DNA of 64,000 nucleotides, taken from Anaerolineae bacterium. Its GTDB lineage: Bacteria; Chloroflexota; Anaerolineae; Anaerolineales; Anaerolineaceae. The notes under the pieces were generated by a model, which was not told the DNA's origin, did not search any database, and saw only the letters and a list, made by a program, of their open reading frames with translations. Within the stretch, counting starts at the first letter, position 1, and each line of letters opens with the position of its first letter. Positions 1-64,000 of this stretch are shown here, in pieces. The stretch is from NCBI GenBank assembly GCA_013314735.1, contig JABUFD010000001.1, positions 930,001 to 994,000 of the forward strand. The letters are read 5' to 3'. The position numbers and the translations under genes were made by a program.

Positions 1-1476
1 CCGCTGTCCCATTGACAGTTGACCGCCTCTTTCTCCAACTTGCGTATCCAGGCCATTTGGCAGCGTTTCCAACCACTCACCATGCCCAATTTGAGAAGCG
101 ATTCGTTTTACTTCTGCAACCGGCAAACCTGGAACGCCGTACCGGATGTTATCCAACACGGTTCCAGAAAACAGGAAGGGAATCTGTGATACGATCCCTA
201 GATTACGACGGTAATGGTGTATATCCAGCGTGCGGATGTTGATACCATCAATGAATATGTCACCGCTCTGGAATTCATAAAATCGCTTGATCAACCTGGC
301 GATAGAGGTCTTGCCTGATCCAGTGTGGCCGACAAATGCCACTGTTTCACCTGGTTCGATCTCAAGGTTAAAATTCGTCAGAACAGGTTCGGTCGGTGTG
401 TAGGAAAAATTGATATTGTGAAAAACTATCTTCCCACACAGATTTTCCACCTTCTGATGCCCCGTTTGAACTACTGTTGGCGGAGAGTCGATCAAAGCGA
501 AAATTCTTTCAGCTGCCGCCAGACCATTTTGAATATTCGTCCAGAATGTGCTGAGGTTCAGAATCGGGAAAAGGAAGCGGTCGAGGCTTTGCAGGAACAA
601 ATACCAGGCCCCGATCGAAATTGCCCCCTGCACAGCGCTGAGGCCGCCGAAGTATACCAGCAGGGCTGTAGATATACCGCCAATAATCCGAAGTGAAGGG
701 AACATCAAATGGAGAGCCAAACCACGTTTGACATTAACCGTATAGGATGTCTGATTCGCTTCAACGAATTCATCATAAATGCTGTGTTCCTGCCGGAAAT
801 TTTTGGCGATGGCAATTCCAGAGACAGTTTCTTTGATAGTGGAATTCACGTTTGCCATTGCTCTCATGCCCTGTTGCGTTGCCTTCCGGGCTATCTGGCG
901 GTAGGCAAATGCAACAGCCATGGTCACAGGGATCACCAGCAGGCTTAACAAAGTCAAACGCCATTCTATTCCAAACATGACAATCATTAATAAAATAGCT
1001 TGAATCAATTGGTTGATGACATCAGATATGATCGACACCAGATTGCCAAATTCCTGGGTATCGGATGTGATGCGAGAAACAATTTTTCCGGAGTTGACTT
1101 CATCATAAAAAGATAGATCATGATGAACTGCGGCATGAAATGCATCGCGGGAAAGATCGACTATGACACTGGCAAGGATGTGGTACAAAATGTACCGGTT
1201 GGCTACACTGCTCCCAAATGACAGAAGTGCCACCAGAAGCAAGGCTATCAATAAAGCTACAACCCCCTGGTCTTTTCCGGTTGCAATGATGTCCAATCCA
1301 TTGGATATTATGATTGGTTGCCCTGCGTTTAGGACTGATATGAAGATCACGGTTACAGCCAGGAATGTCAAAAATTTTAAATGGGGCGAGAAATATTTGA
1401 CTGCCCTTTGGAACAGTTCTTTGTCTGTATACTGGCGGTCATATTTTTCAGTAGTCAGGCTGCCAAAAAATCCCAT
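1..1476 (-). CDS. ABC exporter subunit, transmembrane-ATPase fusion (3' end outside window)
   Basis: Half-transporter of a type IV (multidrug/lipid-type) ABC exporter. Reading down from the ATG at 1474-1476 gives an N-terminus MGFFGSLTTEKYDRQY, several hydrophobic helices, then a nucleotide-binding domain whose Walker A reads FVGHTGSGKTSI (about 305-340). The frame is open to base 1, so the signature and Walker B lie outside; about 491 residues are present. An AAAGGA ribosome site sits 5 bases before the ATG. It starts 14 bases after the stop of the preceding exporter subunit, so the two form an operon and very likely a heterodimer. The substrate cannot be told from sequence. Confidence 0.9.
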   Translation of the reverse strand, partial: MGFFGSLTTEKYDRQYTDKELFQRAVKYFSPHLKFLTFLAVTVIFISVLNAGQPIIISNGLDIIATGKDQGVVALLIALLLVALLSFGSSVANRYILYHILASVIVDLSRDAFHAAVHHDLSFYDEVNSGKIVSRITSDTQEFGNLVSIISDVINQLIQAILLMIVMFGIEWRLTLLSLLVIPVTMAVAFAYRQIARKATQQGMRAMANVNSTIKETVSGIAIAKNFRQEHSIYDEFVEANQTSYTVNVKRGLALHLMFPSLRIIGGISTALLVYFGGLSAVQGAISIGAWYLFLQSLDRFLFPILNLSTFWTNIQNGLAAAERIFALIDSPPTVVQTGHQKVENLCGKIVFHNINFSYTPTEPVLTNFNLEIEPGETVAFVGHTGSGKTSIARLIKRFYEFQSGDIFIDGINIRTLDIHHYRRNLGIVSQIPFLFSGTVLDNIRYGVPGLPVAEVKRIASQIGHGEWLETLPNGLDTQVGERGGQLSMGQR

Positions 1477-1489
1477 GAATGTCCTTTTA

Positions 1490-3247
1490 TTACTGGCTGA
1501 ATATGTTGCGGTACGCCTGTGACTGTGCCATCAGTTGCAAATGCGTCCCCGATGCAACCAGTTGCCCTTTCTTCAGCACCAGGATGTGGTCGGCCCATCG
1601 AATTTGCGATAAGCGGTGCGTGATGATGAATGTTGTCCTGCCTTTTGCTGCTTCAAATATTGCCTGTTGTATTTTATCTTCAGTAGCGCTGTCGATCGCA
1701 CTGGTGCTGTCGTCGAGAATGAGAATACGCGGTTTGGTCAGAAAAGCACGGGCAAGCGCAATACGTTGGCGCTGACCACCCGAGAGGGTTGCCCCTCGTT
1801 CACCAACAACGGTGTCATATTGTTTATCAAGCTCCATGATAAAGTCATGAGCTTGCGCCGCTTTTGCTGCCGCGATGACTTCGTCAAAAGATGCTCCCGG
1901 GCAGCCAAAAGCGATGTTTTCAGCAATGGATTTGGAAAACAGGAAAATGTCTTGCTCAATCATTGAGATATTGCGCCGCAGTGATTCCAGTTTCCAATTC
2001 CTGACATCAACCCCATCAATGCGGATTGAACCTTCCGTGCAGTCATATGTGCGGTTGATCAATCGGACCAATGTTGTCTTCCCATATCCAGTTTGTCCCA
2101 CCACGGCTATCGTGGTTCCCGGGTCAGCTGTGAAGTTGATCTGGTGAAGTGCTGGTTTGTCACTGGCTGGGTATTGAAACGAAGCATTGACAAATTCTAC
2201 CTTCCCAACCATTGGCTGGGTGTAACCTTCCAAGTTCTGATCGAGCACATTCTCAGTATTGATTAATTCCAGGATACGGCGGGCACCCGCAACTCCAAGC
2301 GAGATGCGGGTATAGGCAAATTGTGAGGTGAAGGTTGGGAATCCCAGCATAATGAGAACACCGGCGTATGCCGCAATTTGGCCCAAATTGATCATCCCGT
2401 TGAGATGCAGCAAAACAGCATGGAATAAACCCAGGGCAATGGATATATTGAGGAGAAGGGGAGGGATGAACCTGGCTTCCAGTTGCCCCTGGATGACGGC
2501 AGCGGTGCGATACCGTTGAATATTCCTGGAGAATAATGTGACCTCATCGCTTTCCCGTGCTGCTCCCTTTACTACCTCGATCCCATCCAATGCTTCTGAA
2601 AGTCGCGTATTCATAATACCAAACGCCTCCCGAACTTCCCGAGAGAGCGTACTCATCTTGTGTAAGTACCTGGCCAATGCAGTGAAGTAAATCACGATAA
2701 AGACCGCCGGGATGAATATTAATTGGGGATGGAAGTCGGGTGCCAGGAATAATGGGACAAACAGGAAAATGATTGATCCTAAAACTAAATTTACCCCAGG
2801 GCTGAACATCATATTTACCTCTCTGACATCATTGGTGGCACGTGCCATGATATCACCTACTGACTGTAAACTATGAAAGGTCATGTTCTTTCCCAATAAT
2901 GAAACATATAACTCATTCCGGGTTTGCCGTTCAATGCGTTGAGCGATAATTTCAAACCCAAAATTGCGAAGCATCATTAACAGGGATCGGGCGAGTTGTG
3001 ATAATGCGATCCATATTGCAATTGACCCAAACGCAGCAAGATCAGGTGATTCTTGTTGAATCTGGTTCATGGCATCACCAATCAATAAGGCGGGTACCGA
3101 GGCCATGGCTGCATTACCAGCCGCGCCAAATAATGCGAAGAGAATGATATACCATTGATGTCTGGTGTGTGATAGAATCCAGCGAACTGGACTACGCAAA
3201 TCTGTAGAATATTGCCTTCGGATCGAAAATTCTGTAAAAGCCGCCAA
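1490..3247 (-). CDS. ABC exporter subunit with degenerate catalytic site
   Basis: 585-residue half-transporter: transmembrane region to about residue 320, then an ATPase domain with Walker A VVGQTGYGKTTL, signature LSGGQRQRIALARA and the switch histidine in FIITHRLSQ. The Walker B end reads ILILDDSTSAID, with Asp where the catalytic Glu is normal. In heterodimeric exporters such as TM287/288 one subunit carries this Asp, so the pair with the next gene is probably one consensus plus one degenerate site (inference). The start is a TTG preceded by AAGGAG at 8 bases. First gene of the two-gene operon, divergent from pcp. Confidence 0.92.
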   Translation of the reverse strand: MAAFTEFSIRRQYSTDLRSPVRWILSHTRHQWYIILFALFGAAGNAAMASVPALLIGDAMNQIQQESPDLAAFGSIAIWIALSQLARSLLMMLRNFGFEIIAQRIERQTRNELYVSLLGKNMTFHSLQSVGDIMARATNDVREVNMMFSPGVNLVLGSIIFLFVPLFLAPDFHPQLIFIPAVFIVIYFTALARYLHKMSTLSREVREAFGIMNTRLSEALDGIEVVKGAARESDEVTLFSRNIQRYRTAAVIQGQLEARFIPPLLLNISIALGLFHAVLLHLNGMINLGQIAAYAGVLIMLGFPTFTSQFAYTRISLGVAGARRILELINTENVLDQNLEGYTQPMVGKVEFVNASFQYPASDKPALHQINFTADPGTTIAVVGQTGYGKTTLVRLINRTYDCTEGSIRIDGVDVRNWKLESLRRNISMIEQDIFLFSKSIAENIAFGCPGASFDEVIAAAKAAQAHDFIMELDKQYDTVVGERGATLSGGQRQRIALARAFLTKPRILILDDSTSAIDSATEDKIQQAIFEAAKGRTTFIITHRLSQIRWADHILVLKKGQLVASGTHLQLMAQSQAYRNIFSQ

Positions 3248-3328
3248 CAGCAGTTCTCCTTGTCAGGATAAAATTGTACCATTGCCTTTGGTAGACAAAT
3301 AAACGAGAACTAGCAATGGATGGTATGG

Positions 3329-3955
3329 ATGAAATTTTTATTGAGTGCCTTTGAACCGTTTGGGAATAGTACGATTAATGCATCCATGGCAGCGATTCGT
3401 ATATTGGAAAGCACGATCGCTGACGCTGGTTATGTCACGCAGATGGTTCTACTTCCTGTCGTCCATAGGGAAGCAGGCAGGATTTTGATATCTCACATTG
3501 AGGAATTTTCACCAGATGTCGTCATCTGTTTTGGAGAGGCGGGCGGTAGAGCACAGATATCATTGGAGAAGGTGGCGGTCAATTTGTGCGATTTTCGGAT
3601 CGCCGATAATCTCGGTAACAAATTGATGGATGTGCCCATACGTGAAGACGGTCCGGTTGCCTATTTTGCAACGTTGCCTTTGCGGTTGATCGAACAAGGG
3701 TTGTCAGCTCGCGGGATACCTGTCGAAGTCTCACTTACCGCTGGTGGTTTCCTGTGCAATGAGGTTTTTTACACTTTGATGGATTACCTGTCAATCACCG
3801 GCTCACGAGCAGTAGCAGGATTTGTGCATTTGCCGATATTGCCAGAAGCGGCAGCTGAAAAGCGGGTCAACCTTCCCAGTATGTCAGCGTCAGTAACCAG
3901 CACAGCTATCCGAGCCATTCTGGACATAGTCCAACAGTCGATTGATCAGATATGA
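3329..3955 (+). CDS. pcp: Pyrrolidone-carboxylate peptidase (pyroglutamyl peptidase I)
   Basis: Cytosolic cysteine peptidase that removes N-terminal pyroglutamate. The family's N-terminal motif LLSAFEPFG is present, and the three catalytic regions are seen: Glu in CFGEAGGRAQISLEKVAVN, Cys in GGFLCNEVFYTL and His in AGFVHLPILPEA. Length (about 208 residues) is usual for the family. The ATG at 3329 gives the normal MKFLLSAFEPFG start; an in-frame ATG at 3320 would add MVW. No clear Shine-Dalgarno sequence is seen for either. It stands alone, divergent from the ABC exporter. Confidence 0.93.
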   Translation: MKFLLSAFEPFGNSTINASMAAIRILESTIADAGYVTQMVLLPVVHREAGRILISHIEEFSPDVVICFGEAGGRAQISLEKVAVNLCDFRIADNLGNKLMDVPIREDGPVAYFATLPLRLIEQGLSARGIPVEVSLTAGGFLCNEVFYTLMDYLSITGSRAVAGFVHLPILPEAAAEKRVNLPSMSASVTSTAIRAILDIVQQSIDQI

Positions 3956-4023
3956 GGTCTGGGTGTGGAATGGTTGCGGTGTGGCAAAAATTTTGCGCCG
4001 GGTGTGGTTGAGTAATGAACTTT

Positions 4024-4422
4024 TCAGGCGGTTAATTGCTTCGCCTGGGTTTGCCAATTCTCACAATTGAATACCTTTACCCCGGCATTGGACAGGATGG
4101 TCTCGATTTGTTCCTGCGAGAGTTCGCCCAACTGGCGGAATGAGGTAATACCTGCCTGATTCAATGCATATTCAGACTTCCGTCCAATTCCCCTGATCTG
4201 CTTCAAATCATCGAGACTGGATAATCCTGGTAAGGACGGTAATTCGAACACTGCTGATTCCAACAGGATTCGTTGTTGGTCCTGGAGAGGGGGTTTGTGG
4301 GATGGACGATCGACTGGCTGCGCAGAAAAAATTTGTCTTTGCCGTAACCTGGCAAGAATGATAAATGACAAAACCGCGGTAATCAGGGTAAAAGTTCTAA
4401 CAATAATGTTGTTTTTCTGCAT
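4024..4422 (-). CDS. Membrane-anchored helix-hairpin-helix protein
   Basis: 132 residues. One N-terminal membrane helix (about residues 6-24, VRTFTLITAVLSFIILA) is followed by a polar linker and a C-terminal helix-hairpin-helix module: LDDLKQIRGIGRKSEYALNQ, then ITSFRQLGELSQEQIETIL and a closing NWQTQAKQL. The same C-terminal module is found fused to various proteins and is usually read as a nucleic-acid- or protein-binding fold. The start chosen is the ATG after GGAGATAAG; an upstream in-frame ATG at 4446 has no ribosome site. Function unknown. Confidence 0.75.
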   Translation of the reverse strand: MQKNNIIVRTFTLITAVLSFIILARLRQRQIFSAQPVDRPSHKPPLQDQQRILLESAVFELPSLPGLSSLDDLKQIRGIGRKSEYALNQAGITSFRQLGELSQEQIETILSNAGVKVFNCENWQTQAKQLTA

Positions 4423-4555
4423 CTTATCTCCAGCCAGGGGGGCCAATTAATCGCTAGATGAATCTCTGCAGCGATTATACCTGCTTTTTAGGAATCTGGA
4501 TACTGTATGATCTAAAGGGAATGGTGGCCTGGTTGAAACAAAACCCCTACCTGAC

Positions 4556-5272
4556 TTACCTGCGTCGGCGGAAAAGGAGGGTGGCGTAGTACAGGATAGT
4601 CATCACAGCCTGCACGGCAGCTGCTACATATGTTAATGCGGCGGCATCCAACATCTGATCAACAGCTCTGACTTCTGCGTCTGAGAAACCCTGGCCGGAA
4701 GCCAACCATTGTTTAGCTCTTTTTGATGCATTGATCTCGATTGGGAGCGTAATTATCGAGAAGATGGCTGTAGCGGCGAATAGAACCAAACCTATGATTG
4801 CCAACTGGAAACCGAAATCAGAGTTGGCCATCCAGTATTCCAGCATCAACCCGGCAAAAAACATGATTGGGCCCAACCAGCTGCCGAGGCGGACGGTTGG
4901 TATGATCATGGTTCTGATATGTAGTGGCGCATATCCGTGGGCATGCTGAATGGCATGACCGGCTTCATGCGCAGCGATTCCGGCGGCTGCGATGCTGCGT
5001 CCATGGTAGGTCTCCTGGCTCAGGCGAAGGACCTTTTTCGTTGGGTCGTAATGGTCGTTCAGCCGTCCTGGTATTAACTCGATGTCAACATTGAACAATT
5101 GGTTCTGGTCGAGCATTTGACGGGCTACCTGGCTCCCAGAGGCACCATTCCGTAAACCTACGCGGGAATACCGGTTAAAAGTGGATTGAACCTTAAACTG
5201 GGCATACAAGCCCAGAAGCAATGCAGGGATTGTAAAACACAGATACAACAAATAGTTACCACCAAAAAGCAT
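4556..5272 (-). CDS. YugP-type membrane zinc metallopeptidase
   Basis: About 238 residues. The zinc-protease motif lies in AAHEAGHAIQHAHGY (HExxH), with an N-terminal helix and three further hydrophobic segments C-terminal to it, the topology of COG2738 predicted neutral zinc metallopeptidases (YugP). A conserved stretch DHYDPTKKVLRLSQETYHGR precedes the active site. The AAGGAG ribosome site ends immediately before an ATG at 5278, so the second ATG (5270-5272), six bases further, is taken as the start. Role in the cell is not established for the family. Confidence 0.88.
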   Translation of the reverse strand: MLFGGNYLLYLCFTIPALLLGLYAQFKVQSTFNRYSRVGLRNGASGSQVARQMLDQNQLFNVDIELIPGRLNDHYDPTKKVLRLSQETYHGRSIAAAGIAAHEAGHAIQHAHGYAPLHIRTMIIPTVRLGSWLGPIMFFAGLMLEYWMANSDFGFQLAIIGLVLFAATAIFSIITLPIEINASKRAKQWLASGQGFSDAEVRAVDQMLDAAALTYVAAAVQAVMTILYYATLLFRRRR

Positions 5273-5339
5273 ATTCATCTCCTTTTGATATAAACATCTT
5301 GCTTTTACTATACACCAGGTTTGTTAATGGTAAATTAGA

Positions 5340-5372
5340 TAAAAAACACCTGTGGGATCACCACAGGTGTTC
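5340..5372 (-). terminator. Rho-independent terminator after tRNA-Arg
   Basis: On the minus strand ACACCTGTGG, a short loop and CCCACAGGTGT are followed by a run of T. It lies directly downstream of the tRNA-Arg 3' end. Confidence 0.85.
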
Positions 5373-5374
5373 AG

Positions 5375-5446
5375 CGCACCCACCGAGATTCGAACTCGAG
5401 TTTTATGCTCCGGAGGCATACGTTCTATCCATTGAACTATGGGTGC
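5375..5446 (-). tRNA. tRNA-Arg (anticodon CCG)
   Basis: Cloverleaf on the minus strand: 7-bp acceptor GCACCCA/TGGGTGC, anticodon stem TATGC/GCATA with loop CTCCGGA (anticodon CCG), and T arm TCGAG-TTCGAAT-CTCGG. Discriminator is G; CCA is not encoded. A terminator follows. The frameshifted PrsW gene ends only 27 bases upstream. Confidence 0.95.
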
Positions 5447-5473
5447 CAGGACAATCCCAATTTTACCACGGGT

Positions 5474-6515
5474 TTACTTGTGCGTCATAGTGTTACCATG
5501 GATCAATGAACCTGTTTGACGAGACAGAATAGCCAACGAATTTCGAAGTGAGGCTATTCTCTCGGCATTTGTGATTTCATTTCCGTGTCGATCCTGCTGC
5601 CATTTTTTGTGAGCCAGTTCTGCACACACCTGGAATAACCTGCGGAGCAATTTCCTCTCAGAGGTATGTCGAAGGCTTGTTTCGCGGAGTAATTTTTTCT
5701 GGCTTTGTTTGTTATAACTATGAAGATATAACCAATCGGAGAGAATTCCGGTTTGAACTTCCTCAGCCAGGTAATGTTTGATTCGGGCTTTTTCTTGTTG
5801 ATTGAGCAAAGCGATGAGGATTGCAACCAGTGCCCATCCCAACCAATCAATCGATGCTGCTTGCAGCATGCCGATATCTCCTGAGCGCAGGATGAGGAAG
5901 GGCGATATTGTGTTATGTACTGCATGTGCTGTAATTGCTATCGCAACTCCAATCATTGGAGCCACAAATTTTATGACTTGTTTTTTTAGAATTCCGTGCA
6001 CATGCTAAACCCATACCCGTGAAGGCGGTATAAAATGGATGCTGCCATCCCACCAGGATAATACGGATTACTGCAATGTTGGCCAAACCATCTAACCCAT
6101 CTTGGAAAAACCCCATATTCAGAATGTAATAGAAATTTTCTGTGGCTGCAAATCCCAACCCGGCGATCGCACCATACACGATCCCATCCAACAACGAATC
6201 GAACTCATGCCTGGCAAGCAGGAAAATTGCCAGGACAAAACCACCTTTAAAAACTTCTTCTATTACAGGTGCTGCAACAGAGGCAACGGAAAAATTTGTT
6301 ATTGCCTGTGACTGGCTAACCCAAAAAATGGCTGCTCCGATCAGAGAATTGAGCACAAAAGCGAATGCTGCGGTGATTAGTGAACCCCAGGTAAAACCCG
6401 CCACGAGAAACCCCATAGGTTCCTTCTCAAACCGATCGAACCAGAACACGACACACGCAAAAACCAGCATGGGCAAGTAGCCCAGAAGCAGAGAAAGTAT
6501 GACACCCTGTACCAT
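5474..6515 (-). pseudogene. PrsW-family intramembrane protease, interrupted by a frameshift
   Basis: PrsW-like membrane glutamic-type proteases cleave anti-sigma factors such as RsiW. The first frame (6515 to about 5990) carries the family motifs: EE in APVIEEVFKG, the EN pair in GFAATENFYYIL and His in GWQHPFYTAFTGMGLA. The family continuation, with the last motif HAVHN, lies in another frame ending at 5474. The switch maps to a run of seven A on the minus strand (5990-5997 region). Losing one A joins the halves into one protein of about 347 residues with a soluble C-terminal tail. Read as a frameshifted gene; slippage at the A run or a sequence error are alternatives. Confidence 0.8.
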
Positions 6516-6529
6516 AACTTTTCCCCAGT

Positions 6530-7174
6530 TTAATCGGTAAGGTGAATTGCTGTTCGGGTGAACCTGAACTCTGATGGATCATATCCCAGGGCTTGAATCA
6601 CTTCATCAGGCCGCCCTGTTTGCCCCGGCAGTGATAAAAGGCTCATAGAAAGAGCTTCACCCTGCATAGAGTCGACGATGATGAATGCCAGTTGAAGAAT
6701 TAACGGGCGTAAATCATATTCTTTTTGCCGCCTGACACGAAGCAGTTGATTTGTGGATAACAAATGGTCAATCTCTGGTTGTATTGTGGCGGAGAGTTTC
6801 CCCATTAATGGTTGCGCCAGATAATCAACATGATGTACGCGGGTTTGTATTGATGGTTCATTACCCGGTATGATTCTGATACTTGTGATCTCAATACCTG
6901 GTTGAGGTGTATCAACCAGGTATTGCTGGAGGTTCTCCAGACTGATTGTACTGTCAATCCAGATATCAATAACTTCTGCATCACTCAGCATGCCCAATGG
7001 AAGTGGGGCTGCCTGATTCATTCTCGGTTGCGGATGGAATCCCTGGGAGTAAGCCAGTGGAAGGCCCGTTCTGCGCATCCATCTCTCCCAGATTTTGTGC
7101 AGGTCGAGGTTCGCCGTATAGCGCAGCGCCTGACCTTTTTTGTAGACAATGCGGAAACGAGTTTGTTGGTTCAT
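6530..7174 (-). CDS. DUF2344 protein partnered with radical SAM enzyme (TIGR03936)
   Basis: 214 residues matching the TIGR03936/DUF2344 pattern: FRIVYKKGQALRYTANLDLH, then RRTGLPLAYSQGFHPQPRM and APLPLGMLSDAEVIDI. The family is nearly always encoded beside, or fused to, the TIGR03960 radical SAM protein, as here: its start lies one base after the stop of that gene. The biochemical role is unknown; a tRNA- or rRNA-linked job has been supposed from context. Its own C-terminus reads PSEFRFTRTAIHL, as usual. Confidence 0.88.
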   Translation of the reverse strand: MNQQTRFRIVYKKGQALRYTANLDLHKIWERWMRRTGLPLAYSQGFHPQPRMNQAAPLPLGMLSDAEVIDIWIDSTISLENLQQYLVDTPQPGIEITSIRIIPGNEPSIQTRVHHVDYLAQPLMGKLSATIQPEIDHLLSTNQLLRVRRQKEYDLRPLILQLAFIIVDSMQGEALSMSLLSLPGQTGRPDEVIQALGYDPSEFRFTRTAIHLTD

Positions 7175-7175
7175 T

Positions 7176-9071
7176 TTAATTTACCAGAATCTCCGGGCAT
7201 TTCCAATGATCACCCGGATTTTGCATACGAAGGTCTTGATAAAAGGGTAATATTCCACAAGCGAAACATTGTTCGCGGCAATCCTGCCGTAATTCGCCAG
7301 CCAGACTGCGTTCGTATTCTGCAAGCAGGTAAGATCGATTTACGCCCGGGTTGATATGATCCCATGGAAACACCTCAATTTTTTCTTTGTTGCGGTGAAT
7401 GGCTGTTTCAGGGTCGATACCTGCATGGGAAAAGGCCTCTGTCCAGATATGAGAACGAAACTTGTCACGCCAGGCGTCGAATTTCGCACCGTTTTGCCAG
7501 GCATAAAGTATGGCATCTGCCATCCTCCGGTCACCACGGGTCAGCATTGCTTCAAAAATGGTTTCATCAGGCTGCGATAAGCTGTACTTGATCGCCCGGC
7601 TTTTGATATGCTGCCGAAAAATCTCTTGCTTATGACGAATTTCCTCTGGTGTGTTTGTGCGAACCCATTGGAATGGAGTATGGGGTTTGGGGACAAAGGT
7701 TGCTACACCGACATTGAGATTCGCCCGGTTGCCTATCACCTTCCGCCCTTCAGCCAGAACCTGGTTGCATAAATTGGCAATCGCGATGACATCCTCATCT
7801 GTTTCATTTGGGTGGCCGATCATGAAGTAAAGTTTGATGGTTTGCCATCCGCGCTGGTAAATTTCTCGTACTGTTGAAAAAAGACTCTCATCATCGATGA
7901 CTTTATTGATCGTGCGGCGTATGCGGTCAGTGGCGGCTTCAGGGGCTAAGGTAAAGCCACCTGGACGTGCAGTGCGAAGCTTTTCCATCAAGTCAACTGA
8001 AAAAGATTCAATCCGTAATGATGGCAGTGAGATTGTCAAATTTTTTCCTTCGAAGCGACTTTGGATACTGTCGATGAGTTCTTCGATGTGAGAATAGTCT
8101 GATGATGACAAGGAAAGCAATGCCACCTCTTCGTATCCGGTATTCTGCAGTGATGTTTCAATGATGGCCAGAATTTCGTCAACCGATCGTTCCCGAACCG
8201 GGCGGTTGATGAAACCAGCATGGCAGAAACGGCATCCACGTGTGCAGCCACGCATGATTTCGACCGCGATCCGATTATGGACCACATCAATGTTTGGCAC
8301 CAATGGTCTGGCAGGAGCCACCGGAAGATCTGGTGACATGTGCTTATGCAGAACGGCAGGTAACGTTTTATCGATTGGAGTCACAGCAGTTAACTGCCCT
8401 GCCTGGTTATACTGGGGGCGATATAGAGACGGAACATAGACACCAGGTAAATTCGCAAGCAGCTTCAATAACTCAGTTTTCGATTGACCGGTTGAGCGTG
8501 AGTTATGAATTTGATCAATAAAGCGATCCATGATGTATTCACCATCGCCGAGGATGAATGCATCGATGAACCTGGCCATCGGTTCCGGGTTATACGCCGC
8601 ATGCCCTCCGGCAATGATCAATGGGTATGATTGTGTCCTTTCTTTTGCATCTAATGGGATACCAGCCATATTGATCATATTTAACACATTGGTATATATC
8701 GATTCATATGGCAAGGTGAAGGCAATTACGTCAAAATCAAGCAAAGGATGTTTGCTTTCGAGTGCATACAATGGAATCTGGGCATCGCGCATCACCGTTT
8801 CCATATCGAGCCAGGGAGCATACACCCGCTCCGCCAGTGCATCCTCGCGCTTGTTGATGATTTCATATAAAATTAACAGGCCCAAATTTGGCAATCCAAT
8901 GTCGTAGATATCGGGGAAAGCAAGGGCGACTTTAATCTGGTCCCGCCATTCTTTTCGAACCTGGTTAAGCTCTCCGCCGATATAGCGGCCTGGCTTTTCC
9001 ACCGACAATAAATGCTTTTCCAAAAATAGTTCGATCTTTTCAGGTGGGATTGTCATTAATTCATTTTTCAC
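7176..9071 (-). CDS. B12-binding-like/radical SAM protein, TIGR03960 family
   Basis: 631 residues. An N-terminal cobalamin-binding-like domain (IKVALAFPDIYDIGLPNLGL) is followed by the radical SAM core with the 4Fe-4S cluster cysteines in RGCTRGCRFCHAGF, and a C-terminal region with further Cys (CREQCFACGILPF). The domain order and length fit TIGR03960. Reaction unknown. The GTG start at 9071 overlaps the DUF503 stop by four bases (GTGA); a second in-frame ATG lies at 9056, neither with a strong ribosome site, so coupling is likely. Middle gene of a three-gene operon. Confidence 0.9.
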   Translation of the reverse strand: MKNELMTIPPEKIELFLEKHLLSVEKPGRYIGGELNQVRKEWRDQIKVALAFPDIYDIGLPNLGLLILYEIINKREDALAERVYAPWLDMETVMRDAQIPLYALESKHPLLDFDVIAFTLPYESIYTNVLNMINMAGIPLDAKERTQSYPLIIAGGHAAYNPEPMARFIDAFILGDGEYIMDRFIDQIHNSRSTGQSKTELLKLLANLPGVYVPSLYRPQYNQAGQLTAVTPIDKTLPAVLHKHMSPDLPVAPARPLVPNIDVVHNRIAVEIMRGCTRGCRFCHAGFINRPVRERSVDEILAIIETSLQNTGYEEVALLSLSSSDYSHIEELIDSIQSRFEGKNLTISLPSLRIESFSVDLMEKLRTARPGGFTLAPEAATDRIRRTINKVIDDESLFSTVREIYQRGWQTIKLYFMIGHPNETDEDVIAIANLCNQVLAEGRKVIGNRANLNVGVATFVPKPHTPFQWVRTNTPEEIRHKQEIFRQHIKSRAIKYSLSQPDETIFEAMLTRGDRRMADAILYAWQNGAKFDAWRDKFRSHIWTEAFSHAGIDPETAIHRNKEKIEVFPWDHINPGVNRSYLLAEYERSLAGELRQDCREQCFACGILPFYQDLRMQNPGDHWKCPEILVN

Positions 9072-9352
9072 AGAATTTCTATTACTTCGCTTTCAATAAT
9101 AATTTCAGGATTTTCCTGTTCAATGTCGGTAACCATTTGCTGCAGAATTGCCTGTATCGCCGCAGCTTGAGAATTCACGACAGCGCAGGTAAGAATGGAT
9201 GAATGCCAGGCATCTTGTGCGTCGGTTTCTGCAATCGAGACGTTATATTTTTTCCTGATGCGATTCTGCAAGGGCAGTAATGAGTGCCTTTTTTCCTTCA
9301 GGGAATGGACGTAGGGCAGGTAAATTTTTAGGGTCAACAGACCAACAGCCAC
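9068..9352 (-). CDS. DUF503 family small protein
   Basis: Short cytosolic protein of the DUF503 (YlxP-like) family: VAVGLLTLKIYLPYVHSLKE, then KRHSLLPLQNRIRKKYNVSI and AETDAQDAWHSSILTCAVV. In Bacillus the family sits near ribosome-maturation genes, but the function is not proven. The start is set at a GTG (9350-9352) because AAAGGA lies about 8 bases upstream and because the family begins right there; longer starts at 9379 or 9460 have no ribosome site and add unrelated residues. First gene of the operon with the radical SAM and DUF2344 genes. Confidence 0.82.
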   Translation of the reverse strand: MAVGLLTLKIYLPYVHSLKEKRHSLLPLQNRIRKKYNVSIAETDAQDAWHSSILTCAVVNSQAAAIQAILQQMVTDIEQENPEIIIESEVIEIL

Positions 9353-9458
9353 GGAAATATCCTTTCTTTTGGGAATCATTTTATCGTTAAACGTACGGCA
9401 TGTCATGATAGAATTGGATTTCCATACCGAAACGTAGAACGGAAGATCGAACCAGCCC

Positions 9459-10829
9459 ATGACTCCAGAAACGAGCCATTCAGAATTCAGGTCTGCACTG
9501 GATTATCTATACTCCTTTATTGATTACAGCCGAATCAAGCAATCTGAGGCTGCCAATGGTGAATTCAACCTGGAGCAGATGAAGAAGTTTCTTGCGATGT
9601 TAGGCAACCCTGAACAGCACGGTAAGTACATCCATGTTGCCGGCACCAAGGGGAAAGGGTCAACAGCCAGCATGGTCGCCAGTATCTTGCGCGCCGCTGG
9701 ATATCATGTGGGATTGTTCACCTCACCACATATGCAGCACTTCACCGAGCGGATTCAAATTGATGGTGTGCCAATTTCGCGGGATGATTTTGTGGTCATA
9801 ATGAACTTCTTTCGTCCATTGCTGGAACAGTTGGGGCGTATTACATGGTTTGAGATCACAGCCGCAATTGCCTTTTACCATTTCGCCAACCAGGATGTTG
9901 ATTTCGTAGTAACAGAGGTTGGATTGGGTGGACGGTTGGATGCTACCAATGTCATTGATCCGTTGGTGTCAGTCATCACCTCGATCTCTTACGATCATAT
10001 GAAGATTCTTGGTAACACCATTGCGGCAATCGCATCTGAAAAGGGGGGGATCATCAAGCCAAATCGTCCTGTCGTTGTAGCGCATCAGTATTTCCCAGAC
10101 GCATTGAGTTCCTTGAAAGGTATTGCGGCAAATTTGGATGCGCCTGTGTACCTGACAGATGATCTGGTGAGGATTCAGCCTGAGCAATCTCATACCGAGG
10201 GCCAGGTGTTCCAGGCGACGTGGCATACTCCTGACGGTATGCATTCTGGCCTGTTCTCTCTCCCCTTGCTTGGCAATTTCCAACTGGAGAATGCAGCTTC
10301 AGCGATTTTATGCATTGCGGTGCTCAACACCATGGGTTATTCGATCCGTGATGAAACGATACGAGCGGGATTGAGTCATGTATTCTGGCCGGGCCGGATG
10401 GAAATTGTCAGCCGACAGCCCTTGGTGATCATCGATTCCGCACACAATCCGTATTCTATTCAGCAGCTACTCGAGAGCCTGGATCAACTCGCGAATGGCC
10501 GTGAAATTGTGTTGTTATTTGGGGCTTCCAGTGACAAGGATGTGGTTGGGATGCTTAAGTTGCTGTTGCCAAGATGCGAAACAGTTTTTTTCAGCCACTC
10601 CGTTCATCCGCGATCGTATGATCCCACAGAATTGAACAAGTTGGCTAACAGCCTGGGGTATAATGGAACTGCAATATCCCCAGTGGAAAAGGCGGTGAGT
10701 GCATGTCTGGAAAGGTGCGGAGAAGATTCATTGCTCCTTGCAACGGGCAGCATTTTTCTTGCCGCAGCGGTACGCAATGTCTGGCATCACTACTATCAAC
10801 CACTGCCTGGATTTTTCGACGAGGAATAA
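9459..10829 (+). CDS. folC: Folylpolyglutamate synthase / dihydrofolate synthase
   Basis: Mur-ligase-type enzyme that adds glutamate to folates, and in many bacteria to dihydropteroate. 456 residues with the ATP loop GTKGKGSTASMVAS, the folate-binding region FTSPHMQHFTERI, TEVGLGGRLDATN, ITSISYDHMKILG and the C-terminal-domain motif IDSAHNPYS. Divergent from DUF503 and followed by lon at 11 bases, so probably cotranscribed with it. A weak GGAAG lies some 13 bases before the ATG. Confidence 0.93.
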   Translation: MTPETSHSEFRSALDYLYSFIDYSRIKQSEAANGEFNLEQMKKFLAMLGNPEQHGKYIHVAGTKGKGSTASMVASILRAAGYHVGLFTSPHMQHFTERIQIDGVPISRDDFVVIMNFFRPLLEQLGRITWFEITAAIAFYHFANQDVDFVVTEVGLGGRLDATNVIDPLVSVITSISYDHMKILGNTIAAIASEKGGIIKPNRPVVVAHQYFPDALSSLKGIAANLDAPVYLTDDLVRIQPEQSHTEGQVFQATWHTPDGMHSGLFSLPLLGNFQLENAASAILCIAVLNTMGYSIRDETIRAGLSHVFWPGRMEIVSRQPLVIIDSAHNPYSIQQLLESLDQLANGREIVLLFGASSDKDVVGMLKLLLPRCETVFFSHSVHPRSYDPTELNKLANSLGYNGTAISPVEKAVSACLERCGEDSLLLATGSIFLAAAVRNVWHHYYQPLPGFFDEE

Positions 10830-10840
10830 CAAGGAGAGAT

Positions 10841-13282
10841 ATGAACGAATGGTATCCGGCGAATGAATTGCGGGATGATGATACCTTGCATGAGCGTGCA
10901 GAAGAGTTGTATGAGGTCCCAAACGCCAGTGAGGATGAGAATGGAATTGTCGAATGCCCGGTACTCTTCCTGCGTGATATGTTGGTTTTTCCTCATATGG
11001 TCTCTCCGATCTTTGTTACACAGGGGCACAATCTGTTGTCGATCCAAGAGGCACAATTTAATGACCAAACCTTGATCTCCCTTGTGCAAAAAGATGCCAA
11101 TATAAATGAGCCTTCCCCTGATGATTTTTTGCCGATTGGTGTTGAGGTCGCGGCTGGAAGATTGCTGACCCTTTCTGATGGGAATAATTCAGCTCTGATT
11201 CAAGGTCGGCGTCGGGTGAAAATCATAGAATTTACCCAATATCAGCCGTTTTGCATTGTTAAAGCCCAGGTCATTGATGAACACGTTGAGTCTACCAACC
11301 AGATAGAAGCCTTAATGCGCACAACCCGACGACTGTTTGAGAGCTGCGTTCAATTAGATCGAAGCCTCCCGGATGAAGCCTATCTATTTTCCCTGAATAT
11401 TCGCGAACCGGGGTGGTTGGTGGATATGGTTGCAACGGCGATTTCATTACCGTTTCCACAACGCCAAAAATTGCTGGTCACCCTGGAACCGGCCACACGT
11501 TTACGGTTGATCAATCGATTGCTGGCTGATGAGCTGGATGTTCTCAAACTTGAGGAGGAAATTCAACATAAGGTTCAGAACGAGGTGGATCGAAGTCAGC
11601 GTGAATATTACCTTCGCGAACAGCTTAAAGCTATTCAGACAGAGCTTGGCGAAGGTGATATTTGGACTTCGGAATTGAACGAACTGAGAGAAAAAATTAC
11701 CGCAAAGGGTCTGCCAGAAGAAGGGAAGCAACGGGCTCTCAAAGAAATTGAGCGGTTAACACAAATGCCCCCAATGTCGCCTGAGGTTGCCATTATCCGC
11801 ACTTATGTTGAGTGGATGTTGGATTTGCCCTGGGGCGAAAAAACGGAAGACAACCTGGATGTGAACCATGCATCCCAGATCCTCGAACGTGACCATTATG
11901 GTTTACAACGGGCAAAAGATCGGATTCTCGAGTATATAGCGGTGCGGTCATTGCAGCCGAAAGTCCTTCGCCAGCCAATTTTGTGTTTTGTGGGTCCTCC
12001 GGGAACGGGTAAAACATCGCTGGGGCAGTCGATCGCTGAAGCTTTGGGGCGGAAATTCGTGCGTGTGAGTTTGGGTGGGGTAAGAGATGAAGCAGAGATT
12101 CGTGGACATCGGAGAACATACATTGGCTCAATGCCCGGTAGAATCCTCCAGACAATGAAACGGGCTGGGACGATCAATCCATTATTTATGTTGGATGAAA
12201 TCGACAAATTGGGTAATGATTACCGTGGCGATCCTTCTTCAGCCTTATTGGAGGTGTTGGATCCTGAGCAAAACAACACATTTTCTGACCATTACCTCGA
12301 AATTCCATATGACCTATCCAATGTGATGTTTATTACCACCGCCAATAATCCTGCGATGATTCCCTCCCCATTGTTGGACCGTATGGAAATGATCGATTTC
12401 GTTGGATATATTGAAGAAGACAAACTGGCAATCGCTGAAAAGTATTTGACCCCACGGCAGCTTGTCGAATCCGGGTTGGATGAAGCTGATATTCATTTCC
12501 ATGAGACTTCGATTCGTAAAATAATCCGTGAATATACATATGAAGCAGGTGTACGGAATTTGGAGCGGGAAATTGGGCGGGTGTGCCGGAAAATTGCGAG
12601 GATGAAATCCGAAAACAAAGACATACCACATCGGATCACTCCCAACATTATTGAGAAATTCCTTGGCCCACCCCAGTTCTTTGTAAATGAGGCGGAACGT
12701 GAAGATGAGGTGGGCGTGGCGACTGCAATTGCCTGGACGGAGAATGGGGGCGATATAATGCCGATTGAGATTGTTTTGATGGATGGAAAGGGGAATCTGC
12801 AAATCACAGGGCAAATTGGCGATGTGATGCAGGAATCTGTTCAAGCCGCATTGTCCTATATCAAGGCGCGAGCCAAAGTATTCGGGATTAAAAAGGATCG
12901 GTTCGAATCAACTGATATTCACTTGCATGTTCCCGAAGGAGCGGTGCCAAAAGATGGACCAAGTGCAGGGATCACAATTGCCACAGCGCTGCTAAGCGCA
13001 TTCACGAACCGCAGAGTACATCATGAGATTGGTATGACAGGTGAAATCACCTTGCGGGGTCATGTCCTGCCGATTGGGGGGGTACGAGAAAAAGTGCTTG
13101 CTGCTCATCGAGCGGGGTTAAAACGTGTCATTTTGCCAGATAAGAACCAGAAGGATGTTGTTGATATTCCGAAAAAGGTACTGACAGATATGGAGTTGAC
13201 CTTTATTCATAATATGGATGATGTCATCGACATTGTGTTGTACGAAGCACCGATCAAGAAAGAAAAAAGTCCTGCACCGTAA
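10841..13282 (+). CDS. lon: ATP-dependent protease Lon
   Basis: 813-residue LonA: N-terminal substrate domain (CPVLFLRDMLVFPHMVSPIF), coiled coil, AAA+ module with Walker A GPPGTGKTSLGQS and Walker B MLDEIDKL, and a serine-lysine protease domain with catalytic Ser in PKDGPSAGITIA and Lys in GGVREKVLAAHRAG. It degrades misfolded and regulatory proteins in the cytosol. The ATG at 10841 follows AAGGAGAGAT; a longer frame reaching back to 10703 only overlaps folC in another frame and is not credible. Cotranscribed with folC. Confidence 0.97.
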   Translation: MNEWYPANELRDDDTLHERAEELYEVPNASEDENGIVECPVLFLRDMLVFPHMVSPIFVTQGHNLLSIQEAQFNDQTLISLVQKDANINEPSPDDFLPIGVEVAAGRLLTLSDGNNSALIQGRRRVKIIEFTQYQPFCIVKAQVIDEHVESTNQIEALMRTTRRLFESCVQLDRSLPDEAYLFSLNIREPGWLVDMVATAISLPFPQRQKLLVTLEPATRLRLINRLLADELDVLKLEEEIQHKVQNEVDRSQREYYLREQLKAIQTELGEGDIWTSELNELREKITAKGLPEEGKQRALKEIERLTQMPPMSPEVAIIRTYVEWMLDLPWGEKTEDNLDVNHASQILERDHYGLQRAKDRILEYIAVRSLQPKVLRQPILCFVGPPGTGKTSLGQSIAEALGRKFVRVSLGGVRDEAEIRGHRRTYIGSMPGRILQTMKRAGTINPLFMLDEIDKLGNDYRGDPSSALLEVLDPEQNNTFSDHYLEIPYDLSNVMFITTANNPAMIPSPLLDRMEMIDFVGYIEEDKLAIAEKYLTPRQLVESGLDEADIHFHETSIRKIIREYTYEAGVRNLEREIGRVCRKIARMKSENKDIPHRITPNIIEKFLGPPQFFVNEAEREDEVGVATAIAWTENGGDIMPIEIVLMDGKGNLQITGQIGDVMQESVQAALSYIKARAKVFGIKKDRFESTDIHLHVPEGAVPKDGPSAGITIATALLSAFTNRRVHHEIGMTGEITLRGHVLPIGGVREKVLAAHRAGLKRVILPDKNQKDVVDIPKKVLTDMELTFIHNMDDVIDIVLYEAPIKKEKSPAP

Positions 13283-13347
13283 AAATTGTATGTGAGGACT
13301 TGGTTTCTGTTGTTATGGAAAGATTGGATCAAGCATATAATTTCAGA

Positions 13348-13803
13348 CTATTCCTGTTCCCGTTGTGTCTTCACGGTCGCAATACCATTCTGAACTTGTT
13401 GGGTTAATTGCGCCAGCTTGGCCTCAAACTCCTGCAGAGAATGAATGATATACTGGTCAGTCTCTGTTTTCAGGCGGTCGCGTTCTTGCTTGGCCTGTAA
13501 AATGATCGCCTCCGCCTGTTTAACAGCCTCCTGAACAATCTCCTCTTGATTGACTGCTTTGGCGGAACGTTCCCGTGCAAGTGCAGTAATCCGGCTGGCT
13601 TCTTCCTGAGCTTGTGCCAAATAACGTTCTTTCTGATTGATAATTTGTTCAGATTTTTTTACTTCCTCTGGAATTGATACCCGCATTTGGTCAATGATAT
13701 CGAGCATTTTGTCTTCATTCACAATGACACTATGTGTGAATGGAACAGAATGACTTTCATTAAAAAGATCTTCGAGGCGATCGATGAGTTCTAGTATATC
13801 CAT
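13348..13803 (-). CDS. Coiled-coil protein resembling ATP synthase b-subunit / DivIVA tail
   Basis: 151 residues, almost wholly predicted alpha-helical coiled coil from about residue 40 on (rich in Q, E, A, K heptads such as KSEQIINQKERYLAQAQEEA), with a short N-terminal helix MDILELIDRLEDLF. No membrane helix is seen, so it is not a true Fo subunit b despite the usual database naming. Homologues occur beside coaD, rsmD and recG in several Gram-positive-type genomes; a cell-envelope or division scaffold is a guess. It lies 87 bases upstream-to-downstream of coaD on the same strand, at the end of that gene block. Confidence 0.7.
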   Translation of the reverse strand: MDILELIDRLEDLFNESHSVPFTHSVIVNEDKMLDIIDQMRVSIPEEVKKSEQIINQKERYLAQAQEEASRITALARERSAKAVNQEEIVQEAVKQAEAIILQAKQERDRLKTETDQYIIHSLQEFEAKLAQLTQQVQNGIATVKTQREQE

Positions 13804-13889
13804 TGGTTTGCTCCTGAATTCGCTATTGGAATCGAGTCATGCAAGGTTCGCACCAGATTATGATTGGGTTAATTATATAGTGATTTTTA

Positions 13890-14411
13890 TTAATCTTTTA
13901 ATGAATTCGGGGTTTGATTTGAAAAATCCCCCTTCGCGGCGGACTTTTGCTTCAAAGCAGTTTCCACATTCTGCGGGACCATTGTGGAAACATCGCCATT
14001 CAATGAGGCGATTTCTTTTACTGTAGACGAACTAAGGAATGTATGTTGTTCATTGGTTATTAAGGATACCATTTCAATTTCCGGCTTTAAACGTTGATTC
14101 GCCAGGGCGATCCGAAATTCATGTTCAAAATCTGAAAACACCCGCAATCCTCGCACAAGGACCTGTGCGCCAATCCTGGTGCAAAAATCAACCGTCAATC
14201 CCGAATATCCGATCACTTCAATATCATCGTAGGGGGAGAACACTACTTTCGCCATAGAAATCCGTTCTTCCGGTGAAAAGAGGAGGTCTTTCAATGGTTT
14301 ATCATATACTGCAATGATCAGGTGGTTGAAAATTTTTCGAGCCCGAAGCGCAATATTGATATGTCCATAATGGATTGGATCGAACGTTCCTGGAAAAACA
14401 GCCTTGATCAT
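13890..14411 (-). CDS. coaD: Phosphopantetheine adenylyltransferase
   Basis: Transfers AMP to 4'-phosphopantetheine in coenzyme A synthesis. 173 residues with the nucleotidyltransferase motif FPGTFDPIHYGHINIALRA, the phosphopantetheine loop RGLRVFSDFEHEFRIALAN and the C-terminal FLSSSTVKEIA. The start codon abuts the recG stop (14411/14412), so it is translated from the recG message. The C-terminal ten or so residues extend slightly beyond the usual 160. Confidence 0.95.
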   Translation of the reverse strand: MIKAVFPGTFDPIHYGHINIALRARKIFNHLIIAVYDKPLKDLLFSPEERISMAKVVFSPYDDIEVIGYSGLTVDFCTRIGAQVLVRGLRVFSDFEHEFRIALANQRLKPEIEMVSLITNEQHTFLSSSTVKEIASLNGDVSTMVPQNVETALKQKSAAKGDFSNQTPNSLKD

Positions 14412-16862
14412 TTAGCTTTGATCTCCTTCTTCTAGATTCCACCATTGGTGGATGATTTCTTTGAGATGTTCATGTTCGAGTTTGTCTAATTCGGGATCTT
14501 TTTGATGGATATTTTTCGCTTGTTGGCGTGCCATTTCGATCAGGTGGGTGTCAGTCAGTGATGCAATTTTCAATCCGGAATAACCCGACTGTCTGGTACC
14601 AAGAAAATCCCCGGGCCCTCTTTGTTCCAGGTCTTTTTCCGCCAAAACAAATCCATCATTGGTCATGGCCATCACCTGGAGACGCTCATTTTCAGCGGAG
14701 TCATCATTGTCCGGGAGTAGAAAACAATACGACTGTTGTGAACCACGTCCCACTCTACCGCGAAATTGATGCAACTGCGCCAGACCGAATCGGTTAGCAC
14801 CCTCAATCACCATAATGGTAGCATTGGGCACATCCACACCCACTTCGACGACAGATGTCGATACAAGGACATCGTATTGTTTTGATCTGAACTTCTCCAT
14901 CACTTCGTCTTTGTCTGCTGGTTTTAAGCGACCATGCATCAAACCGACCGAGAAGGCCGGGAACACTTCCTTCTGTAATCGTTGCTGCTCTTCTACCGCT
15001 GCTTTTGCATCGTCATTTTCCCCTTGTTCTACCAGGGGGTAGATAACGAATGCCTGCCTTCCATGGTGGATTTCTGTTCGAATGAATTCATAAATGGATT
15101 CGCGGTACTGCGGAATTATCACCTCAGTTTTTACTGGTTTCCTGCCAGGGGGCATCTCATCCATGATGGAGACATCGAGATCGCCGTAAACTGTGAGGGC
15201 CATCGACCGAGGTATGGGAGTCGCGGTCATAACCAGGAGATGCGGGTTTTCGCCCTTTTCGCGCAACCTGGCTCTCTGCAAGACCCCAAAGCGGTGTTGT
15301 TCATCGATGACCACGAGTTGTAGTTTCTGAAATTGAACAGGGTCTTCGATCAGGGCGTGTGTGCCCACAACAAGTCTGATTTCACCATTGGCCAGGGCTT
15401 CTCGAATTCGCTCCTTTTCGCGGAGGGGTGTACTGCCCAGCAGTAAAGCAATTTCCTCTTCCCGGATCAGTGCATCGGGTTCCGCAGTCAAAAATGCTCG
15501 CATAGAATTGTAATGCTGCTCTGCCAGAATGGACGTCGGTGCCATTACGGCAGCCTGGCATTGGTGATGCAGTACGATCTCAATGGCAGACATTGCGACA
15601 ATGGTCTTGCCAGATCCAACATCACCTTGAATGAGGCGGTTCATTGGACGGGGCTGGGACAGGTCCTGTTGGATTTCGCCGATTACCCTTTGCTGGGCAG
15701 CTGTTAACTGAAAAGGAATTCGTAACCTGCGTTGATCCAGCCACCCGGAAGGAACAGGATATCGATTGGCAATCTGACTTTGCCAACGATGTTTTTGAAG
15801 GATGAGCCCCATTTGTAAAATAAAAATTTCATCAAACGCCAGGCGTTTTCTTGCCTGTGCCAGCAAATCCTCGGATTCGGGGAAATGGATATGGGTCAGG
15901 GCTTCACCAATCGGGAGCAGACTTGTTTCCTCCCTGCATTGGGAAGGGATGTATTCAGATATACGGTCTGCCCAGTAGCCCAGAACCTGGTGAATGACTT
16001 TTCTCATCCATTTTTGCGTCATGCCAGCAGTAAGCGGATATACTGGAACGATCCGGTTTGTGTTGAGTTGTTCCTGATCCAGCGGCTCCCAATCAGGATT
16101 ATTTAAAGTCAATTTTCCTAAATATTGCTCAATTTTTCCTGACATCACGATCTGATTTTTTGGTTTAACCGCTTTTTCAATCCATGGTTGGTTGAACCAG
16201 GATACCCGTAGATAACCTGTGTTGTCAGTAACTACTGCTTCGGTAATTTTAAGACGACGTTTCCCGATATCGCGGGTTTGGATATTCTGAACAACCCCCA
16301 TTACCGTTACTTCATCGTTGACTTTTAACTGGTCAATCGTTTTAAGGTGGGAATAATCATCGTACCTTCTGGGGTAATGGTGCAATAAATTTCCCAGCGT
16401 TCTAATTTCCAACTTTTCAAGGCGTTTCGCATTCTGCGGTCCAACGCCATGGAGTACTGTTAACGGCGCTTCAAGGCCAATATTGGAACCCGATGTCCGA
16501 GCAGTGGTATGTGGCTTGTTGGTATGATGGTGTTGGACAGGGTCTTTATTCACCTGCCGTTGATCCATTTTGGTTGCCGGAGAGGTGTTTTTTGCTTCGC
16601 TTGTTTGCGAAGTAGAAAAATTTTTTAGTTCATGAAAAAGAGACTTTGCTTTTTCAGCCCGATCGGATGGAGTTAGTGATGCATATCCTTCCAGGAAACG
16701 ACTTACTTCATCTATCAATGGTGTTGGTATATGGTCATCGGATGCCTCGCTTTGCCAGGTTGGGAGATACTTACCAATACCACCCAGGATGGCATCATTG
16801 TGAAATCCATTGATAGATTCCAACTTGAGGATTTTTAAAAATTTGATGAATGACTCTTCCAT
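14412..16862 (-). CDS. recG: ATP-dependent DNA helicase RecG
   Basis: Branch-migrating helicase that regresses stalled forks. 816 residues, longer than the usual 680-700 because of an N-terminal extension of about 130 residues with a Ser/Thr/Lys-rich end. Then come the wedge OB domain (VNDEVTVMGVVQNIQTRDIG) and the helicase core: Walker A IQGDVGSGKTIVA, DEQHRFG box, MTATPIPRS, and GRVGRGSQQS. The N-terminal extension is also seen in other Chloroflexota RecG proteins and has no named domain. Upstream of coaD and downstream of fakB on the same strand. Confidence 0.95.
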   Translation of the reverse strand: MEESFIKFLKILKLESINGFHNDAILGGIGKYLPTWQSEASDDHIPTPLIDEVSRFLEGYASLTPSDRAEKAKSLFHELKNFSTSQTSEAKNTSPATKMDQRQVNKDPVQHHHTNKPHTTARTSGSNIGLEAPLTVLHGVGPQNAKRLEKLEIRTLGNLLHHYPRRYDDYSHLKTIDQLKVNDEVTVMGVVQNIQTRDIGKRRLKITEAVVTDNTGYLRVSWFNQPWIEKAVKPKNQIVMSGKIEQYLGKLTLNNPDWEPLDQEQLNTNRIVPVYPLTAGMTQKWMRKVIHQVLGYWADRISEYIPSQCREETSLLPIGEALTHIHFPESEDLLAQARKRLAFDEIFILQMGLILQKHRWQSQIANRYPVPSGWLDQRRLRIPFQLTAAQQRVIGEIQQDLSQPRPMNRLIQGDVGSGKTIVAMSAIEIVLHHQCQAAVMAPTSILAEQHYNSMRAFLTAEPDALIREEEIALLLGSTPLREKERIREALANGEIRLVVGTHALIEDPVQFQKLQLVVIDEQHRFGVLQRARLREKGENPHLLVMTATPIPRSMALTVYGDLDVSIMDEMPPGRKPVKTEVIIPQYRESIYEFIRTEIHHGRQAFVIYPLVEQGENDDAKAAVEEQQRLQKEVFPAFSVGLMHGRLKPADKDEVMEKFRSKQYDVLVSTSVVEVGVDVPNATIMVIEGANRFGLAQLHQFRGRVGRGSQQSYCFLLPDNDDSAENERLQVMAMTNDGFVLAEKDLEQRGPGDFLGTRQSGYSGLKIASLTDTHLIEMARQQAKNIHQKDPELDKLEHEHLKEIIHQWWNLEEGDQS

Positions 16863-16889
16863 CCCATTTGGTGTAGTGTGGATAACCTG

Positions 16890-17741
16890 CTATTCATTAT
16901 CGATGACAATCAAGCCCTGACATGTAGGGCCAAACAGCATCGATATTGGTAATGATATTTTGTGTTCTGAAAAGTCGACGTTCCGGTATGCTTCTTTCAG
17001 GCTATCCCTGATTAACTTGGCTGTGGCAGAGTAAATGGTGTATCCATACACAAACGCGACATATTCAATCGACTCAAATTCTCTTATGTATTCCAGAAAA
17101 CAATCGGTAATATGACGCTTATTGCGCATTTTATCAGTGGAGATAAATTGCCCATCTTCAATGGCGAAGTTTGGCATTAATCCCAACTTTTCGCCTACAT
17201 AAGCCTGGGAGATATCGAGCAATTGGTTTTGATAGAGATAAGAGAGTGACGGGATGTTGAACAGGGTATAGATGTGGGGAATTTTTGCATAGAGAGCCTG
17301 AACAATTTCCCTTGAGGGAATGTCGTTTTCCGCCAATTGGGCCGCCATTTTCACAAGGTAACCCTGACCAAGTGAAAGTGTCTGCGAATCTATCATCTGT
17401 ACCCGGGACTGCCGATCAATCTTCACGGACGCTTCGAGGAAGGTTGTGTACATACTGGTGAGGGAGGAAGATGAAAAAATGGCAATAATTTCATCATACT
17501 GTTCCAGCAACGATGTTATGAATTTTTTTTGGGTTTCACTGTCCGGAGGTCTCAACTGAGGCCCCGTAATGCGGTCTACAGTTTCAGGTAAATCTTGCGG
17601 TTTAATTTCACTTGTGTCACTGACGAAAGCGCCCTGGTACGAAATGGTTAATGGCGAAAGGCGAATTCTGTGTTGGCCTGGAAACCGAATAGAAGGATAT
17701 TGAATGAGGTTGTCAGTGATGATGCAAATGCTGGGTTTCAT
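16890..17741 (-). CDS. DegV-family fatty-acid-binding protein (FakB-like)
   Basis: 283 residues with the DegV opening ICIITDNLIQYPS and the middle segment QVQMIDSQTLSLGQGYLVKMA (split here as VQMIDSQTLSLGQGYLVK). FakB proteins hold a fatty acid while FakA phosphorylates it. The start codon overlaps the fakA stop by one base (TAATG), which ties the two together and supports the fatty-acid-kinase reading. The normal Ser-Ser-Thr lipid-binding region appears as FSSSSLTSMYTTF, which keeps the Ser residues. Divergent enough that the bound lipid cannot be stated. Confidence 0.82.
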   Translation of the reverse strand: MKPSICIITDNLIQYPSIRFPGQHRIRLSPLTISYQGAFVSDTSEIKPQDLPETVDRITGPQLRPPDSETQKKFITSLLEQYDEIIAIFSSSSLTSMYTTFLEASVKIDRQSRVQMIDSQTLSLGQGYLVKMAAQLAENDIPSREIVQALYAKIPHIYTLFNIPSLSYLYQNQLLDISQAYVGEKLGLMPNFAIEDGQFISTDKMRNKRHITDCFLEYIREFESIEYVAFVYGYTIYSATAKLIRDSLKEAYRNVDFSEHKISLPISMLFGPTCQGLIVIDNE

Positions 17742-19414
17742 TATTCTATGGCGATGATGAATTGGTAGAATGGCTGACCACCATCGTGAATCTCGACCTC
17801 ATGTTCAGGATATTGCGATTCAACTTTCGTGACCACCATATTGACTTGATCCTCCGTGATACCACCACCACAGAAGAAAGTGATCCTTTCACGCTCATCC
17901 ATGTTACAGTCTGCTAAAATACTCATCGTTGCATCTGAAACATCGATGCAGGAGCGGATCAGTTTCCCGTTATGCAAAGCTATCACCTGGCCTTCCTGAA
18001 CGTGAACGCCATTTATTTCCACCGTTCTTGTGGCAATGGTAACCTCACCTGTATCAACGTCATCGCACGCATTGATCATATCTTCTACCACGGTTTCGAA
18101 ATCCATTCCCGGCATCAGGCGCAACAAAGCACTGATTCCCTGAGGAACGGTTTTACAGGGTATCACCGCCACTTTTTTGTCGACCATGCTGGCAGCTGCC
18201 TGGGCTGCGAGGATGATGTTCTTGTTGTTTGGCAAAATGATGATTTGGTCCGTTGGTAAATCGGCGAACGATCCTATAATTTCCTCCGTGGATGGATTCA
18301 TCGTCTGACCGCCTTTGACAATGGCTGCCACCCCCAGGCTGGCAAAGATCTGTGATATTCCGGCACCCGGAGAAGCTGCAACAACAGCTATCTGGCCTGG
18401 TTCGATTGGTGACAATGCTAGAGGAGGTTCTTTTAGATTAGTGGATTGGGATTTCTGCTGCATCTGGTCCATCAAATTTTCAATATAAACTTTGGTAATG
18501 GTACCAAACGACATGGTGAAATCAATCGGTGTATATCGATTTTCAGAAGGCACATGGATGTGCATCCGGTACAAATTGTCACCTTCTCCCACCTGGATTG
18601 ATGTGCCAATTTGCTCCAATTCATTATAGTATGTCTGGAGATTGAAAGCGTCGTGGGGACGAAAATCGATGACGACTTCGAAATCCTGGCCGGGTTCAAT
18701 CGTTTCCATCGTATCCTCCATTTCCATCGCCGCGATGGGAGTAACTTCAACCTCTGATTTTTCGAGACTTTCGCCTCGTAAAAATTTCGCCATCCCCTCA
18801 AAAATGTAGTAAAGGCCTTTACCGCCAGAATCAACCACCTTGGCCTGTTTCAAGATCGGTAGAAGGTTAGGTGTATTTTCGACCGAGCGTGCTGCAGCTT
18901 CCAAGAGAATTTTGAGAATATCGTCGACCGGAAGTTCGTCTTTAATATTTTCTTCAGCTGCAGCTGCTATGTCTTTGGCGACGGTAAGGATGGTTCCTTC
19001 CACTGGCCGCACAACGCCTTTGTAAGCGGTGTTCTTGGCTTCGATAAGCCCAGATACCAAATCAGTTTGCGTCATGGTTTCGTTGCTGTCCATGGCACGA
19101 GCGAACCCGCGCCATAATTGCGAGAGTATCACCCCGGAGTTTCCACGAGCACCCATTAAGGCACCCTGAGCAATGTCGTGAGCCATTTTGCCGAGGTTCG
19201 TTTCTGTAGAATTTTTCACCTCATCATAAGCGGCTTGCATGGTAAGTACCATGTTGGTGCCAGTATCGCCATCTGGTACAGGAAAGACATTCAACGCGTT
19301 CACAATTTGTTGATTTACTTTCAACCAGGACAGACCAGCATGAACAAGCAGCTTGAAATCCTGGCCATTGACCTCAACAACCCCTGTTGTGCTAGTAATA
19401 AATTGACTACTCAT
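17741..19414 (-). CDS. DhaL-domain kinase, FakA/YloV family
   Basis: 557 residues. The N-terminal DhaL/Dak2 ATP-binding domain shows the Mg-binding aspartates in VPDGDTGTNMVLTM and the glycine loop in GARGNSGVILSQLWRGFA, followed by DSGGKGLYYIFEGM. A C-terminal DegV-like half ends VEIHDGGQPFYQFIIAIE. Family members phosphorylate exogenous fatty acids with FakB, feeding phospholipid synthesis. Order asp23-fakA-(degV)-recG opposite rpmB is the arrangement known from Bacillus (yloU-yloV). Translation of the next gene is coupled. Confidence 0.9.
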   Translation of the reverse strand: MSSQFITSTTGVVEVNGQDFKLLVHAGLSWLKVNQQIVNALNVFPVPDGDTGTNMVLTMQAAYDEVKNSTETNLGKMAHDIAQGALMGARGNSGVILSQLWRGFARAMDSNETMTQTDLVSGLIEAKNTAYKGVVRPVEGTILTVAKDIAAAAEENIKDELPVDDILKILLEAAARSVENTPNLLPILKQAKVVDSGGKGLYYIFEGMAKFLRGESLEKSEVEVTPIAAMEMEDTMETIEPGQDFEVVIDFRPHDAFNLQTYYNELEQIGTSIQVGEGDNLYRMHIHVPSENRYTPIDFTMSFGTITKVYIENLMDQMQQKSQSTNLKEPPLALSPIEPGQIAVVAASPGAGISQIFASLGVAAIVKGGQTMNPSTEEIIGSFADLPTDQIIILPNNKNIILAAQAAASMVDKKVAVIPCKTVPQGISALLRLMPGMDFETVVEDMINACDDVDTGEVTIATRTVEINGVHVQEGQVIALHNGKLIRSCIDVSDATMSILADCNMDERERITFFCGGGITEDQVNMVVTKVESQYPEHEVEIHDGGQPFYQFIIAIE

Positions 19415-19460
19415 AAGACTTAGGAGGAACCTTTCTGCGTTTGGGATGTGGATATTATGA

Positions 19461-19820
19461 TTAGTCGGGATTGCTGATTCTTAACCCGCGGACGTGAACA
19501 TTGACTTCGGCTACAGCAAGTCCGGTAATTTTCTGAACGCGGTAACTGATGTTATCCGCGACAATTTTTGCGACGGTTTTAATCCTGGTTCCATATTCGA
19601 TGATGATGTATACCCCGATGGAAACCTCTTTCTTCTGGTAGTGTATGTCAACACCCAGGCATGGATCTTTCACGATTGCGTTTGCCAATCCGTGCGCAAA
19701 ATTTTTCGGAGCCAATCCGACAACCCCATATGTTTCGCTGACGGTACGATGTACAATGCTGGCGATGGCCTGGTGTGAAATATAGATGTTACCTTTTACT
19801 TTTTGACTTACATTTTGCAT
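19461..19820 (-). CDS. Asp23/Gls24 (YloU) family protein
   Basis: 119 residues of the Asp23/YloU family: GNIYISHQAIASIVHRTVSE, TYGVVGLAPKNFA and a C-terminal VAEVNVHVRGLRI. In Gram-positives these are small envelope-stress-related or membrane-associated proteins, and YloU is encoded immediately before fakA as here. GAGG lies about 11 bases ahead of the ATG. It is divergent from rpmB with about 100 bases between them, which must carry both promoters. Confidence 0.88.
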   Translation of the reverse strand: MQNVSQKVKGNIYISHQAIASIVHRTVSETYGVVGLAPKNFAHGLANAIVKDPCLGVDIHYQKKEVSIGVYIIIEYGTRIKTVAKIVADNISYRVQKITGLAVAEVNVHVRGLRISNPD

Positions 19821-19919
19821 ATTCGTTCGATCCTCAGGTTTGCTTGATAAAAGGGATAAGCTGTGGTATCATCATGTGCTGTTGATTTGTTATCATTCCT
19901 CTTAAGAAAGGATTTTATC

Positions 19920-20099
19920 ATGGCTACGTGTGAAATTTGCGGAAAGAAAACTGTTTTTGGCCACAACCGCAGTTTTTCCATGCGCGCGACGAATCGAAAA
20001 TTCCGCGCCAATCTTCAAAAAGTTACCCTTTTTGAAAGTGGGAAGAAAACCCGAAAGACGGTCTGCACTCGCTGCTTGCGCACCATGGCGAAGAGTTAA
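19920..20099 (+). CDS. rpmB: 50S ribosomal protein L28
   Basis: 59 residues, starting MATCEICGKKTVFGHNRSFS after GAAAGGA. Two CxxC pairs (CEIC near the N-terminus and CTRC near the C-terminus) mark the zinc-binding form of L28. Structural protein of the large ribosomal subunit. Single gene between divergent asp23 and convergent rpe, closed by a terminator. Confidence 0.97.
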   Translation: MATCEICGKKTVFGHNRSFSMRATNRKFRANLQKVTLFESGKKTRKTVCTRCLRTMAKS

Positions 20100-20122
20100 T
20101 TTGTCGAAATTCTCGATACCTG

Positions 20123-20152
20123 AAAAATCGCGGAAATCCTGCGATTTTTTTG
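20123..20152. terminator. Bidirectional terminator between rpmB and rpe
   Basis: AAAAATCGC and GCGATTTTT form the arms, with GGAAATCCT between, flanked by A and T runs so that it works on both strands. It serves rpmB (plus) and probably rpe (minus), which converge here. Confidence 0.85.
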
Positions 20153-20170
20153 TTTTCAATGGCCTTTTCA

Positions 20171-20833
20171 TTATTGCCAACAGGAGCGGATTGCTTCGAC
20201 GCCTGCGCTGATGCCGTCGGGATGGCTGAAAATTGCGGAGGCTGCGACAATGGTATCTGCACCAGCTTCCAATATCGGCGAAAGGGTTTCCTTGCTGATA
20301 CCACCATCAACTTGAATCCGAATCGGCCTGGCGATAGTGGCAATCATTTGTTGGGCTTGCCGGACCTTGTTAACCATGGTTGCGATGTGGGCCTGGCCAG
20401 AAAAGCCAGGGTTCACAGTCATCACAAGGACCATGTCGACCACTTCAAGCACATTTTCTATGTGCTTGATGGGAGTGCCCGGGTTCACAGCAATGCCTGG
20501 ATGTACGCCCATATCCCTGATTGTTTGAAGGGTTCGGTATACATTTGGATTGCTTTCGATGTGGATTGTCAACCATGACGCTCCTGCTTTGGCAAATGAA
20601 GCAATATGGAGCTCTGGTTTTTCGATCATCAAATGGACATCCAATGGGAGGTCTGTAATTTTCTTGCAGTGGCTGACGATGAACGGACCCATGGTAATGT
20701 TCGGTACAAAATGGCCGTCCATCACATCGATATGGAGCCAGTGGGCGCCACTCTTTTCCAGGACGTGGACATCCTCCTGCAAATTAGAAAAGTTCGCTGA
20801 AAGAATGGATGGGGAGAGTATGATGTTTTTCAT
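20171..20833 (-). CDS. rpe: Ribulose-phosphate 3-epimerase
   Basis: 220-residue TIM barrel that interconverts ribulose 5-phosphate and xylulose 5-phosphate. Visible motifs: LSPSILSANFSNLQ, HIDVMDGHFVPNITMG, DVHLMIEKPE, VMTVNPGFSGQ and QVDGGISKET, which hold the metal-binding His/Asp residues. It starts 6 bases after the stop of the Ser/Thr kinase gene, so the two are an operon; an rpe-kinase link is also known from the prkC-cpgA-rpe cluster of Firmicutes. Confidence 0.96.
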   Translation of the reverse strand: MKNIILSPSILSANFSNLQEDVHVLEKSGAHWLHIDVMDGHFVPNITMGPFIVSHCKKITDLPLDVHLMIEKPELHIASFAKAGASWLTIHIESNPNVYRTLQTIRDMGVHPGIAVNPGTPIKHIENVLEVVDMVLVMTVNPGFSGQAHIATMVNKVRQAQQMIATIARPIRIQVDGGISKETLSPILEAGADTIVAASAIFSHPDGISAGVEAIRSCWQ

Positions 20834-20839
20834 GAATCG

Positions 20840-21925
20840 TTACTTGCCAGGGATGTTAAAATAGATATAGATCCAGAAGGGTACCAATCCCGCTACTGCC
20901 AGGGTAGCCAGGAAAGCGATTAGAATTGTGACCCAGTCAAACACCATTGGCTTTTGGGTCTTCAATGATTGTTCTGCATTCAGTGCGTCGCGATATATGA
21001 GAGGCTTCTCGGATTGTTCCATGGGTTGTGAAACCGTACTTGCTTTTGGATTTGTGACAGCCATGGATTGAGAGATGGTTCTCAATGTCAGTGATTGCCG
21101 TATGCTGAAGATGGCGCTGCGAAATTGGGTGGCAGACCGAAAACGTCGTCTTGGATCCTTGCTGAGTGCTCGCAATGTAATCTGGCTCAATTCCTCTGGT
21201 ATCTCAGGATTTAGATTCATTGGATCATTGGGGTTGATATCTCGGTGCATTGCCAGCAACTGATTCACATCATTTGCGATGAAGGGGGGGCGTCCCGTCA
21301 ACAATTCATACAAAACAACACCCAACGAATAAATATCTGACTCTATTGTTGGGCTGGCGCCAGTGATTTGTTCCGGTGACAAGTAAAAGGGGGAGCCCCA
21401 AATGACGGATGAATTTTCATCCTGGTTGATCTGTTGTAAAATTCGCGCGAGACCAAAATCAGTGATCTTTAGTTGATTCGCCTGGCTGAGGAGAAAATTG
21501 GAGGGCTTAATATCACAATGGATTATGCCATTGTCGTGTGCGTGCTGAATGCCATTACAGGCTTGAATCATCAAATCCAAGGCGTCTTTTATGTTGATTA
21601 TCTTCCGGGTCTGAATGTAATGTTTCAGGTCTGACCCGGCTATATATTCGAGTGCAAGATAAATCCGATCCTGGTCTGTATTGATATCGTAAATTGTCAC
21701 AATATTGGGATGTGATAACCTGGCAGATGCCTGAGCCTCTCTCGAAAATTGTTCCCGGATTTCAGGGCTGCGGGAGTACTTTTGCCTCAACAACTTGAGA
21801 GCAACAGTCCGATGAAGGTCCTGGTCAAGCGCCTTGTAGATGACTGACATACCGCCGGTACCGATTAATTTCTCAATCTGGTACCGATTTCCTATCATCG
21901 AGGAGGAAGGTGTCTGATCTTGCAT
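20840..21925 (-). CDS. Membrane-anchored Ser/Thr protein kinase
   Basis: 361 residues. A Hanks-type kinase domain (about 14-275) shows the glycine loop IGTGGMSVIYKA, the ATP lysine in VALKLLRQKY, catalytic loop IIHCDIKPSNFLL (Cys for the usual Arg before Asp), DFGLARIL and the APE-like SPEQI. A low-complexity linker leads to one C-terminal membrane helix (about 332-355). There are no PASTA repeats, so it is not a PrkC orthologue despite lying with rpe. The absent Arg marks it as a non-RD kinase, usually not controlled by activation-loop phosphorylation. Confidence 0.93.
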   Translation of the reverse strand: MQDQTPSSSMIGNRYQIEKLIGTGGMSVIYKALDQDLHRTVALKLLRQKYSRSPEIREQFSREAQASARLSHPNIVTIYDINTDQDRIYLALEYIAGSDLKHYIQTRKIINIKDALDLMIQACNGIQHAHDNGIIHCDIKPSNFLLSQANQLKITDFGLARILQQINQDENSSVIWGSPFYLSPEQITGASPTIESDIYSLGVVLYELLTGRPPFIANDVNQLLAMHRDINPNDPMNLNPEIPEELSQITLRALSKDPRRRFRSATQFRSAIFSIRQSLTLRTISQSMAVTNPKASTVSQPMEQSEKPLIYRDALNAEQSLKTQKPMVFDWVTILIAFLATLAVAGLVPFWIYIYFNIPGK

Positions 21926-22015
21926 GATAAAAAATTATATCATAGGTGGTTCTCCGATAGGGCAGGTATGGGTGATTGAATTAATCATGGCGGTACTCCT
22001 GTTAAGCATATGCGA

Positions 22016-22021
22016 TATAAT
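22016..22021 (+). promoter_or_regulatory. Possible -10 element for the SH3 protein
   Basis: TATAAT ends only 17 bases before the ATG at 22039. No good -35 is seen at 17 or 18 bases. If used, the leader would be about 11 bases and just cover the GAGG ribosome site. Confidence 0.35.
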
Positions 22022-22038
22022 GACTTCAACGAGGTTCT

Positions 22039-22524
22039 ATGGAAATTCGCAACCCAAACACAAGAAAAAATATAACACGTTCGATATTTCTTTCCATACC
22101 GATCGGTGCTGCGCTGTTGGCTGCTGGGATGCTAATGTTATGGACCTTACGTCCAGCGGACGCATCTATTCCATCTACACCTGTAATAACCAAGATCGCT
22201 GCGCCCAGTGCCACACAAACATTCGCTTCCGCCCCTGACAATGCTGAAGCGGTGGAGGGGTCATCAACTCAGATCGTGGTAGATGGCATCACAATTGGTA
22301 CGGTAGTTCAGATCACAGGAACAGAAGGTGCCGGTCTCCGGCTGAGAAGCGATGCCGGTATCAATCATTCTGTGCAATTCCTCGGAGAAGAATTGGAATT
22401 GTTCCAGGTTGTTCAGGGACCTGTAGATTCCGATGGGTATACCTGGTGGTATCTGGAATCACCTTATGACTCCGCGCGAAGCGGATGGGCAGCCTCGCTC
22501 TATTTACAAGTCCTTGACCAATAG
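22039..22524 (+). CDS. Membrane-anchored bacterial SH3-domain protein
   Basis: 161 residues. An N-terminal membrane helix (about 14-34, FLSIPIGAALLAAGMLMLW) is followed by a Ser/Thr/Pro/Ala-rich linker and an SH3b-like domain (about 88-158) beginning VQITGTEGAGLRLRSDAG and ending WWYLESPYDSARSGWAASLY. SH3b domains of this kind often bind peptidoglycan or serve as extracellular sensors. GAGG lies 4 bases before the ATG. It precedes the kinase gene by 202 bases on the same strand, and a role as outer partner of the signalling island is only a guess. Confidence 0.8.
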   Translation: MEIRNPNTRKNITRSIFLSIPIGAALLAAGMLMLWTLRPADASIPSTPVITKIAAPSATQTFASAPDNAEAVEGSSTQIVVDGITIGTVVQITGTEGAGLRLRSDAGINHSVQFLGEELELFQVVQGPVDSDGYTWWYLESPYDSARSGWAASLYLQVLDQ

Positions 22525-22726
22525 TAATTCGAGCTAATGGTCGGGTTCCATTCCTGGTGCTTGCGCAAACAGACAAGAGGGGAGTGCAATTTTTAAGCCT
22601 AAAAAACACTGGTGGGAAATTATTCACACGTCGCAAAGAATATGGGAAATATTTTACTTAGTGTATAATCTACTTATTGTTAACCATCCTATTTGCTGAA
22701 TTTCAAGCATCCCAGGGGAGGGTATT

Positions 22727-24652
22727 CTGCAAGAACGTATCATAACCAGGGTTTTTCCTGAATCAGAGAATAAAAGGCCCGGACGCCTGCCCGCAAAGAG
22801 CCTGTTAATGCGCCGGTATTTAATACAAGATGTAATTGGCTCCGGTGGGATGGGCGCAGTTTACCGTGCCCGTGATATGCACTTTCCAAATGCTGTAAAA
22901 CTGGTGGCGATAAAGGAAATGGTGAGTTCCACCAATGATCCCAAAGTTAACCAGATGATGATTAAAAATTTTGAACGTGAAGCCAATTTGTTGGTCACAT
23001 TATCACACCCATCGATAACAAGTATTTATGATTACTTTTCCATCGATCAAAGGGCATATCTGGTAATCGAATATGTATATGGGAAAGATCTGGAAAGAAT
23101 CCTTGATCGCCTGACAGACTTTATCCCGGAAGATCAAGTCATCAAATGGGCGATTCAACTGTGTGATGTGCTTGATTACCTGCATAGCCATGAGCCTGAA
23201 CCAATTATTTTCCGTGATATCAAACCTTCAAATATCATGATTAATCGGCAGGGAAATGTCGTTTTAATCGATTTCGGAATTGCAAAGACATTTCAAATTG
23301 GGCAGAAGGGAACCATCATTGGCACAGAGGGATATGCTCCACCTGAACAGTACCGTGGCGAAGCAACACCCTCGGTAGATATTTATGCACTGGGTGCCAC
23401 ACTGCATCATGTACTAACCCGTCATGATCCCACAATTGAGCCTCCTTTTACCTTTGAGCAACGGAAAATCTCATCCTTCAATCCAGGTGTAAGCCGGGAG
23501 TTGGTCGCTGTGGTTGAAAAAGCGCTTTCCTATGATGCTTCAGATCGATATACGTCAGCCCGTGAGATGAAAGAGGCATTGATCCGGGTTGGGCATCAAA
23601 CTGGATTATTGAGCGGCATTGACGCTTTATTAAATCGTACACCAGGGGCAGATTTGTCGTTAGCCAGGGCGATTGATCCATCATCAGACCAATTAATTAA
23701 GCCGGTGTGGACGTTTCGGAGTGAAGATGAGATTCGTGGTTCGGCTGTGGTATTGGAACAGGATGTATATATCGGCGCTTATGACAATAATGTGTATAAA
23801 ATAAACGCATCAGATGGGCGATTTGTTTGGAAATTTCCCGCTTCAGGCGGTATTGTGAGCCAACCCGCTGTTAATAATGGGACGCTTTTCTTTGGTTCTG
23901 AAGATGGGAAGGTGTATGCTGTACGGTGTTCAACAGGCAAAGAAGCATGGTCATTCAAAACGGGAGGACCTGTCAGATGTTCTCCTTATCTGGCTGAAGA
24001 TCATGTATTTATTGGCAGTGATGATTGTAATTTATACGCCCTGACACAAGCTGGCGGGCGCCCTTCGTGGAAGGCTGAAACAATGGCACCGATACGGTCA
24101 AAACCGTATGTTACCGATGATCGGGTTGTGGTTGCGAATATGAATGGGGAATTGCTTTGCACCGATACAGCCGGCTTTGTGAAGTGGCGATTCAGTGCCA
24201 AACGCAGCATTTTATGCAGCCTTGCTATCGATGATGATGGGATTCTATACTTTGGTTCATTGGATGCCACATTTTATGCTGTCGATGCGAAAACGGGCTG
24301 GCCGATGTGGCGCTTCCGAATGGATAAAGGATCGGTATCTTCGCCGGTGATCGATGAAAAATTTGTTTATTTCGGCTCTGCAGATGGAAAAGTATATTGT
24401 TTGAACAAATCCAATGGGAAGCAGGTTTGGGCGAGCACATTCTCGTCACAAATATCCGGTTCGCCTTATATCAATAAAACCCATCTATTTGTGGGTGATG
24501 CGCAAGGATTGTTTTATTGTTTGAAAAAAGACTCCGGCGAGGTGGAATGGTCATACCAAACAGGTGGCCCAATCACATCCGCTCCGGTATCTTATAATGA
24601 ATTGCTGATTTTCGGTTCTGCTGATAAAAATTTGTATGCCTTATCCATATAG
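22727..24652 (+). CDS. Ser/Thr protein kinase with C-terminal PQQ-type beta-propeller
   Basis: About 641 residues. The kinase domain has IGSGGMGAVYRA, VAIKEM, IIFRDIKPSNIMI (Phe for the catalytic-loop His) and DFGIAKTF. From about residue 320 come seven PQQ-like blades of about 40 residues, each with a pattern such as LFFGSEDGKVYAV; no membrane helix is seen, so the propeller is probably cytosolic. The first ATG is at 22808, but the frame is open and family-like upstream (RPGRLPAKSLLMRRYLI), and GGGGAGG lies 5 bases before a CTG at 22727, with no ATG/GTG/TTG between. The CTG start is therefore proposed. First gene of the signalling operon. Confidence 0.88.
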   Translation: MQERIITRVFPESENKRPGRLPAKSLLMRRYLIQDVIGSGGMGAVYRARDMHFPNAVKLVAIKEMVSSTNDPKVNQMMIKNFEREANLLVTLSHPSITSIYDYFSIDQRAYLVIEYVYGKDLERILDRLTDFIPEDQVIKWAIQLCDVLDYLHSHEPEPIIFRDIKPSNIMINRQGNVVLIDFGIAKTFQIGQKGTIIGTEGYAPPEQYRGEATPSVDIYALGATLHHVLTRHDPTIEPPFTFEQRKISSFNPGVSRELVAVVEKALSYDASDRYTSAREMKEALIRVGHQTGLLSGIDALLNRTPGADLSLARAIDPSSDQLIKPVWTFRSEDEIRGSAVVLEQDVYIGAYDNNVYKINASDGRFVWKFPASGGIVSQPAVNNGTLFFGSEDGKVYAVRCSTGKEAWSFKTGGPVRCSPYLAEDHVFIGSDDCNLYALTQAGGRPSWKAETMAPIRSKPYVTDDRVVVANMNGELLCTDTAGFVKWRFSAKRSILCSLAIDDDGILYFGSLDATFYAVDAKTGWPMWRFRMDKGSVSSPVIDEKFVYFGSADGKVYCLNKSNGKQVWASTFSSQISGSPYINKTHLFVGDAQGLFYCLKKDSGEVEWSYQTGGPITSAPVSYNELLIFGSADKNLYALSI

Positions 24653-24686
24653 GTAGTTTCAAGAAATCAAAATATCAAGGTGGGCA

Positions 24687-25547
24687 ATGGTACAAAAAAA
24701 CAACAACACCCAGAAAAAACAACTCGATAACAGTGGGGAATGGAACGAAGGCCAGGACAGTGACCAGGATGTAATATCTGATCCGACGATCTGTGTGGCC
24801 TGGGCTCAGGCACTGGGTCATCGTTACCACCACAACGAAGATTCGCTGTTCGCCTATACGGCCACATTGCAGACTGAAAAAGGTGAGCAGCATTTTGGGT
24901 GTTTTTGTGTGGCTGATGGAATGGGTGGATATGAGAATGGGGAATTGGCATCAGCAATGGCCGTTGAGAAAATGGGAGAACATGTTTTGCGGAAAATTTT
25001 CATCCCAATGCTTGTCCCGAATGAAGTGTTTGGACAAGAACCAATACTCCAGGTGTTGGAAAATGGGATGCTTGAGATACACGAGGGTATCAGTCAAAAA
25101 ATTATGGATGGCGGTTCAACAATGACAGTTGCCGTGTTGGTGGGTGACCATCTATCAATCGCCCATGTTGGTGATACAAGAGCATATATTATCCGTGAGG
25201 GTGCCGATATTGAGCAAATTACAGAAGATCAAACGCTTGTTCAACGGTTAGTCACGCTTGGGCAAATGACTGAAGAGGAAGCCAGAAACTACCCACAGAG
25301 GAATGTGTTGTATTACGCATTAGGCCGTGGGGATAATGTTGAGCCATTCCTGTTATCAAAAAAGGTGACCCGGCAAGCGTACCTCTTGCTTTGTAGTGAC
25401 GGATTGTGGGAAGTTGTTCCTGCGGAGGACATACAAAATATCATATTGGCGCAACGAGAGGTCAATAAAATTACTCACGCGCTGGTGAGTCAAGCGGTGA
25501 ATAACGGCGCCATGGATAATGTAACCGCCCTGGTTGCAAAATTGTAA
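24687..25547 (+). CDS. PP2C-family protein phosphatase
   Basis: 286 residues. Metal-binding and core motifs are present: GHRYHHNEDSLFAY, CVADGMGGYENGELAS, GGSTMTVAVLVG, IAHVGDTRAYII, LCSDGLWEVVPAEDI and the final DNVTALVAKL. Soluble. The gene is 34 bases after the PQQ kinase and immediately before the VWA gene, so the pair is a matched kinase and phosphatase acting on the same targets, a layout known from the Ppk/PppA pair of type VI secretion. AAGGTGGGC precedes the ATG. Confidence 0.94.
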   Translation: MVQKNNNTQKKQLDNSGEWNEGQDSDQDVISDPTICVAWAQALGHRYHHNEDSLFAYTATLQTEKGEQHFGCFCVADGMGGYENGELASAMAVEKMGEHVLRKIFIPMLVPNEVFGQEPILQVLENGMLEIHEGISQKIMDGGSTMTVAVLVGDHLSIAHVGDTRAYIIREGADIEQITEDQTLVQRLVTLGQMTEEEARNYPQRNVLYYALGRGDNVEPFLLSKKVTRQAYLLLCSDGLWEVVPAEDIQNIILAQREVNKITHALVSQAVNNGAMDNVTALVAKL

Positions 25548-25548
25548 T

Positions 25549-26841
25549 ATGCAAAAGATACTTTTTTCATCATCAACCCATTTTGGTGGAGATCATATAC
25601 CTGTTTTAAAAGAACCGCAGGTTTTTTATTCGCTTTTGGCATGTTCTGCGGATATCAAAAAGGATGATGAAACCCGAATATCCTTAAACGTCTGCTTTGT
25701 TGTCGATTGTTCTACTTCGATGCGTGGTCTTCCATTGGAATTGATGAAGAAAGCATTGGCAAACATCGGGCGTTGGCTTCATCCAGATGACTTCTTGTCG
25801 ATTGTTTCATTTAATGACAGGGCAGAAACCATCATCAAGACCAGCAAGGTGTCTGAAATTGAAAACCTCTCCCGGAACCTGGCAAAAATCCATGCCCTGG
25901 GGGGCACCGAAATATACCAGGGGTTAAAAAGGGGGTATGTCCAATTAATCCGTACTCCAAACTTTAAACGTACGATCCCTCATCTTGTTTTAATTACCGA
26001 CGGGCGTACTTATGGAGATGAGGAAATGTGTATGCGCCTGGTAAAAAGTTCAAGGACTGAGGGCATTACATTTTCTGCTGTTGGGATCGGTGATGAATGG
26101 AATGACGAACTGTTGGATCAGATGGCAGGAATATCCGGTGGCGAAACAAGGTATATCACGAACACAAATATGCTGGCGCGTGAGGTTGAATTGCTGATGG
26201 TGAAATTTTCTCAAAGTACAGTTCCATCCACCTCCCTGGAATATAGAATCCATGATCGCTGTGAAGTATCCAATATTTATCGCTTATCGCCAGATGTAAC
26301 GCCATTGGTTGGTGTTGACAATGTTTGTACTTTTGGGACGCTTGTTCCCGCATCACCAATTCAAATTTTGTTTGAATTTCGGATTCACCCGATTCAGCTC
26401 AGCCAATCCAGTTTGACATTGTTAGAAGGGTCATTAAAAACCAACGGAAACAATCCGGAATTCCAGCAAGCATCTCACCCTGTGAATATTTCTGTACCGG
26501 TCCAGGCTGGTTCTACGAAGACAGCTTTACCATCCAACCAGGTGATGAGCGCTGTATATGCGGTCAGTATCTACCGGATGCAGGAAAATGCCAGAAAAAT
26601 GATCCAACAAGGTAACATATCTGAGGGGGTGAATGTGCTGAAAAACCTTGCGCGACAGTTGAATGCCCAGGGAAACAAACAGTTGGCTGATCAAATTGAG
26701 CGGGAGACTGTTTTCATATCGGAGCATCAAAGTTATTCAGAGGGAGGGGCGAAGCAAATAAAGTATGCCACCCGGTTGTTGACAGCGGAAACCCAGCAAG
26801 TTGTCATACGTGATGCGACCAGGAAGGTGGAGCGCAGATGA
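25549..26841 (+). CDS. VWA-domain protein of the signalling island
   Basis: 430 residues. A von Willebrand A domain (about 45-215) has an intact MIDAS: DCSTS in FVVDCSTSMRGLPLE, Thr in GGTEIYQGLKRG and Asp in VLITDGRTYGDEE. After it comes a beta-rich region and a helical C-terminus. The architecture is that often called Ca-activated chloride channel homologue, a poor guide to function. The ATG at 25549 begins two bases after the phosphatase stop; the next gene overlaps by four bases. VWA proteins beside PP2C and FHA genes are usually protein-assembly or target modules (inference). Confidence 0.88.
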   Translation: MQKILFSSSTHFGGDHIPVLKEPQVFYSLLACSADIKKDDETRISLNVCFVVDCSTSMRGLPLELMKKALANIGRWLHPDDFLSIVSFNDRAETIIKTSKVSEIENLSRNLAKIHALGGTEIYQGLKRGYVQLIRTPNFKRTIPHLVLITDGRTYGDEEMCMRLVKSSRTEGITFSAVGIGDEWNDELLDQMAGISGGETRYITNTNMLAREVELLMVKFSQSTVPSTSLEYRIHDRCEVSNIYRLSPDVTPLVGVDNVCTFGTLVPASPIQILFEFRIHPIQLSQSSLTLLEGSLKTNGNNPEFQQASHPVNISVPVQAGSTKTALPSNQVMSAVYAVSIYRMQENARKMIQQGNISEGVNVLKNLARQLNAQGNKQLADQIERETVFISEHQSYSEGGAKQIKYATRLLTAETQQVVIRDATRKVERR

Positions 26842-27287
26842 TAAAATGTCCAAAATGCCAAGCGAACGAGGTTGAGGGTGCGTTGTTCTGCTCAACATGT
26901 GGTGCCTCGCTAATAGGGCAGGTATCGGTGACTGAACCAGAAGGACGAAAGCCATCAGAAAAAATTGTTGTCAATTTTATAGACCTATCAGAGGAATGCG
27001 GTTTGTCTGGTAAAGAGAAATATGTCTTTGGAAGGTCTGTTCCTTCACGAGGCACGCACCGATTAGACCTTGACCTTAACCATTATGGAGGATACGAAGC
27101 AGGAGTGTCCCGGCAACATGCGTTAATCAAAGTGGATGGATATCACATCAAGGTCGTGGATTTGAATTCATCAAACCGTACATTCATTGATGAAGAAGAG
27201 TTATACCCCGGCAACGAGTATGAGTTGAGTGCCAATTCTGTGTTAAGATTAGGGAAGTTGAGAATGAAAATTCGCCTGGCGGATTAA
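26838..27287 (+). CDS. Zinc-ribbon plus FHA-domain protein
   Basis: 149 residues. An N-terminal zinc ribbon has two CxxC pairs (CPKC at 4-7 and CSTC at 18-21). A linker leads to an FHA domain with FGRSV, SRQHALI and NSSNRTFIDEE, the phosphothreonine-binding loop residues. It overlaps the VWA stop by four bases (ATGA) and so is translationally coupled. The obvious inference is that it reads Thr phosphorylation set by the island's kinase and removed by its PP2C. No membrane segment is seen. Confidence 0.9.
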   Translation: MIKCPKCQANEVEGALFCSTCGASLIGQVSVTEPEGRKPSEKIVVNFIDLSEECGLSGKEKYVFGRSVPSRGTHRLDLDLNHYGGYEAGVSRQHALIKVDGYHIKVVDLNSSNRTFIDEEELYPGNEYELSANSVLRLGKLRMKIRLAD

Positions 27288-27301
27288 AAGGAGATTACTG
27301 T

Positions 27302-27541
27302 ATGCCATTAGTGTTGGTGCACGTAAAAAATGAAGACCCGATTCTGGGTGAAGTTGATGAATTGCCTTCACCGCAAGATAATTTGATCATCATTAAAAAC
27401 CCCAGGCGGCGTGATGGAAAAGATGTTCATTACCTGGATTCAACAGTGACAGTGGTTATCTTTCCATACGAGAGAATCAATTTTGTCGAGATGCTGCCCG
27501 GAATGGAAGAAGAAGAAATTGTGACATTTGTGAGGGAGTGA
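27302..27541 (+). CDS. Small conserved-looking protein, unknown
   Basis: 79 residues, not recognised as a named family. The sequence alternates short hydrophobic strands and Gly/Asp turns: LVLVHVKNEDPILGEVDEL, then NLIIIKNPRRRDGKDVHYL, STVTVVIFPYERINFVEML and an acidic tail. The pattern is that of a small beta barrel, reminiscent of LSm/Hfq-type folds, but this is only a reading of the strand pattern. It has a GGAG ribosome site and lies 14 bases after the FHA gene and 4 bases before the response regulator, so it is inside the operon. Confidence 0.7.
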   Translation: MPLVLVHVKNEDPILGEVDELPSPQDNLIIIKNPRRRDGKDVHYLDSTVTVVIFPYERINFVEMLPGMEEEEIVTFVRE

Positions 27542-27545
27542 TGCC

Positions 27546-28280
27546 ATGAGTGATGATAGCTTGAGGAACCGTCGAATATTGGTTGTGGATGATGAACAAC
27601 GAATGGCGCGGTTCATTCGTCTAAACTTAGAACATGATGGTTTCATTGTCGAAGAAGCATATAACGGAATGGGTGCGATTGATCGGCTGCGGGATGTAAT
27701 CCCCGATCTGGTACTGTTGGATGTCATGCTACCTGACATTGATGGATTCGAGGTGTTACGCATCATTCGCGAGTTCAGCCAGGTACCTATCATCATGTTG
27801 ACTGCCAAGGGAGAAGAAGACGACCGCGTGAGAGGTTTGGAACTGGGTGCCGATGATTATATTACCAAGCCATTCAGTCCTCGCGAATTGGTGGTTCGGG
27901 TGAAAGCGGTTCTGCGGAGAACCGAAGGCGCGGGCGGAGTTCAGCATGATGTCATCCAGGTTGATGATCGGCTTCGAATCGATTTTGATAAACGGGAAGT
28001 GTGGGTGGATGATGAATTGGTCAAGCTGCGGCCGACTGAATATCGACTTTTGTACCATCTGGTTCAAAATTCCGGTTGGGTGCAAACCTATGACCAATTG
28101 CTTGCCAAAGTTTGGGGTTATGAGTACCGTGATGAAACGCATTATGTGCGTTTGTATATCAACTACTTGCGTCAAAAATTGGAAAAGGATCCTTCCAATC
28201 CACAATATATCTTAACTGAAAGAGGGGTTGGGTATCGATTTGTTGATTATCGGCGTTCAGCGTTTTCTGAAACCTCGTAA
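27546..28280 (+). CDS. OmpR-family response regulator
   Basis: 244 residues. Receiver domain with the acidic pocket VVDDEQ, phospho-acceptor Asp in LVLLDVMLPDIDGFEV, Thr in IIMLTAKGEED and Lys in YITKPFSPREL, followed by a winged-helix DNA-binding domain (VKLRPTEYRLLYHLVQNSG to LTERGVGYRFVDY). No histidine kinase gene is in the window, so its partner, or its control by the Ser/Thr kinase, is unknown. It lies four bases after the 79-aa gene. A DNA-binding regulator, likely the island's transcriptional output. Confidence 0.93.
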   Translation: MSDDSLRNRRILVVDDEQRMARFIRLNLEHDGFIVEEAYNGMGAIDRLRDVIPDLVLLDVMLPDIDGFEVLRIIREFSQVPIIMLTAKGEEDDRVRGLELGADDYITKPFSPRELVVRVKAVLRRTEGAGGVQHDVIQVDDRLRIDFDKREVWVDDELVKLRPTEYRLLYHLVQNSGWVQTYDQLLAKVWGYEYRDETHYVRLYINYLRQKLEKDPSNPQYILTERGVGYRFVDYRRSAFSETS

Positions 28281-28301
28281 TCAACACCAAGGAGTACAGC
28301 C

Positions 28302-29534
28302 ATGGCAAAGATATTTGCGATCGACGACAACGAAATCAACCTGAAAGTGGTTAAAACTACGTTGGCCCAGGTGGGTCATGAGGTGGTTACCGCTACAAAT
28401 GGGGTGGAAGCGTTGGAGAGGGTGGAAGGGATCGCTCCCGAAGTCATTATTTTGGATATCAGCATGCCAATTATGGATGGATATGAGGTCTGCCGCAAAT
28501 TGCGTGAAAATCCAGCCACGGCCCAGATACCTATCATTATTCTCACTGCATATAATGCTCTTGAGGACAAAATCAAGGGCTTTGATGCCGGGGCTGATGA
28601 TTACCTGACGAAACCATTCCAGCCAGCGGAGCTGCAGGCGCGGGTCAGTGTTATTCTGCGACGAAGCGCTGTCGCTCAGGTGACACCGAAAAAAGCTCCC
28701 ATGACGGGTAAAAATGGAAAAGTGATCTCATTATTCTCCATGCGTGGCGGGAGCGGTGTCAGTACGATCGCTGCTAACCTGGCATCAGGACTTTCGAAAA
28801 TTTGGAGTGGCAGTGTAGCCCTGGTCGATCTTTCTCTGGCGATGGGCCAGGCAGCATTGATGTTGAACCTGTCCTTACGAAATACCTGGGTTGACCTTGT
28901 CGGTATCCCTCCAGAAGAGTTGGAACCCGAAATTCTTGAAGCAATCCTGTTAAAGCATGAAAATGGCGTTCATGTATTGGCTGCTCCCAGAAGTATTGCG
29001 GACGGCGAGTTGATTACAGGCGAAATTGTCGGCAATGTCTTAAGATTGCTGCGTTCAATGTATGATTATGTTGTTATCGATCTGCCTTCCATGTTTAGTG
29101 AGGGGACACTACAGGCTTTCGATGCATCGAATGAGATCATTTGCCTTTTATCGCCGGAGTTGGCTTCTGTGCGAGCCATGATTGGCACGTTGGAAGTCCT
29201 TGATGAACTGGAATACAGCAACAATAAAAATATTATCCTGATGCTGAACCGGACGTTCGATAAACATGGCCTGGCCCGAAAAAATATTGAAAAAGCGTTG
29301 AAAAAGCCAATACAAATTTATGTTCCTTTTTCTCCGGAAGAATTTATCAATTCCATTAATTTCGGTGTGCCGATTGTGATGGGGGATCCCGAAAATGGTT
29401 TGGTTGAATTGTTTGAAGATCTTGCATTTCTATTGAGCACCGACGGTGACAAGGACCGCAAACCGTTGAACCCGACAGAAGCATACCTTCGTGTATATGA
29501 TCGGATAGAAAAACGCAAACAAAAGCGCAAGTGA
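28302..29534 (+). CDS. Receiver domain fused to a ParA/MinD-like (CpaE/TadZ-type) ATPase
   Basis: 410 residues. The N-terminal receiver (1-122) has Asp in VIILDISMPIMDGYEV and Lys in YLTKPFQPAEL. After a short linker the ParA-like domain begins ISLFSMRGGSGVSTIAANLA: Arg replaces the first and Val the second lysine of the deviant Walker A, as in CpaE/TadZ proteins, which are poor or inactive ATPases. The later motifs ALVDLSLAMGQAAL and YDYVVIDLP are kept. TadZ-like proteins place pilus or secretion machinery at a pole, yet no tad/cpa genes occur here. A basic tail RIEKRKQKRK closes it. Last gene of the island. Confidence 0.92.
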   Translation: MAKIFAIDDNEINLKVVKTTLAQVGHEVVTATNGVEALERVEGIAPEVIILDISMPIMDGYEVCRKLRENPATAQIPIIILTAYNALEDKIKGFDAGADDYLTKPFQPAELQARVSVILRRSAVAQVTPKKAPMTGKNGKVISLFSMRGGSGVSTIAANLASGLSKIWSGSVALVDLSLAMGQAALMLNLSLRNTWVDLVGIPPEELEPEILEAILLKHENGVHVLAAPRSIADGELITGEIVGNVLRLLRSMYDYVVIDLPSMFSEGTLQAFDASNEIICLLSPELASVRAMIGTLEVLDELEYSNNKNIILMLNRTFDKHGLARKNIEKALKKPIQIYVPFSPEEFINSINFGVPIVMGDPENGLVELFEDLAFLLSTDGDKDRKPLNPTEAYLRVYDRIEKRKQKRK

Positions 29535-29570
29535 CGGCGCCCAATAACAGCACGAGTTTCTCATTTTCCC

Positions 29571-29599
29571 TTGACCATCGCGGCACCGTTTGGTAAAAT
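29571..29599 (+). promoter_or_regulatory. Promoter of tRNA-Glu
   Basis: TTGACC (29571-29576) and TAAAAT (29594-29599) are separated by 17 bases and lie 13 bases before the tRNA 5' end. Confidence 0.75.
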
Positions 29600-29612
29600 T
29601 TTCTCCGTTGTC

Positions 29613-29685
29613 GCCTCCATCGTCTAGGGGACCAGGACGCAGCCCTTTCAAGGCTAAAACGGGAGTTCGAATCTCCCTGGAGGCA
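29613..29685 (+). tRNA. tRNA-Glu (anticodon TTC)
   Basis: 7-bp acceptor GCCTCCA/TGGAGGC, discriminator A, anticodon loop CTTTCAA (TTC), T loop TTCGAAT. The anticodon stem has AGCC/GGCT plus a C-A at its base. CCA not encoded. Flanked by its own promoter and terminator. Confidence 0.95.
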
Positions 29686-29691
29686 CTTCAT

Positions 29692-29720
29692 AAAGACTCT
29701 GCACGCAGGGTCTTTTTTTT
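29692..29720 (+). terminator. Terminator after tRNA-Glu
   Basis: AAAGACTCTGC and GCAGGGTCTTT pair with one G-T, followed by eight T. Confidence 0.85.
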
Positions 29721-29749
29721 ATATCGTGACACATTCCTGGGCGAGAACG

Positions 29750-29778
29750 TTACAGTAGGCAGCAATTCAAATTATAAT
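29750..29778 (+). promoter_or_regulatory. Promoter of purH-guaB
   Basis: TTACAG (29750-29755), 17-base spacer, TATAAT (29773-29778). The predicted leader before the ribosome site is only a few bases, which leaves no room for a riboswitch. Confidence 0.7.
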
Positions 29779-29800
29779 AGCGTCTATATTGGAGGTGCTG

Positions 29801-31315
29801 TTGAACGCAATATTATCTACATCGAATAAAGATGGCCTGGAGACATTCGCGTCTGGCCTGATTCATGAGGGCTTCCGATTATTTGCTACCGGGAAAACCT
29901 CACAATTTCTCCGGGATCATCACATTCCTGTAACTGATATCGAAGCACTGACTGGATTTCCAGAAATGTTAGGGGGACGTGTGAAGACTCTTCATCCGGC
30001 GATTCATGCCGGCATTTTGGCACGCGATCATGCAGAGGAGAAGCAAACAATCCGGGACAATGGCTGGTTGTTATTTGACCTGGTGGTTGTGAACCTGTAT
30101 GATTTCCATTCAGCATCCCAATCAGCATCCCAAAATCATGAGAATGTTGAAGAGGTGATTGAACAGATTGATATCGGAGGTGTAACGTTATTGCGGAGTG
30201 CTGCGAAAAATTTTGAGCGGGTCGGCGTGGTTTGTGATCCCGAAGATTACCCATCAGTCTTACAGCGGTTACAGAGTCATACCTTTGATCTTGGATATCG
30301 TAGGTCCCTGGCAGCAAAGGTATTCGGCAGAATTGCCGCCTATGATCAGGAGATTGCCAAGTACCTGGGCGCAGAGTCGCCTGTCAACCCGGGACAGGGA
30401 TTCGAGAGTTACAAGCTACGGTATGGTGAGAACCCCCACCAAAAAGCATGGTTTTATGCATCACAGCCATCAAAACTTCCATTCGAAGGTTTGATTCTGC
30501 AAGGCAAAGAATTATCGTTTAATAACATCGTTGATATTGATTCCGCAATCCAGGTAGTTGCGTCTTTCGGTCAGCCATGCGCCGCAATCGTGAAACATGC
30601 TTCACCCTGTGGGATCGCTTGTGGGGTCTTGCCACTAGAGGCCTATAATGCAGCTCTTGCCTCTGATCCTGTTTCTGCCTTTGGCGGAATTGTGGCAATG
30701 AACTGTAAAATTGGTCAGGAGGTGGCAGAGCAAATGACTCAGATGTTTTGCGAATGTGTTGCCGCGCCTGATTTTTCCGATGAGGCACTACGGGTATTCT
30801 CCAGGAAGAAGAATTTGCGTGTACTGAAAACGCCCTTTGCCAACCGTATCCCGTTTCAAGTGAGTTTCAAATCTGTTTTGGGTGGATACCTGGTTCAAGA
30901 AATGGATTTTGGCGATCCTGAGGGCGAAAGTTTGTGGCGAGTTGTTTCCAACCGTTCACCATCACCCGAAGAAATGGATACAGTCCGTTTTGCCTGGCAA
31001 TCCGTTCGGTTTATGAAGTCCAATGCGGTTGTTTTATGCCAGGGGCAGGCAACGGTTGGCGTGGGGAGCGGTCAGCCGAACCGGGTGGATTGTGTGAAAC
31101 TTGCTGCAGAACGGGCAGGGGAAAAGGCGGTAAATTCGGTTTTGGCGAGTGATGCTTTTTTCCCATTTGCAGATTCGATCGATGCTGCTCATCGGATCGG
31201 TGTTCGTGTCATCATTGAACCCGGTGGATCTGTGCGAGATCAAGAAGTGATTGACGCAGCAAACCGTTATGATATTGCATTAATTTTTACAGGTTGTCGG
31301 CACTTTCGCCATTAA
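29801..31315 (+). CDS. purH: Bifunctional AICAR formyltransferase / IMP cyclohydrolase
   Basis: Last two steps of de novo IMP synthesis. About 504 residues: the N-terminal IMP cyclohydrolase with [29 protein letters not shown] and NLYDF, and the C-terminal transformylase with [14 protein letters not shown], the catalytic region [33 protein letters not shown] and the closing [10 protein letters not shown]. The start is set at a TTG (29801) five bases after GGAGG; a TTG at 29789 would put the ribosome site inside the gene. Followed 17 bases on by guaB, so purine genes are together. Confidence 0.95.
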
Positions 31316-31332
31316 TTTTAGGAGACAGGATT

Positions 31333-32814
31333 ATGAATGAGTTGTTATTCGAAAATTTAGAAGGATTAACGTTTGACGATGTTCTGACAGTGCCGAATTA
31401 TTCCGAGGTGTTGCCCTCTCACGTAGATACCCGATCACACCTGACACGGGATATCTTCCTTAACATCCCGATTGTTTCCGCCGCGATGGATACCATAACT
31501 GAGGCGCGGTTGGCGATTTCGATTGCGCGTGAGGGTGGGATTGGAATCATTCATCGAAATTTTTCCATCGAAGAACAGGCTGCTGAGGTTGATCGTGTGA
31601 AGCGAAGCGAAGCCGGTATGATTACAGATCCGATCACTCTGCCACCTACTGCAAAACTGGCAGAAGCAGATGCGATCATGGCGAAGTACCATATCAGCGG
31701 CATCCCCATTGTCGATCCAGATACAAATCGACTGGTCGGTATTTTTACTAACCGCGATTTTCGATTTGCCTCCGGCCATGATCTCTCCAAACCGGTGTTG
31801 GAATATATGACTCATGATAACCTTGTCACCGCAACTGTGGGAACAACCCTCGAAGAAGCAAAAAATATTCTCCAGCAACATCGTATCGAAAAGCTGCCTT
31901 TGGTTAATGAATCTTTTGAATTAATTGGTTTGATTACGGTTAAAGACATTCAGAAAAAAATTGATTATCCTCATGCGGCAAAAGATGGAAAGGGCAGGTT
32001 GTTGGTCGGTGCAGCGATCGGGGTTGGACAAGATCTGGAGGCGCGTGTCCGCGCTCTGGTTAAGGCGGGTGTTGATGTTGTGGTCATAGATACTGCACAT
32101 GGAGATTCTTTGGGCGTGATCAACGCTGTCAAACGAGTAAAAAATCAATGGCCAGGGTTGCCCGTTGTGGCAGGTAATGTGGTTACAGGAGAGGGCACTC
32201 AACGGTTGATAGAAGCAGGTGCGGATGCTGTTAAAGTTGGCGTTGGCGCTGGTTCCATCTGCACAACCCGTGTTATTGCCGGTACAGGTGTGCCCCAGAT
32301 GACGGCAATTTACCAATGCGCTCGGGTTGGAAAAGCATATGGTATTCCGATCATCGCGGATGGTGGTATTAAATATTCCGGTGATATCGTTAAAGCAATT
32401 GCTGCTGGCGCTGATTGTGTCATGCTAGGCAGCATGATGGCCGGGTTGGATGAGGCCCCCGGTGAAGTCATCACCTTTGAGGGACGCCAATTTAAAGAAT
32501 ACCGCGGAATGGGAAGTATGGCTGCTATGCAAGGACACGGGAAGGATCGATATGGATCAGGGCAGACCCCTGGAAGCAAATTGGTGCCTGAGGGTGTGGA
32601 AGGGATTGTGCCTTATAAGGGAAAATTGCAGGATTTTATTTTCCAATTGGTTGGTGGACTTCGAAGTGGGATGGGATATGTGGGGGCGAGAAATATTAAT
32701 GAATTGAAAGAAAATACAAGGTTGATCAAAATCACGCATGCTGGCTTAATCGAAAGTCATCCCCATGACATCACGATTCTGCGGGAAGCTCCAAATTACC
32801 AGAGTAAAAAGTGA
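31333..32814 (+). CDS. guaB: IMP dehydrogenase
   Basis: Oxidises IMP to XMP, the committed step to GMP. 493 residues: N-terminal barrel half ([18 protein letters not shown]), a tandem CBS insert (about 97-215, with [19 protein letters not shown]), and the catalytic loop with the nucleophilic Cys in [20 protein letters not shown], then [12 protein letters not shown] and [19 protein letters not shown] precedes the ATG at 31333; a frame reaching back to 31294 only overlaps purH. Its stop overlaps the GTG of an ABC permease by four bases. Confidence 0.96.
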
Positions 32815-33608
32815 AAACTAACTCTTTGTTGAAATCGAATGCCAGGGCAAGATTGTCGAGATGGAGAAGTCCGGTTGCAGCCTATACTGCACTTGTGGTG
32901 ATTTTGTTGTCTTCCTGGTATATTTTTACGGCAGTTGGTCAATACCCCGATTTTATTCTTCCCGGGCCAGCCCTGGTGTGGCAACGATTTCAAACCGCCT
33001 TGATGAAAGGGCGGTTGCTGTTCCATTTTCTTGTGACTTTATGGGAAGTAGCTGCCGGATTGTGCCTTGGCACGTTTTTCGCCCTTATTACAGGCTATTT
33101 GTTATCGAAATCCAGAAGGCTGGAGAACTTCCTTTCGCCGGTGCTTGTTGCAAGTCAAGCTGTTCCGATTGTTGCTGTGGCACCACTCTTGATCATATGG
33201 TTCGGTCCGGGATTGTTCTCGAAAATCCTGGTTTGTTCGATTATCATTTATTTTCCGGTCCTGGTTAATGTCGTTGCTGGCTTGAAAAGCGTTCCCACTG
33301 ACTTGCAAAATTTAATGACATCATTAAACGCGAACCGTAAACAGAAACTTGTGTGGCTTGAAATACCTGCAACCTTACCTTACTTTTTTACCGGGATGAA
33401 AGTTGGCGCAACGCTCTCTGTCACAGGGGCGGTTGTGGGTGAATTCCTGGGTGCTGATAAAGGGTTGGGTTTTTTAATTAACGTGGCCAGGGGGCAGTAT
33501 GACACAGCATTGGTCATGGCAATTATCATCATCCTTGTCCTTTTTGCCCTGGTGCTTTATTATCTGGTTGTGCTGATTGAAAAAATCATGGTTCGATGGA
33601 AGGAATAA
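32811..33608 (+). CDS. ABC transporter permease, SsuC/TauC type
   Basis: 265 residues with about six membrane helices and the permease-ATPase coupling loop (EAA-like) around [20 protein letters not shown] and [20 protein letters not shown]. The GTG start overlaps the guaB stop (GTGA), so translation is coupled to purine synthesis genes. With the next two genes it forms a three-part importer of the NMT1/SsuABC class, members of which carry sulfonates, thiamine pyrimidines, riboflavin or others. Confidence 0.9.
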
Positions 33609-33612
33609 TTTT

Positions 33613-34587
33613 TTGAAAACACACGCACGCCTTCTCACCACTTTTATACTTTCTCTCGTATGGATGTTAACCGCCTGTCGACCATCATCGCATCGTTTAG
33701 AGACCATTGACCTGGCTGTTGGATACATCCCCAATGTTCAGTTTGCTCCTTTCTATGTCGCAATGGAAAAAGGTTTTTTTGAAGATGAAGGGATCGATAT
33801 CAATCTAATTTATGGATACGAGATTGACGGTGTTAGCCTGGTTGGTGCTGGCGAATACCAATTTGCTGTGGCATCAGGAGAACAAGTTCTGCTGGCACGC
33901 GATAAAGAACTTCCGGTTGTGTATGTCATGAACTGGTATGACGAATTCCCTGTGGGTATCACCGTGTTGAAGAACACCGGAATCGATGAGTTAAGGGATT
34001 TACGCGGCAAAACGATTGGTACTCCTGCATTGCAGGGTGCCAGTTATATTGGAATGGAAGCATTGCTCCATGCTGCCGAATTGACGGAAGATGATGTTCA
34101 GGTTGAAGTGATTGGTTATGCACAGGTGGAGTTACTCAGTACCGGTCAGGTTGATGCTGCTGTAGTCTATCTTGCCAACGAGCCGGTTCAATTGGAAGCG
34201 GCGGGATACGATGTAACAAGTTTTCATGTTTCCGATTATTCAGAGCTGGTAGCTAATGGATTGGTGACAAGCGCAGATACTATTCAAAATCAACCAGAAC
34301 TCGTAAAAAGAATGGTTCGTGCGACATTCCGCGGTATGCAGTATGCGGCTGATCATCCTGAGGAAGCGTACGCCATTTGCCTTCTGTATGTTGAGAATTT
34401 GCCAGAGCAACCCACAGGGCAACAATATGATGTCCTGACCCGATCTATTGCGTTTTGGTCGATTGAGGATGGAGGAAATTCAGAAATTGAGCAGTGGCAG
34501 AACACCGATGAATTGCTTCGTAATTTGGGTATGATCACAAAGACATATCCTTTGGAATCCATTTTTACCAACCAATTCCTACCCTGA
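33613..34587 (+). CDS. NMT1/THI5-like substrate-binding lipoprotein
   Basis: 324 residues. A signal peptide ends in the lipobox LTAC (about residues 15-18). The mature part is an NMT1-like binding protein: LAVGYIPNVQFAPFYVAMEK, GVSLVGAGEYQFAVASGEQV, LRGKTIGTPALQGASYIGME and AAVVYLANEPVQLEAAGYDV. This sub-type is common in Chloroflexota and resembles proteins proposed as RibY (riboflavin) or ThiY-like (thiamine pyrimidine); the ligand is not decided by sequence. The TTG at 33613 follows AAGGAA by 7 bases and is preferred over a TTG inside the permease gene. Confidence 0.87.
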   Translation: MKTHARLLTTFILSLVWMLTACRPSSHRLETIDLAVGYIPNVQFAPFYVAMEKGFFEDEGIDINLIYGYEIDGVSLVGAGEYQFAVASGEQVLLARDKELPVVYVMNWYDEFPVGITVLKNTGIDELRDLRGKTIGTPALQGASYIGMEALLHAAELTEDDVQVEVIGYAQVELLSTGQVDAAVVYLANEPVQLEAAGYDVTSFHVSDYSELVANGLVTSADTIQNQPELVKRMVRATFRGMQYAADHPEEAYAICLLYVENLPEQPTGQQYDVLTRSIAFWSIEDGGNSEIEQWQNTDELLRNLGMITKTYPLESIFTNQFLP

Positions 34588-34592
34588 TCAAC

Positions 34593-35351
34593 ATGCCGCA
34601 AATTCGCGTGGTCGATGTTTCTCATTCCTTCCATACTGAACAAGGGGATTTCCCTGTTCTGAAACCGCTCGATTTCATTATTGAGCGAGAACAATTCTTG
34701 TCAATCCTGGGGCCATCTGGGTGTGGAAAAACAACGTTGTTAAAAATACTTGCCGGTTTGATCCAACCATCGGCCGGCGGGATACAACATGAAATTGATG
34801 GTGAAGCGGTTGATGACTTGCGGGTTGGCATGATGTTCCAACAGGCGAATTTGATGCCATGGCGGACCATTGTGGAAAATGTGTTGCTCCCGCTGCAGCT
34901 GAAAACACCCCGGCTGCACAGAAGCGTTATGGTGGCCAGAGCCATATCCATCCTTGAAACAGTAGGCCTGTGTGGGTATGAAAATATGCGGATAAATGAG
35001 ATATCTGGTGGTATGGCGCAACGGGTAGCCCTGGCCAGGGCAATGATCCACGATCCTCAGTTATTGCTTTTGGATGAACCTTTTGGCTCACTTGATGCGT
35101 TGACGCGAGAGTCGATGGGGGAGGAATTATTGCGTGTATGGCAAACCCACAAAAAAACGGTTGTCATGGTTACCCATTCTGTATCCGAAGCCATTTTGTT
35201 ATCCGACCGTGTAATCGTATTCTCACGCAGACCTTCCTCCATTGTTCTGGATATAGAGATTAAGCTACCTCGGCCTCGGGAGGCAGGCATTCGTTATTCG
35301 GCTGAATTTTCTGAATATTCAGCCATGATTCACACCTCCATCGCGCAATAA
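34593..35351 (+). CDS. ABC transporter ATP-binding protein, SsuB/TauB type
   Basis: 252-residue importer ATPase: Walker A GPSGCGKTTLLKILAG, Q-loop MMFQQANLMPW, signature ISGGMAQRVALARA, Walker B LLLLDEPFGSLDAL and switch His in VMVTHSVSEAILL. It follows the binding protein by 5 bases and closes the importer operon; an inverted repeat lies just after the stop. The signature is ISGGM rather than LSGGQ, which is common in this subfamily. Confidence 0.93.
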   Translation: MPQIRVVDVSHSFHTEQGDFPVLKPLDFIIEREQFLSILGPSGCGKTTLLKILAGLIQPSAGGIQHEIDGEAVDDLRVGMMFQQANLMPWRTIVENVLLPLQLKTPRLHRSVMVARAISILETVGLCGYENMRINEISGGMAQRVALARAMIHDPQLLLLDEPFGSLDALTRESMGEELLRVWQTHKKTVVMVTHSVSEAILLSDRVIVFSRRPSSIVLDIEIKLPRPREAGIRYSAEFSEYSAMIHTSIAQ

Positions 35352-35354
35352 AAG

Positions 35355-35382
35355 CTCGAACCTCTGTTAATGGAGGTTCGAG
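35355..35382. terminator. Hairpin between the ABC importer and thrS
   Basis: Perfect 10-bp arms CTCGAACCTC / GAGGTTCGAG with an 8-base loop. On the minus strand CTTTTATT follows, as for thrS; on the plus strand there is no T run. It separates convergent genes. Confidence 0.65.
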
Positions 35383-35456
35383 TGGGTGGGGTATTTTCCT
35401 GACCGTTGGTGTTGTCAAGTGTTCACTTTGAATCATCAGACGATTTGCTGATTTGC

Positions 35457-37247
35457 TCAGGCAGTGTGGTTGGCAATAGCCTCCAAAGCCATTTCCCGGA
35501 AAGCCTCCAGCGCCATAGCGCCCGGGTTGTCGCCTGACCGAAGGCGTAATGAAACCTGGTGATTCTCCATTTCTGCATCACCAACAATCAACATATAAGG
35601 GATCTTCTGTTTCTGGGCATCGCGAATTTTCGCATTCATACGGTCTGCGCGGTCATCCACAGAGATACGGAGGCCGTATTGTTGTAATTCCTTTGCAATG
35701 GTATGCGCATAGTCATTGTGCCTGTCTGCAATTGGAATGATCGTCGCCTGTGTGGGCGACAGCCAAACTGGAAATGCTCCCGCATAATGCTCAATCAGGA
35801 TACCAAAGAACCGTTCCAGTGATCCCAACAAAGCGCGATGGATCATATATGGGCGGTGGGGTTGGCCATCATCACCGACATAGGTTAGACCAAACCTTTC
35901 GGGCAGGTTGAAATCGAACTGAATTGTTGACAACTGCCATTCCCGGCCAATCGCATCTTTAATTTTCAAATCGATTTTTGGGCCATAGAATGCACCACCG
36001 CCTGCGTCGACTTCGTACGGGAGTTCCGCCCTTTTTAATGCCTCTTCCAGCGCCGCTTCTGCATCTCTCCATCGTTCTGGTTCTCCCACCGATTTTTCCG
36101 GTTTGGTACTGAGATATGCCTTAAATTCTTTGAAACCAAATGAACGCAAAATATGCAATGAAAAGTCCAGGACGAAGTCAATTTCATCCGGCATTTGTTC
36201 CGGGAGGCAGAAGTGATGAGCGTCATCCTGAGTAAATCCTCGCACACGCATCATGCCATGGAGAACCCCTGAACGCTCGTAGCGATATACTGTGCCGTTC
36301 TCCGCATACCTCAATGGCAGATCTTTGTAGGATTTCAAGCCTGATTTGTAGATGTGAACATGAAAAGGGCAATTCATAGGCTTGATGAAATAATCCTGAC
36401 CTTCAACAGAAATTGGAGAGTACATATTTTCCTTGTAGAAACCAAGGTGTCCGCTGGTCTCCCAGAGTGATGCTTTCCCAATATGCGGTGAGTAGACAAA
36501 ATCATATCCGGCTTTTAGGTGCTCTTCATCACAGAAATGCTCTGCCAGTTTGCGCATCAACCCTAACTTGGGGTGCCATAACACCAGTCCTGCACCAACC
36601 TCATCATTAACCGAATAAAGGTCCAGATCTTTCCCGAGACGCCTATGGTCGCGTTTTTTTGCTTCCTCCAATTTCCATATATAGTCTTTGAGGTCTTTTG
36701 GATCCAGCCATGCGGTACCATAAATTCGCTGCAGCATCTGCCGGTTTTCATCACCACGCCAATATGCACCGGCGACACTCATTAATTTGACGGCTTTGGG
36801 GTTGATTTTCCCCATATTTTCAACATGGGGTCCTCGGCAGAGGTCAACAAACGTATCGCTCTTATATAACGAAATTTCGGGTTTTTCTTGGATTGGATTC
36901 CCATCTTCGTCCATTCCACCTTGTTCGAGCCCATCAATCAGTTCGAGTTTGTAGGGTTGATTCTTAAATACATGCCGGGCTTGTTCAGCTGAAATGACTT
37001 CACGCGTAAACACATGGCGTCCCTTGATGATTTCTTTCATTTTATCTTCAATGAGATCGAGATCATCGCTTGTTAATGGGCGGGGTAGATCGAAGTCGTA
37101 GTAAAAGCCATCTTGAATCGCTGGACCGATTGCGAATTTGGCTTCCGGGAATAATGCCAGAACTGCCTGTGCCATTACATGGGCAGTAGAATGACGCACC
37201 CGATATAATTCTGATTGTTCATATTCATTCTGTAATTCTGCTGCCAT
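35457..37247 (-). CDS. thrS: Threonyl-tRNA synthetase
   Basis: 596 residues. It opens directly with the editing/second domain (HSTAHVMAQAV, later DLCRGPHVENMG) and lacks the N-terminal TGS domain found in about 640-residue forms. The class II core shows MNCPFHVHIYKSG (zinc Cys), YRYERSGVLHGMMRVRGFTQ, then GAFYGPKID and the anticodon-binding end. The ATG at 37247 follows AAAGGA; a frame reaching to 37343 reads through the T-box and terminator and must be false. Expression is probably set by charging of tRNA-Thr through that leader. Confidence 0.96.
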   Translation of the reverse strand: MAAELQNEYEQSELYRVRHSTAHVMAQAVLALFPEAKFAIGPAIQDGFYYDFDLPRPLTSDDLDLIEDKMKEIIKGRHVFTREVISAEQARHVFKNQPYKLELIDGLEQGGMDEDGNPIQEKPEISLYKSDTFVDLCRGPHVENMGKINPKAVKLMSVAGAYWRGDENRQMLQRIYGTAWLDPKDLKDYIWKLEEAKKRDHRRLGKDLDLYSVNDEVGAGLVLWHPKLGLMRKLAEHFCDEEHLKAGYDFVYSPHIGKASLWETSGHLGFYKENMYSPISVEGQDYFIKPMNCPFHVHIYKSGLKSYKDLPLRYAENGTVYRYERSGVLHGMMRVRGFTQDDAHHFCLPEQMPDEIDFVLDFSLHILRSFGFKEFKAYLSTKPEKSVGEPERWRDAEAALEEALKRAELPYEVDAGGGAFYGPKIDLKIKDAIGREWQLSTIQFDFNLPERFGLTYVGDDGQPHRPYMIHRALLGSLERFFGILIEHYAGAFPVWLSPTQATIIPIADRHNDYAHTIAKELQQYGLRISVDDRADRMNAKIRDAQKQKIPYMLIVGDAEMENHQVSLRLRSGDNPGAMALEAFREMALEAIANHTA

Positions 37248-37269
37248 TTCTATATCCTTTCTTAAAAAT

Positions 37270-37480
37270 AAAAAAATCCCGTCCCAATGGGGCGAGATTA
37301 TGTCACGCGGTTCCACCCATGTTCGAACAAAAATGTTCCTCATGCGGGTCTTTAACGGGACGATCCGGTTACCTTACTCCAAAAATTTGTTTCCGGTTTC
37401 CGCTCGCAGGTGGTTTGTTTTCGCTTAATTTGCCGGGGACTTTCAGCCGCTGATCCCTGTTCTCTGTCAAATATACCCGA
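37270..37480 (-). promoter_or_regulatory. T-box leader of thrS
   Basis: On the minus strand the T-box core GGGTGGAACCGCG (37306-37318) is followed by a terminator hairpin ATCTCGCCCC-ATT-GGGACGGGAT and seven T (37270-37298). Upstream lie AGTA (after the presumed specifier loop), the block CCCGTTAAAGAC and a Stem-I-like CAGCGGCTGAAAGTCCCC. A threonine codon ACC (37395-37397, in GGAAACCGG) is a fitting specifier. Uncharged tRNA-Thr would stabilise the antiterminator. T-boxes are well known ahead of aminoacyl-tRNA synthetases in Firmicutes and also occur in Chloroflexota. Folding was done by eye. Confidence 0.9.
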
Positions 37481-37514
37481 AACATGTCCTGGTCAACGCG
37501 TTTATTGTATTGTG

Positions 37515-37588
37515 TGGGTGGTATAGGACTCGAACCTACGACCTTTGCGATGTCAACGCAATGCTCTAACCAACTGAGCTAACCACCC
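37515..37588 (-). tRNA. tRNA-Val (anticodon GAC)
   Basis: Minus-strand cloverleaf: acceptor GGGTGGT/ACCACCC, anticodon stem TTGCG/CGCAA around loop TTGACAT (GAC), T loop TTCGAGT, discriminator A. CCA not encoded. It sits between gyrB and the thrS leader, on the same strand, so its transcript may run into the T-box. Confidence 0.95.
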
Positions 37589-37635
37589 GTTAACGTTCGA
37601 TATTATATCTTAAGCACATCAAAAAATCAATGAAA

Positions 37636-40655
<3,020 letters not shown>

Positions 40656-40673
40656 GAAACCTTCCTGCGATTC

Positions 40674-41735
40674 TTAAGGTTCCCAGGTGAGGAACTGATG
40701 GAGGATGCGCAGGTTTATGTCGAAGTCGGAGTCTTTGTGGTTGGACAGTTCAATATCGACAGCGGGGATGCCAATTGAAGCAAGGTAATCTGTGAATTGC
40801 CCTGTAAACTCGCATCCTGTAAAGATGGGGGGATAAGGATAAGGCGCAACTTCTGCGATAAATTCTGCAAGGCTAGTGGATATTTCTGTATCAGGATAAC
40901 CACCCGCAAAAATGCCCAAAGCTGCGCTGTGGTAACTGATGACAGCACTCAGATTACGCTGGAGGATGAAGTCATTCAGGGCTGTTACCTCCGGTTCAGA
41001 AAATGGCGCAATACCGCCTGTGATTGGTAGATATTGCCAGCAACCATCAGGGTTCCAGGTGGGTTTCCAATTCATATCCCAATTACGATTCAAGTCGACG
41101 TTGTTGGCGTTGGATCTGCCAGTGTACCCATGAGAATTCGACAGTCCATCAGGGTTTAGCGTGGGCAGTATGTACAGGATCTGATTCTCAGGGATAACCT
41201 CAGGGTGGAGTTCGAGGTACCCGATTAATTCGAATGCAAGATTGGTGGTATTGTACTCATACCCCCCGTGTATACCAGCAATAATCAAACGTTCCTGTTC
41301 GCCAGAACCAAAGCGGTACATTTCCAAAGGAAGCCCGTTGACCGAATAGCCGATAATGAAGGGGTTGCCTTCTTCGAGGTGGTTGGGCTGATTAATGATG
41401 TTTGTTGGTTGGACACCTGCCTGGTTTGCGGCATTTGTGGGTTCCTGTACCGCCAATGTAGGGGAAACTAGGTAGGTATCTGTATCGATAATCCGGTAAT
41501 TTGGGGTGGCTGTTGGCACAAAATTGGGCAATGGAGTGACTGTTGGATAGTGTGTGGGACGATTATCTGGCGTTGAGGAATATGTATCACCAGGCAAGTC
41601 GGCTTCACCAGGCATATCGAGTGGTATTTGCCCTGATTTCGGAAATTGAGGCGACACACAACTTGAGGTTAGAAACAAAAAAACAGCCAGCAGAAAATTT
41701 ATCGGAATTGGTTGGGGTTGTTTGCTAATTTTCAT
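40674..41735 (-). CDS. M14-family zinc carboxypeptidase, lipoprotein
   Basis: 353 residues. The N-terminus has a signal peptide with lipobox LTSSC, then a Pro/Thr-rich linker. The peptidase domain shows the metal site as IAGIHGGYEYNTTNLAFELI (first His and Glu), a substrate Asn-Arg in NANNVDLNRNWD, the third ligand His in ISYHSAALGIF and catalytic Glu in PAVDIELSNHKD. Extracytoplasmic exopeptidase, perhaps acting on peptidoglycan peptides or dietary peptides. The ATG at 41735 overlaps the upstream gene; longer frames have no support. Confidence 0.86.
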   Translation of the reverse strand: MKISKQPQPIPINFLLAVFLFLTSSCVSPQFPKSGQIPLDMPGEADLPGDTYSSTPDNRPTHYPTVTPLPNFVPTATPNYRIIDTDTYLVSPTLAVQEPTNAANQAGVQPTNIINQPNHLEEGNPFIIGYSVNGLPLEMYRFGSGEQERLIIAGIHGGYEYNTTNLAFELIGYLELHPEVIPENQILYILPTLNPDGLSNSHGYTGRSNANNVDLNRNWDMNWKPTWNPDGCWQYLPITGGIAPFSEPEVTALNDFILQRNLSAVISYHSAALGIFAGGYPDTEISTSLAEFIAEVAPYPYPPIFTGCEFTGQFTDYLASIGIPAVDIELSNHKDSDFDINLRILHQFLTWEP

Positions 41736-42273
41736 TCGACTCAAAAATGTATTCCCTGTATTGAATTTCCGGATCACGTAGCGCCAGTCTGTCGATGACG
41801 ATGGATTGGGAAGTGGTTGTAGTGAATGAAACGCTTGTGAGGTCCTCCTCGGTAACGCTGTAGAATAATGATAAATGTGGATGCCACACACAAGCAGGAA
41901 GATACCACTTCTCAAGCAATATTCGTGGGAGAAAACGAAGGAACAATCTGCGAACGTCTTTATATACGTGCCGAATTTGTGAATTTTTCTCAACGAGGAG
42001 AGCCAGGACACCAGCCCTCTTCCAATACTTTACCCCAAGAAGCTGGACACGGAATGGCTCCAATTCACCAGCATATTGTTTGAGCCGGTAGCACAAGTAG
42101 GGAGTAATAATAGGATTACTGTATTGTGCAATGGTGATATGGAGCCATGGAGTAACGACTTTCATCGCATGATATGTTATACCTGCTATCTGGATGATTG
42201 CATTCTGCGAGGAAGCATCGGGGCAAAGCGCAATGATATGGGTTTTTCTGTTGGGTATGCTTTCTTGATCCAT
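41725..42273 (-). CDS. 2H-family (2'-5' RNA ligase-like) phosphoesterase
   Basis: 182 residues. Two His-x-Ser/Thr-x motifs, HITIAQY in the N-terminal half and HLSLFYSV in the C-terminal half (after VWHPHLSLFY), mark the two-histidine fold of 2'-5' RNA ligases and cyclic phosphodiesterases. The start at the ATG 42273 (MDQESIPNRK) is preceded by an AGGT. A longer frame to 42516 reads through the antisense of tRNA-Ser (ERVGFEPTEPCG), a classic false extension. Substrate unknown. Confidence 0.8.
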   Translation of the reverse strand: MDQESIPNRKTHIIALCPDASSQNAIIQIAGITYHAMKVVTPWLHITIAQYSNPIITPYLCYRLKQYAGELEPFRVQLLGVKYWKRAGVLALLVEKNSQIRHVYKDVRRLFLRFLPRILLEKWYLPACVWHPHLSLFYSVTEEDLTSVSFTTTTSQSIVIDRLALRDPEIQYREYIFESNEN

Positions 42274-42338
42274 TGATTGTACCTGTATCACATTATAGTA
42301 AGAAACGTACATAACCCCTAACAGTTTTCTGGATTTCT

Positions 42339-42368
42339 TTGCAAAAAAGGAAATGTGCGTGGTATAAT
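42339..42368 (+). promoter_or_regulatory. Promoter of tRNA-Ser
   Basis: TTGCAA (42339-42344), 18 bases, TATAAT (42363-42368), 42 bases before the tRNA. Confidence 0.6.
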
Positions 42369-42410
42369 CGCAACTCGTAAGCGAAGGTGATTGTTCGATC
42401 ATCTCAAAAT

Positions 42411-42500
42411 GGAGAGGTTGCATAGTCCGGCCTAATGCGCACGCCTGGAGAGCGTGTGAACCGCAAGGTTCCGTGGGTTCGAATCCCACCCTCTCCGCCA
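42411..42500 (+). tRNA. tRNA-Ser (anticodon GGA), with encoded CCA
   Basis: Acceptor GGAGAGG/CCTCTCC, long variable arm (GAACCGCAAGGTTC), anticodon stem CACGC/GCGTG around CTGGAGA (GGA), T loop TTCGAAT, discriminator G and a genomic CCA at 42498-42500, the only one among the five tRNAs of the window. Confidence 0.96.
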
Positions 42501-42503
42501 AAG

Positions 42504-42529
42504 AAAAAACCGGCAACGCCGGTTTTTTT
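42504..42529. terminator. Bidirectional terminator between tRNA-Ser and rpoD
   Basis: A-run, CCGGC-AAC-GCCGG and T-run; works for tRNA-Ser (plus) and for rpoD (minus). Confidence 0.88.
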
Positions 42530-42565
42530 GTTGTCTTTACTTTGTGTAACGAATGTTTTTGAACC

Positions 42566-43759
42566 TCAGTCGCCCAGATAGTCCCGTAATTTGTGCCTGA
42601 CCGAGGGGTGGCGGAGACGACTGAGCGCCTGGGCTTCTATTTGTCGAACGCGCTCCCGGGTCACACCCATCTTGCGTCCTACTTCTTCCAATGTGTACGC
42701 CTGGCCATCCAGGAGGCCATAACGGAGTTGCAGGATTCTGACTTCACGCGGTGGCAGATCATCCAGCACCTGTGATAAGTGTTCTTTAAGCAGGTTGTAG
42801 GTGGCTGATTCATCCGGTGCAGGTGCTTCATCATCTTCGATAAAATCACCAAGGACAGAATCTTCTTCATCGTCGGTGGGCGTCTCCAGAGAAAGTGGAC
42901 GACGGGCAACCTGAATCATGTTCTCGACCTTTTTCGGGGTCACTTCCAGAGCTTCTGCCAGTTCTTCAACCGAGGGTTCGCGCCCGAGCCGCTGGGTTAA
43001 TTGGTGCTGTAAACGGAGCAGTTTATTAATCTGGTCACCCATGTGTACTGGTACGCGGATGGTTCGGCCTTGATCGGCAATAGCCCGGGTGACTGCTTGC
43101 CGAATCCACCATGTGGCGTAGGTCGAGAATTTGTGGCCACGGCGATAATCGAATTTTTTCGTCGCGCGGATCAGACCGATGTTGCCTTCCTGAATCAAAT
43201 CCAAAAAATGGACGCCTCGCCCCATATATTTTTTTGCAACGCTGATGACCAGACGCGAATTTGCCGTGATCAAATGCTCACGGCCTTCCCAGCCATCTTC
43301 AATCAAACGCCGGAGTTCGCTGCGGCGAATCGGTTCGACTTTGCCGCGCGCGAGTTCTTCACGAGCCATTCTCCCTCGCTCAATACGCTGTGCCAGATCG
43401 ACCTCTTCTTCCGCTGTAAGCAGGGGAACCCGACTGACCTCTTTGAGGTAGAGGCCGATGGTGTCATCTGTGTCGATATTGGCCAGGTCATCTGAAAATA
43501 ACTGGGGTTCATCAACATCATCATCAAGCTCTTCATCGGAGGGTTCTTCCAGGGTTTCATCATCGATGTAGGGTATACCGGCAGACATAAGCGCACTAAA
43601 GGCTTCTTCCAGTTGCCCAACATCTTGCTCTGCCTCTGGAAAATAGACCAGAATGTCATCTATTGTTAAGTATGATTTTCTACGTCCGTAATCGATTAAA
43701 CGAGCAATTGCGGAATAATTCAGATCATCATGGTTAACGCCTAGAATTTCCTTTTTCAT
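42566..43759 (-). CDS. rpoD: Primary sigma factor RpoD (sigma-70 family)
   Basis: 397 residues. Regions 1.2 to 4: DTIGLYLKEVSRVPLLTAEE, core motif ANSRLVISVAKKYMGRG, LDLIQEGNIGLIRATKKFDY, RGHKFSTYATWWIRQAVTRA, region 3 and the helix-turn-helix YTLEEVGRKMGVTRERVRQI. The N-terminal 90 residues are acidic, as in primary sigmas. The GAGAGGT before the ATG is a fair ribosome site. Directs transcription of housekeeping promoters like those noted here. Confidence 0.95.
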   Translation of the reverse strand: MKKEILGVNHDDLNYSAIARLIDYGRRKSYLTIDDILVYFPEAEQDVGQLEEAFSALMSAGIPYIDDETLEEPSDEELDDDVDEPQLFSDDLANIDTDDTIGLYLKEVSRVPLLTAEEEVDLAQRIERGRMAREELARGKVEPIRRSELRRLIEDGWEGREHLITANSRLVISVAKKYMGRGVHFLDLIQEGNIGLIRATKKFDYRRGHKFSTYATWWIRQAVTRAIADQGRTIRVPVHMGDQINKLLRLQHQLTQRLGREPSVEELAEALEVTPKKVENMIQVARRPLSLETPTDDEEDSVLGDFIEDDEAPAPDESATYNLLKEHLSQVLDDLPPREVRILQLRYGLLDGQAYTLEEVGRKMGVTRERVRQIEAQALSRLRHPSVRHKLRDYLGD

Positions 43760-43872
43760 TAAATATCAACTACCTCTCAATTTGCGAAATTTAAGGATAA
43801 ATCAACTCATAAAAGATGCCCCATTCGAGCTAATTTATCCCTTTGTTCATTTACAACTCAAATCTATAACCT

Positions 43873-43901
43873 AGAATACACTTTTTTTTTACAAATTACA
43901 A
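43873..43901 (-). promoter_or_regulatory. Likely promoter of rpoD
   Basis: Minus strand TTGTAA (43896-43901), 17 bases with a run of nine A, then TATTCT (43873-43878). Leader about 110 bases. The rest of 43760-44004 is AT-rich with no further feature seen. Confidence 0.55.
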
Positions 43902-44004
43902 TAGTTTATGAGCAATCTATTATTCCATTTCGCTGGGAATTGGATTATGATTTAACATTCTTGGTTCTATCAAATGCCGAATTTGTTGTCTGGTTTTGAA
44001 TCTT

Positions 44005-45183
44005 TCAGCGAGTAAACGACCCCGTCATATCAGTCGGCCCTTGATTTTGACTGGAATTTTTTGTGAATACCGATTTCTCACATAAGCCGTTGAGGAATGT
44101 TTCATATGCATTCGCATCAATCGGCATTCTTACCGGCTTTTCCTGAAAAGATGAATACAGAATGGCGTTTCCCAACGAGACTGAATGTATGCCTTCAGGA
44201 GCAGGGGCGATCAATGTCTCATTGACCTGGATGGCGTTCACAAAATTCTGGAGTATATCTCGATGGGGATGGCCAGTGTCTGCTGGATATGGAATGGTTA
44301 TCGGCCAATTTTCAACCTTATCAAAGGCTTTTTTCGACTGATGAATGGCGTCCAACATGGATGTGCGGTTGCGGTAAAACAAAATTGAATTATTCTCACA
44401 GACCAGTTTTCCATTTTCACCAACAATCTCCAATCGATTTGAGCCTGGTGATTCGGCGGTTGTTGTGATAAAGTGTCCTACCATACCGTTCTCATGCTCA
44501 AAGTAGCCAGTTACTTCATCTTCAACCTCGATATGATGGTATTTGCCAATGCCGGTAAATCCCCAAACCTTCGCCGGCATGCCGACCAGCCATTGATAGA
44601 GGTCAAGATTATGGGGGCATTGATTCAAAAGCACGCCCCCGCCCTCACCTTGCCAGGTGGCACGCCAGCCGCCCATATCATAATAGTATTGTGTTCTGAA
44701 CCAATCGGTAATAATCCAGGTGGTTCGGATGAGTTTGCCCAATTCACCCGAAGCAATTAAATCTTTGACCTTGCGCCAATAACCCAGGGTGCGCTGTTGA
44801 AACATGGCAGCGAAAACAAGTTTTGGAAATTTTTCCGCGGCCTTGTAATACGCGGCAATCATTTTCTGCGCATCGGCTGCGTGAACCGCAATCGGTTTCT
44901 CTGTAAGTACATGTTTCCCATTCATCATGGCCTCTATGGCGATGGGGGTGTGGAAATAGTGGGGGGTTGCGATCACAAGGCCATCAATCTCTGGGGAATT
45001 GATGCACTCCTGCGCGTTTGTAAAAAAAGGCACACCCAGTTTTGTTCCTGCCTGTTTTGCTTTTTCAGGGATGATATCACATACAGCAGCCAGTTTCGCG
45101 TTGGGTATTTGCTGGATATCATTAGTGTGGGGTATACCCATATTTCCCAGACCAATTACGGCTAACTTGATTTTGTCTTTCAT
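44005..45183 (-). CDS. Gfo/Idh/MocA-family oxidoreductase
   Basis: 392 residues. Rossmann fold LAVIGLGNMGIPHT and the family's EKP catalytic motif in KHVLTEKPIAVHAADA, with MGGWRATWQGEGGGVLLNQCPHN leading to the conserved His. Such enzymes act on sugars or their nucleotide derivatives with NAD(P). The start overlaps the sulfotransferase stop (ATGA) and the operon gives it a likely place in modification of a surface glycan. Residue specificity cannot be read. Confidence 0.9.
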   Translation of the reverse strand: MKDKIKLAVIGLGNMGIPHTNDIQQIPNAKLAAVCDIIPEKAKQAGTKLGVPFFTNAQECINSPEIDGLVIATPHYFHTPIAIEAMMNGKHVLTEKPIAVHAADAQKMIAAYYKAAEKFPKLVFAAMFQQRTLGYWRKVKDLIASGELGKLIRTTWIITDWFRTQYYYDMGGWRATWQGEGGGVLLNQCPHNLDLYQWLVGMPAKVWGFTGIGKYHHIEVEDEVTGYFEHENGMVGHFITTTAESPGSNRLEIVGENGKLVCENNSILFYRNRTSMLDAIHQSKKAFDKVENWPITIPYPADTGHPHRDILQNFVNAIQVNETLIAPAPEGIHSVSLGNAILYSSFQEKPVRMPIDANAYETFLNGLCEKSVFTKNSSQNQGPTDMTGSFTR

Positions 45184-46136
45184 AAACCAACTCCTTGTTT
45201 TGATGTGATTGTGTTTCCCTGTTTGGCACTTTGGTTCAAGCGGATTCGCTGTGCATTAACCTCATTTTCCATTGCAATAATTTCTGCGACACTCAAAGGC
45301 CCATCTGGCATTCCGGGTTGGGTACTTCGTGTTCCTTGATTTGTGAGGGGATACCCAAAGAATTCGAGCACTGGTTTGGAAACGAGATGGATGTTATGGA
45401 GTTGCTCTTCCGTGAGTATTGTTCCCCATTGCCCCGCTTGACCAGCACGAGCATGTTCAGGTTTTTCCGCATGCATTACCTCGAAGCTGACCATTTTCTT
45501 TATTTCGCGCCGTTGGCTGGCAGGAGGATCAAATCCCAAGAATTTGGCAAGAGCTCTTAATTCTTTGTCAAAATTGGCCAACAACCTTTCATAAAACACG
45601 AAGTAAATGGGTAACTCATCTTTGTGTTTTAGGTAACTGAGGACATGTTTTGACCAATTATGAACCAGTGCAAAATGCCGATTCTGCAAGAATTCTTCAG
45701 CTGTATTGCCATGTGGAGTAGGGCGGTAAGTTTGCATTTTTTCGCTGAACATATACCTGGAATTGGAGATCAATACATCACGCGGGTCGCGGATGATATA
45801 TACTATTCGATCGATTTGTTTATATTGATCAAGATGCGCATTGACAAAATGGGAGTGGGTCCACAAGTGGGAGTTTTCTGAAAGGTAAGCAGAAAAATTG
45901 TGAATGTGGAGGGTAGATTTGTGAGAAGGATCCCAAAAAATGCCTTCATCCAGGAATTGCACAACGTCATGATTGAAGGTCTGGTCAATATCGTGAACGG
46001 AGGACATGGTAATGAAGTCGCGGTATTTCGCCACATAACTATGAAACGGTGTACGGGTTACGTCAAAAAGACCGCGGATGGTGCGGTATACCCATAGGTT
46101 TCCACTCCGGGGAATGCCCGCCTGTAAAAAAACCAT
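45180..46136 (-). CDS. Sulfotransferase (PAPS-dependent)
   Basis: 318 residues. The PAPS-binding 5'-phosphosulfate loop reads GIPRSGNLWVYRTI (typical PKSGTTWL-like), the 3'-phosphate site IIRDPRDVLISNSRYM and the C-terminal RAGQAGQWGTILTEEQL corresponds to the RKGxxGDW region. It would put sulfate on a hydroxyl, most likely of a glycan. The ATG shares bases with the previous stop (TAATG), so it is translated with the interrupted glycosyltransferase. A C-terminal extension follows the core. Confidence 0.87.
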   Translation of the reverse strand: MVFLQAGIPRSGNLWVYRTIRGLFDVTRTPFHSYVAKYRDFITMSSVHDIDQTFNHDVVQFLDEGIFWDPSHKSTLHIHNFSAYLSENSHLWTHSHFVNAHLDQYKQIDRIVYIIRDPRDVLISNSRYMFSEKMQTYRPTPHGNTAEEFLQNRHFALVHNWSKHVLSYLKHKDELPIYFVFYERLLANFDKELRALAKFLGFDPPASQRREIKKMVSFEVMHAEKPEHARAGQAGQWGTILTEEQLHNIHLVSKPVLEFFGYPLTNQGTRSTQPGMPDGPLSVAEIIAMENEVNAQRIRLNQSAKQGNTITSKQGVGL

Positions 46137-47257
46137 TACCTTGTCCCTTTGCCTTTCAGAAAATGGATGATTTGTGCGACATGGAAGAAATTATACATTT
46201 TCTTCAGCAATGTGCGCAGCCGTGCCTTGGCCCACCTGCCAAATTGCTTTAGCGGGATCACCCTTTTTAGGGTTAGTAACATCTTTTTTCCGTATTTCGA
46301 TAGATCGCGGTGGGTCTTGATAACTTCGTGCCTGAGTGGCAGAAGTCGATTTCTCACATATTGTGCCAACCCCTGCGCATAGCCATAATAAAAGCAACTA
46401 AGTTTCAGATATTCCGCCCAAACACCCCCGGCAAAATGAACAATTGTTGGCACTTTTCCGGAATTCCGGTGAGACAACATCAGGGAAGAAGAGGAAAGTG
46501 AATATTCTTTGTAAACGTCATTACACAGGTGTACTACCTCAGAAGGGGGGAGCAGGCAAATTTTGTTAAAGTTCATATTTTTCCGGACGAAACATCGGAA
46601 ATAATCCTGATCGTGCCATGCGTTTTTTCGAGGATACGCGGGGTCCGTAGTCCCGTAATCCGCGAAAGGTTCCGTTGTCATAAATTCTACCAATTCATGC
46701 AGGAAGGTTTCTATCGGGCGAATTCCACCGGCAAGTACCCCCGTATTGATTTCATGATGATAATTCGAGAATTCCTCCTGCGTGAAATGACCGTTCTGAA
46801 TTGCCCTCCCCAATTGTGATACAGCTCAGGGAATCTGGGCTGTCGGATTCACCTGAGCGCTATAACAGATCTGGTTTAATTGAATAGGAGATAAGAGGTC
46901 GGGTAAGGAACGTTGAACCAAGATGTCAGGGTCGAGATAGCACAGGAAATTAAAATCAACATCAAATTGCAGAATTGCTTCAAGAATAAACAGGGGTTTG
47001 GCAATTTTTCCCAGCGCGTGTTTCTCTGAACGAAGTAATGTTTCCCAATAGTTAGACATATCCTGAGGTATCAGGTGATACAGAATCGATCGCTGTGTTA
47101 AAATTTTCAATGATTTGGGTGACAATCGGTCGGATAAAAAAATAAAACGTCCCTGGAAATTTCCGCGATTGGGATCCCGGAGTGACTCTACCATTCTAAC
47201 AAGGAATGGTATTTGACCATCATTACCGTTTGAAATGACTAAAATGCGTTTCTCCAT
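46136..47257 (-). pseudogene. Glycosyltransferase with in-frame TGA
   Basis: Two parts in one frame. The first (47257-46829) begins MEKRILVISNGNDGQIP and holds the DxD motif in FLCYLDPDILVQRSLP; it stops at a TGA (46826-46828, codon 144). The second (46825-46139) continues at once in the same frame for about 229 residues with NYHHEINTGVLAGGI, and no other stop. The joined protein (about 373 codons) fits a GT-A-type glycosyltransferase. Both ends are coupled to neighbours. A C to T change of a CGA arginine codon is the simplest cause; selenocysteine is unlikely here. Confidence 0.75.
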
Positions 47258-47261
47258 ACCA

Positions 47262-48491
47262 TTAAAAAAGGTTCTCGAAATCGACGAATTCGAATTCATG
47301 TAATGCGCTACCAGGGGTCGCGTTAAATATAGTTACCCCACGGGATTCGAGTACATGCCTTGCATGTCGATATGCTTGCTCTGCATAAACCGGACGTGGT
47401 GGAACAAAAAACCTATCTTCGCCTTGTGTGTAGCGCTGGTCGAAATGAGTGGGGTGGGATGCATCTGATGAGCGCCAAAAAGCGGGTTGCGATTTTGTTT
47501 GAGCCTGACGCCTGAATGGCTTGATGATTTTCCTGGCAAGATCGACAGTCATGCGGGTCAGTGGATTTTTATCAAACCAACGATTTCCATCAATCATGCC
47601 CATCTTCCTTTGATCTAAGCTGTAGTTATGGTCCATGCCAACCAGATAGATCGGATTGCAGCCCATAATGGCTGCGATTTGAATCAAGAAGTAGGAAACA
47701 CTCCAACCCAGATATAGCATGTCAGGCCCTGAGGCAAACGCCGGTTCTCCCGGCTTAACGCCAAATTTGTGGGGAACCGGACACGCATTTTCGAACTGAA
47801 ACAAAGGTAAATATTGAAACGGGAAGAACTTAATCATATTTACCGGAACATTATCCTCATATTCATGTTGGTAGTGCTCAATTTGAAGCCGATCAACAAT
47901 TCCCCAGTAGGTAAATTGGTAACCCCACCCGTCAAAACCGAGATAGCATCGGTTCGAACCAAATGTAATTTCATTCTGCAGCAACGACATATCAATTTCG
48001 TTCAAGCTTGGGCCGTTACCAACAATGAATGCACGGTGTCCCTTATGCAGATTGATAAACTCGTCCAGCAAATACGGAATCTTCAAGAGGCGTACCCCAT
48101 GATAACTATATAGTTCAAAAACGCGGAAGCCCAATTGCCATAAAATTTTGATGGTTTTGTAATTATCTTGAATTTTGGGGAAAACTCCGCCTTCGATAAA
48201 TTTGGCATGATCGACGTTATAAAACCCCGGGAGGATTACCTTTGCCGATGAGTGTAAATCAAGTTTGTTGGCAACGGACGCATTTTCGCCAGGATGCTGA
48301 GGATGAATGGGGAGTATTTGAATCAATGCATCGGAAGGTAGCAGGATTAGTCTATGAACAGCTTCCTGAACAGCATCAAACTTCATCTGAGTCGTCAAGA
48401 TTATCAGAGGTTGATCCGGGGTATATTGTTCTCTCATCCATTCGACCAGCAAGTCGATACTTTCTTTTGCCATCACAGCGACGTATTGCAA
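47262..48491 (-). CDS. DUF115 (MptE-like) family protein of glycan cluster
   Basis: About 409 residues. The DUF115 signature is seen in FIVGNGPSLNEIDMSLLQNE, then SNRCYLGFD and YLVGMDHNYS. Relatives (Maf-type flagellin glycosylation proteins, archaeal MptE) occur in polysaccharide and flagellin glycosylation loci. A TTG at 48491 has GGAG at 8 bases; ATG 48473 and GTG 48500 are alternatives. First gene of the glycan cluster and perhaps downstream of yhhQ, 56 bases away. Exact reaction unknown. Confidence 0.75.
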   Translation of the reverse strand: MQYVAVMAKESIDLLVEWMREQYTPDQPLIILTTQMKFDAVQEAVHRLILLPSDALIQILPIHPQHPGENASVANKLDLHSSAKVILPGFYNVDHAKFIEGGVFPKIQDNYKTIKILWQLGFRVFELYSYHGVRLLKIPYLLDEFINLHKGHRAFIVGNGPSLNEIDMSLLQNEITFGSNRCYLGFDGWGYQFTYWGIVDRLQIEHYQHEYEDNVPVNMIKFFPFQYLPLFQFENACPVPHKFGVKPGEPAFASGPDMLYLGWSVSYFLIQIAAIMGCNPIYLVGMDHNYSLDQRKMGMIDGNRWFDKNPLTRMTVDLARKIIKPFRRQAQTKSQPAFWRSSDASHPTHFDQRYTQGEDRFFVPPRPVYAEQAYRHARHVLESRGVTIFNATPGSALHEFEFVDFENLF

Positions 48492-48546
48492 TTGCCACAC
48501 TCCACAATCGATTTATCAAAATTATTATAAGACAGAAACCCAGGTA

Positions 48547-49152
48547 TCATGGCAATTCATTTGTTTTTTCTTTCACCAGGTAAATTCCAGGGATACTAAA
48601 CACGGTAATCCCGACTTTGACCAGAATGTTCGACAGGACAATCGACCAGACCACTTGTGGAGGATAGACTCCCCCGAAAGCTATCCAGCAGAAAATCAGC
48701 GAATCGATGGGTATGCTGACTGCGTTTGACACAAGTACACGCAACCATTGCTGCTTATGTTGATGTCTGTTGACCCATGCCTGGTAAATTTCGGTATCTG
48801 TTAATTCTGATAATACTTCGGCGATGATCGATGCAATCACAATCCGCCAGACCGGGCTAAGCACACTATTAAATGCATCCTGTGGACCGACACTTGGATC
48901 AGCAGGAAGAATGGAAACAAGCCAGAACATGAAGGCCATCAAGAGATTGATCACTCCACCTGCCATCACGATCATTCTGGCGTTTTTTACTCCAGCTGTT
49001 TTATGAACCATATCGCGAAGGGTAAATGTTAACGCATATATCAAGGTGCCCCCATCAACAGATAAGCCGGCGATCTGGAGTATTTTTAGGCTGGATATAT
49101 CTGCAATCATTTGGGCTGCTATGTAAGCGGTAGCGATCAGGATTGGTTGCAT
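48547..49152 (-). CDS. yhhQ: Queuosine precursor transporter (YhhQ/DUF165)
   Basis: 201 residues with about six membrane helices. The family pattern is in IADISSLKILQIAGLSVDGG, TFTLRDMVHKTAG and the end IPIDSLIFCWIAFGG; these VUT/DUF165 proteins import 7-deazaguanine precursors of queuosine. No preQ1 riboswitch was seen upstream. The ATG at 49152 follows AAAGGA at 8 bases; a frame to 49371 has no support. Divergent from the FHA gene. Confidence 0.85.
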   Translation of the reverse strand: MQPILIATAYIAAQMIADISSLKILQIAGLSVDGGTLIYALTFTLRDMVHKTAGVKNARMIVMAGGVINLLMAFMFWLVSILPADPSVGPQDAFNSVLSPVWRIVIASIIAEVLSELTDTEIYQAWVNRHQHKQQWLRVLVSNAVSIPIDSLIFCWIAFGGVYPPQVVWSIVLSNILVKVGITVFSIPGIYLVKEKTNELP

Positions 49153-49165
49153 CAGGAAATTCCTT

Positions 49166-49193
49166 TTGTTTATTCTGTAAAAATCATTATAAT
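49166..49193 (+). promoter_or_regulatory. Possible promoter of the FHA gene
   Basis: TTGTTT (49166-49171), 16 bases, TATAAT (49188-49193); leader about 35 bases. Lies in the region shared with yhhQ. Confidence 0.45.
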
Positions 49194-49236
49194 TTATATT
49201 ATGGTATTCACCCAGTTCATCAAGGGAGACTAAATT

Positions 49237-49956
49237 ATGGCTTACAAATTGATCGCGCAAAAAGGACCTTCGGCAGGGACATCTTATACCCTGGATCAAC
49301 AAGAAATTTTTATGGGAAGGGATTTGAGCAATGATATCGTTGTGAACGACCCGGAAATTTCGCGAAGGCATGCCCGTTTCTACAAGCAGGGTGATCGTTT
49401 TGTGGTAGAAGATCTTGGCTCAACGAATGGTACGGTTGTCAATGGCCAACGGATCAGAGGCCCGCTCCAATTAAGCAACCAGGACCACATAACAATTGGG
49501 CAGAGCATTGGCTTTACCTTCATTGATGATAAGCCGCCCGTTATAAATTCGGACGCTACTGTGGCGGCCGATGCGTTTATCCCTATGGACCTGGACGCAA
49601 CGATGATGGCGTCTGAAAAGGACGCTCTTGATATTTCAACACCGCCCGTTTTTGAGACCCCTCCGCCTCAAATTCCGACAGAATTTTCCAGAGCACCTGA
49701 CTTTTCTCAACCCGAACCTATCCCAAGCCTGGAAACGCCGCAATGGCAGCCACCTGCTCCGTCGTCGCAGCAGCCTGTGAAACCGACATCAAAAAAACCG
49801 CAAGCCGCCGGAAAGAAGAAGATTCCCATCTGGTTGATAATCGTGGTCATTTTACTGTTGCTGGCTTGCCTGTGTGTAGGGGGGTTGGTGGTGATTGACC
49901 AGATGAACTTGTGGTGCGACATTCTGCCATTCCTGCCGGGTTGCCCGGTCATTTGA
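49237..49956 (+). CDS. FHA-domain protein with C-terminal membrane anchor
   Basis: 239 residues. N-terminal FHA domain: FMGRDLSNDIVVNDPEISRR, HARFYKQGDRFVVEDLGSTN and GTVVNGQRI, with the phosphothreonine-binding Arg, Ser, His and Asn. A Pro-rich linker (about 120-190) leads to one membrane helix near 193-215 (IPIWLIIVVILLLLACLCVG) and a short Cys-containing tail. Orientation would keep the FHA in the cytosol. AGGGAG precedes the ATG. It could recruit proteins phosphorylated by the window's kinases to the membrane (inference). Confidence 0.9.
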   Translation: MAYKLIAQKGPSAGTSYTLDQQEIFMGRDLSNDIVVNDPEISRRHARFYKQGDRFVVEDLGSTNGTVVNGQRIRGPLQLSNQDHITIGQSIGFTFIDDKPPVINSDATVAADAFIPMDLDATMMASEKDALDISTPPVFETPPPQIPTEFSRAPDFSQPEPIPSLETPQWQPPAPSSQQPVKPTSKKPQAAGKKKIPIWLIIVVILLLLACLCVGGLVVIDQMNLWCDILPFLPGCPVI

Positions 49957-49970
49957 CCCAGGAGATATCG

Positions 49971-50162
49971 ATGGTAAAAGACCAGGAACCAACTTCGATA
50001 ACGCTTTCGGAAACCGGAGGATTTAATTACAGTATCTGGCGCACTGAAGAGCCAGATGGAGAAATAACCTACCAACTGCAATTGAACAACATCACCATTC
50101 ATTTTTTTCAAGAAGAGTGGGATGAATTTTTACAGTTGGTACGGCAACTGCCAAAGAAATGA
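49971..50162 (+). CDS. Small hypothetical protein
   Basis: 63 residues, not recognised. GGAGATATCG precedes the ATG, 14 bases after the FHA stop, so probably cotranscribed. The sequence is strand-rich with FNYSIWRTEEPDGEITYQLQ and a C-terminal helix FFQEEWDEFLQLVRQLP; no signal or membrane helix. Convergent with the nnr gene, whose stop lies 1 base away. Confidence 0.6.
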   Translation: MVKDQEPTSITLSETGGFNYSIWRTEEPDGEITYQLQLNNITIHFFQEEWDEFLQLVRQLPKK

Positions 50163-50163
50163 G

Positions 50164-51711
50164 TCAGGGGAGCAATGTGATCCGGTAATGGCAATAGGCT
50201 GATGGATTGTTGCGAAATTCCTGCAACGCTGATGGAATGTAATCCATCAGCGTTGTTGCCGTTAATCCGTCTCTTACGGTATCTTCTGCTGCGAGATCTC
50301 CTGCCAATCCATGGAGAAAAACTGCTGTGCGGACAGCCTCCACCAATGAAATTGATTGGCAACTGACGGCCGCGATCATTCCGGTGAGCACATCACCTGT
50401 TCCGGGAGTTGCCATTCCATCATTACCGCTCATGTTATACCAAACCGAACCATCGGGAGTGCTGATTATGGTTCTTGCCGATTTCAGGACAATTGTCGCG
50501 TTCCATTTTCTTGCCATCTCTGGAACCAATTCGGGGGCATATGCCAGAATATCTGAGATTGATCGTTGTGCCAGCCGGGACATTTCGCCTGGATGGGGGG
50601 TAAGGATCAAAGGTCGTTCGAGTTTGACCCCAAGTAATTCCATATTCTGACTGAGCAGAGTCAGCCCGTCACCATCGATGATCAAAGGAGAAGAAAAATC
50701 GGCAAGCATCACATTGCGGAGGAGCTTCTCTGCTGAAGGCGTAAGTGAGAGACCACAACCAATTGTTATCACGTCGTGCTGGTTGAGCAGTGAGGCAATC
50801 GTATCGAATGCCTTATCACAAATTGATTTGTCGGATGACTGGGGGAGGGGAATCATGACAATTTCCGGCCCGAGACCGGCGATAATTGGGCAGATGGCTT
50901 GAGGAGCAGCAACCCTGGCGTAACCGCCACCACTTCGCAGGAAACTCATCGCGTTAAAGTAAGGTGCGCCGTAATAGTTAGCAGCCCCTCCAATAAATAG
51001 TGCCTGTCCAAAAGAACCTTTGTGACCCGCGGGATTCCGTGAAGGGAGATGAACAGGATCATTCACCATTTCATCGCTGTTGAATTCATAATACGGAGCA
51101 TCGAGGGGGGCAAAATAGAGTTTTTTGGATTGCGCGTAGCCACTATAAATTAATGATCGTTTTATTAGACCAAAAGAAATTACAAATGAACAGTTTTGAA
51201 CCCCGGGGGAAGGAAGATCAACTGCTGCGACAGCAATGGAAGCGCCTTGAATCCAATCAACAATGGCACTGTATTCATCGCGCAATGGAGGTTTGACGCC
51301 AACCCCAAAGAGAGCATCGATGATCAAATCAAAAGATGCAGGATTGAGGGATGAAAGATCCACCTCCTCGAATGCAACCAAGCGGAGGTGTTCACTTTGA
51401 AAGTGTTTCAGCATTTGGAATTGTGTCATCCAGGCTGCATGATTCGTCTGATTGCCTGGAGGGGGGGAGATAAGTGTTACATCACCGCCCGAGCACAACA
51501 GTTTTCGTGCAATTACCAGCCCATCAGCACCATTATTTCCGGGACCGCAGAAAACAATGAATTTCCTTCCTTGAATTATTCCTATTTCTTTGCAAACAGC
51601 CTCTCGGAATGCATTACCAGCATTTTCCATTAGTATTAACGAAGGGAAGCCAAACTGTTCAATAATTTGGTGATCAATTGCCAATGCTTCATCATTTGTG
51701 AATACGTACAT
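50164..51711 (-). CDS. nnr: Bifunctional NAD(P)H-hydrate epimerase / dehydratase
   Basis: 515 residues that repair damaged (hydrated) NADH and NADPH. N-terminal epimerase (YjeF_N) with MENAGNAFREAV, VFCGPGNNGADGLVIAR; C-terminal ADP-dependent dehydratase (YjeF_C) with FGQALFIGGAANYYGAPYF, LTPHPGEMSRL, and NMSGNDGMATPGTGDVLTGM. Soluble. Convergent with the FHA operon and divergent from the ABC-2 exporter. Confidence 0.94.
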   Translation of the reverse strand: MYVFTNDEALAIDHQIIEQFGFPSLILMENAGNAFREAVCKEIGIIQGRKFIVFCGPGNNGADGLVIARKLLCSGGDVTLISPPPGNQTNHAAWMTQFQMLKHFQSEHLRLVAFEEVDLSSLNPASFDLIIDALFGVGVKPPLRDEYSAIVDWIQGASIAVAAVDLPSPGVQNCSFVISFGLIKRSLIYSGYAQSKKLYFAPLDAPYYEFNSDEMVNDPVHLPSRNPAGHKGSFGQALFIGGAANYYGAPYFNAMSFLRSGGGYARVAAPQAICPIIAGLGPEIVMIPLPQSSDKSICDKAFDTIASLLNQHDVITIGCGLSLTPSAEKLLRNVMLADFSSPLIIDGDGLTLLSQNMELLGVKLERPLILTPHPGEMSRLAQRSISDILAYAPELVPEMARKWNATIVLKSARTIISTPDGSVWYNMSGNDGMATPGTGDVLTGMIAAVSCQSISLVEAVRTAVFLHGLAGDLAAEDTVRDGLTATTLMDYIPSALQEFRNNPSAYCHYRITLLP

Positions 51712-51721
51712 GGTCTGTCCT

Positions 51722-51750
51722 TTGCCACAACCTTAGGGTTCACTTATAAT
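51722..51750 (+). promoter_or_regulatory. Promoter of the ABC-2 exporter operon
   Basis: TTGCCA (51722-51727), 17 bases, TATAAT (51745-51750), about 31 bases before the first start codon. Confidence 0.7.
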
Positions 51751-51781
51751 ATACTACCAATGAGACTGTGGAGATACGAGA

Positions 51782-52573
51782 TTGCTTGCCAGTATAAAAG
51801 TCATTCAAACTACCGCCAAACAACAACTCCAATATAGAACTGCAGTTTTCGCTGGCCTGGTAACAAATATCGCATGGGGCATATTTCGATATTACCTGAT
51901 TAATGCTTTTTTTTCTGAAAGCCCAAGCATTAATGGTTTTACTCAAAGTGCAGCTCAAACGTATGTGCCATTAACGCAGGGATTAATGGTGTTTTTAAAT
52001 ACTTTTGGTTCGATGGAAATCAGCCAGGCGGTTCGGCAAGGGGATGTTGCAGTAAGCCTGCTTCGACCCATGTCATTCCTGAAATATTGGATGTCTTATT
52101 ATGCTGGCAAATCATTCATTAATTTGTTGCTGAGAAGCATTTTGCTGTTATTGGTTTTCCATTTACTTTTTCCGATCGGGACTCCTGCAACACCATTGCA
52201 GTTCTTTTTCTTCTTGGTCTCCCTTACCCTCAGTTGGTTAATCAGCCATTTGTGGATAATCGTAATTAACCTGTCTGCATTCTGGGTGACAGATGCCACC
52301 GGAGTTCTGCGGATGGTGTTTGCAATTCAGCAATTGTTAACAGGTATGTTATTTCCTCTCCGCATTCTACCTAACTGGTTTCAGGAGATCGTCCGATTTA
52401 CTCCGTTTCCTAGTATGTTAAATACACCTATCGAAATTTTCACAAATATAGTGGGCGGTGCCGAGTTAACATTTATGGTCCTTCAGCAGCTCGTATGGGT
52501 TGGTCTGCTGTATGTGGGTGTGAAACGTGTGTATCGGGCGGGAATTCATCAATTAGAAATTAACGGTGGGTAA
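51782..52573 (+). CDS. ABC-2 type exporter permease, first subunit
   Basis: 263 residues with about six membrane helices, of the DUF990-type ABC-2 permease family: LGTTAKQQLQYRTAV-like N-terminus (here VIQTTAKQQLQYRTAVFAGL), RQGDVAVSLLRPMSFLKYW, and SAFWVTDATGVLRMVF. These families work as two permeases with one ATPase. Starts with an TTG at 51782. Overlaps the second permease by eight bases. Confidence 0.87.
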   Translation: MLASIKVIQTTAKQQLQYRTAVFAGLVTNIAWGIFRYYLINAFFSESPSINGFTQSAAQTYVPLTQGLMVFLNTFGSMEISQAVRQGDVAVSLLRPMSFLKYWMSYYAGKSFINLLLRSILLLLVFHLLFPIGTPATPLQFFFFLVSLTLSWLISHLWIIVINLSAFWVTDATGVLRMVFAIQQLLTGMLFPLRILPNWFQEIVRFTPFPSMLNTPIEIFTNIVGGAELTFMVLQQLVWVGLLYVGVKRVYRAGIHQLEINGG

Positions 52574-53396
52574 GACAATGGTTCTGACATGGAAGTATGC
52601 AGTCATGTATTTCCGTTTATTGTCTATGCAGGTCCGATCTCAGGCAAGTTATAAAGCATCGATGTTAATGGATGTGATCAGCACTTCGTTGTATGGACTG
52701 ACGGAAATCATCGGGATTTTAATGATCGTTAATCGATTGGGACATATTAGTCATTGGACAACCTGGGAAATGGCATTTTTATTGGCTATGGCCGAATTCT
52801 CTTTTGGTATGATGGACCTTATTTATAGCGGATTTGACCCTGATTATTTTGCCCCGGCTATCCGCCGTGGTGATTTTGATGTATTCTTGCTTCGGCCGTA
52901 CCCGGTCACACTTCAGGTGTTGGGTTCCCGATTTGTCATGAGAAGGTTAGGACGAATTTTAATTGGTTTCAGCGTAATGGTTATAACATTGATCAACCTG
53001 AAAATTGCATTGACGGTCGGTATTTGCGCTTACATGATAATAATTATTTTCTCCCAGGTAACCTTGTTCGGTTCCTTCTTTATCTTTGGATCGACGATTA
53101 CCTTTTGGACAATAGAAAGGATCGAAGCTGTAAACATCATCACCTATGGAGGACGCGAGGTGATTACATATCCGATGGAGATATTTCCTGTATGGTTAAG
53201 GCAAATATTCACCTTCGTCATACCGTTCATATTCATGAATTATGCACCTGCGGTTTTTATTCTTGGCAAGCAAGATATGCTAAGCTTACCCCATTACGCT
53301 CCTTTTCTGGCCCCGGTGATCAGTGGGGTTTTTACACTGCTAACCATTTGTTTTTGGAAGTATGGAAAGAAACATTACCAGAGTTCAGGCACATGA
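52566..53396 (+). CDS. ABC-2 type exporter permease, second subunit
   Basis: 276 residues, six helices, paralogous to the previous subunit: MQVRSQASYKASMLMDVIST, YFAPAIRRGDFDVFLLRPYP and FGSTITFWTIERIEAVNII. It overlaps both neighbours (8 bases with the first permease, ATGA with the ATPase), so all three are translated in one unit. Substrate not predictable; DUF990-type exporters have been linked to peptides and lipids. Confidence 0.88.
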   Translation: MGKTMVLTWKYAVMYFRLLSMQVRSQASYKASMLMDVISTSLYGLTEIIGILMIVNRLGHISHWTTWEMAFLLAMAEFSFGMMDLIYSGFDPDYFAPAIRRGDFDVFLLRPYPVTLQVLGSRFVMRRLGRILIGFSVMVITLINLKIALTVGICAYMIIIIFSQVTLFGSFFIFGSTITFWTIERIEAVNIITYGGREVITYPMEIFPVWLRQIFTFVIPFIFMNYAPAVFILGKQDMLSLPHYAPFLAPVISGVFTLLTICFWKYGKKHYQSSGT

Positions 53397-54367
53397 AAGG
53401 AACTGGTTTATTGAACGCCATCATACAAGTTGACAACATTGTAAAAAAATTTCGTGGGCGTAGTTCACTCTTTCGTAAACTAAGTATCCCTGAAACCATT
53501 GCTGTAGATCATATCAGCTTTGTCGTTCCTGCTGGTGAGTTTGTTGGATACCTTGGACCAAATGGAGCGGGAAAATCGACCACGATAAAAATGCTGGCCG
53601 GATTGCTGGTTCCCACATCGGGCTCGATCCATGTTAACGGGTTGGTACCATGGCGAGATCGCACGCGTTACGTGAAGCAGATCGGTGTAGTGTTTGGTCA
53701 ACGATCTACATTATGGTGGGACTTGCCTTTGATCGATTCTCTGGAGTTGATTCGCCATATGTATGATGTTCCGCTCGCAAGGTACAAAGACAATCTGCAA
53801 TTTTTCTCACGCTTACTCGACCTGGACGAATTCCTTCTTCAGCCTGTCCGGACATTATCGCTGGGTCAGCGAATGCGCGCAGAGTTAAGTGCGGCATTAT
53901 TGTTTGACCCGAAAATCCTTTTCCTGGATGAACCGACCATTGGGCTCGATATCGTTGCCAAAGACCGCATTCGCACCTTTCTCGCCGACATTAATCAGCG
54001 GCGGGAAACGACAATCATCCTCACAACCCATGACTTATCGGACGTGGAAAAGTTATGCCGCTCAATCATGATCATTGACCATGGTCAAATTGTTTATGGG
54101 GGGAGCCTGGCTGGTCTTGCAGAACGTGTTGGCGGAAGCACAACAATGATTGTTGATGTAGTTGAAGAGCCGGTTGATTTTTGCTTTTTTGGCGTGAATA
54201 AGGTTACAATAACCAACAGGCGGTTGGCATTAGAATTTCTGCCTCAGAATGTTAACGTTGGCGATTTGATAACGGCGATCTCCCAGGCGTACACGATCCG
54301 AGATATTGAATTCAAGAAACCTTCAATAGAAAGTATTGTGATGGAGATCTATGGGGAGGCGAGATAA
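53393..54367 (+). CDS. ABC-2 exporter ATP-binding protein
   Basis: 324 residues with Walker A GPNGAGKSTTIKMLAG, the family-typical IGVVFGQRSTLWWDLPLIDS, signature LSLGQRMRAELSAALL, Walker B ILFLDEPTIGLD and TTHDLSDVEKL. The LSLGQRMRAEL form goes with DUF990 permeases. The ATG at 53393 overlaps the second permease's stop; longer frames to 53024 lie inside that gene. A C-terminal domain of about 80 residues follows, as in NatA/DrrA-type ATPases. Confidence 0.93.
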   Translation: MKGTGLLNAIIQVDNIVKKFRGRSSLFRKLSIPETIAVDHISFVVPAGEFVGYLGPNGAGKSTTIKMLAGLLVPTSGSIHVNGLVPWRDRTRYVKQIGVVFGQRSTLWWDLPLIDSLELIRHMYDVPLARYKDNLQFFSRLLDLDEFLLQPVRTLSLGQRMRAELSAALLFDPKILFLDEPTIGLDIVAKDRIRTFLADINQRRETTIILTTHDLSDVEKLCRSIMIIDHGQIVYGGSLAGLAERVGGSTTMIVDVVEEPVDFCFFGVNKVTITNRRLALEFLPQNVNVGDLITAISQAYTIRDIEFKKPSIESIVMEIYGEAR

Positions 54368-54390
54368 ATAGGACGGACTTAAATGGATAA

Positions 54391-54463
54391 AGCCACCGAA
54401 GGGAATCGAACCCTTGACCGGGCGCTTACGAAGCGTCTGCTCTGCCGGCTGAGCTACGGTGGC
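54391..54463 (-). tRNA. tRNA-Thr (anticodon CGT)
   Basis: Minus strand: acceptor GCCACCG/CGGTGGC, anticodon loop TTCGTAA (CGT), anticodon stem GACGC/GCGCC with one A-C mismatch, T loop TTCGATT, discriminator T. CCA not encoded. This isoacceptor would not match the ACC specifier of the thrS T-box. Confidence 0.92.
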
Positions 54464-54542
54464 AACGGATAGATTATACCAATCATACCTAAGCTTGGCA
54501 AGAATTCAAAAATGCGTTGCCAGCTGGTTGCGTTATGTTCGC

Positions 54543-55436
54543 TTAATTCCTGGCATGTGCCACAGTGGCGATCGCTTTAAGATGAGCGGGACTTGTTCCA
54601 CAGCATCCACCAACGATACTGGCTCCCGCGGCGATCCAGGCAGGTACCCTGGCACTCATATCATCTGGTGAAATGGAATAAACTGAGTTACCTGCTTCAT
54701 CAACAGTGGGTAAACCAGCATTTGGCTTAAACCATATCAGGCGTTGGCTTGCAGAGTGAACCAATTGCAGAACTTCAAAGTTCTCTTCGAGGGAACGCCC
54801 ACAGTTTATACCCAGAATATCGACCGGCAATTTTCCGATTTCTTCCGCAAATTGCTCCGGGCGTACACCCATCATCGTACGTTTTCCCCGGTCAAATGAG
54901 AAAGAACAAACAAGTGGTATTGATGGAGACACTTCCCGTACGGCTTGAATGGCCAGGGTGGCTTCAACCAGGTCAAATTGGGTTTCGATCACTACCAGGT
55001 CAACATTTGCCTCTATCAGTACCTCCGCCTGTGCTCTTATGGCCGATAGGGCATCATTTGTTGATAACGTTCCAAGCGGTTGCAACAGTTGGCCAAGAGG
55101 ACCAATTGATCCACCAATATAAACCGGGAATTCACTGACAGCCTGTTGCGCAAGGGCAACTGCCTGGCGATTAATTTCCACGTAACATTCATCCAGATGA
55201 TGTTGAAGTAAGCGTGTCGGCGATGCACCAAAAGTGCAGGTCAAAATGATGTCAGAACCACTGGTAACGAAATCGGTATAAAGCCCATGGATCATATCCG
55301 GCTTTTCCATGATCCATCTTTCGGGGGATTCACCTTTCTCCAGACCGCGTTTTTGTAAATTGGTGCCTGTTGCCCCGTCACTGACAAGGACATCTCCATT
55401 TTTCAAGCGGGTTATCAAATCAGGTTTTGTACCCAT
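54543..55436 (-). CDS. Homocysteine S-methyltransferase-type protein
   Basis: 297 residues, equal to the N-terminal homocysteine-binding barrel of MetH alone. It shows LVSDGATGTNLQKRGL, ILTCTFGASPTRLL, the first zinc Cys in LGINCGRSLEEN and the zinc pair in IVGGCCGTSPAHL. The usual cobalamin, pterin and reactivation domains are absent. AGGAGG precedes the ATG at 55436. The corrinoid-protein gene lies upstream on the same strand, so the two could work as pieces of a split methionine synthase, or the barrel may use S-methylmethionine. Confidence 0.87.
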   Translation of the reverse strand: MGTKPDLITRLKNGDVLVSDGATGTNLQKRGLEKGESPERWIMEKPDMIHGLYTDFVTSGSDIILTCTFGASPTRLLQHHLDECYVEINRQAVALAQQAVSEFPVYIGGSIGPLGQLLQPLGTLSTNDALSAIRAQAEVLIEANVDLVVIETQFDLVEATLAIQAVREVSPSIPLVCSFSFDRGKRTMMGVRPEQFAEEIGKLPVDILGINCGRSLEENFEVLQLVHSASQRLIWFKPNAGLPTVDEAGNSVYSISPDDMSARVPAWIAAGASIVGGCCGTSPAHLKAIATVAHARN

Positions 55437-55537
55437 GCTACATCCTCCTCTGGCATCATCTAGATACATTCATTATAATCCGTTTCCTGCGGAATGTTTG
55501 TTCAAAGGAGGGTGCATGGCCTTCGTATTATGTGACA

Positions 55538-55571
55538 AAAGAGCTGCGAAGCAAAAATTCGCAGCTCTTTC
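55538..55571. terminator. Hairpin between corrinoid-protein and homocysteine-methyltransferase genes
   Basis: Perfect 13-bp stem AAAGAGCTGCGAA / TTCGCAGCTCTTT with a 7-base loop. On the minus strand the stem ends in TTTTG, giving a plausible terminator for the corrinoid-protein message and partial insulation of the methyltransferase gene. Confidence 0.7.
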
Positions 55572-55609
55572 TGTTTCCATTAAAGTAAGGTGTCTACAGG
55601 ACCTTGTAT

Positions 55610-56248
55610 TTACGCGGCCATCAATTTTTTGGCCAACGAAACCGCCTGGCTGGCATCAGGGGCATATCCATCTGCGCCGATTTCTTTGGCGAATTGGTCA
55701 GTCAGCGGTGCTCCGCCAACCATCACTTTTACCTTGCCGCGGACACCGGCTGTTTCCAGAGCCTCAATTGTTGCTTTCATATTCGGCATTGTCGTTGTCA
55801 GGAGGGCTGACATAGCCAGGACGTTGCAACCATGGTCACGCACTGCTTCTACAAACTGTTCGGGTTTAACATCTGTACCCAGATCAACAATTTCAAATGA
55901 AGCACCTTCTAGCATCATGCAGACTAAATTTTTGCCGATGTCATGGAGATCGCCCTTCACAGTGCCGGCAGCAACTTTGCCGATGGGTTTGAAGTCTTCC
56001 TCGACCAGAATTGGTTTCAGGATGGACAAGCCGCTTTGCATAGCTCGGGCTGCAATCAGCATTTCGGGAACGAAATATTCGCCTTCCTCAAATAAACGCC
56101 CGACTTCAGCCATCGCTGCCACCAGACCTTCGTTCAGGATTTTGTCTGCGCTTAAGCCGGACTCCAACGCTTCCTTCACTTTGGCTTCAGTAACTTTCTG
56201 CGCGCCATCAAGGATGCTTTCAAAAATATTCTCAATGATTTGATCCAT
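55610..56248 (-). CDS. Cobalamin-binding corrinoid protein (MtbC/MetH-type)
   Basis: 212 residues: an N-terminal helical cap domain (SADKILNEGLVAAMAEVGRL) and a C-terminal Rossmann B12-binding domain with the lower-axial motif GDLHDIGKNLVCMML (DxHxxG), later VLAMSALLTTTMPNM and MVGGAPLTDQFAKEIG. It carries a methyl group between a substrate methyltransferase and an acceptor. GGAGG lies 6 bases before the ATG. No methyltransferase for methylamine, methanol or glycine betaine is in the window; the neighbouring homocysteine barrel is the likeliest acceptor. Its promoter overlaps a large palindrome. Confidence 0.9.
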   Translation of the reverse strand: MDQIIENIFESILDGAQKVTEAKVKEALESGLSADKILNEGLVAAMAEVGRLFEEGEYFVPEMLIAARAMQSGLSILKPILVEEDFKPIGKVAAGTVKGDLHDIGKNLVCMMLEGASFEIVDLGTDVKPEQFVEAVRDHGCNVLAMSALLTTTMPNMKATIEALETAGVRGKVKVMVGGAPLTDQFAKEIGADGYAPDASQAVSLAKKLMAA

Positions 56249-56299
56249 TTCATACCTCCAAGTAGAAAAAGACAGTAGTGGTTAGCTCCAGCTGCGATT

Positions 56300-56324
56300 G
56301 TACCACGTTTGGCCAAACTGGTAC
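56300..56324. promoter_or_regulatory. Operator-like palindrome over the corrinoid-protein promoter
   Basis: GTACCAcGTTTGG / CCAAACTGGTAC: removing one C leaves a perfect 24-base palindrome. On the minus strand it ends in TACAAT, usable as a -10 about 40 bases before the gene start. The layout is that of a dimeric repressor site. Confidence 0.6.
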
Positions 56325-56351
56325 TAAAAAAATGAAAAGGAGGAAGTTCAT

Positions 56352-56438
56352 TTGAAAAAGAGCACCGTTCATCAAAACTGTCGTCATTGTTGGCGAAGCA
56401 GAAGAGAAGCGAGGAGAGGGATGTCTGTTGTTCTCTGA
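56352..56438 (+). CDS. Possible 28-residue peptide
   Basis: A TTG at 56352 stands 8 bases after AAAGGAGG, the strongest ribosome-binding sequence in this intergenic region, and opens a frame of 28 codons ending in TGA. The product is basic, with a CRHC pair near the middle (residues 10-13). The region 56249-56607 (359 bases) otherwise holds the corrinoid promoter palindrome, the recombinase promoter and an inverted repeat. No relatives known to me; could be chance. Confidence 0.25.
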   Translation: MKKSTVHQNCRHCWRSRREARRGMSVVL

Positions 56439-56524
56439 CTCAATTTGCAGATATCACTTCGGCCGAAAACGATCTGATATGTTAAAAAGGTCAGCGTTCC
56501 TGGTTCAATATACCCTCCGATGGA

Positions 56525-56553
56525 TTGACAAGTGAGATTAAAATGGCTATACT
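56525..56553 (+). promoter_or_regulatory. Near-consensus promoter of the tyrosine recombinase
   Basis: TTGACA (56525-56530), 17 bases, TATACT (56548-56553). The best sigma-70 promoter in the window; start point expected near 56560, within the inverted repeat that follows. Confidence 0.8.
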
Positions 56554-56557
56554 ATAG

Positions 56558-56584
56558 TTACTGATTATTTAAAGAAATCAGTAA
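56558..56584. repeat. Inverted repeat at the recombinase transcription start
   Basis: TTACTGATT and AATCAGTAA, 9-bp perfect arms with a 9-base AT-rich centre, placed across the expected start point and ending 23 bases before the start codon. It fits an operator or a recombinase-binding dyad. Confidence 0.6.
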
Positions 56585-56607
56585 ATATGATTAAATTTGA
56601 GGACCCA

Positions 56608-57684
56608 ATGGAACAAAAAGACCTGACAGACCAAAAGCATGAACATTCAAAATTGTCGGTTGTTACCAAAACAATGTTGTTGAATGAACGCATCGCACAG
56701 GCTGCAAACAATGCGGCAGCGCAATCACGATTTTCAGATTACCAACAGAGAAAATCCGATCAGACTTTACGCAGGCAACGGTCTGATCTGGGGTTATTTC
56801 AGGAATTTCTCGCATTTGTTGGTGTGCAAATTGATGTCCACTTATTTGAAGATGCGGCAGGATGGCGGTCTGTTTCCTGGGGTCTCGTGGAAAGTTTTGT
56901 TCGTTGGCAGCTTAAGGAAGGTTATGCGATTAACTCGATCAATGTCAGACTCTCTACTGTGAAAAGCTATGCGAAATTAGCCATGCAAAGTGGCTTCCTG
57001 TCTGCCGAAAGCTACGCCATGATTCGCGCGGTAACAGGTTTCGGACATAAGGAAGGCGTGCGGATTGACCAGCGACGGGAAAATGTGCGTGTTGGGCTAA
57101 AAAAAGAAGAGGCTGTTGTAATATCCCCCATACAGGCGGCATTATTAAAAGATCAGCCCAATACTCCTCAAGGCCGCCGTGATGTTTTGATGATGTGCTT
57201 ATTCCTGGACCATGGCTTGCGTGTCGGCGAAGTGGCCTCACTCATAACTACCGATGTAGATCTGCCGAACGGTTTGCTGGTGTTTTTTCGAGAAAAAGTG
57301 TCAAAAACGCAAAAGCACCGCATGAGTCGAGATACTCTGGATGCTTTGAATCGATGCGTGGCATATCATGACCTGTATATTGGTGGCCCCCCCCTCCCCT
57401 TGCTGCGGCGCAGTATGAAAAACAAAGAGTTATCTGCACATGGAATGAGCGAACGCGGCATAACGCATCGCGTTATGGTTCTGGGAAAACAAATTGGATT
57501 GCTTGGGCTCAGCGCGCATGACTGTCGGCATTATTGGGCTACTGCAGCTGCCCGACATGGCACTGATCCCTTTGTGTTACAGGAGGCGGGAGGCTGGGCT
57601 TCGCTGGCCATGCCACGTCGTTATATCGAGGAAAACGATATTGCCAACGCAGGGATTCGCTTAAACGATGATGCATATGAATAA
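56608..57684 (+). CDS. Tyrosine recombinase (phage-integrase family)
   Basis: 358 residues. An N-terminal SAM-like core-binding domain (about 50-160, LRRQRSDLGLFQEFLAFVGV) leads to the catalytic domain with the full set: Arg in DHGLRVGEVASL, Lys about VSKTQKHRMSR, HxxR in SAHDCRHYWATAA, Trp in GGWASLAMPRRY and the nucleophile Tyr after it. So it should be active. GAGG stands 5 bases before the ATG at 56608; an ATG at 56587 has none. It is not next to phage or plasmid genes. XerC/D-like length is about 300, so it has an N-terminal extension. Confidence 0.88.
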   Translation: MEQKDLTDQKHEHSKLSVVTKTMLLNERIAQAANNAAAQSRFSDYQQRKSDQTLRRQRSDLGLFQEFLAFVGVQIDVHLFEDAAGWRSVSWGLVESFVRWQLKEGYAINSINVRLSTVKSYAKLAMQSGFLSAESYAMIRAVTGFGHKEGVRIDQRRENVRVGLKKEEAVVISPIQAALLKDQPNTPQGRRDVLMMCLFLDHGLRVGEVASLITTDVDLPNGLLVFFREKVSKTQKHRMSRDTLDALNRCVAYHDLYIGGPPLPLLRRSMKNKELSAHGMSERGITHRVMVLGKQIGLLGLSAHDCRHYWATAAARHGTDPFVLQEAGGWASLAMPRRYIEENDIANAGIRLNDDAYE

Positions 57685-57689
57685 ACCAG

Positions 57690-57706
57690 GGTAAACGGCG
57701 TTTACC
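57690..57706. repeat. 17-bp dyad just after the recombinase gene
   Basis: GGTAAACG-G-CGTTTACC: perfect 8-bp arms about one central base, 5 bases past the stop codon, without a T run. Could be a recombinase core site or a regulator site. Confidence 0.5.
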
Positions 57707-57752
57707 AGCGCAAATCCCGTTAGTACATAGTACACGGAACCACCATGAAATA

Positions 57753-57788
57753 AGAAAGCGACGGGCGATAAGTCACCCGTCGCTTTCT
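57753..57788. terminator. Terminator between the recombinase and repeat-protein genes
   Basis: 13-bp arms AGAAAGCGACGGG / CCCGTCGCTTTCT with a 10-base loop, between convergent genes; T-rich tails are short on both strands. Confidence 0.7.
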
Positions 57789-57814
57789 CTACAAGAAATC
57801 AACAAAAGAACGAA

Positions 57815-59194
57815 TCACTTGTTTGAGAACCAATCATAGGCATAGTATGGTCCGCTGCTTTGGAAGCGGATGGCGATCAAGTCGTAATCTACCAGCCCTG
57901 CAGGAATATCACAAACCACCTCAAAAGAACCGCCTTCACCAGAATTTATCGTTTTGATGTACGTACCGCCGACACCTTTGGTACCGAATGCGCCCATCGT
58001 AATATCAAAATTCGTATCTGGCGGAAAATTATGGGTTGTGATTGTTACTGAGACGCCAGGTGTAACTGATTTGATGGATGTGGTTGGAATTCCCGTATAA
58101 CCTGGAATCGTTTCATAAGTCGTTGGCTGGTTGACGAACCAGTCATATGCAAAGTAGCCACTCCCGTTATCCAATCGGATAGCGATCAAATGATTCTCAG
58201 CCAATTCTTCTGGGATGTCATAGGTAACATCAAATGAACCACCATCGCCTGAATCGGTATCTGCTACTTTAATTCCTCCAATTCCTCGTGTGCCAAATTC
58301 TCCCATTGTTACAGCAAATGTCTGATCAGGTGGGAAATTATAGGTGCGCAATGTCACACTCTCACCTGGAACAACATTGAGGATCGAAGTGGTTGGGATG
58401 CCAGTGTAACCTGGAATTGTTTCTTCAGAACTGCCAGGCTGATTCACAAACCAATCATAAGCATAATACCCTTCAGGACTTTGCAACCGGATTGCGATCA
58501 AGTGGTTATCTGCAAGACCTTCCGGAATGGTATAAGTCACTTCAAAAGATCCACCTGCGCCTGAATCTGTGTCTGCCACTTTGGTACCGCCAATACCACG
58601 GCTACCAAATTCTCCCATTGTAACGGAAAATATTTGATCAGGCGGGAAATTATGGGTGACAAGTGTGACTGATACGCCGGCTTCCACTGATTTGATTGTC
58701 GTCGTGGGGATGCCAACATAGCCGTTAATGGGCGTTGGTTCTTCTACGATTGGCTGGTTGTTGTCATTATTGTAAAACCAATCAAATGCGTAGTAACCGT
58801 GGGGGCTTTCCAGGCGGATCGCAATTTTATCTTCATCAAGCAGAGCTGCTGGGATTGTGAAGGTTTTTTCAAAGCTTCCTCCACTGCCAGACCCAAAGGT
58901 ATTGACGATGTATCCCGCGATTCCACGTGTTCCGAATTTGCCCATTGTGACAGTAAAAGTCTCTTCCGCAGGGAAGTCATAAGTGCGGATGGTGACAGAT
59001 GTGTCTTTCACAACGTCAACAATGCTGGTTGTGGGAATTGCTCCCGCGACGATAGGTTTGTATGTTAGCGGTACCAACAACACTGCTAACAGTAGACCGA
59101 TCACAATCTTATATACAAGTGATTTTTGTTTTATCCATTGAGTCAAAGTCCCACCTCCTGTGTTAGGGTTTAAAAAGTTAAGTGGTTTTTTCAT
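57815..59194 (-). CDS. Secreted protein with four ~100-residue repeats
   Basis: 459 residues. A basic N-terminus and hydrophobic helix (about 28-50, YKIVIGLLLAVLLVPLTY) precede four repeats starting near residues 53, 162, 266 and 369. Each opens IPTTSI, goes on through SVTLxTxNFPPDQxF and TMGEFGTRGIGG, then SGxGGSFxVTYxIP and ends IAIRLxSPxGYYAYDWFVN. All are beta-rich, probably Ig-like domains exposed outside. Repeats 2-4 are most alike. The family seems common in Anaerolineae but has no named domain that I know. No sortase or anchor motif at the C-terminus, so attachment is unclear. Confidence 0.85.
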   Translation of the reverse strand: MKKPLNFLNPNTGGGTLTQWIKQKSLVYKIVIGLLLAVLLVPLTYKPIVAGAIPTTSIVDVVKDTSVTIRTYDFPAEETFTVTMGKFGTRGIAGYIVNTFGSGSGGSFEKTFTIPAALLDEDKIAIRLESPHGYYAFDWFYNNDNNQPIVEEPTPINGYVGIPTTTIKSVEAGVSVTLVTHNFPPDQIFSVTMGEFGSRGIGGTKVADTDSGAGGSFEVTYTIPEGLADNHLIAIRLQSPEGYYAYDWFVNQPGSSEETIPGYTGIPTTSILNVVPGESVTLRTYNFPPDQTFAVTMGEFGTRGIGGIKVADTDSGDGGSFDVTYDIPEELAENHLIAIRLDNGSGYFAYDWFVNQPTTYETIPGYTGIPTTSIKSVTPGVSVTITTHNFPPDTNFDITMGAFGTKGVGGTYIKTINSGEGGSFEVVCDIPAGLVDYDLIAIRFQSSGPYYAYDWFSNK

Positions 59195-59363
59195 ATTTTA
59201 GCACTTTAATTGTACTTTTTAACAATGACTTTCCTGCGCGCTGATTTGATAGGAACTCATATGAAATGCTGAAAAAAAGCCATCCAAAAAATTAACCCAA
59301 TATGTTACTATACTAAAAGAAATTTACTGAAAGATTTTTTCTGATATGAAAGGAGTAGGCTCT

Positions 59364-60368
59364 ATGGCAAGACCTGTAACCTTGTTTACCGGTCAATGGG
59401 CAGATTTGCCCTTTGAGGTTGTCTGTGAGAAGGCGAAGTCCTTCGGTTATGATGGGTTGGAAATCGCGTGTTGGGGAGATCACTTTGATGTCAATGCCGC
59501 ATTAGAGAACGATCAGTACACCAAACAAAAATGGGATACCCTGAATCGCTGGGGATTAAAGTGTTTTGCAATTTCCAACCACCTGGTTGGTCAGGCTGTA
59601 TCGGATCGTATCGATGAACGTCACAAAAGCATTTTACCCCCTCACGTCTGGGGTGATGGGTTAGAAGCCGGTGTACAAAAGCGCGCGGCAGAGGAAATGA
59701 AAAACACCGCCAGGGCTGCAGCCAAATTTGGTGTGAAAGTCGTACCAGGTTTCACTGGGTCTCCTATATGGTCTTTGCTGTATTCGTTTCCGCCTGTATC
59801 ACCAGCGATGATCGATGACGGCTATTCGACCTTTGCTCAACAGTGGAATCCGATTCTTGACGTGTTTGATGAGGTTGGTGTCAAATTTGCACTTGAGGTG
59901 CACCCTACAGAAATTGCATTCGATATCGCCTCTGCCCAGCGGACACTGGATGCTGTGAATTGGCGGGAAGCATTTGGTTTTAACTTTGATCCCAGTCACA
60001 TGGGTTACCAGGGTGTGGATTATGTGAAATTCATTACCAAGTTCGCAGAAAGAATCTACCACGTCCACATGAAGGATGTCGGATGGTCGTCAGTACCCAC
60101 AGAAGCCGGTGTGTTCGGTGGCCATCTCGAATTCGGTGATCGCCGCAGGTTCTGGGATTTCCGATCTCTGGGGCATGGGAAAATTGATTTTGAAGAAATT
60201 ATTCGTGCGTTGAACAGCATCAACTATCAGGGACCATTATCTGTGGAATGGGAAGATGGTGGAATGGATCGAGAATTTGGCGCGACAGAGGCCTGCGCTT
60301 ATGTGAAGAAAATCGATTTTCCCGCTTCAATGATCGCTTTTGACGCCGCCTTCGAAAAGAAGGATTAA
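59364..60368 (+). CDS. Xylose-isomerase-like TIM-barrel sugar isomerase/epimerase
   Basis: 334 residues of the AP-endonuclease-2/xylose isomerase-like family. Metal ligands are seen: Glu in [13 protein letters not shown], Asp and His in [12 protein letters not shown], His in [12 protein letters not shown] and Glu in [16 protein letters not shown]. The ATG at 59364 follows AAGGAG; the ATG at 59346 overlaps that site. First gene of the sugar operon, 15 bases before the next. Substrate unknown; inosose or keto-sugar isomerisation is the usual role in such clusters. Confidence 0.9.
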
Positions 60369-60382
60369 CAAAAGGAGGACCT

Positions 60383-61582
60383 ATGACTGATAAAGACCAG
60401 GTTGGATTTGTTACCATGGCCGGGAAAAAGGCTGAAGGAGAATCACCGCATATTGGCGTGGGAATGCTTGGTTATGCCTTTATGGGCAAAGCACATACCA
60501 ATGCTTATAAAAAGCTTCCTTATATGATTTATCCCTCTCCCGCCGTTCCCGATCTGGTTGCAATATCCGGACGAAATGAAGCTTCTGTTTCCGAAGCAGC
60601 CAAACGGTATGGTTATAAAAAATATTATACCGATTGGAAGGATATGTTAAGGGATGATGAGGTGCAGCTTTTTGATAACGGCGCTCCGAACATCCTGCAC
60701 GTAGACCCCTGTATCGAAGCAGCGCATGCCGGCAAACACATCATTTGTGAAAAACCACTTGCAAGAAACACCAAAGAAGCCGCCCAGATGCTGGAGGCTG
60801 TGGAAAAAGCGGGTGTAAAGGCGATGACCGCTTTCAATTACCGGTTTGTTCCTGCCATTCGCCAGGCATATGAACTGATTCAATCTGGCGCGCTGGGTGA
60901 AATTTTCCATTTTCGTGCGCAGTATTTACAGGAATGGATCGTTGACCCTGGGTTCCCGATGACCTGGCGCTTTGAAAAGGCAACAGCCGGCAGTGGCGCG
61001 CTAGGTGACCTGGGAGCGCATATCATTGACCTGGCCCGGTTTTTAATTGGCGAACCGAAAAAGGTATCAGCCATGACCAAAACATTTATCAAGGAAAGAC
61101 CCCTGGCTGACGGTTCTGGCACCGGGACGGTGACGGTGGATGATGCCTTCATCAGCCTCGTTGAGTTTGAGAATGGCGCGATCGGCACTCTGGAAGCTTC
61201 GCGTTTCTGTCCGGGCAGGAAAAATCACCAGGTACTCGAGATCAACGGATCAAAGGGCTCATTGACATTCAATCTGGAACGATTCAATGAACTGGATGTG
61301 TTTTGGAAAGATAGTCAGCCCAAGGAAACCCAGGGTTTTACCAATGTTCTTGTCAGTGAAAGCTACCATCCCTTCTGGGAGAATTGGTGGCCACAAGGGC
61401 ACATCATCGGATGGGAGCATACATTCATCCATGAAATCGCTCATTTATTGGATTGTATTGTGAATGATAAAGACCTGGCACCTTATGCCGCAACCTTCGA
61501 AGATGGTTATAAGAATGCGGTGATCTGCGACGCGATTCTGACATCAGCAGAAAAGGAAAAGCAAATAAAGGTAAAGTATTAA
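60383..61582 (+). CDS. Gfo/Idh/MocA oxidoreductase, first of operon
   Basis: 399 residues. After an unusual 26-residue N-terminal extension comes the NAD-binding region IGVGMLGYAFMGKAHTNAY, the EKP motif in KHIICEKPLARNTKEAA and the substrate Asp/His region GALGDLGAHIIDLARFL. GGAGG lies four bases before the ATG. It differs clearly from the next two oxidoreductases and is cotranscribed with the isomerase. A terminator follows within the intergenic space. Confidence 0.92.
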   Translation: MTDKDQVGFVTMAGKKAEGESPHIGVGMLGYAFMGKAHTNAYKKLPYMIYPSPAVPDLVAISGRNEASVSEAAKRYGYKKYYTDWKDMLRDDEVQLFDNGAPNILHVDPCIEAAHAGKHIICEKPLARNTKEAAQMLEAVEKAGVKAMTAFNYRFVPAIRQAYELIQSGALGEIFHFRAQYLQEWIVDPGFPMTWRFEKATAGSGALGDLGAHIIDLARFLIGEPKKVSAMTKTFIKERPLADGSGTGTVTVDDAFISLVEFENGAIGTLEASRFCPGRKNHQVLEINGSKGSLTFNLERFNELDVFWKDSQPKETQGFTNVLVSESYHPFWENWWPQGHIIGWEHTFIHEIAHLLDCIVNDKDLAPYAATFEDGYKNAVICDAILTSAEKEKQIKVKY

Positions 61583-61599
61583 CCAAGTTTAAATCAACC

Positions 61600-61643
61600 G
61601 GGATTCTGGCTTTTCCGAAGAAAGGTCCAGAATCCCATTTTTT
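61600..61643 (+). terminator. Intercistronic terminator in the sugar operon
   Basis: GGGATTCTGG and CCAGAATCCC pair perfectly (10 bp) over a 17-base loop and are followed by ATTTTTT, 14 bases before the next ATG. It would lower expression of the three downstream genes or mark the end of a sub-operon. Confidence 0.8.
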
Positions 61644-61656
61644 ATGCGAGGATGAA

Positions 61657-62736
61657 ATGAAAATTGGTATCATAGGTTGTGGAAATATCGTTGGCGCTTA
61701 CATCAAACACTCGCAGAAGTTTATCGATATCATGAATATCGAAGCTTTTGCCGATGTAGATCTTCCCAGGGCGGCGAAAGCGGCTGCTGATTATGGTCAT
61801 GGCGCTGTGGGATGTTCCGTTGATGCGCTGCTGGACAATCCTGAAATTGAACTTGTGATCAATCTTACTCCCCCGGCAGCTCACGCCGGGCTGGCAATGA
61901 AGGTGTTGATGGCAGGCAAACATGTGTATAACGAGAAGCCGTTGACCATTGACCGTGAAGATGCAAGGAAAATGTTGGATTTGGCAGCTGAAAATGGCCT
62001 TCGTGTGGGTTGTGCGCCAGACACCTTTCTGGGGCCTGGCATTCAGACAGCCATGAAGGTGTTGGATGATGGATTAATCGGATTCCCTGTTGCTGCTTTT
62101 GCCCAAATGGCCGGACATGGGATGGAAGCATGGCACCCGAATCCGGAATTCTTCTATCAGTATGGCGGTGGTCCCATGTTCGATATTGGCCCATACATTT
62201 TGACCACATTGGTTGCCATGTTTGGGCCGGTGAAACGGATAACCGGCTCAACCAGGATCAGTTTCCCGGAGCGCACCATCACCAATAAGGAGCGTTACGG
62301 GCAAACGTTCAAGGTAGAAGTTCCCACCCATATCACGGGAACGCTTGATTTTGAAAATGGCGCAATAGCAACCATTATTACCTCGTTTGATATGTGGCGT
62401 CATGAACTTCCGCGGATTGAGATCTACGGCAGTCTCGGTACGCTCAGTGTTCCCGATCCGAATCAGTTTATGGGCGAGGTAAAGATGTGGCGTCCTGAAG
62501 TCGGAGAATGGGAAACCATCCCATTATTGGACTCGCGAGAGGAAACGGGAAGGAGCATTGGTGTGGCAGACATGGTCTGCGCAATTCGAGACAATCGTCC
62601 GCATCGCGCAAATGGTGAAATGGCGTTCCATGTTCTAGACCTGATGCATGCCATTCATGAGGCTTCGTCTTCGGGTAAGCATCAAACGATGACCTCCACC
62701 TGTGTCCGTCCTACAGCATTAACAGAAGAACTTTGA
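61657..62736 (+). CDS. Gfo/Idh/MocA oxidoreductase, second
   Basis: 359 residues. NAD site IGIIGCGNIVGAYIKHS, EKP in KHVYNEKPLTIDREDAR, and GGGPMFDIGPYILTTLVAMFG with the catalytic Asp. Closely related to the partial gene at 63417 (same APDTFLG and MFDIGPY/MFDMGPY stretches), so a tandem duplication with the ThuA gene between. AGGATGAA precedes the ATG. Probable sugar or keto-glycoside dehydrogenase. Confidence 0.93.
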   Translation: MKIGIIGCGNIVGAYIKHSQKFIDIMNIEAFADVDLPRAAKAAADYGHGAVGCSVDALLDNPEIELVINLTPPAAHAGLAMKVLMAGKHVYNEKPLTIDREDARKMLDLAAENGLRVGCAPDTFLGPGIQTAMKVLDDGLIGFPVAAFAQMAGHGMEAWHPNPEFFYQYGGGPMFDIGPYILTTLVAMFGPVKRITGSTRISFPERTITNKERYGQTFKVEVPTHITGTLDFENGAIATIITSFDMWRHELPRIEIYGSLGTLSVPDPNQFMGEVKMWRPEVGEWETIPLLDSREETGRSIGVADMVCAIRDNRPHRANGEMAFHVLDLMHAIHEASSSGKHQTMTSTCVRPTALTEEL

Positions 62737-62757
62737 ACCACTTGAAAGGAAATGATA

Positions 62758-63405
62758 ATGAGTAAGAAAGCGTTATTTGTTTGGGGGGGATGGGAAGGCC
62801 ATGAGCCAAAACAGTGTGTTGACATTTTCGCCCCCATATTGGAGCAGGATGGATATAGTGTTGAAGTTCATGACTCATTGGACATTTACCTGGACGTTGA
62901 ACACTTAAAACAGATGGATTTGATCGTACAGGCTGTAACGATGTCTGAAATTAAGAATGAACAACTGAAAGGACTGCAGGAAGCCATCGCCAGTGGCGTT
63001 GGGTTTGCGGGATGGCATGGTGGTGCCGGTGATTCCTTCCGCCAGGCAACCGATTACCAATTTATGGTTGGCGGCCAATGGGTAGCCCATCCGGGTGGTG
63101 TCATCCATTATCGTGTGAATATCATTGACCACGATGACCCGATCACGGCCGGCTTGGCAGATTTCGAAATGCATTCAGAACAATACTACATGCATGTTGA
63201 TCCTTCGAATGAAGTCCTTGCCACCACTACATTTACTGGCGAACATTGTCCCTGGATTGATGGCGTCGTTATGCCGGTTACCTGGAAACGAACCTGGGGG
63301 AAAGGCCGTGTGTTTTATTCATCACTTGGGCATGTCGCCAAAGATTTCGACGTGTTCGAAGCGCGGGAAATGGTTCGGCGTGGTCTGCATTGGGCAACCC
63401 GCTGA
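62758..63405 (+). CDS. ThuA-like trehalose-utilisation-type protein
   Basis: 215 residues of the ThuA family (class I glutamine-amidotransferase-like fold): [54 protein letters not shown] and [20 protein letters not shown]. ThuA and Gfo/Idh/MocA proteins act together in disaccharide use through 3-keto intermediates in rhizobia; the fold's Cys nucleophile is not evident. AAAGGAA stands before a double ATG, the second (62758) at better spacing. Confidence 0.9.
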
Positions 63406-63416
63406 TGGAGGAAAAA

Positions 63417-64000
63417 ATGAAAGTCACCACGATCGGAGTCATTGGATGTGGCAATATTTCATCAAACTACATCCGTAATGCACGTCAATATGACAACATC
63501 AAACTTGCAGCATTTGCTGACATTGATCTGGATCGGGCAAAATCGAAAGCGGAAGAAAATGGCGGGGACGCCATATCTTGCACAGTAGACGAGCTTTTAA
63601 ACAATCCCGAGGTATCCATAATACTCAACTTGACCATTCCAAAGGCGCATTTCAGCGTTGCGAAAGCAGCATTGTTGGCCGGGAAATCAGTGTACAATGA
63701 AAAACCACTGACGATCACAAAAGAAGAAGGAATGGAACTGTTGCAACTGGCTGGCCAGAGAGGTCTGCGGGTGGGTGGTGCACCAGATACTTTTCTTGGT
63801 GCAGGCATTCAAACCTGCCGCAAAGTGATCGAGGATGGCTTGATCGGATTTCCTGTTGGGGCGACCGCGTTCATGATGGGTCATGGACATGAGTCATGGC
63901 ATCCGGACCCCGAATTTTATTATGAAGTCGGCGGGGGGCCGATGTTCGACATGGGGCCGTATTACTTGACCGCACTGATTACCTTGTTGGGTCCAATCGA
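63417..64000 (+). CDS. Gfo/Idh/MocA oxidoreductase, third (3' end outside window)
   Basis: 194 codons, open to the right edge. NAD site TIGVIGCGNISSNYIRNA, EKP in KSVYNEKPLTITKEEG and GGGPMFDMGPYYLTALITLLG. A close paralogue of the 61657 gene. GGAGG stands 6 bases before the ATG, 11 bases after the ThuA stop. The operon probably continues with further sugar genes beyond the window. Confidence 0.93.
   Translation, partial: MKVTTIGVIGCGNISSNYIRNARQYDNIKLAAFADIDLDRAKSKAEENGGDAISCTVDELLNNPEVSIILNLTIPKAHFSVAKAALLAGKSVYNEKPLTITKEEGMELLQLAGQRGLRVGGAPDTFLGAGIQTCRKVIEDGLIGFPVGATAFMMGHGHESWHPDPEFYYEVGGGPMFDMGPYYLTALITLLGPI

Follow-up and report, generated by a model that had tools for sequence, protein, structure and literature searches.

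A Cre-like tyrosine recombinase and a conserved 35-bp site probably form a single-recombinase dimer-resolution system in Chloroflexota

Introduction

Single-recombinase systems include XerS/difSL of Streptococcus and Lactococcus, XerH/difH, and XerA (PMC5357621). XerS/difSL comprises one tyrosine recombinase and one terminus site, often beside the recombinase gene (PMC5357621); difSL is 31 bp long and has an 11-bp centre with imperfect, unequal arms. XerL/dif of Legionellales combines a single recombinase with long uninterrupted inverted arms, a position near the skew maximum and, in one lineage, a plasmid-borne copy (PMC9765430). XerH/difH of Helicobacter and Campylobacter and archaeal XerA/dif likewise use a single recombinase. 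Cre/loxP of phage P1 and its relatives (Nigri/nox, Panto/pox) have 13-bp arms and a target site close to the gene; the Cre/lox site is 34 bp long with an 8-bp spacer, and the system is borne by phages or plasmids. From the phylum Chloroflexota, a survey of dif sites covered only three Dehalococcoides (PMC3025954). In a literature search mostly without subscription journals, we found no report of a one-enzyme dimer-resolution system in Chloroflexota and no description of dimer resolution in this phylum outside Dehalococcoides.

Here we analyse a tyrosine recombinase locus in a 64-kb stretch of DNA (hereafter the window; contig C9, positions 930001-994000) of an Anaerolineaceae genome of 4.09 Mb in 13 contigs. 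An initial annotation had read it as an autoregulated recombinase with sites around its own gene, perhaps a DNA-inversion or chromosome-resolution enzyme.

Results

The ORF at 56587-57684 (+) matched Pfam Phage_integrase (E = 1.3e-20). Its Pfam families are PF00589 and PF02899, and its domains are a SAM-like N-terminal and a catalytic C-terminal domain. Of the two possible starts, the first ATG, at 56587, overlaps the putative recombination site described below, and ATG 56608, with GAGG before it, is the likelier one. The catalytic set had been called complete, and all six residues (R205, K230, H304, R307, W330 and Y339) are indeed present and invariant in 58 homologues; the locus therefore has one tyrosine recombinase with a full catalytic set, as in single-recombinase dif/Xer systems. 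Against the equivalog models, the protein scored 61 bits for XerC (cut-off 335), 47 bits for XerD (cut-off 330) and 26 bits for XerS (cut-off 267). Being far below both the XerC and the XerD cut-offs, it does not belong to XerCD/dif by equivalog score.

Table 1. Features of the recombinase locus (coordinates within the window).
Feature	Position	Strand	Basis
Sigma-70-like promoter, TTGACA-17-TATACT, abutting the site	56525..56553	+	Consensus match only
Putative dif/lox-like recombination site	56554..56588	+	Conservation at orthologues, about one per genome, co-occurrence with the gene, near GC-skew maximum
Tyrosine recombinase gene	56608..57684 (alternative start ATG 56587)	+	Pfam, catalytic residues, AlphaFold2 model
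Short perfect dyad, GGTAAACGGCGTTTACC	57690..57706		Single copy in genome, absent at orthologues
16-bp hairpin between convergent genes, probable terminator	57753..57788		Strong hairpin

The AlphaFold2 model of the recombinase (mean pLDDT 91.5) was compared with known structures. The match to Cre covered most of the model (Z 20-21; about 290 residues aligned at rmsd 3-4, with ~16% identity between the superposed chains); XerA gave Z 21 and XerH Z 18. By sequence, the best PDB match was XerA. The predicted fold is thus closest to Cre and XerA/XerH. The enzyme has the Cre fold and catalytic set, including W at the second histidine position as in Cre, although this fold is common to the whole superfamily.

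The gene is single copy in its own genome. Of the tyrosine recombinase genes found elsewhere there, three are full-length and one is a fragment; the domains of these three also score under the Xer cut-offs. A 20-kb region of extreme GC skew (0.27; C11:180001-200000) has one of these further genes on either side, at C11:172 kb and 206 kb. Neighbours of the recombinase in the window encode a corrinoid protein, a homocysteine methyltransferase and a repeat protein. The last (57815-59194, minus strand) has 459 aa, apparently in four repeats of ~100 aa, and has no Pfam family over the cut-off.

The 9-bp inverted repeat noted earlier over the expected transcription start is real, but it is longer than claimed: the dyad spans 35 bp, ATAGTTACTGATT-ATTTAAAGA-AATCAGTAAATAT, with 13-bp arms differing by one mismatch and an asymmetric 9-bp centre. 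Dyads like it occur at five places in the 64 kb, versus none in three block shuffles. We scanned 100 homologous loci and found the site upstream of many of them, usually 50-200 bp before the gene and sometimes kilobases off. Several orthologues have arms and an asymmetric centre identical to those of the window site. The consensus of 37 distinct sites from genomes with the gene (carriers) is ATAACTTCTGATT-ATTTATACA-AATCAGAAGTTAT. In the outer five arm bases, which fall outside the search pattern, the two arms pair at 68% of positions, compared with 51% when right arms were reassigned (maximum 60% in 2000). At arm position 5/31, for example, the 37 sites show C-G 13 times, G-C 8 times, A-T 5 times and T-A 3 times. 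Such co-variation between left and right arms is what one would expect if the same protein bound twice to a symmetric site. In more distant homologues the arms differ (TAGACTCGTATAA in Chloroflexales) or are divergent (AATTTCGTATTA/AAATACGAAATT in Thermogemmatispora), and the centre of both is 7 bp.

Of 25 named genomes with the gene, 18 contain the site, and 16 of these have exactly one copy; the reversed pattern, used as a control, gave one match in the 25. We also searched 301 genomes of the order. At up to three mismatches, the site was present in 19 of 27 gene carriers and 7 of 274 non-carriers, the latter rate being near that of the reversed pattern. At up to one mismatch it was present in 15 genomes, all of them carriers, and in none of the 274 non-carriers. 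Part of this association is built in, since some carriers supplied the search pattern; others did not. These results point to a cognate palindromic site of the size expected for such systems (about 28-35 bp), one per replicon. Three close relatives of the recombinase (L042, L066 and L080) lie on contigs labelled Verrucomicrobia or Synergistaceae, which are probably mis-binned Chloroflexota.

The distance from site to gene ranges from about 0.1 to 52 kb, and in four genomes (Thermanaerothrix daxensis, C1 versus C3; G009; G262; G318) the two lie on separate contigs. Such variable spacing would suit an integrase or insertion hot-spot of integron-like or IMEX-like type, in which the site is an attachment site and DNA has been inserted between it and the gene. 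The intervening DNA examined, however, consists of chromosomal genes (VIT1-like, bacterioferritin-like and an oligopeptide ABC transporter) with no further sites, and the presence of mostly one site per genome leaves no att pair. A hot-spot is therefore very unlikely and is largely refuted already; an integron or cassette array was rejected on the same ordinary gene content. The separation bears equally on whether the dyad serves the gene as an operator or RNA hairpin and nothing more. Its place over the +1 region of a promoter close to consensus would suit that role, but several genomes keep a single conserved site kilobases or a contig away from the gene, and the site has the terminus position described below, so that we give this explanation very little credence.

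The promoter-like sequence TTGACA-N17-TATACT matches the consensus at 11 of 12 positions. It had been ranked the best promoter in the window, where three further sites score equally well (11/12); weaker promoter-like sites at 50-64 kb number 22, against a shuffled expectation of 22.0. Downstream of the gene, the reported 17-bp perfect dyad is present as 8-1-8 (GGTAAACGGCGTTTACC), but it is not conserved, and similar dyads are at about chance level (two in the window, zero to one in shuffles). A scan of the whole genome found one occurrence of it only, and eight orthologues have no counterpart after the stop codon. The downstream dyad was accordingly rejected as a second recombination site. Beyond it, the strong 16-bp hairpin is likely the terminator. 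Of the sites once placed around the gene, only the upstream one stands, the downstream dyad being absent from orthologous loci, an outcome that the initial annotation had itself named as refuting. A self-regulating DNA invertase that acts on sites surrounding its gene would be in keeping with an upstream dyad that overlaps the expected transcription start; yet it would need two inverted flanking sites, whereas the genome has one site and the downstream dyad is unrelated in sequence, unconserved and single copy. With one site per genome, DNA inversion is scarcely credible.

Contig C9 carries dnaA and one FtsK-gamma gene and is therefore chromosomal. Its GC skew is positive over 0-990 kb and negative over 1000-1320 kb, with a maximum at about 1000 kb; the site, at 986.6 kb, is about 13 kb from the sign change. 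T. daxensis has positive skew across 1.33 Mb, with the sign change lying 1.5 kb from the site; the gene is on another contig. For these two genomes windows of +/-9 kb are unexceptional compared with other places, and their case is the megabase-scale skew. The skew turns 1.6-7.6 kb from the site in five further genomes (G070, G072, G068, G082 and G067) and at most 0.4 kb from it in two Thermogemmatispora species. On a complete 212-kb plasmid of Leptolinea HRD-7, the site (73.1 kb) and the skew maximum (79.0 kb) are 6 kb apart, and the skew minimum (191.1 kb) adjoins a ParA/Soj gene. In all of these replicons, most of the genomes compared being MAGs, the site is at the replication terminus as read from skew. 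It is away from the plus-to-minus change in G071/L061, G027/L056, L070, Dictyobacter (L075) and Ktedonobacter (L085), and the skew of G032 is flat; in five or six carriers, then, site and skew change do not coincide. As an origin marker dnaA was discarded, the gene of our genome (C9:498 kb) not being at a skew change. The idea that the skew flip fixes the orientation of the site was also dropped, because a terminus runs from plus to minus on either strand. An FtsK gamma domain is encoded in 61 of 61 genomes of relatives, most of the order having two such ftsK genes (in our genome C12:102781 and C9:587187). No clear candidate for KOPS-like octamers emerged from about 0.5 Mb sampled.

The gene is carried by only 9 of the 61 relatives, so most of the order must resolve dimers otherwise. 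As to a canonical XerC/XerD pair, none of the 61 has a XerD equivalog over the cut-off, and other, unassigned tyrosine recombinases are present. About two thirds of them have one order-wide type, represented by the L373 protein (G006:C14:12334-13257): its orthologues are about 330 aa long and roughly 48-73% identical, and in detail they are unrelated to the window recombinase. This type is a candidate standard Xer for Anaerolineales. Six of the nine carriers have it as well; our genome, T. daxensis and G032 have the window type without it. Strict replacement of one by the other was thus rejected, and a remnant tyrosine recombinase gene at C9:836981 gave no support for being a decayed copy of the order-wide type.

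In Leptolinea the module is on a plasmid in strain HRD-7, and the carrier L. tardivitalis has the order-wide enzyme as well. The HRD-7 plasmid (AP024711.1; L092, L408) also bears a type I-C CRISPR-Cas locus. Viral contigs from IMG/VR (L120-L139) encode relatives of the window recombinase at about 38-54% identity; terminase or portal-like genes were confirmed on L127, L135 and L139, and several of the contigs have lox-like dyads upstream of the recombinase. These homologues, Cre among the best structural matches, and the sporadic carriers, six of nine holding another order-wide recombinase, speak for a P1-like plasmid or phage Cre/lox that is now a chromosomal relic or passenger and whose native job is extrachromosomal multimer resolution. 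A relic, however, would not retain a single conserved site at the maximum of the skew after separation from the gene, as in T. daxensis. The flanking genes in the window are also those of ordinary metabolism, and the order-wide recombinase is missing from three carriers (our genome, T. daxensis and G032). We regard such an origin without a present chromosomal role as improbable.

Discussion

The recombinase and its 35-bp site very probably constitute a single-recombinase system for the resolution of replicon dimers. This reading is based on a conserved, mostly single-copy site that co-occurs with the gene and lies at the terminus, together with the catalytic residues of the enzyme and its predicted fold. 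The chromosome-resolution part of the initial annotation is hence strongly supported by the conserved single-copy site, gene co-occurrence and terminus position.

The locus shares with XerS/difSL one recombinase and one terminus site often beside the gene, but its 13-bp arms and 9-bp centre differ from those of difSL. All the features listed above for XerL/dif recur here, in another phylum; that likeness is drawn from description. XerH/difH and XerA/dif are alike in the single recombinase and the structural match, and their sites too were set beside ours by description, the window site having long, near-perfect 13-bp arms and a 9-bp centre. The resemblance to Cre/lox is striking: arm length, proximity of target site and gene, and predicted fold agree, and the consensus half-site matches that of loxP at 10 of 13 positions. 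The 35-bp site with its 9-bp centre is nevertheless unlike the 34-bp lox site with its 8-bp spacer, and the window gene is on a chromosomal contig, at the terminus, not on a phage or plasmid. The 9-bp centre and the low identity argue against membership in Cre/lox.

We infer that the enzyme binds and recombines the site, that it depends on FtsK and that it regulates itself, as follows. Homologous recombination would fuse sister chromosomes into a dimer, in which the 35-bp terminus site is present twice. At each site a pair of recombinase monomers would bind, one on either of the symmetric 13-bp arms; the two sites would then synapse, and tyrosine-mediated strand exchange across the asymmetric 9-bp centre would yield two monomers. 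A gamma-domain FtsK could juxtapose the sites at the septum. Enzyme bound at the site may limit its own synthesis; autoregulation is plausible because the site covers the expected transcription start.

This work provides a named gene and a 35-bp site as candidates for dimer resolution in Chloroflexota, and adds a single-recombinase solution beside XerS, XerH, XerA and XerL. The many new recombinase/site pairs with divergent arms are possible tools for genome engineering. In a wider proposal, to which we give an even chance, a chromosomal Cre/lox-type system is the dif/Xer of several Chloroflexota lineages (Anaerolineae and Ktedonobacteria) with plasmid and phage relatives. Dimer-resolution modules would have passed among phages, plasmids and chromosomes as the site arms diverged with the enzyme. 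The system described here would also tie Cre-like enzymes to chromosome maintenance.
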